Assembly (NCBI GenBank): GCA_022705575.1
Contig: JAKJED010000007.1
Span: forward strand, 1 to 37,923
Reading direction: 5' to 3'
Length of the DNA: 37,923 bases
Source of the DNA: Patescibacteria group bacterium
GTDB lineage: Bacteria > Patescibacteriota > Minisyncoccia > RBG-13-40-8-A
The notes under the pieces are model-generated. The model was not told where the DNA came from. It searched no databases and saw only the letters and a list, made by a program, of their open reading frames with translations. Numbering within the stretch: position 1 is the stretch's first letter; every line of letters starts with the position of its first letter. The position numbers and the translations under genes were made by a program. Positions 1 through 37,923 of this stretch are shown here, piece after piece.

Positions 1-418
1 ATTGGATAATCATATTTCCGGTTTTACCGATATGAATATTATTTCGCGAAAAAACCAAACATGCCAAATGCAGATTTCCAATCCACGCAGTGTGTCCTTT
101 TTTTGTAAAGTCATTTAAATAAATATTGGCGCTTTGAAGTGCTGACTCTAAGGCCTCAAGAGTTGTTCTTTGATAATTTGAGTAGAACTCTCTTTTAATT
201 GCCGAAACTAAAAGATTCAATAAAAAATCAGAATTTCGGTATTGTTTTTTGGGAATATTGGAAATTTCGCCAACAATATAAAGATTGCCCAATTGCATAT
301 CTTCAATGTTTGCAGCTTCATAGGAAAAAACTCCGCAAACCGAATTTTTTTTGCTTTTAGGGTCTTGATAAACGATTTCATGAAAATACAAATTAAGACC
401 TTCCGAGTTCATAAGCAT
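1..418 (-). CDS. PPM-type phosphatase-like protein, 3' end outside window
   Basis: The minus strand is open from an ATG at 418 (or the in-frame ATG at 412) to the window edge, giving about 139 residues and no stop. The product starts MLMNSEGLNLYFHEIVYQD and ends in this window with GNLHLACLVFSRNNIHIGKTG. The pattern of a G/W-rich strand, then LACLVF, then a short turn and HIGKTGN resembles the early beta-strands of PP2C/PPM-type phosphatase-like domains, where 'G.A.l......l.ianvGds' is typical. The usual metal-binding Asp of that motif is replaced, so activity is doubtful. No signal peptide is visible. The reading frame is well supported by its length and ordinary amino-acid composition; the family name is tentative. 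No clear Shine-Dalgarno sequence precedes either start. Confidence 0.6.
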   Translation of the reverse strand, partial: MLMNSEGLNLYFHEIVYQDPKSKKNSVCGVFSYEAANIEDMQLGNLYIVGEISNIPKKQYRNSDFLLNLLVSAIKREFYSNYQRTTLEALESALQSANIYLNDFTKKGHTAWIGNLHLACLVFSRNNIHIGKTGNMIIQ

Positions 419-489
419 TATTTTACCACAATAAAAACCGCTTTACAAAACAGAGATTCAGAGGTAAAATTCAAATAGATAAAAATTAT

Positions 490-722
490 ATGGAAAACTT
501 AGATAAAGTGATAAAAAACAATATTTTGCAAGCGTAATTAATGAAATTGATAAATAAATACTAAAAGACATATTGAGCATTGAAGAAAAAAGTTTTCTGG
601 GACAAATGCAATCAGATGAAGAGGACTTAAGGGAAGTTTTAGAAAACAAAAAATGTATCCAAATTATTGCTAAAGATGAAAAAGGAGAATTAGAATTTGA
701 TATTAAAAATGATAAAAATTAA
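490..722 (+). pseudogene. Decayed acetyltransferase-like N-terminal fragment
   Basis: An ATG at 490 gives MENLDKVIKNNILQA and then TAA (535). Shifting frame at 534 continues as VINEIDK, TAA (555), then ILKDILSIEEKSFLGQMQSD and on to KNDKN with TAA at 720-722. Joined across one frameshift and one stop, this reads as a plausible beta-alpha-alpha-beta start of a GNAT acetyltransferase ('I..IE..SF..xMQ.DEEDLREVLE...IIAKDEKGE'), ending before the acetyl-CoA-binding motif. So the gene has a frameshift, a nonsense mutation and a lost C-terminus. That it is a relic is fairly clear; the GNAT assignment is a guess from the motif pattern. Confidence 0.4.
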
Positions 723-738
723 TCCCTAAAATAAAAAT

Positions 739-1539
739 ATGAAGAAAAGAATTAAAAAGATAAAAAGAAACAAGGGGGAGAAAAAAAGAGTTAAAAAAAC
801 AGCGAAAAAGATAAAAATATCGAGAAAATCGAAAAAAGTTTTGAGGCACAAATCCCGACGTTCGTTGAAAACGAAGTCGGGACCCCGACATCGAAGATCG
901 TCGGGGAAAATAAAGAGAATAAAAAAGTATAAGGCAAAAATATCCAAGTTTAAAAATGTAATTGGTAGAGGGGCCCTAGAGCAGTTATTTGAATCATTGG
1001 TCAAGGTTAAGCTAATGAAATTCTTTTTTCGTAATCCGATTGATGTTTTTTCGACAAGAGAGATTTTGAAAATGGCACGAGCCAATAAATCTGCCGTAAA
1101 GCAAGAGATTAAAAAATTGGAAAAAATCGGATTAATTGATAGCAAAAAAAGACAAGGAAGAATTGTTTATTTCTTAAATCCCAATTTTGATTTTTTGGAA
1201 GAATTGAAAAATTTGATTTTAAAATCAACAGTTTCTTCAAAAAGTAAATTGGTTAACGATATTCGTAAAACGGGAAATATTAAATTATTGATTTTGGGTG
1301 GGATTTTTAGAAATAGTGAAACAGATGGAGCCGATATTTTGATTGTTGGCGACAAAATAAATCCGAGAAAATTAACAACATTTTTAAAAGATTTAGAAGC
1401 AGAGGTGGGTAGAGAATTGAATTGCGCTTCAATGTCAGCAAAGGAATTCAATTATCGTTATGATATGTATGACCGTTTTGTACGCGATTTAATTAATGAA
1501 AATAAAGATATTTTGATAAATAAATTGAATTTGTGGTAG
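739..1539 (+). CDS. Winged-helix regulator with nucleotidyltransferase-like C-terminal domain
   Basis: The protein has 266 residues. Residues 1-75 are an extremely Lys/Arg-rich, low-complexity leader. Residues ~77-155 form a winged-helix unit (ALEQLFESLVKVKLMKFFF, then FSTREILKMARANKSAVKQE and the wing SKKRQGRIVYFLNPNF). Residues ~170-266 resemble a nucleotidyltransferase-fold tail (IKLLILGGIFRNSETDGADI, with YRYDMYDRFVRDLI at the end). In known CPR relatives the conserved part begins near 'R..vL.lFlrNp', so the real start may lie downstream and the basic leader may be extra. Residues 39-56 are encoded by two tandem G+C-rich palindromes. A TAAAAT box ends 6 nt before the ATG. Likely a DNA-binding regulator; target unknown. 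Confidence 0.75.
   Translation: MKKRIKKIKRNKGEKKRVKKTAKKIKISRKSKKVLRHKSRRSLKTKSGPRHRRSSGKIKRIKKYKAKISKFKNVIGRGALEQLFESLVKVKLMKFFFRNPIDVFSTREILKMARANKSAVKQEIKKLEKIGLIDSKKRQGRIVYFLNPNFDFLEELKNLILKSTVSSKSKLVNDIRKTGNIKLLILGGIFRNSETDGADILIVGDKINPRKLTTFLKDLEAEVGRELNCASMSAKEFNYRYDMYDRFVRDLINENKDILINKLNLW
853..906 (+). repeat. Two tandem palindromes inside a coding sequence
   Basis: TCCCGAC (853-859) pairs with GTCGGGA (876-882), with inner TTCGT/ACGAA. It is followed at once by CCCCGAC (883-889) pairing with GTCGGGG (900-906). The segment is far richer in G+C than the gene around it and encodes SRRSLKTKSGPRHRRSSG (residues 39-56). The same TCCCGAx/xTCGGGA core recurs at 26021-26040 and 26476-26490. 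Confidence 0.75.
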
Positions 1540-1547
1540 GCGCAGGA

Positions 1548-1621
1548 GGGCGGCTAGCTCAGTTGGTTAGAGCGTACGATTCACATTCGTAAGGTCACAA
1601 GTTCGACTCTTGTGCCGCCCA
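1548..1621 (+). tRNA. tRNA-Val (anticodon CAC)
   Basis: This is a complete cloverleaf of 74 nt: acceptor GGGCGGC/GCCGCCC with discriminator A at 1621, D stem GCTC/GAGC, anticodon stem TACGA/TCGTA around loop TTCACAT, variable loop AGGTC, and T stem ACAAG/CTTGT around TTCGACT. The anticodon CAC reads GUG (Val). The 3' CCA is not encoded, so it must be added after transcription. Confidence 0.95.
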
Positions 1622-1627
1622 TAAAAT

Positions 1628-1675
1628 CCGTGGCCTGCCTGCCGGTAGGCAGGTTCGAGCCCACGCGCGCCCACA
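1628..1675 (+). pseudogene. 3' fragment of a second tRNA, T arm split by a 20-bp palindrome
   Basis: CGTGG (1629-1633) and CCACG (1661-1665) form a perfect T stem and TTCGAGC (1654-1660) is a canonical T loop. CGCGCCC (1666-1672) plus A looks like a 3' acceptor strand. Between the 5' T-stem strand and the T loop sits a 20-bp near-palindrome (1634-1653). The 5' half of this tRNA (expected GGGCGCG start) is absent: tRNA-Val ends only 6-7 nt upstream. The acceptor sequence differs from that of tRNA-Val, so this is not a duplication of its tail. It is probably non-functional. Confidence 0.65.
1634..1653 (+). repeat. GC-rich near-perfect palindrome
   Basis: CCTGCCTGCCGGTAGGCAGG is self-complementary except for one pair. 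It is the insert that splits the tRNA fragment. A CCTGCCTGCC-like arm also occurs at 20390-20430 and at 27721-27757. Confidence 0.8.
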
Positions 1676-1683
1676 ATTAATTT

Positions 1684-2123
1684 ATGTCAACACCGATTAC
1701 ACATATAGTTTTAGCAGAAAAAGTTTTTAATAAAAATTTCTCGGATTTATCTATTCGGGATTGTTTGAAAATTCCTACCCCGCATATTATATCGCAGTGG
1801 ATTTTATTGAAGATGAATTGTTGTATAACAAGGTCGGTAATTGGAACGAAATAATAAATTTTTTTAAAGAGATATTGCCCGAAGAAGAAAAATTTAATAC
1901 GAGTATAAAGAATACTGACATTCTGAAGTGGCACCAAATAATGCGTGATAATTTTTATAAAGCCCCGAATGAATAGAATCGTAGACAAATTGCCGAAGCG
2001 GTAGGCCTATCAGAAAATGTTATTTCTAAAATATTTGAAACAACGGAAATGCTTTAAAAAGACAAAAAAGCAATAAGAGCCATAAAAGATTTTTATAATA
2101 ACTTTGAATCACTTTTAGCGTAA
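1684..2123 (+). pseudogene. Broken gene of a conserved hypothetical family
   Basis: From ATG 1684 the frame reads MSTPITHIVLAEKVFNKNFS and continues to about 1760. The sequence then makes sense only in the +2 frame, as FENSYPAYYIAVDFIEDELL onward. That frame meets TAG at 1974 and TAA near 2055 and ends at TAA 2121-2123. After the first stop the readthrough text RRQIAEAVGLSENVISKIFE is still protein-like. The opening MSTPITHIVL is, as I recall, the start of an uncharacterised CPR family. The frameshift (with a probable internal deletion near 1745-1760) plus two in-frame stops show decay. TAG and TAA end other genes here, so recoding is not the explanation. Confidence 0.7.
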
Positions 2124-2125
2124 TA

Positions 2126-2149
2126 TTATGATATATCATTATATCATAA
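2126..2149. repeat. Perfect AT-rich inverted repeat
   Basis: TTATGATATA (2126-2135) and TATATCATAA (2140-2149) flank TCAT. It lies just after the pseudogene and about 80 nt before the kinase-like gene at 2227. It could be an operator or a hairpin; there is no T-run, so a terminator is unlikely. Confidence 0.55.
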
Positions 2150-2226
2150 TAATGGAATAAGAATATTGATACCTGTCTTTTAATTCATTAATTTTAAGTC
2201 ATAATTATTAAGGGGGGCAAAATATT

Positions 2227-2859
2227 ATGGAACAAAAAGTGCAACAAACAGCAAAAGAATTTTTAAAAAGAATACAAGAAAAGCTGCCAACAGAAAAAGC
2301 CGATAAACCGAGCATTATTGGAATTGTTGGAATGATTGGTTCAGGTAGGACGCTTTTGGCAAAAACATTGATTGAGAATGTTAAAGGTGCAGTTTTAATT
2401 TCTGCTAACAGTGCGAGGTGGCTTTTGAAAGAAAATAATTTGGGATGGGGAGAAAATGTTTATGAGATTTTACTTTATGTTGCTGAATGGTTAGTTAAAA
2501 ACGGCTATATTGTTGTTTATGATGGCAATCAAGTTGATAAAAATAGGCGAGAGGCGATTAAGGAGCTTGCCGATAAATTGAGCGCAAAATATCATCTTTT
2601 AAAAATTATTACATCCGCAGCAACTGCGGAAAAATATTTGCGCGAAAAATATACAGAAACTCCGCATAATACTTTTGAAGATTATTGGCCAGGAACAGGC
2701 GTCGATGATATTGTGCAAAATCTTCACGAAAGGAATAAAGACTTTTTTGCTATAGATCAAGAAATTCCAAAACCTGAATTTTTTGATGAAATCGAAAACG
2801 AAGGCACGATTGAGGAATTCAAACAAAAGATAGTTGATTTGGCAGAAAAAATCAAATAA
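2227..2859 (+). CDS. P-loop kinase-like protein with Arg in Walker A
   Basis: A 210-residue cytosolic protein. Residues ~29-47 hold a P-loop (SIIGIVGMIGSGRTLLAKTL) where the usual GxxGSGKT lysine is arginine. A strand ending IVVYDGNQVDKNRREAI (near 97-113) resembles the acceptor region of AAA_33/zeta-toxin/polynucleotide-kinase-like enzymes, where Asp-Gly and downstream Arg contact substrate. The C-terminal half is acidic and helical. The start is fixed by a strong purine run (AGGGGGG, about 2217) just upstream, which is unusual among genes in this window. It is monocistronic, with a hairpin after the stop. A nucleotide-dependent phosphotransferase is the best guess; the substrate is unknown and the Lys-to-Arg change could impair catalysis. 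Confidence 0.8.
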   Translation: MEQKVQQTAKEFLKRIQEKLPTEKADKPSIIGIVGMIGSGRTLLAKTLIENVKGAVLISANSARWLLKENNLGWGENVYEILLYVAEWLVKNGYIVVYDGNQVDKNRREAIKELADKLSAKYHLLKIITSAATAEKYLREKYTETPHNTFEDYWPGTGVDDIVQNLHERNKDFFAIDQEIPKPEFFDEIENEGTIEEFKQKIVDLAEKIK

Positions 2860-2866
2860 AGAGACA

Positions 2867-2907
2867 AATAGTGGACATCGCAAGTCCACTATTACAAGTC
2901 CACTATT
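2867..2907 (+). terminator. Hairpin after the kinase-like gene, with a repeated right arm
   Basis: AATAGTGGAC (2867-2876) pairs perfectly with GTCCACTATT (2884-2893). The right arm is then repeated at 2898-2907 (ACAA spacer), so two alternative hairpins can form. A T-rich stretch follows at 2928-2938. Confidence 0.6.
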
Positions 2908-2951
2908 AAGTTTAATATTATCATTCGTTTTTTTATTTCTTAAAATTATTG

Positions 2952-2957
2952 TATAAT
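2952..2957 (+). promoter_or_regulatory. -10 box 8 nt before start codon (leaderless candidate)
   Basis: An exact TATAAT ends 8 nt before ATG 2966. No good -35 box is visible. With normal sigma-70 geometry, transcription would begin at or next to the ATG. Confidence 0.6.
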
Positions 2958-2965
2958 ATAAGCAT

Positions 2966-3355
2966 ATGCCGATTATATTAGTATTTTGGAGATGGTATTA
3001 TACTGAAGCAGTAAAAGATGTTTTAACTGCTTGGAAAAATTTTATTTTCTTTGCGATAAATTATTTTTCTATACCATTATTATTTAAAACCTTATTTGCG
3101 CCATGGAAAAGAGATGCTACTAAGAGACCGCGCGGATTGGATTTAAAAAGATTTTTTGAATATATTACTTTTAATGCAATTTCTCGAGGATTGGGTTTTG
3201 TTGTGAGATTTTTTACAATTATTGCCGGAATTGTTTATTTAATTTCGACTATCGCTATTGGAGCGGTGTTTTTTGTTTTATGGCTTGTTTTGCCTTTTGT
3301 TATATTGGGTCTTTTAATTTTTGCAGTAATACTATTATTTGAATCTGCAAATTAA
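2966..3355 (+). CDS. Small integral membrane protein
   Basis: A 129-residue protein. An amphipathic N-terminal part (WRWYYTEAVKDVLTAWKNFI) leads into a hydrophobic stretch near residues 27-42. A basic loop (FAPWKRDATKRPRGLDLKRF) follows, and then two long hydrophobic segments (~75-98 and ~100-127). The Trp/Arg-rich loop should be cytoplasmic. It lies 63 nt before the membrane-anchored Clp ATPase, a pairing I associate with CPR genomes, so a shared membrane-quality-control role is possible but unproven. The function is unknown. The start is supported by the TATAAT box 8 nt upstream. Confidence 0.8.
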   Translation: MPIILVFWRWYYTEAVKDVLTAWKNFIFFAINYFSIPLLFKTLFAPWKRDATKRPRGLDLKRFFEYITFNAISRGLGFVVRFFTIIAGIVYLISTIAIGAVFFVLWLVLPFVILGLLIFAVILLFESAN

Positions 3356-3387
3356 TATCCGAATTCACGAATTTGTTGATTCGGATA
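3356..3387. repeat. Dispersed repeat, copy 1 (TATCCGAAT...ATTCGGATA)
   Basis: Perfect 9-bp arms TATCCGAAT (3356-3364) and ATTCGGATA (3379-3387). Read on the minus strand, the interior (CGAATCAACAAATTCGTGAA) is nearly identical to the cores at 31514-31541 and 32730-32757. An ATTCGTATAAT box follows 12 nt later (3400-3410). Confidence 0.8.
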
Positions 3388-3399
3388 AAAACTAGTATC

Positions 3400-3410
3400 A
3401 TTCGTATAAT
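3400..3410 (+). promoter_or_regulatory. ATTCGTATAAT promoter-like box before the Clp ATPase gene
   Basis: TATAAT at 3405-3410 ends 8 nt before ATG 3419. The identical 11-mer ends 7 nt before rpoA, and a one-base variant ends 8 nt before rpsK. This predicts a leaderless transcript. Confidence 0.6.
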
Positions 3411-3418
3411 AATGTTTC

Positions 3419-5956
3419 ATGTTTGACTTAGAAAGAAATAATTTAGTTTATAAATCAGTGCAGTTAGAGCGGATTTTCCCAATGAAAAATATTAGAATTT
3501 TGGGAACGATTTTTATTTTGAGCGCTTTAATTTTTTTTGTTGGTTTTTTGAGGTCAGGAATTTTTGGTATAGATTCACAACAAAGTTTTGCTTTGTTTGT
3601 AATTTCAATTTGCTTTTTTATAATTTGTGTTATTTATACTGCGTTTGTTGATGCTTTGCGTCAGAATTTTTTATTAAAAACATCTTTAGCAGAACGGATT
3701 TCAATGGAAAAATTGAAAAATATAAATTTAGCTGAATATTTAGATTTTAGAATTGTGCGAGCGATTATTGAAGCGTTAAAGTTGTGTCAAAAAAAACAAA
3801 GAGGGTTGAATGTTTTAGCTGTTATTTATAGTTTTTGGAACGATGCCAGGGGAAATGATATTTTTGTAAAATTAGGATTAAATCGGGGTTTATTTAAAGA
3901 AAAGTTGATGCATGAAATTAAAAAACCGGTTACAGTGGATATTGATGAATTGAATTTTATGTCAGTATTAAAAAAAGCAACAGCGCATGCAATCGCTAAT
4001 TTTCATAAAAATGTGGATATTAGGGATTTTTTGGTGGCAGCAGCAGAAGAAAATGAAGATTTTAAAGAGATTTTATCATCAGCGGAAATGACAATTGAAG
4101 ATGTTGATAGGGTTGCGGTTTGGGAAAATTATATTGAAAATGAAATTCGTAGAAAGAAACAATTTTGGAGATTGGAAAATTTACTCAAAAAACGTGGTAT
4201 CGGAAAACGTTGGTCAGCGGGATATTCTGTTAATTTAGATAAATATAGTTTAGATGTTGGTAAAATAATCATTGAAAAAAATCTATCGATTCATCTTTTC
4301 GGACATCAAAAGGAAATTTATGCCATAGAAAGAATTTTATCGCGTAGCGGAGAAAATAATGTTTTGCTTATTGGCAATCCCGGTTCGGGACGTTCAACAA
4401 TTGCTTATGGTTTTGCTAAAAAAGTAAGCGAAGGCAGGTCTTTTTCAAATTTGAATGATAAAAGGGTTTTAGAGTTGGATATGCATGCGGTTTTGGCTGG
4501 AATTAATAATCCGGGCGATATTTTAGAGAGATTAAGAATTATTTTTTCCGAAGCGATTAATGCCGGAAATATTATTTTAGTTATTGACGAAATCCATAAT
4601 TATTTGGGAGTTGATAAGGGTCCGGGAGCGATTGATATTAGTTCGATTTTAATTCCATATTTAAATTCTTCCAGTTTTCAAATCATTGGGCTTACTACTT
4701 TTGAGGGGTTTCATAAATATGTTGAAAGTAACGCCTCGATTAAAAATTTATTTGTCAAAGTAGAAATAGTTGAATCAACAGAAGAGCAAGTAATTTTTAT
4801 TTTAGAAGATATGCTTGTTGATTTAGAAAAAAAATATAATGTTGCGGTAAGTTATAAAGTTTTACGGAATATCGTTAAATTGACTGATCGTTATATTCAA
4901 GATAGGCCATTTCCGCAAAAAGCAATTGATATTTTGACGGAAGTGTTGATTTATACCAAACAAAAAAGAGAAAAAATTGTTTTACCGGAATATGTTGATA
5001 AAATTATTTCTGAAAGAACAGAGGTTCCAATCGGAGAAATTCAGGAAGACGAAAAGAAAAAGCTTTTAGAACTGGAACAAAGAATTCACCAACGGGTTGT
5101 AGATCAAGAAGAAGGAATAAGGGTGATTTCTCAAGCAATGCGTAGAGCAAGAACAGGAATAAAAAACAGAAAAAGACCGATTGGCAGTTTTCTTTTCTTG
5201 GGTCCGACCGGTGTGGGCAAGACCGAAACCTCAAAAGCATTAGCTGAAGTATATTTTGGTTCGGATACAAAAATGATACGATTGGATATGTCTGAATATC
5301 AAGAAATTTCTACAATTAATCGATTGATTGGTTCTGCGGAAAAGAATGAGCCGGGACTTTTAACAAAGGCAGTGTTAGACAGTCCGTTTTCCGTAATTTT
5401 ATTAGATGAAATTGAAAAAGCGCACCCGAATATTTTAAATCTTTTTTTGCAAGTTTTGGATGAAGGGTTTTTAACCGATGCTTTTGGAAGAAAAATAAAT
5501 TTTTCAGAATCAATTATTATTGGTACATCTAATGCCGGCGCGGAATTAATCAGACAATGCGTAAAACAGGGAAGGAATTTGCAGACATTTAAAGATGATT
5601 TGATCGACTATTTAATGAAACAGGGAATTTTTAGAGCAGAACTATTGAATCGTTTTGATGCGACAATTGTTTTTAAACCATTAACTCACGAACATTTGAT
5701 TAAGATTGCGGTTTTGATGATAAATGATTTAACTAAAAGATTATTAGATGGAACAGGAGTAAGATTGGTTGTGAGTCCGGAATTGATTGAAAAAATTGTT
5801 AGAATTGGATATAAGCCGGAATTTGGCGCAAGACCAATGCGTCGAGTTATTCAAGACGAAATCGAAAGTCGTGTCGCTAAAATGATTTTGGAACAAGATT
5901 TAAAGCGCGGAGATTTTGTAAAAATCGAAGCGAACGAAATTGGTGGAGGAGTGTAA
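3419..5956 (+). CDS. Membrane-anchored ClpB/ClpC-like double AAA+ ATPase
   Basis: An 845-residue Hsp100-type unfoldase. Two hydrophobic segments (~residues 24-45 and ~55-77) anchor the N-terminus, then a Clp_N-like helical region runs to ~230. D1 has Walker A GNPGSGRS (~319-326), with Arg in place of the catalytic Lys, and Walker B LVIDEIHNY (~388). D2 has canonical Walker A GPTGVGKT (~596-603), Walker B VILLDEIEKAHP (~658) and the D2-small motif GYKPEFGARPMRRVIQ. Only D2 looks fully equipped to hydrolyse ATP. No ClpP-type IGF loop is obvious. It probably remodels or extracts proteins at the membrane. A downstream Met at 3482 is an alternative start, but the upstream TATAAT and the extra ordered residues favour 3419. 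Confidence 0.9.
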   Translation: MFDLERNNLVYKSVQLERIFPMKNIRILGTIFILSALIFFVGFLRSGIFGIDSQQSFALFVISICFFIICVIYTAFVDALRQNFLLKTSLAERISMEKLKNINLAEYLDFRIVRAIIEALKLCQKKQRGLNVLAVIYSFWNDARGNDIFVKLGLNRGLFKEKLMHEIKKPVTVDIDELNFMSVLKKATAHAIANFHKNVDIRDFLVAAAEENEDFKEILSSAEMTIEDVDRVAVWENYIENEIRRKKQFWRLENLLKKRGIGKRWSAGYSVNLDKYSLDVGKIIIEKNLSIHLFGHQKEIYAIERILSRSGENNVLLIGNPGSGRSTIAYGFAKKVSEGRSFSNLNDKRVLELDMHAVLAGINNPGDILERLRIIFSEAINAGNIILVIDEIHNYLGVDKGPGAIDISSILIPYLNSSSFQIIGLTTFEGFHKYVESNASIKNLFVKVEIVESTEEQVIFILEDMLVDLEKKYNVAVSYKVLRNIVKLTDRYIQDRPFPQKAIDILTEVLIYTKQKREKIVLPEYVDKIISERTEVPIGEIQEDEKKKLLELEQRIHQRVVDQEEGIRVISQAMRRARTGIKNRKRPIGSFLFLGPTGVGKTETSKALAEVYFGSDTKMIRLDMSEYQEISTINRLIGSAEKNEPGLLTKAVLDSPFSVILLDEIEKAHPNILNLFLQVLDEGFLTDAFGRKINFSESIIIGTSNAGAELIRQCVKQGRNLQTFKDDLIDYLMKQGIFRAELLNRFDATIVFKPLTHEHLIKIAVLMINDLTKRLLDGTGVRLVVSPELIEKIVRIGYKPEFGARPMRRVIQDEIESRVAKMILEQDLKRGDFVKIEANEIGGGV

Positions 5957-5988
5957 AACCTGTGGATAACTTTTTAATAGATTTACCG

Positions 5989-6022
5989 AAATTTCCCTCT
6001 GCGTAGAGGGAAATTTTAATTT
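5989..6022 (+). terminator. Terminator after the Clp ATPase gene
   Basis: AAATTTCCCTCT (5989-6000) pairs perfectly with AGAGGGAAATTT (6005-6016) around GCGT, followed by TAATTT. Confidence 0.8.
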
Positions 6023-6055
6023 ATGGCAAGTCAATCTTGCTAGAAGTGAATGAAC

Positions 6056-6085
6056 TTGACAGAGGTATTTAAAGTGGATTAAAAT
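6056..6085 (+). promoter_or_regulatory. mraZ operon promoter
   Basis: A -35 TTGACA (6056-6061), an 18-bp spacer and a -10 TAAAAT (6080-6085). The mRNA would have a leader of about 80 nt containing the MraZ-type repeats. Confidence 0.65.
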
Positions 6086-6118
6086 GTAATCATAGTGGTT
6101 AGTTGTGGATAAAAGTGT
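6071..6118 (+). promoter_or_regulatory. MraZ-type operator repeats
   Basis: GTGG/GTGT direct repeats start at 6074 (AAAGTGG), 6095 (ATAGTGG), 6105 (TTGTGG) and 6115 (AAAGTGT). The last three are spaced exactly 10 bp and the first lies 21 bp (about two turns) upstream, inside the promoter spacer. MraZ is known to bind short direct GTGG-type repeats at about 10-bp spacing, and AAAGTG[T/G] repeats in Mollicutes, to repress its own operon. Autoregulation is therefore likely. Confidence 0.65.
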
Positions 6119-6171
6119 TAATAAATAATTATAATTGGGGATAACTTCTCGACTTTGTTCGAGGCAAGACA

Positions 6172-6603
6172 ATGTTAATTGGTGAATATACACATACAAT
6201 AGACGAGAAAAAAAGATTAGCGATTCCTGCAAAAATCAGAAAAGAGCTTGGCGTTAAAGCAGTTATTACTAGGGGACTAGATAACTGTCTTTTTATTTAT
6301 CCATTTAAGGAATGGCAGAAACTGGTTGAAAAATTAAGCAATTTGCCGATCGGTCAGCGCGATACAAGAGAATTTAGTCGTTTGATGCTGGCCGGAGCAA
6401 GCGAAGTTGATTTAGATACATTGGGTAGAATTCTTGTTCCCGATTATTTGCGAAAATACGCTCAACTTAAAAAAAATGTTGTGATTGCCGGGGTTTATAA
6501 TCGTTTGGAAATTTGGGACGAAGCAAAATGGGATACATTTAAAAATCAAAGCGAGAAAGAAGTTGATAATATTGCAGAACGTTTAGGGGGATTGGGCGTT
6601 TAA
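6172..6603 (+). CDS. mraZ: Transcriptional regulator MraZ
   Basis: A 143-residue protein of normal family length with two AbrB-like SpoVT units. The first is MLIGEYTHTIDEKKRLAIPA with the signature DxKxRLxIPxKxR. The second is ASEVDLDTLGRILVPDYLRK. It forms a ring-shaped DNA-binding oligomer that controls the division/cell-wall cluster. It heads the cluster and is followed 6 nt later by rsmH, the usual order. GTGG repeats at 10-bp spacing lie in its leader, so it probably represses itself. Confidence 0.97.
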   Translation: MLIGEYTHTIDEKKRLAIPAKIRKELGVKAVITRGLDNCLFIYPFKEWQKLVEKLSNLPIGQRDTREFSRLMLAGASEVDLDTLGRILVPDYLRKYAQLKKNVVIAGVYNRLEIWDEAKWDTFKNQSEKEVDNIAERLGGLGV

Positions 6604-6609
6604 TGCTTT

Positions 6610-7491
6610 ATGCACAAACCAGTACTTTTAAATGAAGTAATTGAATATCTGAATCCACAACCGCATGAAAATTTTATTGATTGCACAATCGGTGAAGCCG
6701 GACATAGTTTAAAAATTTTGGAAAAAACAAAACCAGATGGAAAAATTTTAGGCATTGATGTTGATGCAGAATCTTTAAAAAGAATTAATTCTGCAGAAAG
6801 ATTAATTCTTATACGGGGAAATTTTAAAAATTTGAAACAAATTGCAGAGGACAATAATTTCAATAGAGTAAACGGCGTCTTATTTGACTTAGGATTATCA
6901 AGTTGGCAACTTGATGAAAGCGGGAAAGGATTTTCGTACAAAAAAGACGAACCTCTGACAATGATTTTTAATAGCGGACAAGTAGTTACAGCAGAAGAAA
7001 TAATTAATACTTGGCCAGAAGAAGAACTGATTAATATTTTTAAAAAATACGGTGAAGAAAGATTTGCGAGAAAAATTGTTCAGAAAATTATTCAGCACAG
7101 AAGATTAAATCCAATTAAAACAACATTACAATTATTTGAGATTATCAAAAAAAGCATTTTCTTTTCACGAAGCGGACATTCTCGAGCAGATCGCGTAGCG
7201 GCAAGAATTTTTCAAGCACTAAGAATTGTGGTTAATGATGAAATGGAAAACTTAAAGCATGGATTAGAGCAAGCGTTTCAAATTTTAAATAAAAAAGGCA
7301 GGGTAGTAGTTATCTCGTTTCATTCATTAGAAGACAGGGTCGTAAAATGGTTCTTTAAAGATTTAGAAAAGCAGGGAAAGATAAAAATTCTGACTAAAAA
7401 ACCGATTACTGCCGGAAAGGCAGAGATTATTGCTAATTCTCGTAGCCGCAGCGCAAAGTTGCGAGCAGCGATGTATATTGGGGAGATCTAA
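6610..7491 (+). CDS. rsmH: 16S rRNA (cytosine(1402)-N(4))-methyltransferase RsmH
   Basis: A 293-residue SAM-dependent methyltransferase that N4-methylates C1402 in the decoding centre of 16S rRNA. It starts MHKPVLLNEVIEYL (family consensus H.PVLl.Evl..L). The SAM loop is DCTIGEAGHS, a little off the usual DGTlGxGGHS. VLFDLGLSSWQLDESGKGFS, the RADRVAARIFQALRI segment and VISFHSLEDRVVKWFF are all present. The length is slightly below the usual 300-315. It is co-transcribed with mraZ (6-nt gap). Confidence 0.96.
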   Translation: MHKPVLLNEVIEYLNPQPHENFIDCTIGEAGHSLKILEKTKPDGKILGIDVDAESLKRINSAERLILIRGNFKNLKQIAEDNNFNRVNGVLFDLGLSSWQLDESGKGFSYKKDEPLTMIFNSGQVVTAEEIINTWPEEELINIFKKYGEERFARKIVQKIIQHRRLNPIKTTLQLFEIIKKSIFFSRSGHSRADRVAARIFQALRIVVNDEMENLKHGLEQAFQILNKKGRVVVISFHSLEDRVVKWFFKDLEKQGKIKILTKKPITAGKAEIIANSRSRSAKLRAAMYIGEI

Positions 7492-7510
7492 ATTTTTATT
7501 TGGATCCTTA

Positions 7511-7529
7511 GGTGGGGTAGACCCCCACC
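7511..7529 (+). repeat. GC-rich hairpin between rsmH and ftsL
   Basis: GGTGGGG (7511-7517) pairs perfectly with CCCCACC (7523-7529) around TAGAC, with GATC on both outer sides. No T-run follows, so it could be an attenuating or processing hairpin inside the operon, or a repeat. About 110 nt of AT-rich aaattcgaaatt-type sequence follows before the next gene. Confidence 0.55.
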
Positions 7530-7647
7530 CAAAGATCTAAAATTTAAAATCCTAAATTCGAAATTCGAAACAAATTATAAATTATAATTTATAAAATTCA
7601 AAATTATTTCATATTTCGATATTCAAATTTCGAGTTTTCACAAATTT

Positions 7648-8013
7648 ATGACCGTAACAAGTTTGGTGCATTCTAATATTATCCGTTCTCATCATTCTAC
7701 GCGCAGAATAGAAAATCGTCAGAGTAAGAAGACGAAAAAGTTTTTAATTTATGTTTTAATTTTCGCAATTTTTGTTTGCGGATTGTCATATCTTTTTGTG
7801 GCAAACAGCATTGTTGCAAAAGGATACGAAATAAAAAAATTAATAAAACAAACGAATGAATTAAATTCTTTAAATAAAAATCTTCAAGTTGAGGTTTCTA
7901 ATTTAAAATCAATTAATTTTTTAGGGGCAAAAACTAATGACTTAGAAATGATTAAAGCACAAAAAATTGATTATGTTTCCTTGCCCGGGTCCAGTGCTTT
8001 GTTGGTACAATAA
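7648..8013 (+). CDS. FtsL/DivIC-like division protein
   Basis: A 121-residue bitopic membrane protein with a basic cytoplasmic N-terminus (RRIENRQSKKTKK), one transmembrane helix at ~32-53 (FLIYVLIFAIFVCGLSYLFV) and an extracytoplasmic coiled-coil rich in L/N/K (~62-95). This layout, and the place between rsmH and ftsI, is that of FtsL, which joins the FtsQLB complex that activates septal peptidoglycan synthesis. FtsL sequences diverge strongly, so topology and context carry the call. The stop lies 2 nt before ftsI. It is preceded by a 156-nt AT-rich gap. Confidence 0.75.
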   Translation: MTVTSLVHSNIIRSHHSTRRIENRQSKKTKKFLIYVLIFAIFVCGLSYLFVANSIVAKGYEIKKLIKQTNELNSLNKNLQVEVSNLKSINFLGAKTNDLEMIKAQKIDYVSLPGSSALLVQ

Positions 8014-8015
8014 AT

Positions 8016-9737
8016 ATGAAAAATTGGCGTTTTGGTTTATTGGTCGGAATAGTTTTTTTTTGTTTTTTAGGCATAATTTTTCGTTTATTTACTCTTCAAA
8101 TTTTGAAACACAATTCTTATCAGATTAAGGCCGCCAATCAACAACAAGGATATCAAAATATTTATCCTAGTCGAGGAGAAATTTATATGCAAGATAGATA
8201 TGTTGAAAAAAAATCAATTTCTTCTTTTTTCCCAGTTGCGATAAATAAAAATTTTTATAAAGTATACGCCATTCCCAAAAACATATTGGCGAAAGAGGAG
8301 ACCGCAAATTTATTGGCTCCTCTTTTAAATATTGACTTGGCAACAATACGAAACAGAATCAACAAACAAGACGACCCATACGAACCATTAAAAGATAAAG
8401 TTGATGAAACGATTATCGAACAAATAAAAAATCTAAATTTAGAAGGAATTAATTTCGAAACTCAATCTAGGCGTTATTTTCCTTTGAATGCAATTGCTTG
8501 CCATTTAATCGGATTTGTTCGAGAACAGGAAGGAGAACAAGATAAAGGGCAATATGGAATCGAAGAATCTTACCAGAAAGAATTAGCAGGAAAAACCGGA
8601 TTAGCATTAATGGAAAAAGATAGCAGGGGTCAATTTATTCCTGTAACCAAAGAAATAATTGAAAAGCCCGAAGACGGAGTTGATTTAGTGTTGACCATTG
8701 ATTCTAATATACAAATTTTCGCGGAACAGAAATTGCAGGAATATATTGATAAATTCAAATCGACCAGTGGAAGCATAGTTATTATGGAAGTCAAAACAGG
8801 AAAAATTTTAACCATGGTCAATTCACCAAAATTTAATCCCAACAATTATAGTGATGTTAAAAATGTAAGCGTTTTTATGAATCAGGCAGTTCAAAGTTTG
8901 TATGAACCGGGTTCGGTTTTTAAGCCGATTACAATGGCCGCAGCGCTTGATAAGGGGGTTGTTACTCCCCAAACTACTTATAACGATATAGGGAAAGTGG
9001 AAATATCGGGTAAGATAATAGAGAATGCTTTAAAAAGAGGGGAAGGAATTCAGACAATGACCGAGGTATTAGAAAAATCATTAAATACGGGAGTGGTTTT
9101 TGCTCAACAAAAATTAGGGAAAAGCGATTTTAAAAATTATATTGAAAAATTTGGATTTTCTGAAAAAACCGGAATTGATTTAAATGGAGAGGTGAGGGGA
9201 AATACCGCTAATCTCGAAACAAATAGAGATTTTGAATTTGCTAACATATCTTTTGGACAGGGTATAGCGGTTACGCCGATTCAACTTGTTGCGGCGTTTG
9301 GTGCGTTGGCTAATGACGGAATTTTAATGAGACCATATGTGGTTGATAAAATTATTTATTCTAATGGAAAAGAAAAAATAACTCAACCAACAGAAATTCG
9401 AAGAGTTATTTCTTCAAATACTGCTTCGCGTATTACTGCGATGCTGGTGAGTGTTGTAAAAAATGGACATACGCAAAGGGCGGGTGTTAGTGGATATCAG
9501 GTTGCCGCTAAAACTGGAACAGCGCAAATACCAGACCCGACAACAAAAAGATATTTAGAGAATGAAACAATTCATACGGTGATGGGGTATTTTCCGGCAT
9601 TTGACGCCAGATTTTCAATGATTGTAAAATTAGATAAGCCAATTGGCGCAAGATTTGCCGAAAGTACATCAGCGCCATTATTTGGAGAAATTGCAAAATA
9701 TATTTTAAATTATTATGAAATAGCACCGAGCGAATAA
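8016..9737 (+). CDS. ftsI: Septal peptidoglycan transpeptidase FtsI (PBP3/PBP2 class)
   Basis: A 573-residue class B penicillin-binding protein that cross-links septal peptidoglycan. A signal anchor spans ~7-26, followed by the start of the dimerisation domain, where the usual RG.I.DR is relaxed to SRGEIYMQDR. The transpeptidase domain has the SxxK nucleophile at S300-K303 (PGSVFKP), SLN at 355-357 and KTG at 499-501 (AAKTGTAQIP). All three catalytic motifs are intact. No PASTA domains are present. It overlaps nothing but is tightly packed (2 nt after ftsL, 1 nt before murF), so it is probably translated as part of the same mRNA. Confidence 0.95.
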   Translation: MKNWRFGLLVGIVFFCFLGIIFRLFTLQILKHNSYQIKAANQQQGYQNIYPSRGEIYMQDRYVEKKSISSFFPVAINKNFYKVYAIPKNILAKEETANLLAPLLNIDLATIRNRINKQDDPYEPLKDKVDETIIEQIKNLNLEGINFETQSRRYFPLNAIACHLIGFVREQEGEQDKGQYGIEESYQKELAGKTGLALMEKDSRGQFIPVTKEIIEKPEDGVDLVLTIDSNIQIFAEQKLQEYIDKFKSTSGSIVIMEVKTGKILTMVNSPKFNPNNYSDVKNVSVFMNQAVQSLYEPGSVFKPITMAAALDKGVVTPQTTYNDIGKVEISGKIIENALKRGEGIQTMTEVLEKSLNTGVVFAQQKLGKSDFKNYIEKFGFSEKTGIDLNGEVRGNTANLETNRDFEFANISFGQGIAVTPIQLVAAFGALANDGILMRPYVVDKIIYSNGKEKITQPTEIRRVISSNTASRITAMLVSVVKNGHTQRAGVSGYQVAAKTGTAQIPDPTTKRYLENETIHTVMGYFPAFDARFSMIVKLDKPIGARFAESTSAPLFGEIAKYILNYYEIAPSE

Positions 9738-9738
9738 T

Positions 9739-10995
9739 ATGAGAAAAATATTACAAAAAATATTAAGAATATTAGCCAAAATTGCGCTTAAAAAATATAA
9801 GCCGATTGTTATCGCCATTACTGGAAGCGTAGGTAAGACTTCAACCAAAGAAGCAATTTATGCGGTTTTTAAAAATCATTTTGGAGAGAAGCGTGTTAGA
9901 AAAAACGAAAAAAATTATAATAATGAAATTGGAGTTCCTCTTACAATTTTTAATTTAGAAACAGGGGGAAATTCAATTTTGAAATGGATTCCTAAATTTA
10001 TTAAGATTTTTTGGATGATTATTTTTAAAATTGAATATCCTGATTTTTTAGTTTTAGAAATGGGCGCAGACAAGCCTAAAGATATTGAATATTTATTAAA
10101 TTTTGTTGAACATAGGGTTGGAGTGATTACAGCTATTGGCGAAATTCCTGTGCATGTTGAATTTTTTGAAAGTCCGGAAAAAGTTGTTGAAGAAAAAAGA
10201 AAAATAATAACAAAATTAGATAAGAACGGGGTGGCGATTTTAAATTATGATGACGAAAGAGTACGAAAAATGGGCGACAGTATTGATGCTAAAGTATTAA
10301 CCTATGGATTAAGTGAAAAAGCAGACATTAAAGCAACAAACTATGAATTAAAACTTTTGTTAAATGAAAAAAATATCAGCGAACTTAATTTTAAACTTGA
10401 TTTTGGAGGAAGTAGTGTTCCGGCAAAATTAATCAATGTTTTGGGAGTTCAACATTTATATTCAGCGCTTGCAGCAACTGCTGTAGGTATAACATTTAAT
10501 ATTAATTTAGTGGAAATATCACAAGCATTAAGGGAAGTTGTTCCGATTTCGGGACGAATGCACCTAATAAAAGGCATAAAAAACAGCATTATTATTGATG
10601 ATAGTTATAATGCTGCATTATTATCAATGGAAGCAGGATTAGATGCGTTGAAAGTTTTTCAGAATTCATCTGCCAATGAGATAAAGCGAAGAAAAATTGC
10701 AGTTTTAGGTGATATGTTAGAAATTGGTAAATATTCCGAGCAAGCACATATTCAAGTTGGTAAAAAAGCAGGAGAAATTGCGGATATGATTTTTGCCATT
10801 GGCAATTGCGCAGGATTTATAGAACAAGGTGCGATAAACGCAGGATTTGAAGTAAATAAGATTTTTAAATTTTCCACATCTGATGAAGCAAAATTAGTTA
10901 TACAGAAAAAAATACAGGAAAATGATGTTATTTTTATCAAAGGTTCTCATTCTATAAAAATGGAAAATATTGTTGAAGAAATAATGGCAAGATAA
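9739..10995 (+). CDS. murF: Mur ligase, MurF-like, lacking the N-terminal substrate domain
   Basis: A 418-residue ATP-dependent ligase that should add D-Ala-D-Ala to UDP-MurNAc-tripeptide. The P-loop AITGSVGKTSTKEAI sits at ~29-43, the ligase central motif EMGADKPKDIEYL at ~106, and the C-terminal domain has SGRMHLIKG, IIDDSYNAALLSMEAGLDAL and VLGDMLEIG. In standard MurF (~450 aa) about 80-100 residues precede the P-loop and bind the UDP-sugar. Here only ~28 do, so that domain is missing or replaced by a short basic helix. MurT/CapB-like relatives also lack it. It starts 1 nt after ftsI and is the last gene of the cluster; murC, murD, mraY, ftsW and ftsZ are not nearby. Confidence 0.85.
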   Translation: MRKILQKILRILAKIALKKYKPIVIAITGSVGKTSTKEAIYAVFKNHFGEKRVRKNEKNYNNEIGVPLTIFNLETGGNSILKWIPKFIKIFWMIIFKIEYPDFLVLEMGADKPKDIEYLLNFVEHRVGVITAIGEIPVHVEFFESPEKVVEEKRKIITKLDKNGVAILNYDDERVRKMGDSIDAKVLTYGLSEKADIKATNYELKLLLNEKNISELNFKLDFGGSSVPAKLINVLGVQHLYSALAATAVGITFNINLVEISQALREVVPISGRMHLIKGIKNSIIIDDSYNAALLSMEAGLDALKVFQNSSANEIKRRKIAVLGDMLEIGKYSEQAHIQVGKKAGEIADMIFAIGNCAGFIEQGAINAGFEVNKIFKFSTSDEAKLVIQKKIQENDVIFIKGSHSIKMENIVEEIMAR

Positions 10996-10996
10996 A

Positions 10997-11036
10997 ACAA
11001 AATCTTACGAGGTTAAACCTCGCAAGATTTTGTTTT
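10997..11036. terminator. Bidirectional terminator between murF and tRNA-Glu
   Basis: ACAAAATCTTACGAGGTT (10997-11014) pairs with 11016-11033 with one mismatch, followed by TTT on the plus strand and preceded by AAAA for the minus strand. It serves murF and, in the other direction, probably tRNA-Glu. Confidence 0.85.
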
Positions 11037-11108
11037 AGCCCTAACCGGAGTTGAACCGGTGTTTTCAGAATGAGAATCTGATGTCCTAAGCCACTAGACG
11101 ATAGGGCC
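11036..11108 (-). tRNA. tRNA-Glu (anticodon CTC)
   Basis: On the minus strand: acceptor GGCCCTA/TAGGGCT (first pair G-U), D stem GTC/GAC, anticodon stem TCAGA/TCTGA around TTCTCAT (anticodon CTC, reads GAG), T stem ACCGG/CCGGT around TTCAACT. CCA is not encoded. The CTC isoacceptor implies that a separate TTC tRNA exists elsewhere. Confidence 0.93.
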
Positions 11109-11162
11109 AACATAATGCAATATAGCAAAATTATATTCAAAAGTAAATTAATTTGATATGGA

Positions 11163-11288
11163 ATGGCGGAATGTTTTTATATTGTTGTAATTGCATTTTT
11201 GATTTATTGGTTGGTTTATTCATTCATAAAAAAGAGTAAAAATAAAAACAAAGAAAATTCAAATTTAAAGAATGGGCAGTGGAAATAA
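11163..11288 (+). CDS. Possible 41-residue single-helix membrane protein
   Basis: ATG 11163 to TAA 11286-11288 encodes MAECFYIVVIAFLIYWLVYS followed by a basic tail (FIKKSKNKNKENSNLKNGQWK). One hydrophobic helix with positive residues directly after it is a sensible topology for a small membrane protein. A terminator follows 10 nt after the stop, which supports a transcribed unit ending here. No Shine-Dalgarno is visible and the start overlaps a short out-of-frame ATG at 11158, so it may be a chance frame. Confidence 0.45.
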   Translation: MAECFYIVVIAFLIYWLVYSFIKKSKNKNKENSNLKNGQWK

Positions 11289-11298
11289 TTAATTGTAC

Positions 11299-11330
11299 AA
11301 AAATGATCGCTCGCAAGGTGATCGTTTTTA
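11299..11330 (+). terminator. Intrinsic terminator
   Basis: AAAAATGATCGC (11299-11310) pairs, with two G-U pairs, with GTGATCGTTTTT (11318-11329) around a 7-nt loop; the T-run ends the stem. It implies a transcript upstream of it (the possible small protein at 11163). Confidence 0.65.
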
Positions 11331-11369
11331 GTTTAAGAAAGATTTGTTTTATGTTATTATAAAAACAAT

Positions 11370-12323
11370 ATGATTGTATTATATTTTTTAATTTTTGTTG
11401 TGTTGTGTTTTGTGTTGATAAAAAGCGGGGAATATTTGGTTAAAATTTTAGTGAAATTGTCCAAAATTTTTAAATTAACCGAATTTGTATTGGCTTTTAT
11501 TCTAATGACTTTTGCTACGACCTTACCAGAATTAATTGTTGGTATTACTTCTAGCATTAAACATGCCGGAGTTATTTCGTTGGGTAATATTATTGGATCT
11601 AATTTTGTTAATTTGACTTTTATTTTGGGCTTAGTGGCTGTTATTTCAAAGGGAATTAAAGTTGAAAGTAAAATCGCCAAACGGGATGCTTGGATTATTT
11701 TTTTTATATCCTTGTTTCCGTTGTTATTGCTTTTTGACAAGAAATTATCACGAGGAGAGGGGTTCATGCTTTTAATTGTTTTTGGTTGGTATATTTGGCG
11801 TCTATTAAAACAAAAGGATGCTTTTAGGCATAGAGTACATGATATGCAGATTGAAACGGAAAATCGCTATAAATTATCAAAATTAATATTGCATTTTATT
11901 TTAGCGGCTATTGTTTTGGTTCTATCTGCTTGGGGATTAGTAGAAACTTCAAAATTAATTGCTATAGAACTTTATGTGCCGTTAACATTAGTAAGTATTA
12001 TTTTGGTTGCTGTTGGTACTTCTTTGCCGGAATTGGTTTTCGGTATAAAATCAGCGATTTTAAAGCACGAAGGAATGTGTTTAGGGAATCTAATCGGTAG
12101 CATTGTAATTAATTCTGCTTTTATTTTAGGAATAACCGCGATAATTAATCCTGTAAAATTAGAAAATTTAAATGTGATTATGATTGGAGCGGTTTTTATG
12201 TTGGTTGCAATCTTGCTTTCCAATATATTTTTATCTACTGAAAGAAAAGTATCCGTAAAAGAGGGATGGATTTTAATCGGATTTTATATTATATTTTTAA
12301 TTGTAGAATTTTTATTTAAATAG
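11370..12323 (+). CDS. Sodium/calcium exchanger family (CaCA) transporter
   Basis: A 317-residue polytopic membrane protein with about ten hydrophobic segments in two homologous halves. Both alpha-repeats are clear: FATTLPELIVGITSSIKHAG with LGNIIGSNFVN (~48-80), and VGTSLPELVFGIKSAILKHE with LGNLIGSIVINSA (~214-250). The acidic residue in each (T)LPE motif binds the cation. Length and motifs match the YrbG/K+-dependent exchanger branch, which moves Ca2+ out against Na+ or H+. The ion specificity cannot be read from sequence. A TATTAT box ends 9 nt before the ATG. It is followed 13 nt later by rmuC. Confidence 0.93.
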   Translation: MIVLYFLIFVVLCFVLIKSGEYLVKILVKLSKIFKLTEFVLAFILMTFATTLPELIVGITSSIKHAGVISLGNIIGSNFVNLTFILGLVAVISKGIKVESKIAKRDAWIIFFISLFPLLLLFDKKLSRGEGFMLLIVFGWYIWRLLKQKDAFRHRVHDMQIETENRYKLSKLILHFILAAIVLVLSAWGLVETSKLIAIELYVPLTLVSIILVAVGTSLPELVFGIKSAILKHEGMCLGNLIGSIVINSAFILGITAIINPVKLENLNVIMIGAVFMLVAILLSNIFLSTERKVSVKEGWILIGFYIIFLIVEFLFK

Positions 12324-12336
12324 TAAAATAATATTA

Positions 12337-13380
12337 ATGGATTATTTTTTATACATTTTAATAATTGTTTTAGCCGGAATAATTGTTTTTTTAGTTGCAA
12401 AACAAAACAAAGGAAGCGTAAAAGACGAAGAATTAAAAGAAGAATTAAAAGAAATTAGAAAAGAACTTAATGAATCGCGGGAAAAAAATTTAGAAAATTT
12501 GCAAAAACAGTTTGAAGAGAGTGGGCGTATAGCGCGCGATGCAAATGTTAGAATTAAAGATATTACTTCGCAATTAGAAAAAATTCACAACGACAACCAA
12601 CATGTAATCGATGTTAAAAATCAATTAAGTAAATTAACCGATGTTTTAGCAAATCCGAAACAAAGAGGGAACTTAGGGGAATATTTTTTAGAAACATTAT
12701 TACAAAATGTTTTTGCGCCTAATCAGTATCAATTACAATATAAATTTAAAAATGGTGAAAAGGTTGATGCGGTAATTTTCGTAAAAGATAAAATTATTCC
12801 TATTGATTCTAAATTTTCTTTAGAAAATTATAATCGTATTGTTGATGAACGAGATGAAACAAGAAGAGTGGAGTTGGAAAAATTATTTAAGCAGGATTTG
12901 AAAAATAGAATTGAAGAAACTGCGAAATATATCAGACCGATTGAAAAAACAATGGATTTTGCATTCATGTTTATTCCTTCAGAGGGAATTTACTACGATT
13001 TATTGATTAATCAGGTTGGAGCAGTAAAAGTAAGTACTTATGATTTAATTGAATATGCGTTTAAAGAAAAGCATGTAATTATTGTTTCGCCGACATCGTT
13101 TTATGCTTATTTACAGACAGTTTTACAGGGATTAAGAGCGTTAAGTATTGAAGAGTCGGCAAAAGAAATTTTAAGTAAGGTTGAAGTTTTGAGGAAGCAT
13201 CTCTTGAATTATAATGAATTTCTTGCTAAACTAGGAACACACCTTCAGACAACGGTTAACACATATAATAAGGCCTATAAAGAGTTTGCTAAAATTGAAA
13301 AAGATACAGCTAAACTTACAGAGGGTAAAGAAAAAGTGGAGGTAATCGAAATCGAAGGACCAATAAACATTGAAGAGTAA
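12337..13380 (+). CDS. rmuC: DNA recombination protein RmuC
   Basis: A 347-residue protein. An N-terminal membrane helix (~4-21, FLYILIIVLAGIIVFLVA) is followed by a charged coiled-coil (~28-100) and the RmuC nuclease-like domain: NPKQRGNLGEYFLETLLQNV, then DAVIFVKDKIIPIDSKF with the PD-(D/E)XK-like D...D-S-K, then MFIPSEGIYYDLL and VSPTSFYAYLQTVLQGLR. RmuC limits recombination at inverted repeats in E. coli, which is pertinent in a genome so rich in palindromes. A TAAAAT box 7 nt before the start may give it a promoter of its own. Confidence 0.93.
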   Translation: MDYFLYILIIVLAGIIVFLVAKQNKGSVKDEELKEELKEIRKELNESREKNLENLQKQFEESGRIARDANVRIKDITSQLEKIHNDNQHVIDVKNQLSKLTDVLANPKQRGNLGEYFLETLLQNVFAPNQYQLQYKFKNGEKVDAVIFVKDKIIPIDSKFSLENYNRIVDERDETRRVELEKLFKQDLKNRIEETAKYIRPIEKTMDFAFMFIPSEGIYYDLLINQVGAVKVSTYDLIEYAFKEKHVIIVSPTSFYAYLQTVLQGLRALSIEESAKEILSKVEVLRKHLLNYNEFLAKLGTHLQTTVNTYNKAYKEFAKIEKDTAKLTEGKEKVEVIEIEGPINIEE

Positions 13381-13386
13381 AAAAAT

Positions 13387-13701
13387 ATGTTAGCGATTAT
13401 AAAAACAGGTGGAAAACAATACATTGTTTCCCCAAAACAAAAAATTAAAATTGAGAAAATAGAAGGCAAGGAAGGAAAACAGATTGAATTCAAAGATGTT
13501 TTGCTTTTTGAAAATGATAAAGTTATTGAGATCGGTAAACCATTGATAAAAGGCGCTAAAGTATTGGCGACAATTGTGAAACAAGGAAGAACCGATAAAA
13601 TTATTGTTTTCAAATATAAAGCCAAAAAAAGACAACAAACAAAAAAAGGTCATCATCAGACTTTTACCGAGGTAGAAATTAAAGAAATTATCGCCGCGTA
13701 A
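13387..13701 (+). CDS. rplU: 50S ribosomal protein bL21
   Basis: A 104-residue protein with the typical start MLAIIKTGGKQYIVSPKQKI and the basic C-terminal signature VFKYKAKKRQQTKKGHHQTF. The size is normal (E. coli 103). It begins 6 nt after rmuC and ends in a terminator. The usual partner rpmA (bL27) does not follow, so the rplU-rpmA pair is split in this genome. Confidence 0.97.
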   Translation: MLAIIKTGGKQYIVSPKQKIKIEKIEGKEGKQIEFKDVLLFENDKVIEIGKPLIKGAKVLATIVKQGRTDKIIVFKYKAKKRQQTKKGHHQTFTEVEIKEIIAA

Positions 13702-13760
13702 AATTTAGTATGATATTCTAAAAATCCTGTTGAAACATACATAAGTTCAAAGACAGATTG

Positions 13761-13796
13761 AAAAATCTCGAGAAGCAATTTCTACGAGATTTTTTA
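13761..13796 (+). terminator. Terminator after rplU
   Basis: AAAAATCTCG (13761-13770) pairs with CGAGATTTTT (13785-13794), with AGAA/TTCT continuing the stem inside and a T-run at the end. Confidence 0.85.
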
Positions 13797-13801
13797 ATAG
13801 G

Positions 13802-14026
13802 TGTGGCGAAACATTTTTAAGCGCAAGTGATATTTTTTTGGCAAGGTTCAATATGTATCTAATTTGAAAATTAATCAATTAAATTGTATAAATCATAAAA
13901 ATAAATTATAAACAAATTTGTCTATTTGTAAATAAATTTGTTTATTGCTTATTTTAATCGTATTGTAAATTATAAATAAATTTATCTGTCATTTTGTAAA
14001 TTATAAATAAATTTATCTGTCATTAT
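13802..14026. other. Gene-free AT-rich stretch upstream of the HTH/Cas2-like gene
   Basis: No ORF with coding character is seen on either strand. The stretch holds aataaatttat-rich repeats, the clearest being the 31-bp tandem pair at 13963-14023. It may be regulatory or remnant sequence. Confidence 0.5.
13963..14023. repeat. 31-bp tandem repeat, two copies
   Basis: Copies start at 13963 and 13994 and begin TTGTAAATTATAAATAAATT, ending CTGTCAT, with no mismatch between them. A degenerate relative lies upstream around 13905-13950. The array ends 3 nt before the left inverted repeat. Confidence 0.8.
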
Positions 14027-14053
14027 TTGCCATGGCATAAAATGTGGTATAAT
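14027..14053 (+). promoter_or_regulatory. Left inverted repeat carrying TATAAT (promoter/operator candidate)
   Basis: The segment starts TTGCCATGGCATAAAAT and ends GGTATAAT. It contains the perfect palindrome TGCCATGGCA and a TATAAT (14048-14053) preceded by TTGCCA at 15-bp spacing. An inverted copy matching 23 of 27 bases lies at 14824-14850, beyond the gene. Confidence 0.6.
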
Positions 14054-14148
14054 ATATTATATAAAATATATATAAAATAATGTGAAAAACAGAAAAAACA
14101 ATCAATAAGCAGTGAATAATGAATAATAAAAATTAATTTTATAAATTT

Positions 14149-14736
14149 ATGCCAACCGCAAAAATAATAAAAAGAAATTTTTATGTTAAAACAGTATTAA
14201 AAGCTATATTTATAATTGGGATAATTACTGTTGCTTCAACATCGCCATATTTCTGGCCGAATGTTTTAAAGAAAATTTCTAAAAGAGGTGAGTGCCAAAA
14301 ACTACTAAAAACCTTTAAACGAAATAAGGTTTTAGATACATTTTCTTATTTAAAATCAAAAGGAATGATAAAAATTAAAGAGAGTAATAAACAAATTTAT
14401 ATCAGTTTAACAGATAAAGGTAAAAGATGGGCGGGTAAATATCAGATTAACGATTTAAAAATAAAAAAACCTAAGACATGGGATAAAAAATGGCGAATAG
14501 CAATTTTTGATGTTAAAAACGAACATTGCATTAAAAGAGAATCATTGAGAGGTAAATTAAAACAACTTGATTTTTATCAAATTCAAAAAAGTGTATGGGC
14601 CTATCCATATGAATGCACGGAAGAGGTGAATTTGTTAAGAAAATTTTTTGGACTTAGTAAAAACGAATTAAAGATACTTTTGGTTGAGAAAATAGAAGAA
14701 GATCAAGAGATTAAAGAATATTATAGGTTGATATGA
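14149..14736 (+). CDS. HTH regulator with Cas2-like (PaaX C-terminal type) domain
   Basis: A 195-residue protein. Residues ~14-32 are hydrophobic (VLKAIFIIGIITVASTSPYF), ~50-95 form a winged helix (KVLDTFSYLKSKGMIKIKES plus QIYISLTDKGKRWAGK), and ~115-190 a ferredoxin-like Cas2/PaaX-C domain: KWRIAIFDVKNEHCIKRESL, LKQLDFYQIQKSVWAYPYEC, ILLVEKIEEDQEIKEYYRL. The strand-1 Asp (FDV) and the 'l..lGF..iQ.SVw..p' signature match Cas2-like proteins, which CPR genomes carry in many copies without CRISPR. No cas1 or CRISPR array is nearby. It is probably a transcriptional regulator rather than an adaptation nuclease. It is flanked by inverted and tandem repeats, and its stop codon lies in a 16-bp tandem duplication. 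Confidence 0.85.
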   Translation: MPTAKIIKRNFYVKTVLKAIFIIGIITVASTSPYFWPNVLKKISKRGECQKLLKTFKRNKVLDTFSYLKSKGMIKIKESNKQIYISLTDKGKRWAGKYQINDLKIKKPKTWDKKWRIAIFDVKNEHCIKRESLRGKLKQLDFYQIQKSVWAYPYECTEEVNLLRKFFGLSKNELKILLVEKIEEDQEIKEYYRLI

Positions 14737-14753
14737 TTATAGGTTGATATGAT
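14722..14753. repeat. 16-bp tandem duplication across the stop codon
   Basis: TATAGGTTGATATGAT occurs at 14722-14737 and again at 14738-14753 without mismatch, with a degraded third copy near 14775. The first copy encodes the last residues and the TGA stop. Confidence 0.85.
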
Positions 14754-14823
14754 ACAACTATAAATTAGTACAATATAGGTTAGTATAAAATAATGATAAA
14801 AATAAAATAATGACAAGTAAATA

Positions 14824-14850
14824 TTTATACCTTATTTTATGTCATGGCAA
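14824..14850 (-). promoter_or_regulatory. Right inverted repeat, facing back into the Cas2-like gene
   Basis: Read on the minus strand it starts TTGCCATGACATAAAAT and ends GGTATAAA. It matches the left copy at 23 of 27 positions, including the TATAA box. If active it would drive antisense RNA through the gene; if an operator, it gives the regulator a second site. Confidence 0.55.
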
Positions 14851-14905
14851 TTAACGGGGTGTAAATTTTAATGTTTAATATTTTTAATATTTTTAATTTT
14901 TAATA

Positions 14906-14995
14906 TTTGCTTTAATAATCGCTTTAACAATCACTGTTTGCTTTAATAATCACTGTTTGCTTTAATAATCGCTTTAATAATCACTGTTTGCTTTT
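14906..14995. repeat. Nested tandem repeat (CTTTAATAATC units)
   Basis: TTTGCTTTAATAATC starts at 14906, 14937 (variant), 14956 and 14987, at intervals of 31, 19 and 31 bp built from 12-bp (CTTTAATAATCG) and 19-bp (ending CACTGTTTG) subunits. It lies between converging genes, just beyond the recR stop. Confidence 0.75.
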
Positions 14996-15054
14996 CTTCT
15001 TTTATATTATTTATTCTTCCTTTTTTTGCACTATTTGTTTTTTCTTCATGTTGT

Positions 15055-15693
15055 TTATTTTCTTCCTAATAATGCATTAGTAAGGGTATCTTCGTCCATA
15101 TATTCTAGTTCCGAACCGGTAGATAGTCCGCGTCCCAGACGGGTTATTTTTAATTCCGGATAAGTTTTTTTAAGCTCTTCAAATTGTCTTGCTGCATACA
15201 GGGCGATTATTTCGCCTTCGGTTGTTGCATTGGTAGCAATAATAATTTCGTTTAATTTTTTGATTTGTCCCGAATTTGTTGAAGGAGATTTTTTAATTCG
15301 TAATACTAAATTTTTTAATCGGTTTAACTGAACATTTTCGTCTTCTGTGCCAATAACATAATAAATTCCATTATAACGTTTGGTACGTTCTATTGATTCA
15401 ATGTCGGTGTCTTTTTCAATTACGCATATTGTGGATCTGTCGCGATTTTTATCTTTGCAAATTTCACAAAGATCAAGTTTTGTTGTGACGTGAGCAGAAA
15501 CGGGCTCAATACATTTATTGCAAAAGTGGCAGTATTTTACTTTTTTTAAGATAAATAATTTTTTGGCAAATTTTTCAATTTCTTCCCTGGGTTCGTTCAG
15601 TAGGTAAAAAACAAAACGCGCTGCTTGTCGTGGTCCGACTGACGGCAGTTTTGCGAATTCATCAATTAGGTGTTGGATTGAACGTGGTAACAT
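15055..15693 (-). CDS. recR: Recombination mediator RecR
   Basis: A 212-residue protein (E. coli 201). It begins with the helix-hairpin-helix region IDEFAKLPSVGPRQAARFVF. A Cys4 zinc finger (CHFCNKC...CEIC) is followed by a Toprim domain with ICVIEKDTDIESIERT, IIIATNATTEGEIIALY and RLGRGLSTGSELEYMDEDTL. Inside the Toprim domain, between a helix and the strand IIIATN, an extra SPSTNSGQ is present that standard RecR lacks and that corresponds to a repeat sequence. RecR loads RecA at gaps with RecF/RecO. It is followed upstream on the same strand by dnaB (33-nt gap), so they may be co-transcribed in the order dnaB-recR. Confidence 0.96.
   Translation of the reverse strand: MLPRSIQHLIDEFAKLPSVGPRQAARFVFYLLNEPREEIEKFAKKLFILKKVKYCHFCNKCIEPVSAHVTTKLDLCEICKDKNRDRSTICVIEKDTDIESIERTKRYNGIYYVIGTEDENVQLNRLKNLVLRIKKSPSTNSGQIKKLNEIIIATNATTEGEIIALYAARQFEELKKTYPELKITRLGRGLSTGSELEYMDEDTLTNALLGRK
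15265..15286 (-). repeat. Repeat-derived in-frame insert in recR
   Basis: On the minus strand TCCTTCAACAAATTCGGGAC encodes PSTNSG(Q). It resembles the dispersed TCCTTCGACAAGCTCAGGAC-type repeat, which I recall being translated as PSTSSGQ-like peptides in CPR proteins. It falls in a loop of the Toprim domain. Confidence 0.55.
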
Positions 15694-15726
15694 TAAAATA
15701 ATTGGGTCAATTAGAATAATTAGAAA

Positions 15727-17091
15727 TTATTCATCATATTGTTTTGCTAAATTTTGGAAACTTACTTTATCTTGATTAAAATAAAGTTCAACACTTCCAG
15801 TTGGACCGTTTCTGTGTTTAGCAATGATAATTTCGGCAATATTTTTCTTTTCAGAATTTTTATGTGCTAAATCTTCTCGAAATATTAATAAAACCACATC
15901 AGCATCTTGTTCCAAGGAACCGGATTCTCTCAAATCTGATAAACGCGGTCTTTTATCTTCTCTTTGTTCGGATGCGCGTGACAATTGAGAAATTGCCAAT
16001 ACCGGAATATCTAATTCGCGCGCAAGCGCTTTTAATGATCTAGAAATTTCGGTCATTTGTTGAACGGGATTAGATTGGCTACCGGTAGGATTAATTAATT
16101 GAATATAATCGATTACAATTAATCCCAGGTCATGTTCTGATTGCAATCTTCTTGCTTTGGTTTTAATTTCAAGTACTGTAGAGGCCGCGGTATCATCGAT
16201 AAAAATCGGAGCATCAGAAAGTATGCCCATTGCTTCTTGAATTTTGGTAAAATCATTGTCTTCTCCTTTATCGGACAATCTTCCGGTTCTTAATTTCCAT
16301 AAATCAATATTTGCTTCAGAGCAAAGAATTCTGTCAACTAATTGGGATGCGGACATTTCTAAACTAAAAAGTCCGACCGCTTTTTTAGTGTTTATGGCAA
16401 CATTTCTAGCGATGTCTAAAGCAAGCGTTGTTTTTCCGATACTTGGTCTTGCTGCTAAAATAATATAATCAGATTTTTGTAATCCGGCCAAAATATTATC
16501 TATATCTTTAAATCCTGTCGAAATCCCACGTAAGGTTCCGCCTTCATGTTTATGTAGTTGGTCGATTCTATCGAATGCTTCTTCTAGTGCGGGTTTAATT
16601 GGTGTAAAATATTGTTTTAATGATTTTTGTGATACGGAAAAAATATTTTTTTCTGCTTGGTCTAAGATGTTTTCGATGTCTTGCGATTCTTCGAAACTTA
16701 GTTGTGTGATATCGTATGCCGCATCAATTAGATCTCTCAATAATTTTTTTCTTTGAACAATTTTTGCATAATATACGACATTGGAAGCGGTGGGCACGGA
16801 ATTTACTAGATTTGTAAGATATGTTGAACCCCCGATTTCTTTTAGTAATTCTTTTGTTTCAAGACGGGAAGAAACAGTTAAAATATCGATTGCTTCATTT
16901 TTTTCAAAAAGCTCGATCATTGTTTCGTAAATATGGCGATGAGTATCGCGATAGAAGTCTTCTGGTCTTAAAATATCAGCCACCTTAATAATTGCTTTTT
17001 TATTCAAAAGTAATGAACCGAGAACAGATTGTTCGGCCTCAATGCTTTGTGGTGGAAGCTTATCTAATTTTTCTTTATTATTTTTTGCCAT
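15727..17091 (-). CDS. dnaB: Replicative DNA helicase DnaB
   Basis: A 454-residue hexameric helicase. The N-terminal domain starts KLPPQSIEAEQSVLGSLLLN, as is typical, and residues ~180-450 form the RecA-like C-terminal domain: GISTGFKDIDNILAGLQKSD, Walker A ARPSIGKTTLALDIA, GLFSLEMSASQLVDRILCSE, Walker B LIVIDYIQLI, the arginine-finger region SDLRESGSLEQDADVV, and KHRNGPTGSVELYF. No intein. The length is normal. On the minus strand a TAAAAT box lies 6 nt before the ATG, just after the cysS terminator, so it probably has its own promoter and reads on into recR. Confidence 0.97.
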   Translation of the reverse strand: MAKNNKEKLDKLPPQSIEAEQSVLGSLLLNKKAIIKVADILRPEDFYRDTHRHIYETMIELFEKNEAIDILTVSSRLETKELLKEIGGSTYLTNLVNSVPTASNVVYYAKIVQRKKLLRDLIDAAYDITQLSFEESQDIENILDQAEKNIFSVSQKSLKQYFTPIKPALEEAFDRIDQLHKHEGGTLRGISTGFKDIDNILAGLQKSDYIILAARPSIGKTTLALDIARNVAINTKKAVGLFSLEMSASQLVDRILCSEANIDLWKLRTGRLSDKGEDNDFTKIQEAMGILSDAPIFIDDTAASTVLEIKTKARRLQSEHDLGLIVIDYIQLINPTGSQSNPVQQMTEISRSLKALARELDIPVLAISQLSRASEQREDKRPRLSDLRESGSLEQDADVVLLIFREDLAHKNSEKKNIAEIIIAKHRNGPTGSVELYFNQDKVSFQNLAKQYDE

Positions 17092-17110
17092 GCCTTAATT
17101 TTATCAATCG

Positions 17111-17136
17111 AAAAGCCCGTAGTCAAACGGGCTTTT
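17111..17136 (-). terminator. Terminator between cysS and dnaB
   Basis: AAAAGCCCGT (17111-17120) pairs perfectly with ACGGGCTTTT (17127-17136). It lies 28 nt beyond the cysS stop in the minus direction, with a T-run at the end of the stem. Confidence 0.85.
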
Positions 17137-17163
17137 GATAAAAACTTGTTAGTAATCTGTGGG

Positions 17164-18561
17164 CTATATTTTCTTTAATTTTTGTCCTTTCGGCGTATCT
17201 TCGACAAGATAACCAAGAGATTTTATTTTGTCGCGTAATTCGTCGGATTTTTGCCAATTTTTATTTTTTCTTGCGTTTTCGCGTTCTTGAAGCAGTTTTT
17301 GAATTGATGCAGAAATGTTTATTTTTTCTTTTTTTTGTAAATCTAATCCAAAAATTTTATCCATTTCTTTAATTGTATGAATTTTCCCCATTGCCTTTTT
17401 GTCTCTTACTAATTTCCATAATATACTTAGGGCTTTTGGCACATCTAAGTCGTCGTTGATTGCCGAGTTGAATTGTTTTAAATATTTTCTGCTGATTCTT
17501 TTATCGTTTTTCAATTCAGAAATAATATTTTTTAATCTGTTATATGCATCTTGCGCGCTTTGTAATGATTCTAAGGAAAAATTTAATGGGTCGCGGTAAT
17601 GAGTGATAAAAGTCAAATAGCGGAAAGCGAGTGGATTAAATCCTTTTTCTTGTAATTCTGAAATTGTATAAAGTCCGCCAGTACTTTTTGAAATCTTTTC
17701 TCCTTTAAAATTCAAAAAATCTCCATGCAGCCAATAATTCACGAATTTTTTTCCGGTCGCTGTTTCTGATTGAGCAATTTCATTGGTGTGATGTACTGGA
17801 ATGTGATCAATTCCTCCGGTGTGAATATCAATGTGTTCGCCCAAATATTTCATTGACATTGCTGAGCATTCAATGTGCCATCCTGGAAATCCAACCCCCC
17901 AAGGGCTTTCCCATTCTTGCTGCCTTTTTGGCAGAAGTTTTCCGTTAGCGTTCATTAATGGCGAAAATTTCCACAATGCAAAATCAGTGATATTTTTCTT
18001 TTCACCTATTTCAATTCTTTTGCCTGCCTCTAATCCTTGTTTGTTTAATTTTGCAAGCTTTCCATAATCTTTTAGTTTAGAAGTATCAAAATAAATTCCG
18101 TCAGATGTTTTATAAGTAACTCCTTTTTTCTCTAATTTTTTTATTAATTTAATTTGCTCTTTAATATGTTGAGTTGCTTTGCACCAGATATTTGGTTCTG
18201 CGATGTTTAGTTTTTTAAAATCATTTTTAAATTCCTGCCAATAAAAATTCGCAATAACTTCAGCTTTTTTGTGTTCGCGTAAAACAGCTTTTTCCATTTT
18301 ATCTTCACCTTCATCAGCATCAGAAGTTAGGTGCCCAACATCAGTAACATTTATTACGTGTTTAACTTTGTATTTATCGTAAAGAAAAACTCTTTTTAAA
18401 ACATCAGCAAAAATATAACTTCTTAAATTCCCGATGTGTTGATACCAATAAACAGTTGGACCACAGGTATAAATTCCAACAAAACCCTTTTTAATGGGTT
18501 TAAAAATTTCTTTTCGTCGCGAAAGAGTATTGTAAAGTTTAATTTTCGAAAATTTAGTCAT
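17164..18561 (-). CDS. cysS: Cysteine--tRNA ligase
   Basis: A 465-residue class I synthetase of normal length (E. coli 461). The zinc/HIGH region is YTCGPTVYWYQHIGNLRSYI and the catalytic core includes the zinc ligands in GWHIECSAMSMKYLGEHID and HHTNEIAQSE. The KMSKS loop is KISKST. The C-terminal helical DALR-like region ends NWQKSDELRDKIKSLGYLVE and then DTPKGQ, as in standard CysRS. It is monocistronic, with a terminator after the stop. Upstream lies a short AT-rich gaaattagaaattt stretch and the end of corA. Confidence 0.97.
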   Translation of the reverse strand: MTKFSKIKLYNTLSRRKEIFKPIKKGFVGIYTCGPTVYWYQHIGNLRSYIFADVLKRVFLYDKYKVKHVINVTDVGHLTSDADEGEDKMEKAVLREHKKAEVIANFYWQEFKNDFKKLNIAEPNIWCKATQHIKEQIKLIKKLEKKGVTYKTSDGIYFDTSKLKDYGKLAKLNKQGLEAGKRIEIGEKKNITDFALWKFSPLMNANGKLLPKRQQEWESPWGVGFPGWHIECSAMSMKYLGEHIDIHTGGIDHIPVHHTNEIAQSETATGKKFVNYWLHGDFLNFKGEKISKSTGGLYTISELQEKGFNPLAFRYLTFITHYRDPLNFSLESLQSAQDAYNRLKNIISELKNDKRISRKYLKQFNSAINDDLDVPKALSILWKLVRDKKAMGKIHTIKEMDKIFGLDLQKKEKINISASIQKLLQERENARKNKNWQKSDELRDKIKSLGYLVEDTPKGQKLKKI

Positions 18562-18601
18562 TGGAAATTGATTAGAAATTAGAAATTTGAAATTAGAAAT
18601 T

Positions 18602-18616
18602 CTTTGCGTAGCAAAG
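18602..18616 (-). terminator. Hairpin after corA
   Basis: CTTTGC (18602-18607) pairs with GCAAAG (18611-18616) around GTA. It directly follows the corA stop on the minus strand, with AT-rich sequence beyond. The stem is short, so it is a weak terminator call. Confidence 0.45.
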
Positions 18617-18618
18617 CG

Positions 18619-19533
18619 TTATAGCCATTTTTTCTTTTTGAAAATTATAATCATTATTATTGCCAATATAAACATTAATCCCGAGATTATCCAAAAGTCA
18701 TGCCGGTTTCCAATAATAGGATCATGGCGCGTGTTCATTCCAAAAATTCCGGCTAACAAACTTAATGGCAACATTATTCCCGTAAACAGGGTTAAAACTT
18801 TTATAATTCGATTTGTTTTATTAGAGAGTAAAGAATTATGAGATTCCTGCAAAGACTCAATTGCTTCTTTATGGTTATCTAAAAGCTCCCATACTCTTAA
18901 ATGGTCACCAATAATATCGTCAAAATAGGGAAGAGTTATTTGCCCGAAGAAATTAATGCTTCTGGTGCGCAGGGAATTTAAAATGGTCTCTTGCGGTTTA
19001 AGTGTTCTGCGAAAATCTAAGATATCACGTCTGATTATTGAAATTTCTTCTACTAGTTTTTCTTCATTTTTAGAATTATGATTTTTAAAAATTTTTCCTT
19101 CGAGTGCGTTTATTTTTTTTGTAATATGGTCGATTTGTCGGAAAGAGAATTTATTTAATTCTTGAAGTATGTAATAAAGTACGGAAGCGGCAGAATAATT
19201 AAATAAAGAATCTTCATTTCCAAATTGGCATTTTCCCCAAAGTTCTTGAAGTGGTTGAATTTTTCCATAACGTACGGTAATCAAAGAATATTTTGTAATT
19301 AAAAAATCGATCTCCATTGATTTACTGGTCTTCTCTTTGGGATGATAAATCGGAAAATGTAAAACCATATAAAGATAATTGTCATATTCTTCAACCTTGG
19401 GGCGCAGGGTGGGAGATTGAAGTTCTTTTAAGACAACGGGATGAAAATCTAAAGATTGAAGATACAGAATATCTTCTTTTTTAGGATCAACAATGTCAAC
19501 CCAGGTTAAATTTTTGATTTGAATTTTTTGCAT
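18619..19533 (-). CDS. corA: CorA-family magnesium/divalent metal channel
   Basis: A 304-residue protein. A soluble alpha/beta funnel domain occupies ~1-240, with SMEIDFLITKYSLITVRYG and a long helix carrying IEEISIIRRDILDFRRTLKP-like charged repeats. Two C-terminal membrane helices follow: ~242-264 (VLTLFTGIMLPLSLLAGIFG) and ~278-298. The signature GMN is at the end of the first helix (IFGMNTRHDP). Residues after it are polar, as expected for the periplasmic loop, though the usual acidic MPEL is changed. The C-terminus is very basic (FKKKKWL), which fits inside. A TATAAT box lies 8 nt before the start on the minus strand. Confidence 0.94.
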   Translation of the reverse strand: MQKIQIKNLTWVDIVDPKKEDILYLQSLDFHPVVLKELQSPTLRPKVEEYDNYLYMVLHFPIYHPKEKTSKSMEIDFLITKYSLITVRYGKIQPLQELWGKCQFGNEDSLFNYSAASVLYYILQELNKFSFRQIDHITKKINALEGKIFKNHNSKNEEKLVEEISIIRRDILDFRRTLKPQETILNSLRTRSINFFGQITLPYFDDIIGDHLRVWELLDNHKEAIESLQESHNSLLSNKTNRIIKVLTLFTGIMLPLSLLAGIFGMNTRHDPIIGNRHDFWIISGLMFILAIIMIIIFKKKKWL

Positions 19534-19541
19534 ACGATAAT

Positions 19542-19547
19542 ATTATA
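19542..19547 (-). promoter_or_regulatory. corA -10 box (leaderless candidate)
   Basis: TATAAT on the minus strand ends 8 nt before the corA ATG at 19533. No clear -35 box is seen. Confidence 0.55.
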
Positions 19548-19727
19548 TCATAAATTAAAATTATTTATATATGAAGTGACTCTATCATCAAATTTATCAG
19601 TATTAAATAAAAATAATCTTAAAATTAAGTTAAACCATATTAAATATATAGCAGCGTTTGCTTGAATAGAGCGGGGCTATTCGCCCTTGCGCCGCTTTTT
19701 AAATTATTAGTAAATTTGGTAGAAGGG

Positions 19728-19756
19728 TTGACACGGAAATTTTTATGCAATATATT
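19728..19756 (+). promoter_or_regulatory. hrcA operon promoter
   Basis: TTGACA (19728-19733), a 17-bp spacer and TATATT (19751-19756): consensus-like geometry. The CIRCE operator starts 5 nt after the -10 box, over the expected transcription start, so HrcA binding would block initiation. Confidence 0.9.
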
Positions 19757-19760
19757 TAAA

Positions 19761-19787
19761 TTAGCACTCTATTGACAAGAGTGCTAA
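19761..19787 (+). promoter_or_regulatory. CIRCE element (HrcA operator)
   Basis: TTAGCACTC (19761-19769), nine bases, GAGTGCTAA (19779-19787): a perfect match to the CIRCE consensus. It is the known binding site of HrcA, whose gene begins 29 nt downstream. Confidence 0.97.
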
Positions 19788-19816
19788 CCTCTCGATAAGC
19801 TTGGGGTAAAAATAAT

Positions 19817-20344
19817 ATGATGACAGAAAGACAAGGAAAAATATTAGAATTTATTGTTCGGGATTATGTTAAAAATTCTAAACCAGTAAGTTCAAAGTCA
19901 TTGGCCCAAAAAAAATTTGGAGTGAGTTCGGCGACTTTGCGCAATGAAATGATGGAATTGGAAAATGCGGGGTATTTAAGCCAGCCACACACTTCAGCGG
20001 GAAGAGTGCCAACAGAAAAAGCATATAGATTTTTTATAAATTTATCGGAAAATAAAAACGAAGCATTGGTTAAAATAAACGAAAAATCATCTGAAGATAT
20101 TTTTGAACAGCATTTTAATTATTTGTTTAAAGAAATCGGTGAAGAAACAACACAAGTATTTATTGGCAGGGACATTCCAATGATTAAAACCAAAAAATAC
20201 AGTTTGATTGTTACTGGACGTAAAAATCAAAATAAAAAGAACGAAATTTTTGGATTTTTAACCCCCACAAGAACAAATTATGATCATAATATTGCATTGA
20301 TTAATAAATTGAAAGAGATATTGGAAGATATGGATAATTTCTAA
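19817..20344 (+). CDS. hrcA: Compact heat-shock repressor HrcA
   Basis: A 175-residue protein against ~340 for typical HrcA. The winged-helix DNA-binding region is complete and well conserved: MTERQGKILEFIVRDYVKNS, SSATLRNEMMELENAGYLSQ, PHTSAGRVPTEKAYRFFI. After ~residue 80 the family's GAF-like/dimerisation core is mostly missing. The end (SLIVTGRKNQNKKNEIFGFL then TPTRTNYDHNIALINKLKEI) matches the last strand-helix part of full-length HrcA. So about half the sensor region has been removed internally. The perfect CIRCE just upstream shows that DNA recognition is retained. It heads the grpE-dnaK-dnaJ operon, with GroEL, the usual partner of HrcA folding, not in view. Confidence 0.93.
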   Translation: MMTERQGKILEFIVRDYVKNSKPVSSKSLAQKKFGVSSATLRNEMMELENAGYLSQPHTSAGRVPTEKAYRFFINLSENKNEALVKINEKSSEDIFEQHFNYLFKEIGEETTQVFIGRDIPMIKTKKYSLIVTGRKNQNKKNEIFGFLTPTRTNYDHNIALINKLKEILEDMDNF

Positions 20345-20389
20345 TTTTCAATTTTCATTGAATGTTTCATTGATTCATTGTAAATTGAT

Positions 20390-20430
20390 TGCCTGTCTGC
20401 CAAAACTACACTTGGCGTTGTGGGCGGGTA
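20390..20430. repeat. GC-rich repeat remnant between hrcA and grpE
   Basis: The block from GCCTGTCTGCC to TGGGCGGGT stands out from AT-rich flanks (attgtaaattgatt on both sides, a direct repeat). Its arms are imperfectly complementary and resemble the 1634-1653 palindrome. It may mark an insertion. Confidence 0.45.
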
Positions 20431-20461
20431 AATTGTAAATTGATAATTAATAATTTTTCAA

Positions 20462-20998
20462 ATGAACAAACAAGATAAAATTCAATATGTATCCGAAGAA
20501 TCAGATGATTCAAGTAAAAAAGTTGAGAAGATTAAGAATCATTTGAAACAATGCGAACAGGAACGCGCAGAATATTTGGCTGGATGGCAGAGAGCAAAGG
20601 CGGATTTGATTAATTATAGAAAAGAACAAGAAGCAAAGATTTCCGAGATTTTTAAATTTGCCAACGAAGGTTTAATTTATGAAATTTTGCCGATTTTAGA
20701 TAGTTTTGAAATTGCGATAAAATTTGAAGATGCCGCCACGCTTGCCGAAGGTAAGACGAGCGAGCCTCGCCAAAGGCAGGAGGGAATTAAACAATTATAT
20801 AATCAATTAAAAGGAATTTTAAAAAATCAAGGATTGGAAGAAATTAGTGCTGTGGGAGAAAAATTCAATCCCGAATTTCACGAAGCAATAGGGGAAGTCG
20901 AGGGGAAAGAGTCGGGAGTAATTGCCGAAGAAACGCAAAAAGGTTATAAATTTAATAGCAAAGTAATCCGAGCGTCAAAAGTAAAAGTAAATAAATAA
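20462..20998 (+). CDS. grpE: Nucleotide exchange factor GrpE
   Basis: A 178-residue protein that releases ADP from DnaK. The N-terminal helix is long and charged (ECEQERAEYLAGWQRAKADL-like, with YLAGWQRAKADLINYRKEQE). The middle has IYEILPILDSFEIAIKFED, and the C-terminal beta domain is typical: GKFNPEFHEAIGEV-like EKFNPEFHEAIGEVEGKESG and GYKFNSKVIRASKVKV. Residues ~91-106 (AATLAEGKTSEPRQRQ) are an insert between 'KFED' and 'EGIKQLYNQLKGILK', coded by a G+C-rich, partly palindromic block that looks unlike the rest of the gene. The operon position between hrcA and dnaK is standard. Confidence 0.96.
   Translation: MNKQDKIQYVSEESDDSSKKVEKIKNHLKQCEQERAEYLAGWQRAKADLINYRKEQEAKISEIFKFANEGLIYEILPILDSFEIAIKFEDAATLAEGKTSEPRQRQEGIKQLYNQLKGILKNQGLEEISAVGEKFNPEFHEAIGEVEGKESGVIAEETQKGYKFNSKVIRASKVKVNK
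20732..20778 (+). repeat. GC-rich in-frame insert in grpE
   Basis: It includes CTTGCC (20741-20746) opposite GGTAAG (20750-20755) and GCCT...AGGC (20764-20777). The block is G+C-rich in an AT-rich gene and encodes a peptide absent from standard GrpE. Confidence 0.6.
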
Positions 20999-21110
20999 AA
21001 AATAAATAAACTTAATCTAAGTAAATATTTTAATTTCGGTTTTGGGTTTTAAAATTAAATAATTTAAAATTTAATAAAAATTCAAAATTTGAAATTTAAA
21101 ATTTAAAAAT

Positions 21111-22976
21111 ATGAGTAAGATATTGGGTATTGATTTAGGCACGACTAATTCAGCAATGGCGATTGTTGAATCGGGCGAACCAAGAATAATTGAAAACAAA
21201 GAAGGGAACAGAACAACTCCTTCTATTGTTGCTGTTTCAAAAGCCAACGAAAGATTGGTTGGTCTTTTAGCAAAAAGACAAGCAGTAACTAATCCTAAAA
21301 ATACTATTTATTCTGTAAAACGATTAATTGGCAGAAGATTTTCTGATGCTGAAGTTCAACGTGATAAAAAGCTTTTACCTTATGATATTAGAGAATCAAA
21401 AGAGGGCGCGGTTGAAATTAAATTAAATGATAAATGGTATGGTCCAGCTGAAATTTCAGCAATGATTTTACAGAAATTAAAACAAGATGCCGAAGATAGA
21501 TTGGGAGAAAAAATTACCGAAGCGGTTATTACTGTTCCTGCATATTTTGATGATTCGCAAAGAAAAGCAACCATAGACGCCGGAGAAATTGCCGGACTAA
21601 AAGTAAAAAGAATCATCAACGAGCCAACTTCTGCTGCTCTGGCTTATGGTTTGAATAAAAAGAAAAATGAACAAATTGTAGTTTTTGATTTTGGAGGCGG
21701 AACATTTGATGTTTCTGTGTTGGAAGTTTCCAAGGATACAGTTGAGGTAAAAGCAACCGGAGGAGATACGCACTTGGGAGGAGATGATTTTGATCAGATT
21801 ATTATGAATTGGTTGGTTGATGAATTTAAAAAGCAGGAAGGAATTGATTTGTCTAAAGATCAATTGGCGGTGCAAAGATTAAAAGATGCCGCGGAAAAAG
21901 CAAAACACGAATTATCATCCGCTATTGAAACAGAAATAAATGTTCCATTTATAACTTCCAGCTCCGATGGACCGAAACATTTGAATATAAAATTTACTCG
22001 CGCAAAATTAGAAGATTTAGTTGATGAACGCATTGATAAGGCAATAAAAATTACCAAGCAAGTTGTTGATGATTCAGGATTTAAAATTTCTGATATTGAT
22101 GAAGTGGTTTTGGTCGGAGGACAAACTCGAATGCCGCTGATGCAGCAAAAAGTTAAAGAATTATTCGGAAAAGAACCGCACAAAGATATTAATCCCGATG
22201 AAGTGGTTGCATTAGGCGCTGCTGTGCAGGGTGGTATTTTTCAGGGCGATGTTAAAGATGTTTTATTGTTAGATGTTACGCCTTTATCGCTTGGGATTGA
22301 AACTTTGGGCGGAGTAATGACTAAATTGGTTGAAAAAAACACAACTATTCCAGCAGCAAAAAGTCAGATATTTTCTACTGCCGGAGATAACCAGCCGTCA
22401 GTAGAAATTCATGTGCTACAAGGGGAAAGACCAATGGCGGGTGACAATAAAACGTTGGGTAGATTTATTTTAGATGGTATTCCACCGGCGCCAAAAGGAA
22501 TTCCACAGATTGAAGTTACATTTGATTTGGATGCAAATGGCGTATTAAATGTAACTGCAGTTGACAAAGCAACAAATAAAAAACAATCAATTAGAATTGA
22601 AGCGTCTTCGGGTTTGTCTAAAGAAGACATTGAAAAAATGAAAAAAGATGCAGAATTACACGCCGAAGAGGATAAAAAGAAAAAAGAAATTGCTGATATT
22701 AAAAATTCAGCGGATACATTGGTATTTACAACTGAAAGAACAATGAAAGAATTCGGGAATAAAATAAAAGAAGAAAACAAAAAAGAAATTGAGGAAAAAA
22801 TTGAGGCATTGAAAAAAGTGAAAGATACCGACAACATAGAAGAGATTAAAATGGCGTCTGATGCTTTGTCTCAAGCAATCCAAAAAGTCGGATCAGAACT
22901 TTATAAAGCTCAACAGCAAGCGCAAAAGAAAGACGAAAAAAATCCAGATATTCAAGAAGGGGAGACGACAAAATAA
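21111..22976 (+). CDS. dnaK: Chaperone DnaK (Hsp70)
   Basis: A 621-residue Hsp70. The ATPase domain begins [20 protein letters not shown], with [48 protein letters not shown] and [17 protein letters not shown]. The linker is [20 protein letters not shown] (hydrophobic VLLLD). The substrate domain and helical lid follow, and the C-terminus is short and acidic/Gln-rich ([20 protein letters not shown]). All nucleotide-binding motifs look intact. A 112-nt AT-rich gap with aaatttaaaatt repeats separates it from grpE; no terminator is seen there, so one operon is likely. Confidence 0.98.
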
Positions 22977-23010
22977 ATTAACCCAATTAACCTAATTTCT
23001 AATTAACCTA

Positions 23011-23883
23011 ATGAATAAAACTACAAAAGAATTAATTTTGGGAGAAATTTTAATTTTATTGGAATTTTTGTGTTGGTGGATGTTGAAATTGGTTTTTTAT
23101 GGAAATAATTATTTTATCAGTCATTGGTTGTTGGTTGTAGGGATTTTTATTTTATTCGGTATTGTCAGTTGTTTGGCAATGCTTTTGGTTAAAAATAAAA
23201 AAATTCTTTTAGGCGGATTTTTTATCGGACTATTGTCTTTTTTTATTTTTTTTAACGACAAATTAATATATTATGCGATTGTTTTAGTATTGTTATTTTT
23301 GGCGTTTTTATTTGGTTTGAGAAAAATCAGAAAAGAAGAAAAAATACAAGTTGATTTGGACTTTTGGAGAATTTTTAAAAGAGGATTACCGATATTTATT
23401 ACTGCCTTAATTTTGGTTGCTTCTATGGTTTATTATTTTTCTCCGGAATTAATGAATAAAAAAAACAACAAAATAACCATTCCCGAAAAAACGATTGATG
23501 TGTTTTTAAAGCCATTTGAAGGATTGATTCAGGAAAAACTTCCTTTAGAAGTTAATTTGGATTCTAATGCAAGCAAAATTTTGCAAAACACGCAAATTGA
23601 AGAATTACAAGCGAAATTTGGTATTAAAATTGAAAAACAAGATACCGGCAGGCAGGTTTTGTATAAAATAATTGATAATCAAGTGAACAATGTAACTGGC
23701 GCTTATCAGTATTTAATTCCATTGGGATTGGTGATAGGATTGTTTATTATTTTAAAGATTATCAGTATTTTATATGTTGCGATTGTAATTATGTTGAGTT
23801 GGTTAACAATCAAGATTTTAATGAAACTTAATTTTGTAAAATTTGAAAAAGAAAACAGAGAAGTAGAAACAATTAGTTTATGA
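23011..23883 (+). CDS. Uncharacterised membrane protein coupled to dnaJ
   Basis: A 290-residue protein with four hydrophobic helices in the first ~110 residues (LILGEILILLEFLCWWML, LLVVGIFILFGIVSCLAMLL and two more) and another at ~133-150. A soluble, charged extracytoplasmic segment follows (~152-228, TIPEKTIDVFLKPFEGLIQE ... GRQVLYKIIDNQVNNVTG), then two C-terminal helices (~232-275). I recognise no family. Its TGA overlaps the dnaJ ATG in ATGA (23880-23883), a sign of translational coupling, and it sits 34 nt after dnaK. The place between dnaK and dnaJ suggests a link to membrane-protein quality control or heat shock; this is inference only. Confidence 0.85.
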   Translation: MNKTTKELILGEILILLEFLCWWMLKLVFYGNNYFISHWLLVVGIFILFGIVSCLAMLLVKNKKILLGGFFIGLLSFFIFFNDKLIYYAIVLVLLFLAFLFGLRKIRKEEKIQVDLDFWRIFKRGLPIFITALILVASMVYYFSPELMNKKNNKITIPEKTIDVFLKPFEGLIQEKLPLEVNLDSNASKILQNTQIEELQAKFGIKIEKQDTGRQVLYKIIDNQVNNVTGAYQYLIPLGLVIGLFIILKIISILYVAIVIMLSWLTIKILMKLNFVKFEKENREVETISL

Positions 23884-24986
23884 GTAAGGATTATTATAAA
23901 ACATTGGGCGTGGATAAAAATGCGAGTAAGGAAGAAATAAAGCAGGCATTTAGAAAACTTGCTCATCAGCATCACCCGGATAAAGGCGGTGACGAAAAAA
24001 AATTTAAGGAAATAAACGAAGCATATTCTATTTTGTCTAATGACGAAAAACGTCAGCAATACGATCAATTTGGGTCGGATTTTTCTGGTTTTACAGGACA
24101 AGGCGGAATGAGCTGGGAAGATATTTTCAGAAATTATCAGTCGCAAGGTCAAAATGTAGAATTTGATCTCGGTGATATTTTTGGTGGAGGCGGAGGTTTT
24201 TCGAATATTTTCTCACAATTTTTTAACGGAGGAGGACGAACCCATAAAGCAAGAAAAGAAAAAGGCAAAGATATTGTTGTTGATTTGGAAATTAGTTTAG
24301 AAGAAGCATTTTCTGGAGTTGTAAAAGAAATTAATTTAAAAAAATACAATGTTTGTAAACATTGTAAAGGAACCGGCGGTGAGCCGGGAAGCGGAAAGAA
24401 AAAATGTTCGGAATGTGATGGACAGGGGCAAGTTCAGCAAACTAAGAGAACTTTTTTTGGAACCTTTTCGCAGGTTATTACTTGTTCGAAATGTTTTGGA
24501 GAAGGGGAGTTGAATGAAAAAGAATGTAAAGAATGTAAGGGCACGGGAAGAGTTCATGAAATTGAAAATATTAAAATTGATTTGCCGGCCGGAGTTGATA
24601 ATGAACAGACAATAAAAATTCCGAGCAAGGGAGAGGCAGCTAAAAAAGGTGGCGTGCAGGGGGATTTATATGTGCGCGTGCATTTAAAACAACACGAATA
24701 TTTTACAAGAAAAAGAGATGATTTATATTGTGATGCAGAAATAAAATACAGTCAGGCGGTTTTGGGAGATAAAATCAATATTTTAACAATGGAAGGGGAT
24801 TTGCAATTAAAAATTCCGGCAGGAACTGAAGCGGGAAAAATGTTTAGATTATCAGGCAAAGGAATGCCAAGATTAAATTCTTACGGCCATGGCGACCAAT
24901 ACGTTAAAATCCATATTAAAGTCCCGCATAAATTATCAAGAAAGCAAGAAGAATTGATTGAGAGATTGAAAGAAGAAGAGCTGTAG
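23880..24986 (+). CDS. dnaJ: Co-chaperone DnaJ (Hsp40)
   Basis: A 368-residue type I DnaJ. The J domain is MSKDYYKTLGVDKNASKEEI with the HPD motif in HQHHPDKGGDEKKF. A Gly/Phe-rich region follows (~78-115). The zinc finger has all four CxxCxGxG units: CKHCKGTG, CSECDGQG, CSKCFGEG, CKECKGTG. The two C-terminal beta domains include GVQGDLYVRVHLKQHEYFTR and a full substrate-binding end. The start is fixed by the 4-nt overlap with the preceding gene. It stimulates DnaK ATPase and delivers substrates. It is the last gene of the CIRCE operon; a strong new promoter begins 4 nt after its stop codon. Confidence 0.98.
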   Translation: MSKDYYKTLGVDKNASKEEIKQAFRKLAHQHHPDKGGDEKKFKEINEAYSILSNDEKRQQYDQFGSDFSGFTGQGGMSWEDIFRNYQSQGQNVEFDLGDIFGGGGGFSNIFSQFFNGGGRTHKARKEKGKDIVVDLEISLEEAFSGVVKEINLKKYNVCKHCKGTGGEPGSGKKKCSECDGQGQVQQTKRTFFGTFSQVITCSKCFGEGELNEKECKECKGTGRVHEIENIKIDLPAGVDNEQTIKIPSKGEAAKKGGVQGDLYVRVHLKQHEYFTRKRDDLYCDAEIKYSQAVLGDKINILTMEGDLQLKIPAGTEAGKMFRLSGKGMPRLNSYGHGDQYVKIHIKVPHKLSRKQEELIERLKEEEL

Positions 24987-24989
24987 GGG

Positions 24990-25019
24990 TTGACAAGATA
25001 CATAATTGTATGCTATAAT
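24990..25019 (+). promoter_or_regulatory. Strong promoter of the GC-rich cassette
   Basis: TTGACA (24990-24995), an 18-bp spacer and TATAAT (25014-25019). It is followed by an AAAGGAG Shine-Dalgarno at about 25029-25035, 8-9 nt before the ATG. Both boxes are exact consensus. Confidence 0.9.
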
Positions 25020-25043
25020 GTATAGCAGAAAGGAGAACGAAAT

Positions 25044-25301
25044 ATGAAATTGTACGTTCCCAAAAAAGATCGACGGTTGATGGGCTTAATGGTTGTGGGT
25101 CTTTTGACCTTCGCCATCCTCATCATCGCCAAGGCGCTGGTCAACGGAGTCTACGCGATTCCGTTCAGTTTCGTCTTTTTCTCTCCGCTGTTCTTTTCGG
25201 GACACTGGAGACGGGAATGGTTCCAGCGGTACTACGAAAAAGCACAAGAGGCAAAAAATCAACGCCTCGTCGTGTACCTGTGGCCGATGAAGACACGGTA
25301 A
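25044..25301 (+). CDS. Small membrane protein in a GC-rich cassette
   Basis: An 85-residue protein with a basic N-terminus (MKLYVPKKDRR), a first hydrophobic helix at ~13-35 (LMGLMVVGLLTFAILIIAKA), a second at ~38-52 (YAIPFSFVFFSPLFF) and a basic, aromatic cytoplasmic tail (HWRREWFQRYYEKAQEAKNQ). No family is recognised. By hand count the gene is about 50% G+C, against roughly 30% for its neighbours, and uses codons such as CTG, CTC and GTC that they avoid. It has its own consensus promoter, a textbook Shine-Dalgarno and a long GC-rich terminator. Together these mark it as a foreign or specially expressed unit. Confidence 0.8.
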   Translation: MKLYVPKKDRRLMGLMVVGLLTFAILIIAKALVNGVYAIPFSFVFFSPLFFSGHWRREWFQRYYEKAQEAKNQRLVVYLWPMKTR

Positions 25302-25313
25302 TCGACCACGTAT

Positions 25314-25364
25314 CCGGCGGCTGCGTGTAGGGGAAGGCCCCTCACGCACCCGCCGATTTTTTTT
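25314..25364 (+). terminator. Strong GC-rich terminator of the cassette
   Basis: A long stem pairs CGGCGG (25315-25320), TGCGTG and AGGGG with CCCCT, CACGCA and CGCCG (ending 25355), with one small bulge, followed by eight T's. It is by far the most GC-rich terminator in the window. Confidence 0.92.
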
Positions 25365-25379
25365 ATACAAAAATTGTTG

Positions 25380-25385
25380 TATAAT
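25380..25385 (+). promoter_or_regulatory. -10 box 7 nt before start codon (leaderless candidate)
   Basis: An exact TATAAT ends 7 nt before ATG 25393. The -35 region would fall on the T-run of the preceding terminator. Confidence 0.55.
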
Positions 25386-25392
25386 TGAATTA

Positions 25393-25893
25393 ATGAATCA
25401 ACTTGCTTTGGCTAATTTAGGAATTACGAGTTGGGAGCTGATTATTATAATATTTTTAATCGGCGTTGGATTTTTGTTGGGTTTATTGCTTGGCAAAGAT
25501 AAACTTTTTTTGATGCTTTTTGCAAGTTATATTTCTTTGTCTTTATTACATATTGTTCCTTTGCGTAAAATATTTTCAGGATTTTTTGATAAAGAAGAAA
25601 ATTTTGTAGTGTTGATTGTATTATTTTTATTTTTGATTGGAATTATTTATTTTTTATTTTCGCAATCTGTTTTAAGGGGAAAAAAGAGGACAGGAAAATC
25701 AATTTTTAAAGTATTTTTTTATGGATTATTTTTAGTAGGAATTATATTAAGTACGGTTTTTTCTTTTTTTCCGCAGGATTTAATTGGTGAATTTAGTGAT
25801 TTAACTTTAAAAATTTTTAATACCCCTCTTGCTCGAACGCTTTGGTTCGTGATACCATTGATTTTTGTCGGAATTTTTAGGAGAAAAAAATAG
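25393..25893 (+). CDS. Four-helix membrane protein, unknown function
   Basis: A 166-residue protein with hydrophobic helices at ~13-33 (WELIIIIFLIGVGFLLGLLL), ~38-55, ~70-90 (FVVLIVLFLFLIGIIYFLFS) and ~105-125, plus a final hydrophobic stretch near 148-162 ending in RRKK. The layout is somewhat like CvpA-type proteins, but no diagnostic motif is seen, so I do not assign it. Basic residues (RGKKRTGKS) after the third helix suggest a cytoplasmic loop. The gene is monocistronic with a TATAAT directly before the start. Confidence 0.75.
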   Translation: MNQLALANLGITSWELIIIIFLIGVGFLLGLLLGKDKLFLMLFASYISLSLLHIVPLRKIFSGFFDKEENFVVLIVLFLFLIGIIYFLFSQSVLRGKKRTGKSIFKVFFYGLFLVGIILSTVFSFFPQDLIGEFSDLTLKIFNTPLARTLWFVIPLIFVGIFRRKK

Positions 25894-26020
25894 TCATTGT
25901 TTTTTTTGAGTTCCTTTGTTTTTTGTATCCCCTTATTTAACCCCTTAATATCCCTTCGTTCAAATTGTTTACATAAAAGTCACATGTTAATTTAACCAAA
26001 ATCAAATTACACTCTATCTT

Positions 26021-26040
26021 GTCCCGATAGCGATCGGGAC
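26021..26040. repeat. Perfect palindrome upstream of mnmA
   Basis: GTCCCGAT (26021-26028) and ATCGGGAC (26033-26040) around AGCG. It has the same TCCCGA core as the palindromes inside the 739 gene and inside mnmA. Confidence 0.8.
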
Positions 26041-26102
26041 TCCGATGCGGACTTTTATATAAATAATTTTCACTAAATTAAAATTGCATAATTTAAAATT
26101 CA

Positions 26103-27173
26103 ATGAAAATTGAAAATTCAAAATTGAAAATTCCACCAAATGTGGCAGTTGCTATGTCCGGGGGCGTGGATAGCGCAGTTGTCGTCCAATTATTAAAAAA
26201 CCGAGGATATAATGTCATCGGTGTTTTTATGCGTATGCATAAAAACAGCAATCCAAAAGATGCAAGAATGATTGCTAAAAAAATAGGAATTGATTTTAAA
26301 ATTTTGGCTGTCCAAAAAGAATTTAAAAAAAGAGTGATTGATTATTTTGTAAACGAATATAAAAAAGGAAATACGCCGAATCCGTGTGTTGAATGCAATC
26401 GCTGGATAAAGTTCAGATTTTTATTAAAAAAAATGAACGAACTTGGTGCCGACTTTGTGGCTACGGGGCATTATGCCCGACTTCGTCGGGAATTTCCAAT
26501 TTCCAATTTCCGATTTCCAATTAAACTTTTAACAGCGAAAGATAAACAAAAAGACCAAAGTTATTTTCTTTGGCAATTAAATCAAAAACAATTATCTAAA
26601 ATTTTATTCCCGCTAGGCGATTATACCAAAGAACAGGTTAAGGGATTGGCAAAAAAATTTAAATTACCAGTATTTAATAAGCCCGAAAGTCAGGACGTGT
26701 GCTTTGCTGTGCCACGCCGTAGTTCCGATAAAATCGGAACGAAGAGAGGCGATATTATTACTACAAATGGCAAAATCGTCGGCACGCATAAAGGCTTGAT
26801 GTTTTATACAATTGGACAGCGCAAAGGTATTGAAATTGGAGGCATTGGTCCGTTTTATGTTGTAAAAAAAGATTTTAAGAAAAACGTATTAATTATTTCA
26901 AAAAATCAGCAAGACTTAATGCAAAAAGAATTGGTTATTAAAAATGTAAATTGGCTAAACAAGCCAACGAAGTTTCCATTTAAATGCGGAGTTAAAATAA
27001 GGTCAATGGCGAAGATAACTAATTGTAGTGTTTCAAAATTAGGTAATTTGAAATTGAATCAAAATTCAAAATTCAAAATTATATTTAGCTCGCCACAGCG
27101 AGCCATTACTCCCGGTCAAAGCGCAGTAATATATTTGGGCAACGAACTTATTGGAGGGGGAGTAATTGTATGA
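26103..27173 (+). CDS. mnmA: tRNA 2-thiouridylase MnmA
   Basis: A 356-residue enzyme that thiolates U34 of Lys, Glu and Gln tRNAs. The PP-loop AMSGGVDSAVVVQLL lies near ~17-31, the catalytic Cys95 in NPCVECN, and the persulfide-bearing Cys200 in ESQDVCF; ATGHYAR, QSYFLW and IGQRKGIEIGG are present. Three extra peptides match palindromic DNA: LRREFPIS (~127), PRRSSDKIGTKR (~205) and FSSPQ-adjacent SKFKIIFSSPQ (~325-335). The N-terminus MKIENSKLKIPPN is coded by the AT-rich aaaattcaaaatt repeat that also lies upstream, so translation may really begin nearer the PP-loop. No insert hits a catalytic motif. Confidence 0.96.
   Translation: MKIENSKLKIPPNVAVAMSGGVDSAVVVQLLKNRGYNVIGVFMRMHKNSNPKDARMIAKKIGIDFKILAVQKEFKKRVIDYFVNEYKKGNTPNPCVECNRWIKFRFLLKKMNELGADFVATGHYARLRREFPISNFRFPIKLLTAKDKQKDQSYFLWQLNQKQLSKILFPLGDYTKEQVKGLAKKFKLPVFNKPESQDVCFAVPRRSSDKIGTKRGDIITTNGKIVGTHKGLMFYTIGQRKGIEIGGIGPFYVVKKDFKKNVLIISKNQQDLMQKELVIKNVNWLNKPTKFPFKCGVKIRSMAKITNCSVSKLGNLKLNQNSKFKIIFSSPQRAITPGQSAVIYLGNELIGGGVIV
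26476..26490. repeat. Palindrome in mnmA, site 1
   Basis: CCCGAC (26476-26481) and GTCGGG (26485-26490) around TTC, followed by a ttccaatttcc-type repeat run. It directly follows the ATGHYAR motif and encodes RLRREF. Confidence 0.7.
26722..26740. repeat. Palindrome in mnmA, site 2
   Basis: GTTCCGAT (26722-26729) and ATCGGAAC (26733-26740) around AAA: a perfect 8-bp stem encoding part of RRSSDKIGTKR. Confidence 0.75.
27088..27103. repeat. Palindrome in mnmA, site 3
   Basis: GCTCGC (27088-27093) and GCGAGC (27098-27103) around CACA, preceded by aaaattcaaaattcaaaatt-type sequence at 27060-27081. The AT-rich part appears as extra residues (LNQNSKFKI) relative to usual MnmA. Confidence 0.6.
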
Positions 27174-27185
27174 TAAAATATTATT

Positions 27186-28925
27186 ATGACCACGAAAGAA
27201 TTGAAAGAGAAATATTTGAAATTTTTTGAGGAAAGGGGACATAAAATTATTTCCTCTGCCTCTTTAATTCCGGAAAATGACCCGACAGTTTTATTTACAA
27301 CTGCCGGAATGCATCCATTGGTGCCGTATTTGTTGGGTGAAAAACATCCTATGGGAGATAAATTGGTTAATGTGCAAAAATGTATCAGAACAGGGGATAT
27401 TGATATGGTGGGTGATGATTGGCATTTAACTTTTTTTGAAATGTTAGGAAATTGGGGGCTTGGTTCGTATTGGAAAGAAGAATCAATAAAAATGAGTTTT
27501 GATTTTTTAATCAAAGAGTTAAATTTACCGATTGAAAAATTATCAGTATCTGTTTTTGCAGGCGACTCTGATGCGCCGAAAGATGAAGTATCGGCAAAAA
27601 CATGGGAATCGTTAGGAATTTTAAAAGATAAAATTAGATTTTTAGGTAAAGAAGATAACTGGTGGGGTCCGGCAGGGAAAAGCGGTCCTTGCGGTCCATG
27701 CACAGAGATTTTTTATGACTCTGCCTGCCACGGCAAGTCGGGTGTTGCAGGCGGGGGAGTGGAAATTTGGAATAATGTTTTTATGGAATACAATAAGAAA
27801 ATCCAAAATTTAAATACCAAAGTTCAAACTTTTGAATATGAACCATTAAAACAAAAAAATGTTGATACGGGAATGGGGGTTGAAAGAACAACTGCGATTT
27901 TAAATAATGTAAAAAGTGTTTATGAAATTGAACCGTTAAAATCAATTGTGGGGAAAATTAAAGAATTGTCAGAAATTTATGATGAGCGCGGAGCGCGAAT
28001 CATCGCTGACCACATTCGCGCGAGTGTTTTTATTATTTCAGACGGAATTATGCCATCAAACGTAGAACAAGGATACGTTTTACGTCGTTTAATCCGTCGG
28101 GCAATTCGTTATGGCAAGAAATTAGGAATTAAAGGTTCGTTTACTCATAAAATCGCAGGGATTATAGAAATTGAAAATAAAGATTTTGTGATTGAACAAT
28201 TAACACAGGAAGAAGAAAAATTTGGGAAAACATTAGAAAAAGGATTAAAAGAGTTTGAAAAAAAATTCTTTGCAGAAAAATCCCTTAGCGAAACCGCTTT
28301 TTATTTTTTTTCAACCCTTGGATTTCCCTTGGAAATGTTTTTGGAAGAATTAAAAAATAAAGGGATAAAATATGACGAAGGGAAAATTCAAAGAGAATTC
28401 GATGAACAATTAAAGGGACATCAAGAACTCTCTCGCACTGCGACTGCGGGAAAATTTAAATCAGGATTAGCAGATAATTCGGAGCAAGTTGTAAAATATC
28501 ATACCGCAACGCATTTATTATTAGCTTCATTGCGAAAAGTTTTAGGCAATCACATTTTTCAAAAAGGTTCAAATATTACTGCAGAAAGATTGCGTTTTGA
28601 TTTTTCGCATTCCGAAAAATTAACCAAAGAACAACTTCAACAAGTTGAAGACATGGTTAATGAACAAATTCAAAAAAGTTTGTTGATTTGTTGCGAAGAA
28701 ATGTCACTAGAAGAAGCAAAAAAGAAAAATGCAATGGGAATATTTGAAAATAAATATGGAGACAGGGTTAAGGTTTATACGGTTGGGAATGAAAAAGATA
28801 AATTCTCCTGTGAAATTTGTTCTGGTCCGCACGTGACTAATACCAATCAACTTGGACATTTCAAAATTACTAAAGAAGAAGCGTCTTCATCCGGTGTCCG
28901 TAGAATTAAGGCAATTTTAGAATAA
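27186..28925 (+). CDS. alaS: Alanine--tRNA ligase, short form without C-terminal domain
   Basis: A 579-residue protein against ~875 for E. coli AlaRS. The class II catalytic core is complete (KEKYLKFFEERGHKIISSAS, TTAGMHPLVPYLLG, FFEMLGNWGLGSYW, motif 3-like GMGVERTTAIL). The tRNA-recognition helical part and the editing domain follow, with zinc/catalytic residues H439 and H443 (YHTATHLL) and C545/H549 (CSGPHV). The chain stops right after the editing domain (SSSGVRRIKAILE), so the DHHA1/C-Ala dimerisation domain is missing. Residues ~179-191 (SACHGKSGVAGGG) are coded by GC-rich, partly palindromic sequence in a loop of variable length. It begins 12 nt after mnmA; a TAAAAT box ends 6 nt before the ATG. 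Confidence 0.95.
   Translation: MTTKELKEKYLKFFEERGHKIISSASLIPENDPTVLFTTAGMHPLVPYLLGEKHPMGDKLVNVQKCIRTGDIDMVGDDWHLTFFEMLGNWGLGSYWKEESIKMSFDFLIKELNLPIEKLSVSVFAGDSDAPKDEVSAKTWESLGILKDKIRFLGKEDNWWGPAGKSGPCGPCTEIFYDSACHGKSGVAGGGVEIWNNVFMEYNKKIQNLNTKVQTFEYEPLKQKNVDTGMGVERTTAILNNVKSVYEIEPLKSIVGKIKELSEIYDERGARIIADHIRASVFIISDGIMPSNVEQGYVLRRLIRRAIRYGKKLGIKGSFTHKIAGIIEIENKDFVIEQLTQEEEKFGKTLEKGLKEFEKKFFAEKSLSETAFYFFSTLGFPLEMFLEELKNKGIKYDEGKIQREFDEQLKGHQELSRTATAGKFKSGLADNSEQVVKYHTATHLLLASLRKVLGNHIFQKGSNITAERLRFDFSHSEKLTKEQLQQVEDMVNEQIQKSLLICCEEMSLEEAKKKNAMGIFENKYGDRVKVYTVGNEKDKFSCEICSGPHVTNTNQLGHFKITKEEASSSGVRRIKAILE
27721..27757. repeat. GC-rich imperfect palindrome in alaS
   Basis: GCCTGC (27723-27728) and GCAGGC (27750-27755) flank a GC-rich core. 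The arm CTGCCTGCC resembles the 1634-1653 palindrome. It codes for a loop that varies in length among AlaRS proteins. Confidence 0.45.
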
Positions 28926-28937
28926 AATATTTTGTGT

Positions 28938-28943
28938 TATAAT
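28938..28943 (+). promoter_or_regulatory. -10 box upstream of the baseplate-J-like gene
   Basis: TATAAT (28938-28943), 41 nt before ATG 28985. No good -35 box is seen at normal spacing. Confidence 0.45.
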
Positions 28944-28984
28944 TTAGTTGATAGAAAGTATTACGTTAATTCGAAATTAAAAAT

Positions 28985-30679
28985 ATGGAAAAATTTTATT
29001 TGAAACCAACCGACGAATTTTTTTCAATAATCGATAATCTAAAATTAAGCAAGGAATTAAATCTTGTTTTAATTATTCCATCTGGCACCAATGCGCTGAG
29101 AAGTATTATCAATTTAAGGATTTTAAAAGAAGAATGTTCTTTTTTGGGTAAAAATATTTATATTTCTACTTCTGATGAATTAATAAAAAAACTCGCCGGA
29201 CAAGTTAAGATAAAAATTTTAGAACCGCAAAAACCACAAATTATTAAAAAACCGATAGCAAAATCAATGGGAAGAATTGTAGATTTAAGAGGGATAAAAG
29301 ACATTAAAAAACCCGTGATAGAAACAGATACAGAAGAAGAATTTGAAATTCCAGAAAATCTAAAGTCAGAATTTGAAGAGCCGGAAATAAAACATAAAGA
29401 AGAATTTTCAGCAGAACCAAAAATAGAAGACGAGTTTTTTTATAAAGAAAGAATTTCTGAAGAAAAAATTTTTGCCGAACCGCTTCCGGAAAGAATTCAG
29501 AAAGAAAGAAAAAAAAGACATTTTAAAATTTCACGGAAAAAAATATTTTCGGCAATTTTAATTATTATTGGTTTATTAGCGTTGGCGTTTGTGGTTTATT
29601 TTGTTTTGCCACATGCGCAAATTGTGATAAATCCCAAAAAAGAAAAAGTACAATTTGAAACAAATATTCTGGTTGATAAAGATATAAATTCTACAAATAT
29701 TGAAACATCGGAAATCGCTGGGCAACTTGTAGAAACAGAAAAAATGGCAAGTAAAGAATTTCCCAGTACCGGAGAAAAAGATGTTTCTCAAAAAGCAATT
29801 GGAAAAATAATTATTTATAATCAATATAGTTCAAGTCCTCAAACATTAGTTAAAACAACAAGATTAAAATCCAAGGACGGAAAAATTTTTAGATTAACAA
29901 GTACAGTTACAATTCCGGGGGCAACGATTAACGAAGGACAAATTACTCCTAGCACTAAAGAAGTAGAAGTAGAAGCCGATGAGGCTGGAGTAGAATATAA
30001 TATTGGACCTGCGGATTTTACGATTCCCGGTTTTGAAGGAACTCCAAAATATAGTGCGTTTTATGGAAAATCAACTCAGGCAATGTCTGGTGGAGCAAAA
30101 GGTAAAATGAAAGTGGCAACGCAAAACGATATTTCTGGCGCAATAGAAATTGTTAAATTAGAACTTAAGGATGTGGCAATAGCTGATTTTAAAACCGTAA
30201 TTCCTGCAGGTTTGAAATTATTGGATGACGCGCAAGTATTAAGCGTTGTGGAATCTTCTTCAAATCTTAAAGCAAATCAGGCAGGAGAAAAATTTATTGT
30301 TACGGTAAAAGTAAAGGTTTCGGGAATAGTGTTTAATGAGAATGATGCATTGTCGCTTATTGAAAAAAATGTTGGCGATAAAATTCCACAAAACAGAACA
30401 TTATTATTTTCGACAATTAAAACAACGTACAAAACAATAAAATTAGATTTAAAACAAGGAAGTCTTAATTTGGATTGTAGTGTTGAAGCAGAATCGGTTG
30501 TCAATTTTGAAGAACAAAAAATCAAAAAAGATTTGGCAGGAAAGAACGAGGATGAGGTGAAAACATATCTTTCTTCGCTTCCAGACATTGAAACGGCAAA
30601 GGTTATTTTTTGGCCATTTTGGGTTAAAAAAGTTCCCAAAAATCAAAACAAAATAAAGGTAACCACTAAAATAAATTAA
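28985..30679 (+). CDS. Membrane-anchored protein with baseplate-J-like domain
   Basis: A 564-residue protein. Residues ~1-75 form a small alpha/beta domain (LVLIIPSGTNALRSIINLRI ... NIYISTSDELIKKLAGQV). Residues ~80-180 are a charged, Glu/Lys/Pro-rich cytoplasmic linker. One transmembrane helix lies at ~191-211 (IFSAILIIIGLLALAFVVYF). Beyond it is a ~350-residue, mainly beta exterior part with FPSTGEKDVSQKAIGKIIIY, a beta-barrel-like central region and a final IETAKVIFWPFWVKKVPKN. I recall CPR proteins of this design annotated as baseplate J/gp47-like, but I cannot confirm that here. It probably spans the envelope as a surface or assembly protein. It stands alone between alaS and the infA operon. 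Confidence 0.8.
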   Translation: MEKFYLKPTDEFFSIIDNLKLSKELNLVLIIPSGTNALRSIINLRILKEECSFLGKNIYISTSDELIKKLAGQVKIKILEPQKPQIIKKPIAKSMGRIVDLRGIKDIKKPVIETDTEEEFEIPENLKSEFEEPEIKHKEEFSAEPKIEDEFFYKERISEEKIFAEPLPERIQKERKKRHFKISRKKIFSAILIIIGLLALAFVVYFVLPHAQIVINPKKEKVQFETNILVDKDINSTNIETSEIAGQLVETEKMASKEFPSTGEKDVSQKAIGKIIIYNQYSSSPQTLVKTTRLKSKDGKIFRLTSTVTIPGATINEGQITPSTKEVEVEADEAGVEYNIGPADFTIPGFEGTPKYSAFYGKSTQAMSGGAKGKMKVATQNDISGAIEIVKLELKDVAIADFKTVIPAGLKLLDDAQVLSVVESSSNLKANQAGEKFIVTVKVKVSGIVFNENDALSLIEKNVGDKIPQNRTLLFSTIKTTYKTIKLDLKQGSLNLDCSVEAESVVNFEEQKIKKDLAGKNEDEVKTYLSSLPDIETAKVIFWPFWVKKVPKNQNKIKVTTKIN

Positions 30680-30697
30680 ATCAAAAGGTTTAAAGTA

Positions 30698-30726
30698 TTG
30701 ACTTGTAATTATATTTTATATATACT
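30698..30726 (+). promoter_or_regulatory. Promoter of the infA-ribosomal operon
   Basis: TTGACT (30698-30703), a 17-bp spacer and TATACT (30721-30726). The ATG of infA follows 17 nt after the -10 box. Confidence 0.85.
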
Positions 30727-30743
30727 TAATACGCTTTTAAAAA

Positions 30744-30959
30744 ATGAAAAATTCTGGAATTAAAAAAGAAGGAATAATCGTTGAAAGTCTTCCCAACGGA
30801 CTTTTTAGGGTTAAATTAAATGATGGGGCAGAAATTCTCGCTCATGTTTCCGGTAAGATGCGGATGAATTTTATAAAAATTTTAGCCGGAGACAGGGTAA
30901 GTGTTGAATTGAGTCCTTATGATGAAAAAAGAGGAAGGATAACTTATCGCGAAAAATAA
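30744..30959 (+). CDS. infA: Translation initiation factor IF-1
   Basis: A 71-residue single OB-fold protein, the normal size. The motifs are typical: [40 protein letters not shown] and [20 protein letters not shown]. It binds the 30S A site during initiation. It leads the rpmJ-rpsM-rpsK-rpsD-rpoA-rplQ cluster in the usual order, with rpmJ 7 nt later. A good promoter lies just upstream. Confidence 0.98.
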
Positions 30960-30966
30960 AAATATT

Positions 30967-31080
30967 ATGAAAGTTCGAACATCTGTAAAAAAGATTTGCA
31001 GTAAATGCAAAATAGTTCGACGTAAAAGTCGAATTTATGTTATCTGTTCAAACCCTAAACATAAACAAAGACAAGGGTAA
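30967..31080 (+). CDS. rpmJ: 50S ribosomal protein bL36
   Basis: ATG 30967 to TAA 31078-31080 encodes 37 residues: [20 protein letters not shown] and a C-terminal part ending [12 protein letters not shown]. The zinc ligands C11, C14, C27 and H32 are all present (C+ form). Length and order between infA and rpsM are canonical. Confidence 0.97.
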
Positions 31081-31088
31081 TTTTAAAT

Positions 31089-31484
31089 ATGTTAAGAATC
31101 GCCGGGATAATTGTCCCAGACAACAAAAGAATATCAATTGCTTTAACCTATATTTATGGAATAGGACCGGTTTTGAGTAAAGAAATTTTAGTTAAAGCAG
31201 GAATTGACGAAAATATTAGAACCAAAGATTTGAATGAAAATCAATCTGCAAAATTAAGAGAAATAATTGAAGGTAGCGGAAAATACAAAATCGAAGGAGA
31301 TTTAAGACGTGAAAAAATGATGAATATAAAAAGATTGAAAGAAATCGGATGTTATCGCGGAATAAGACATATTAAAGGTCTTCCGGTCAGAGGTCAAAAT
31401 ACAAAAACCAATAATCGTACCGTAAGAGGCAATAAAAGACAAACAATGGGAAGCGGAAGAAAGAAATCCGCTGAAAAAACATAA
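31089..31484 (+). CDS. rpsM: 30S ribosomal protein uS13
   Basis: A 131-residue protein (E. coli 118). It starts [20 protein letters not shown] with the H2TH part [20 protein letters not shown], and ends in the basic tail [20 protein letters not shown] followed by [15 protein letters not shown]. It sits in the 30S head and contacts P-site tRNA and uL5. It begins 8 nt after rpmJ. A copy of the TATCCGAAT...ATTCGGATA repeat follows its stop. Confidence 0.97.
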
Positions 31485-31491
31485 GATAAAT

Positions 31492-31545
31492 TATCCGAAT
31501 GATTCGAATGATATATTCGAATCAACGAATTCGTAGATTCGGATA
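31492..31545. repeat. Dispersed repeat, copy 2, between rpsM and rpsK
   Basis: TATCCGAAT (31492-31500) and ATTCGGATA (31537-31545) are the same arms as in copy 1. The 28-nt core 31514-31541 (TATTCGAATCAACGAATTCG plus TAGATTCG) is identical to 32730-32757. ATTCGAATAAT follows at 31557-31567, 8 nt before the rpsK ATG. Confidence 0.85.
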
Positions 31546-31575
31546 TTAATTTGTGAATTCGAATAATAAAATTAT

Positions 31576-32028
31576 ATGGGAAAGAAAAAAATTATTAAAG
31601 AGACAACCGAAGAGGTAATAAAAGAAAGTGAAGTCACTGATGCTAAAATTAAAAGCAAGAAAGAAGCAAAGGGTGGTCGTCATTTAGATCGGGCAAAAAT
31701 TTATGTTCAAGCAACATATAATAATACAATTATTACAATGACGGATATGGAAGGCGAAGTAATTGCAACAGAAAGCGCAGGCGCGGTTGGATTTAAGGGT
31801 CCGAAAAAAGCAACTCCGTTTGCGGCCTCGCGTGTTCTTGAATCATTGATGAATAAAGTTAACAAAACTGGCGTAAAAGAAGTTTTTGTATATGTTAAAG
31901 GCGTTGGTTCGGGCAGAGAAGGCGCAATCAGGGCAATTGCTGGAAATGGTTTAGATATTTTAGGAATTAAAGATATTACTCCTATTCCATATAACGGTTG
32001 CAGACCAAGAAAACCACGTCGTGTCTAA
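31576..32028 (+). CDS. rpsK: 30S ribosomal protein uS11
   Basis: A 150-residue protein (E. coli 129). The conserved body begins near residue 33 (RHLDRAKIYVQATYNNTIIT) and includes ESAGAVGFKGPKKATPFAAS and the end PIPYNGCRPRKPRRV, as in all uS11. The first ~30 residues are a Lys/Glu-rich extension. It forms the platform around the mRNA exit. The start is preceded by the repeat-linked AATAAT box (31562-31567) at 8 nt, so it may have its own leaderless promoter in addition to operon transcription. Confidence 0.97.
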   Translation: MGKKKIIKETTEEVIKESEVTDAKIKSKKEAKGGRHLDRAKIYVQATYNNTIITMTDMEGEVIATESAGAVGFKGPKKATPFAASRVLESLMNKVNKTGVKEVFVYVKGVGSGREGAIRAIAGNGLDILGIKDITPIPYNGCRPRKPRRV

Positions 32029-32062
32029 TTTAATATCATAGTATAGTATTTAATATAAAAAT

Positions 32063-32695
32063 ATGATAAGAGGATCAATTTGTAAAAAATGTAGACGAGC
32101 AGGGCAAAAACTCTTTTTGAAAGAGGAGCGTTGTTTTACTCCAAAATGTGCAATGGTAAAAAAACCTTATGTTCCGGGAATGAAAGCAAAGAAACATCGA
32201 TCAGCTTTATCTGAATACGGCTCTCAATTAGCCGAAAAACAAAAAGTTAAAAGAATTTACGGCATTACCGAGAGACAATTCAGGAAATATTTTGAAGAAG
32301 CATTAAAAGCAAGAGGTGTAGTGGCAGATGTTTTAGTTAAGAAACTCGAAACCAGATTGGATAATGTTATTTTCAGATTAGGATGGGGCGGGTCAAGAGC
32401 AAAAACAAAACAAATTGTAAGTCACGGCCATATTTTATTGAATAATGTAAGAGTTAATATCCCTTCAATCAATGTTAAAAAAGGCGATGTAATTACAATA
32501 AGACAAGGAAGTCTCAAAAAGGTGTTATTCAAGGACTTGGAAGCAAAAATAAAAAAACAAACAATTCCTTCATGGCTTTCGGTGGAGAAAAAAGAAGATG
32601 GGGTTTTTAAAGTTGCGGTTATAGGAGCGCCAACCAGAGAAGAAGTTTTATTGCCAGTTGATTTAGCGATGATTGTTGAATTTTATAGTAGATAA
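32063..32695 (+). CDS. rpsD: 30S ribosomal protein uS4
   Basis: A 210-residue protein (E. coli 206). The N-terminal zinc-binding form is seen (CKKCRR...CFTPKCAM: four Cys), then LSEYGSQLAEKQKVKRIYGI and the S4 RNA-binding domain (LETRLDNVIFRLGWGGSRAK, HGHILLNNVRVNIPS). It ends in VDLAMIVEFYSR, as usual. It nucleates 30S assembly and can act as an operon regulator in other bacteria. The gap after it (95 nt) holds copy 3 of the dispersed repeat. Confidence 0.97.
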   Translation: MIRGSICKKCRRAGQKLFLKEERCFTPKCAMVKKPYVPGMKAKKHRSALSEYGSQLAEKQKVKRIYGITERQFRKYFEEALKARGVVADVLVKKLETRLDNVIFRLGWGGSRAKTKQIVSHGHILLNNVRVNIPSINVKKGDVITIRQGSLKKVLFKDLEAKIKKQTIPSWLSVEKKEDGVFKVAVIGAPTREEVLLPVDLAMIVEFYSR

Positions 32696-32709
32696 TTTTA
32701 AATAATAAT

Positions 32710-32761
32710 ATTCGAATAATATGAATCTATATTCGAATCAACGAATTCGTAGATTCGCATA
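32710..32761. repeat. Dispersed repeat, copy 3, upstream of rpoA
   Basis: It contains the same 28-nt core (32730-32757) and a right arm ATTCGCATA (32753-32761) with one change. The left arm is degraded. ATTCGTATAAT follows 11 nt later, at 32773-32783. Confidence 0.8.
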
Positions 32762-32772
32762 AAAATTCGTAG

Positions 32773-32783
32773 ATTCGTATAAT
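32773..32783 (+). promoter_or_regulatory. ATTCGTATAAT promoter-like box before rpoA
   Basis: TATAAT at 32778-32783 ends 7 nt before the rpoA ATG. It is identical to the 11-mer before the Clp ATPase gene and predicts a leaderless rpoA transcript. Confidence 0.6.
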
Positions 32784-32790
32784 ATAATTT

Positions 32791-33570
32791 ATGGAATACA
32801 AAATTTCTTTGCCATTGAAAGCAAAAGTTATTAAAAAAAGCGATAATCATGCGATTTTTGAAATCGATAATTGTTATCCCGGATACGGCATTACTATTGG
32901 CAATTCTTTTAGAAGGGTGCTTTTATCGTCTCTTCCCGGAGCTGCCATTGTTTCAATAAAAATAAAAGGGGTAAGTCACGAATTTTCTACAATCCCTAAT
33001 GTTTTAGAAGATGTAGTTCAAATAATTTTAAATTTAAAACAAGTTAGATTTAAAATACATACCGATGTCAATTCGGCAACGGCTGAACTTAAAGTAAGCG
33101 GAGAAAAAGAAATTAAAGCAAAAGATATTAAAACGCCATCCGACATAGAGGTTATTAACAAAGATGCTCATATCGCCACACTTACTAGTTCTAAAGCAAA
33201 ATTGGAGATGGAAATAGAAATTGGCACTGGATTGGGATATGTTCCGGTCGAACAAAGGGGGAAACAAAAACTGGAAATAGGATCGATTGCGTTGGATGCA
33301 ATTTATACTCCGATTAAAAAAGTGAATTATGAAGTAGAAAATATGCGTGTTGGAGATAAAACAGATTTTAATAGAATTAAAATTGATATTGAAACAGACG
33401 GGAGTATAACCCCTGAACAAGCATTTGATAGGGCGGCAGAAATTTTACTTGAACAGTTTGGAGTATTTGCTCCGGAAAAAAACATAGAGGTTGAAGAAAA
33501 GAAATCTAGTTCATCTAACGTAGGTCATTCTCGAACCAGAAAAGTAGTCAAAAAATCGAAGAAAAAATAA
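32791..33570 (+). CDS. rpoA: RNA polymerase alpha subunit lacking the C-terminal domain
   Basis: A 259-residue protein against ~310-330 for most bacteria. The N-terminal dimerisation/assembly domain is complete: GYGITIGNSFRRVLLSSLPG, EFSTIPNVLEDVVQIILNLK, VEQRGKQKLEIGSIALDAIY, and the final ITPEQAFDRAAEILLEQF at ~222-240. Instead of linker plus alpha-CTD (normally ~75 more residues with two HhH-like helices) it ends in a short Ser/Lys-rich tail, SSSSNVGHSRTRKVVKKSKK. rplQ begins 3 nt after the stop, so no frameshifted CTD is hidden. Polymerase would still assemble but would lack UP-element and many activator contacts; the basic tail might bind DNA unspecifically. Confidence 0.96.
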   Translation: MEYKISLPLKAKVIKKSDNHAIFEIDNCYPGYGITIGNSFRRVLLSSLPGAAIVSIKIKGVSHEFSTIPNVLEDVVQIILNLKQVRFKIHTDVNSATAELKVSGEKEIKAKDIKTPSDIEVINKDAHIATLTSSKAKLEMEIEIGTGLGYVPVEQRGKQKLEIGSIALDAIYTPIKKVNYEVENMRVGDKTDFNRIKIDIETDGSITPEQAFDRAAEILLEQFGVFAPEKNIEVEEKKSSSSNVGHSRTRKVVKKSKKK

Positions 33571-33573
33571 TAT

Positions 33574-33939
33574 ATGCGGCACAAAAACAAAAAACAAAAA
33601 TTAGGCAGTTCGTTTCATCAGCGCAAAGCAATTTTGCGTTCTTTGGCAAGTGCGCTAATTTTGAGGGGACGAATTTTTACAACCGAGGGTAGGGCAAAAA
33701 AAGTTAAACCATTTATCGAAAAAGTAATTTCTAAAGCCAAAAAAGATACATTGGCAAATAAAAGGTTGTTGTTAAAAGATTTTAATTTGAAAATTGTAAA
33801 TAAATTAATTAAAGACATAGCTCCCAAATATATTAACAGGTCTGGAGGGTATACTAGGATTATAAAAACAACCAACAGAAAGGCCGATTCTGCAAAAATG
33901 GTTTTTATTGAATTAGTTGATTCTGTCAAACAAAATTAG
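33574..33939 (+). CDS. rplQ: 50S ribosomal protein bL17
   Basis: A 121-residue protein (E. coli 127) with the typical N-terminus RHKNKKQKLGSSFHQRKAIL and LILRGRIFTTEGRAKKVKPF, and the end GGYTRIIKTTNRKADSAKMV plus FIELVDS. It follows rpoA after 3 nt, the canonical order. It lies around the exit tunnel of the 50S subunit. Confidence 0.97.
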   Translation: MRHKNKKQKLGSSFHQRKAILRSLASALILRGRIFTTEGRAKKVKPFIEKVISKAKKDTLANKRLLLKDFNLKIVNKLIKDIAPKYINRSGGYTRIIKTTNRKADSAKMVFIELVDSVKQN

Positions 33940-33958
33940 TTTAATAATTATAAAAAAT

Positions 33959-34318
33959 ATGACAAAAGAATACATTATTGATGCATCAGGAAAAAAGCTT
34001 GGAAAACTGGCAACGGAAATTGCTGTATATTTACGCGGAAAAAATAGTCCGGATTTTAAGGCTTATAAAATAAGCGACAATAAGGTTGTAGTTTTTAATA
34101 CATCAAAAATTGTTTATTCGGGGAATAAATTAGAAGCTAAAATTTATTATCATTTTTCCGGATACCCCGGTGGCGTTAAAGAAATTACATTAAAAAAATT
34201 AGTTGCTGAAAATCCGAATTTACCATTAAAAAAAGCCGTGAGAGACATGCTTCCTAAAAACACATTACGTGATAAAACAATGAAAAATTTAAAACTATAT
34301 GAAAAAGAAATCGAGTAA
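33959..34318 (+). CDS. rplM: 50S ribosomal protein uL13
   Basis: A 119-residue protein, shorter than E. coli (142). I place the start at the ATG at 33959 (MTKEYIIDASGKKLGKLATE), because family members begin just before 'W..IDA....LGRLA'. The in-frame upstream ATG at 33917 would overlap rplQ by 23 nt and add only a hydrophobic, low-complexity stretch. YYHFSGYPGGVKEITLKKL, AVRDMLPKNTLRDKTMKNL and LYEKE are the diagnostic motifs. Its end overlaps the start of rpsI by 20 nt. Confidence 0.95.
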   Translation: MTKEYIIDASGKKLGKLATEIAVYLRGKNSPDFKAYKISDNKVVVFNTSKIVYSGNKLEAKIYYHFSGYPGGVKEITLKKLVAENPNLPLKKAVRDMLPKNTLRDKTMKNLKLYEKEIE

Positions 34319-34811
34319 ATCCGTTGCAAGTGTAAAACGCAAACAGACGGTTTCGTCTAAATCTGAAAATTTCGGCGGAAATACAATTAAAAAATCCAAA
34401 GAATCTAAATATTTTGAAGCAATTGGTAGAAGAAAAAGAGCAATTGCTCGCGTAAGAATTTTTGCCGTTAGTCCGTCTGAATCAATAGAATCAGGAAATT
34501 TTATAATTAATGGGAAAAATTATAAAGAATATTTTCCAACCACAATTTTGCAACAAATTATAGAATTACCGTTTACGAAACTTAAATCAGAAAACAGATT
34601 TAACGGAACTGTTAAAGTCAGCGGGGGAGGTATTGCAGGACAAGCAGAAGCAGTGAGGCATGGTGTTTCAAGAGCTTTAATTTTGTTTGATGTTAATTTT
34701 AGAAAAAAATTAAAAAAAGCAGGATATTTGAAGAGAGATCCACGAGAAAAAGAACGAAGAAAGTTTGGCTTGAAAAAAGCCCGCAAAGCTCCACAGTGGA
34801 GCAAGAGATAA
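34299..34811 (+). CDS. rpsI: 30S ribosomal protein uS9
   Basis: A 170-residue protein (E. coli 130). The conserved body starts near residue 37 (KYFEAIGRRKRAIARVRIFA) and includes GTVKVSGGGIAGQAEAVRHG and ends RKFGLKKARKAPQWSKR; the terminal Arg/Lys tail reaches the P-site tRNA. The first ~36 residues form a basic, Ser/Lys-rich extension. The only ATG lies inside rplM (20-nt overlap, different frame), which implies translational coupling. It is the last gene of the ribosomal operon, and a strong terminator follows. Confidence 0.96.
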   Translation: MKKKSSKSVASVKRKQTVSSKSENFGGNTIKKSKESKYFEAIGRRKRAIARVRIFAVSPSESIESGNFIINGKNYKEYFPTTILQQIIELPFTKLKSENRFNGTVKVSGGGIAGQAEAVRHGVSRALILFDVNFRKKLKKAGYLKRDPREKERRKFGLKKARKAPQWSKR

Positions 34812-34819
34812 AGACACAC

Positions 34820-34849
34820 AAAATCCTCCGCAAATGCGGAGGATTTTTT
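34820..34849 (+). terminator. Terminator of the ribosomal operon
   Basis: AAAATCCTCCGCA (34820-34832) pairs perfectly with TGCGGAGGATTTT (34835-34847) and runs into T's. It is followed within 3 nt by the next promoter. Confidence 0.93.
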
Positions 34850-34851
34850 GC

Positions 34852-34881
34852 TTGACAAAATAAGTATTAATATGCTATAAT
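34852..34881 (+). promoter_or_regulatory. Promoter of the CAP-domain/sortase unit
   Basis: TTGACA (34852-34857), an 18-bp spacer and TATAAT (34876-34881), ending 7 nt before ATG 34889. It is the clearest leaderless candidate because both boxes are exact consensus. Confidence 0.88.
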
Positions 34882-34888
34882 CAAATAT

Positions 34889-35869
34889 ATGATAAATATA
34901 GGAAAGTGGTTTAACAGGATGTTTATCCCGAGTCAAAAAAATCTTTGGAAACCGCATATTTTTAGGCCCAAAAATTTATTTGGACTAGCGGTAATTTTAT
35001 TAGTTATAAAATTTGTGGTTTTTTCTTGGTTAGTATATTCTCCAAAGACAAGCAATTTTGCCGTAATTACCAGTTCGGAATTAATTGGATTAACTAATCA
35101 AGCACGAGCTGAACAAGGATTAGAGCCGTTAGCGGTTAGTTCTAAATTAACCGAAGCAGCCGAAAAAAAAGCAAGAGACATGGTTAATCAAAATTATTTT
35201 GCTCACACCAGTCCAGACGGATTAAGTCCGTGGTATTGGGTAACCAAGGCGGGTTATAAATATATTACTGCTGGAGAAAATTTAGCAAAAGATTTTGGCG
35301 AAAGCGAATATGTTCATCAAGCATGGATGAACTCTTCTTCGCATAGAGCAAATATTTTAAATAAAAATTTTCGGGATATAGGGATAGCTGTGATAAGGGG
35401 AGAGATAAATGGCAGGGAAACTACCGTAGCTGTACAATTTTTTGGCAAAATAGCAGCAACCAAAACTGTTGCTGTAAACGTGCCAGCAACAGTCGAAACA
35501 GAACAAATTGTTAAACCAGATGCCAATAAAATAGAAATTCCCGCAGTTGTCCCCAATATTCAGGGAGAAGAAATTGAATTATTAAAAGGTTCGGAAATTC
35601 TTAAAGAACGAGGGGTAATAAATATGGTTACCCAAGAATCAAAAAATGTTTTTGATGTTTTAATTAACAGTTCCGAAACATGGACACAAAAGTTTTATAT
35701 GCTTGTTTTGGGGCTAATCAGTTTAATTTTGATATTAAGTATTTTTGTTAATGTTAGGGTTCAATATCCGAAAATGATTTTAATGGTTGTAATTTTTATT
35801 ATTTTAATTGCAGCCATAACATCATTTAACGGTGGAGCGTTATTAAATAAAGGTATAGATATTATTTAA
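34889..35869 (+). CDS. Membrane-anchored CAP (SCP/PR1-like) domain protein
   Basis: A 326-residue protein. A transmembrane anchor lies at ~30-50 (LFGLAVILLVIKFVVFSWLV). The CAP domain is at ~62-190: LIGLTNQARAEQGLEPLAVS, YFAHTSPDGLSPWYWVTKAG, AGENLAK and AWMNSSSHRANILNKNFRDI with the conserved His/Glu set. A Val/Pro/Glu-rich linker and two C-terminal helices (~269-290, ~296-316) follow. It probably faces outward; the role of bacterial CAP proteins is generally unclear (proteolytic or lipid-binding activity has been suggested). With a TSS predicted at the ATG, the mRNA would be leaderless. An internal ATG at 34919 (MFIPSQKN) with AGGAAAG 14 nt upstream is an alternative. The sortase follows after 1 nt. 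Confidence 0.92.
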   Translation: MINIGKWFNRMFIPSQKNLWKPHIFRPKNLFGLAVILLVIKFVVFSWLVYSPKTSNFAVITSSELIGLTNQARAEQGLEPLAVSSKLTEAAEKKARDMVNQNYFAHTSPDGLSPWYWVTKAGYKYITAGENLAKDFGESEYVHQAWMNSSSHRANILNKNFRDIGIAVIRGEINGRETTVAVQFFGKIAATKTVAVNVPATVETEQIVKPDANKIEIPAVVPNIQGEEIELLKGSEILKERGVINMVTQESKNVFDVLINSSETWTQKFYMLVLGLISLILILSIFVNVRVQYPKMILMVVIFIILIAAITSFNGGALLNKGIDII

Positions 35870-35870
35870 T

Positions 35871-36485
35871 ATGAAAGAATTTTTAATTTTTCTTTTAATT
35901 TTTTTGATTGTAGCAAGTATTATTATAATTGTTTTTAATGGAAGATATATTTATTCTCAAATAAAATATGCTTATATTGGTTTACCGTCCGAATCTGAAA
36001 ACTTTAATATTGAAACTATTGTAAATTCAATAATTCAAAAAGAAGAAAAACATTTATTGCCGGAAAAAATCTATATTCCTCAAATATCCGTAGATGCACC
36101 AGTTGTTATTTCGCAAAATTTAGATGAAAAAAGTTTGCAGAAAGATCTTGAAAAAGGAGTTATTTATTTGCCGGGTTCCGCGGCTTTAAACGAAAAAGGA
36201 ACAATAATAATAATGGGACATAGTTCCGCATATCCATGGTATAAAGGAAACTATGGATCAATTTTTGCTCTGCTTAATAAACTTAATATTGGCGACCAAT
36301 TTACTATTTTTTCAGAAAATAAAAGTTTTGTTTACAGGGTTGAAGGCAAAGAGATTAAAGCACCTAAAGATTTAATATTTGAAAAAGACAAAAATAATTC
36401 GGTATTGTATTTAATCAGTTGTTGGCCGATAAATACCGCGTGGAAGAGAATTGTTATAAAAACTACTCAAATACTTGACAAATAA
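35871..36485 (+). CDS. Sortase family transpeptidase
   Basis: A 204-residue protein with an N-terminal signal anchor (~3-23, FLIFLLIFLIVASIIIIVF). The sortase beta-barrel has KIYIPQISVDAPVVIS at ~66, GVIYLPGSAALNEKGTIIIM and the catalytic His117 (MGHSSAY), Cys184 (YLISCWP) and Arg193. The TLxTC motif is relaxed to LISC. It cleaves a sorting signal and joins the protein to an acceptor on the cell surface. The subclass is unclear; it is closest in pattern to class D/E housekeeping types. It is co-transcribed with the CAP gene. The next gene, a secreted surface protein, is a possible substrate, but its C-terminus lies beyond the window. Confidence 0.92.
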   Translation: MKEFLIFLLIFLIVASIIIIVFNGRYIYSQIKYAYIGLPSESENFNIETIVNSIIQKEEKHLLPEKIYIPQISVDAPVVISQNLDEKSLQKDLEKGVIYLPGSAALNEKGTIIIMGHSSAYPWYKGNYGSIFALLNKLNIGDQFTIFSENKSFVYRVEGKEIKAPKDLIFEKDKNNSVLYLISCWPINTAWKRIVIKTTQILDK

Positions 36486-36503
36486 TTGGTAGTATGCTAT
36501 ACT
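36475..36503 (+). promoter_or_regulatory. Promoter of the surface-protein gene
   Basis: TTGACA (36475-36480), a 17-bp spacer and TATACT (36498-36503). The -35 box lies within the last codons of the sortase gene. Confidence 0.85.
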
Positions 36504-36521
36504 TATAGTATATAAGCATTA

Positions 36522-36536
36522 AGCGTCTATGACGCT
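36522..36536 (+). promoter_or_regulatory. 5'-leader stem-loop
   Basis: AGCGTC (36522-36527) and GACGCT (36531-36536) around TAT, near the expected 5' end of the leader and 17 nt before the ATG. It may protect the mRNA 5' end or tune translation. Confidence 0.5.
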
Positions 36537-36553
36537 AAAATTTATATAAAATT

Positions 36554-37923
36554 ATGAAAAATTTAATCTTATCAAATAAAAATATAAGATTTTCAATCAC
36601 AGCAACGGTTATTTTAACCAGTGCTTGTGTTTTGATATCTGTTTTTGCAGTAATCGGTACGGTTAACGCAGCCGGAACAATTCCAATCGGAGGAGTTTGC
36701 AATAAAAACTCTGAATGTGTTTCGAATAATTGTCTTTTTGGGCATTGTTTTGCTCAGCCATTTTCAAATTGTAATATTTCGTCTGATTGTGCCGGAACAA
36801 ACACCAACACGATGGGTTGTTTCAACAAAGGAAGTGGAAATAAATGTTATGGAAGACACGGTTATCCTTGTGGCAATTATAGAGAGGATCCTGTTTGCGC
36901 TCCGGAATTTCATTGTGATATAAATGGAAACTCTGGTCCTATGGGATATAATTATTGTGAAGCTGATCATGCGTGGTGCTCAATTACGGCAAGTCCTACA
37001 AGTATTGCACAAGGCGGTTCTTCGGTTTTAACATGGAATTCAATAAAAGCTGTTTCTTGTATTGCGTCCGGTGCTTGGTCGGGATCAAAAGCATTATCTG
37101 GGACCCAGTCTGTTTCGCCAAATTCTGATTCAACATATAAATTAACTTGTTATAATAGTGTTGGAGCTGATTATGTTTGCTCTGCCGCTATTAATGTTTC
37201 TGCTTCAATTCCCACTGTTTCATGTGCTGTTTCAGCATCTCCTGATTCAGGCACAGCGCCAGTAAATGATGTTGATATTACTGCGAGTGTTGGAGGTTCA
37301 GCTACTGGCAATATTGTTTATCAATTTGACTGCACCAACGATGGAACTTATGATTATACATCTTCAGCTACATCAACTAATCCATTTACCAGAAGTAATT
37401 TATGTGATTATGCCTCGGCTGGAACATATACAGTGAAAGCCAGAGTTACCAGACAAGGAGTTTCAACTACCTGTACCGATACGGTTACGGTTAGTGCTCC
37501 TCCGACCCCCACTGTTTCATGTGCTTTAGCTGCTAATCCTAATTCTGGCACGGTTCCATTAAACAATGTGGATTTAACTGCTACAGTCGGAGGTACGGCC
37601 ACAGGAACAATTAATTATAAATTTGATTGTAATAATGATGGGGTATGGGATTATGTTTTTGACAATATTAACGATAATCCTAAAATAGTTATAAATGCTT
37701 GTAATTATTCATCGGCCGGTACTCATGTTGCAAGAGCTAGAGTTGAAAGAAGCACGGCTAATTCTGCTCAATGTTATGCAACTATTAATATTGATTCAGT
37801 ACAAAATACTCCGACTTGTTCGATTTATGCAAGTCCGAGTTCGATTACCAATGGAAATTATTCAACTTTGAATTGGACTTCAAGCAATGCCACATCTTGT
37901 TATGCTTCAAATGCTTGGAGCGG
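36554..37923 (+). CDS. Large secreted Cys-rich, Ig-like and PKD-like surface protein, 3' end outside window
   Basis: ATG 36554 stays open for 456 codons to the window edge. A signal peptide spans ~1-39, with likely cleavage at VNA|AG. Residues ~41-140 are a Cys-rich domain (CNKNSECVSNNCLFGHCFAQ ...). Then come an Ig-like unit (~140-212; CSITASPTSIAQGGSSVLTW, GAWSGSKALSG, STYKLTCYN), two PKD-like units of about 100 residues each beginning PTVSCA (~217 and ~318; QFDCTNDGTYDY and KFDCNNDGVWDY), and the start of another Ig-like unit (CSIYASPSSI ... CYASNAWSG). The order A-P-P-A suggests repeated duplication. Cysteines in each unit are paired and probably form disulfides. It is a cell-surface adhesin-like protein. 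Any sortase signal or membrane anchor would lie outside the window. Confidence 0.88.
   Translation, partial: MKNLILSNKNIRFSITATVILTSACVLISVFAVIGTVNAAGTIPIGGVCNKNSECVSNNCLFGHCFAQPFSNCNISSDCAGTNTNTMGCFNKGSGNKCYGRHGYPCGNYREDPVCAPEFHCDINGNSGPMGYNYCEADHAWCSITASPTSIAQGGSSVLTWNSIKAVSCIASGAWSGSKALSGTQSVSPNSDSTYKLTCYNSVGADYVCSAAINVSASIPTVSCAVSASPDSGTAPVNDVDITASVGGSATGNIVYQFDCTNDGTYDYTSSATSTNPFTRSNLCDYASAGTYTVKARVTRQGVSTTCTDTVTVSAPPTPTVSCALAANPNSGTVPLNNVDLTATVGGTATGTINYKFDCNNDGVWDYVFDNINDNPKIVINACNYSSAGTHVARARVERSTANSAQCYATINIDSVQNTPTCSIYASPSSITNGNYSTLNWTSSNATSCYASNAWS

Follow-up and report, generated by a model that had tools for sequence, protein, structure and literature searches.

Islands that use tyrosine integrases to enter tRNA genes leave an intact tRNA with a displaced 3′ half downstream. 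In the mitochondrial atp6 gene of Allomyces, an inserted endonuclease ORF supplies a new gene end that takes the place of the displaced original. Rickettsia palindromic elements (RPE) are short palindromes dispersed in genes and spacers. REPs are also described as short palindromes dispersed in genes and spacers (PMC3733652). SegB, a GIY-YIG homing endonuclease of phages T4 and T6, is reported to cut within tRNA genes, with a preferred motif (RAWTSGAAC) that is the T-loop sequence on the other strand, and to be enriched near tRNAs of many isotypes (PMC2988022, PMC13096335).

Here, we examine a tRNA fragment in the genome of a Patescibacteria group bacterium (GenBank assembly GCA_022705575.1; 656 kb in 52 contigs). 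The window, i.e., the whole stretch of DNA that was analyzed, comprises the 37,923 nt of contig JAKJED010000007.1 from position 1 on. We consider a relic of a tRNA-splitting homing-type element the likeliest identity of the object it holds. More precisely, we give a probability of roughly 0.6 to the reading that the fragment is what remains of a GIY-YIG (SegB-like) homing-type element that split a tRNA-Val gene, re-formed the tRNA and displaced its 3′ half. The main weight of the finding lies in the recurring arrangement, more than in the window relic itself. A search of open-access PMC text returned no description of the palindrome or of the tRNA/GIY-YIG/half-tRNA arrangement reported below.

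Results

The window carries an intact tRNA-Val(CAC) at 1548-1621 on the forward strand (ARAGORN; Rfam RF00005, 68.6 bits). After a single T (1622), it is followed on the same strand by a palindrome-interrupted tRNA 3′ half, which by reading of the sequence spans about 1623-1673 and comprises the variable region, T arm, acceptor strand and A73. The first letters of this fragment, AAAATC (1623-1628), lead into the 5′ strand of the T stem, CGTGG (1629-1633). The 20-bp near-palindrome CCTGCCTGCCGGTAGGCAGG (1634-1653) then occupies the T-stem/T-loop junction, i.e., positions 53|54, and one G/T pair is the sole flaw in its inverted repeat. The T loop TTCGAGC (1654-1660), the 3′ strand of the T stem CCACG (1661-1665), the acceptor strand CGCGCCC (1666-1672) and A73 (1673) complete the half.

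A preliminary description of this DNA had reported a perfect T stem, a T loop and an acceptor strand with a palindrome between T stem and T loop, just after an intact tRNA-Val of different sequence and with the 5′ half missing. It was accurate on each point: 6-7 nt lie between the tRNA and the remnant, 17 of 31 positions are identical to the intact tRNA, and reading of the locus finds no 5′ half upstream of the fragment, since just 8 nt separate the stop codon of the upstream gene from tRNA-Val. Neither ARAGORN nor Rfam matches the fragment as a tRNA or other RNA, and no group I intron or other Rfam family was found at the window locus or at that of the relative G003. An intact tRNA with the same end, TTCGAGCCCACGCGCGCCCA, for which the preliminary description had proposed to search, does not occur in the window genome, where the window itself is the sole match. 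A tRNA with an intron was considered and rejected: because the 5′ half is missing, removal of the insert leaves an incomplete tRNA, and the intact tRNA that had been foreseen as a refutation does not appear. A tRNA that functions in split or intron-containing form, with its pieces joined again in RNA, might draw on the well-kept T stem and acceptor strand and on the minimum-energy fold of 1548-1675, in which the 5′ acceptor strand of tRNA-Val pairs with the fragment. However, no 5′ half lies nearby, an intact tRNA-Val(CAC) is already present and the hairpin breaks the T loop, and we find such a function scarcely credible.

The tRNA lies between two conserved genes. The upstream anchor gene (739-1539, forward strand; 266 aa, no Pfam family) adjoins tRNA-Val(CAC) in most of the relatives read; a homologue is present in 115 of 132 relatives, and tRNA-Val(CAC) occurs at 22 of the 30 best anchor loci, almost always immediately after this gene. 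The downstream anchor (2227-2859, forward strand) encodes an AAA-type ATPase/kinase (PF13671). The locus exists in empty and occupied states. In G004 and G001 it is empty, i.e., the anchor gene, tRNA-Val(CAC) and the AAA gene follow one another with nothing between, and the end of the tRNA is tens of nt from the next conserved gene, versus 605 nt in the window. The window spacer at 1674-2226 is absent from the same place in these two genomes and holds short broken ORFs without a Pfam match; the nearby pseudogenes of the preliminary description are thus plausible, if unproven.

The closest relative by anchor protein (70% identical) is G003, from a sister genus. There, an orphan tRNA 3′ half, GGGTTGCAGAAGTCCGTGGTTCAAATCCACGCGCGCCCA, lies 1 kb downstream of tRNA-Val(CAC) and runs from the 3′ strand of the anticodon stem onward, with a small ORF and a T2SSG-like pilin between the two. 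Its best match among 215 tRNAs is the tRNA-Val(CAC) of G005. The window half is identical to the G003 orphan half at 26 of 31 positions and to the 3′ half of the G005 tRNA-Val(CAC) at 24 of 31, versus only 17 of 31 for the adjacent intact tRNA-Val. Matching tRNA families, whose absence from related genomes had been named as an objection, do exist there. By sequence alone, the window half scores slightly higher as tRNA-Ile than as tRNA-Val (39 vs 29), so that its Val isotype leans on position and on G003. The best reading of the window remnant is a displaced 3′ half whose isotype is that of the intact gene, tRNA-Val(CAC); G003 makes this case more clearly than the window does.

An orphan 3′ half behind an intact tRNA is what textbooks describe for a tyrosine-integrase island. 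The integrase could have recombined within the anticodon loop of tRNA-Val, the element would have supplied the 3′ end anew, and the original 3′ half would have stayed at the far end; the island would later have been deleted, and the palindrome would have arrived afterwards. G003, with about 1 kb of extra DNA still in place, agrees with this, as does the start of its half at the anticodon stem, which we take to be a known integrase site. However, the ORFs tested with Pfam near the window tRNA include no integrase, and instead of the identical core expected of such islands, the intact tRNA and the displaced half share only those 17 of 31 positions, although an old event could have diverged. An integrase island would also leave unexplained the cross-phylum palindrome at 53|54, the GIY-YIG ORFs and the mirror-image 5′ halves described below, and we regard it as unlikely. 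Of the attachment-site remnant proposed in the preliminary description, the scar of something that targeted the tRNA is supported; no integrase was seen in the ORFs tested, and the partner that recurs is a small GIY-YIG nuclease gene.

Two other relatives carry tRNA pieces at this locus. G043 has a tRNA 5′ half ending in the anticodon, and G007 has, in order, an 11-nt 5′ piece (weak, with a score of 22 against 16 for the control), a GIY-YIG ORF and an intact tRNA-Val(CAC). No GIY-YIG gene or remnant was found at the window locus or between the tRNA and the fragment in G003.

The window copy of the palindrome is an exact match to the unit CCTGCCTRCCGGYAGGCAGG, which occurs at ≤1 mismatch in 77 of 132 relatives and in four copies in the window genome, the reversed control giving 0 in both cases; the window holds no second copy, even at 3 mismatches (0 expected). 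Specificity for tRNAs was rejected, as most copies lie elsewhere, and because the palindrome is so widely dispersed, protein genes included, it is not specific to a tRNA-splitting element. One copy with 1 mismatch (L003, G000:C18:7861-7880) sits in frame in a topoisomerase-like zinc-finger gene and, by eye, adds LPAGRQ-type residues. At L181, L185, L187, L190 and L192, the palindrome interrupts the loop of a second frequent palindrome, GGATCCCGGGTC/AAGCCCGGGAT.

From a sample of 93 copies drawn regardless of context, 6 lie inside tRNA remnants and 13 in loops of stems ≥6 bp, versus 3.8% of control positions, a figure that overstates independence because related repeats were included in the test. 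A palindromic repeat that prefers the loop edges of DNA hairpins, with the tRNA half as a mere convenient target and no link to a nuclease element, would fit this excess and also the clustering of D-arm copies at 21|22 or 23|24. However, it leaves the presence of a tRNA half unexplained, tRNA remnants receive their 6 of 93 copies while making up a tiny fraction of the genome, and many T-loop copies adjoin GIY-YIG genes. We consider this preference a distinctly doubtful explanation.

The junction seen in the window recurs. A gapped search of 384 genomes of the class returned a tRNA-Pro 3′ half (L218, G368) with the palindrome exactly at 53|54, and the third exact match in the class (L223) forms a tRNA-like hairpin but is no clear tRNA. 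Eight palindromes lie downstream of the TAGCTCAG box, at 21|22 (four), at 23|24 (three) or adjoining another hairpin (L237). A scan of 84,980 species yielded 20 further palindromes directly before the TTCRANYCC T-loop motif, on 18 contigs. These represent Bacteroidota, Ignavibacteria, Omnitrophota, Neomarinimicrobiota, Gracilibacteria, Moraniibacteriota and further groups, and the isolate Salinimicrobium sediminis is among the sources. Almost every site is a tRNA 3′ half (L310 and L315 have no clear tRNA character), and these loci were selected by the palindrome search itself. Most of the genomes compared come from metagenome assemblies, and they do not count as independent samples. Since the same junction recurs in independent genomes, we take the meeting of fragment and palindrome to be beyond chance. 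In a tRNA array of a Flavobacteriales MAG (L314), tRNA-Lys and tRNA-His are complete apart from a palindrome at 53|54, and no displaced half was seen.

The decayed tRNA invaded by a palindromic element, as first suggested for the window, agrees with these data as to the tRNA 3′ remnant and the palindrome; the point of insertion, the recurring 53|54, is not a random one. A specific version supposes two side-by-side tRNA-Val genes, one of which lost its 5′ half by deletion before the dispersed palindrome entered the dead copy. Tandem tRNAs are common, and a repeat found in 77 of 132 relatives was at hand. Against this, the fragment and the intact tRNA agree at little more than half of their positions (17 of 31), and random decay predicts neither halves that end near the anticodon nor a palindrome on the same junctions, which makes a decayed tandem copy very improbable. 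The palindrome itself may mark the end of the element, stem from sequence picked up at the cut or belong to a dispersed repeat attracted to the edges of hairpin loops. A role in stopping the displaced half from competing in folding was also considered and is not supported, as the predicted fold still pairs the half with the 5′ strand of the tRNA.

At 10 of the 20 palindrome/T-loop sites, a GIY-YIG ORF ends 11-144 nt before the palindrome; of the 10 sites without one, three have <200 nt of upstream sequence. Pfam confirms the GIY-YIG family for three of these upstream ORFs. An intact tRNA of the same isotype precedes the nuclease ORF at most of the 10 GIY-YIG sites, and the usual order runs from the intact tRNA through GIY-YIG to a 3′ half of that tRNA, which carries the palindrome at 53|54 (L302, L304, L305, L307, L312, L316). 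No GIY-YIG lies near several of the 3′ halves that carry the palindrome (L218, L318), and GIY-YIG was found within 400 nt of just 4 of the 93 sampled palindromes. The tRNA-linked GIY-YIG proteins cluster on a tree, yet do not form one clade. We rejected the idea that GIY-YIG copy number drives palindrome number, as the two correlate only weakly across 132 genomes that are not independent (Spearman 0.31).

In Salinimicrobium sediminis (L312, about 380-1240), an intact tRNA-Leu(CAA) is followed by two tandem units, each with GIY-YIG and a palindrome-bearing tRNA-Leu 3′ half; the nuclease ORF of the first unit is broken. Near position 23591 of G035:C6 (L106/L250), a tRNA-Trp-like gene with the palindrome in its D loop lies beside a GIY-YIG gene, and a second hairpin replaces its anticodon-to-T-stem part; no intact tRNA-Trp was found among the G035 tRNAs read. 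The exact palindrome/T-loop junction had no match in IMG/VR, where one D-arm version matched; with this single D-arm case, phages were rejected as carriers. One IMG/VR contig (L320, 494-1100) has a 5′ tRNA half with a D-arm palindrome, a GIY-YIG ORF and another 5′ half that stops close to the anticodon; its last ORF is HNH-like by eye, and the piece tested had no Pfam match.

The mirror image of the order with a displaced 3′ half is common in the class of the window: a 5′ half, often with a D-arm hairpin, then a GIY-YIG ORF and an intact tRNA of the same isotype. Among 46 free-standing GIY-YIG ORFs from 19 relatives, a tRNA on the same strand lies ≤200 nt downstream in 15 and upstream in 5, with none on the opposite strand; by our estimate from tRNA density, well under one such proximity is expected by chance. 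A matching scored 5′ half was found upstream of 9 of the 15 ORFs with a downstream tRNA. When 75 intact tRNAs from two genomes were searched, using neither the palindrome nor GIY-YIG for selection, a displaced half was found near about nine of them, versus 0 for the reversed control at the same threshold.

The window genome itself has two loci of this kind, one with a 5′ half bearing a D-arm hairpin, a GIY-YIG ORF and an intact tRNA-Ile(TAT) (L282, G000:C34:2200-3100), the other with a 5′ half, a truncated GIY-YIG nuclease and an intact tRNA-fMet (L283, G000:C41:18700-19500). Elsewhere, an intact tRNA lies between both halves of an older one, i.e., tRNA-Val in tRNA-Val (L238, L231, L242), tRNA-Arg in tRNA-Arg (L228) and tRNA-Ala in tRNA-Ala (L114/L220); inverted repeats adjoin the inner tRNA in L238, L231 and L228.

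Discussion

A chromosomal relative of SegB that cuts tRNA genes, together with copying by break repair, would explain both the displaced halves and the same-strand order. For the window, we propose that a single-domain GIY-YIG nuclease, like phage SegB, would have broken an older tRNA-Val(CAC) gene, and that the element would have been copied in by break repair with its own piece of tRNA. A complete tRNA would have been re-formed at 1548-1621 and the old 3′ half left downstream; the nuclease gene may later have been deleted in the window lineage, leaving the 6-7 nt between the tRNA and the remnant. The DNA cleavage, the homing, the choice of tRNA half carried by the element and the former nuclease at this spot are our inference. 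Because the window locus has no nuclease gene, its link to a GIY-YIG element is drawn from structural analogy and from G007, and for the same reason we file it as a probable relic, not a member, of the SegB-like elements.

A broader conjecture, which we hold only tentatively and think rather less likely than its contrary, is that these are small mobile elements found across phyla and built from a single-domain GIY-YIG nuclease and a 20-bp palindrome. They would enter tRNA genes at fixed points beside the conserved boxes of the D loop and T loop, re-form the tRNA with a half of their own and leave displaced, hairpin-broken halves behind, and the palindrome would also spread alone through genomes and genes, like REPs with their transposases.

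In these reduced genomes, tRNA genes are essential and usually single-copy, and the pattern suggests that selfish nuclease elements repeatedly break and replace them. If true, this would help explain the large acceptor-stem and T-arm differences between close relatives here and would assign a function to numerous small GIY-YIG genes that are now anonymous. The pattern can be tested in a sequenced isolate, Salinimicrobium sediminis.

Compared with the Allomyces atp6 element, the target here is a bacterial tRNA gene, and the displaced half often bears a hairpin. Unlike tyrosine-integrase islands, the present loci have no integrase in the ORFs tested, and the class of the window often shows displaced 5′ halves accompanied by GIY-YIG. 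SegB is a phage gene, whereas the present ORFs, of about 80-100 aa, lie in bacterial chromosomes, and the portions of the SegB accounts that we consulted mention neither a palindrome at 53|54 nor displaced tRNA halves of matching isotype (PMC2988022, PMC13096335). The likeness to SegB, as far as those accounts go, lies in a free-standing GIY-YIG gene that adjoins tRNA genes. The dispersal of short palindromes through genes and spacers, with one copy in frame in the topoisomerase-like gene, recalls RPE and REPs; the 20-bp repeat described here differs from both in being common to several phyla and in recurring at fixed positions in tRNA halves.
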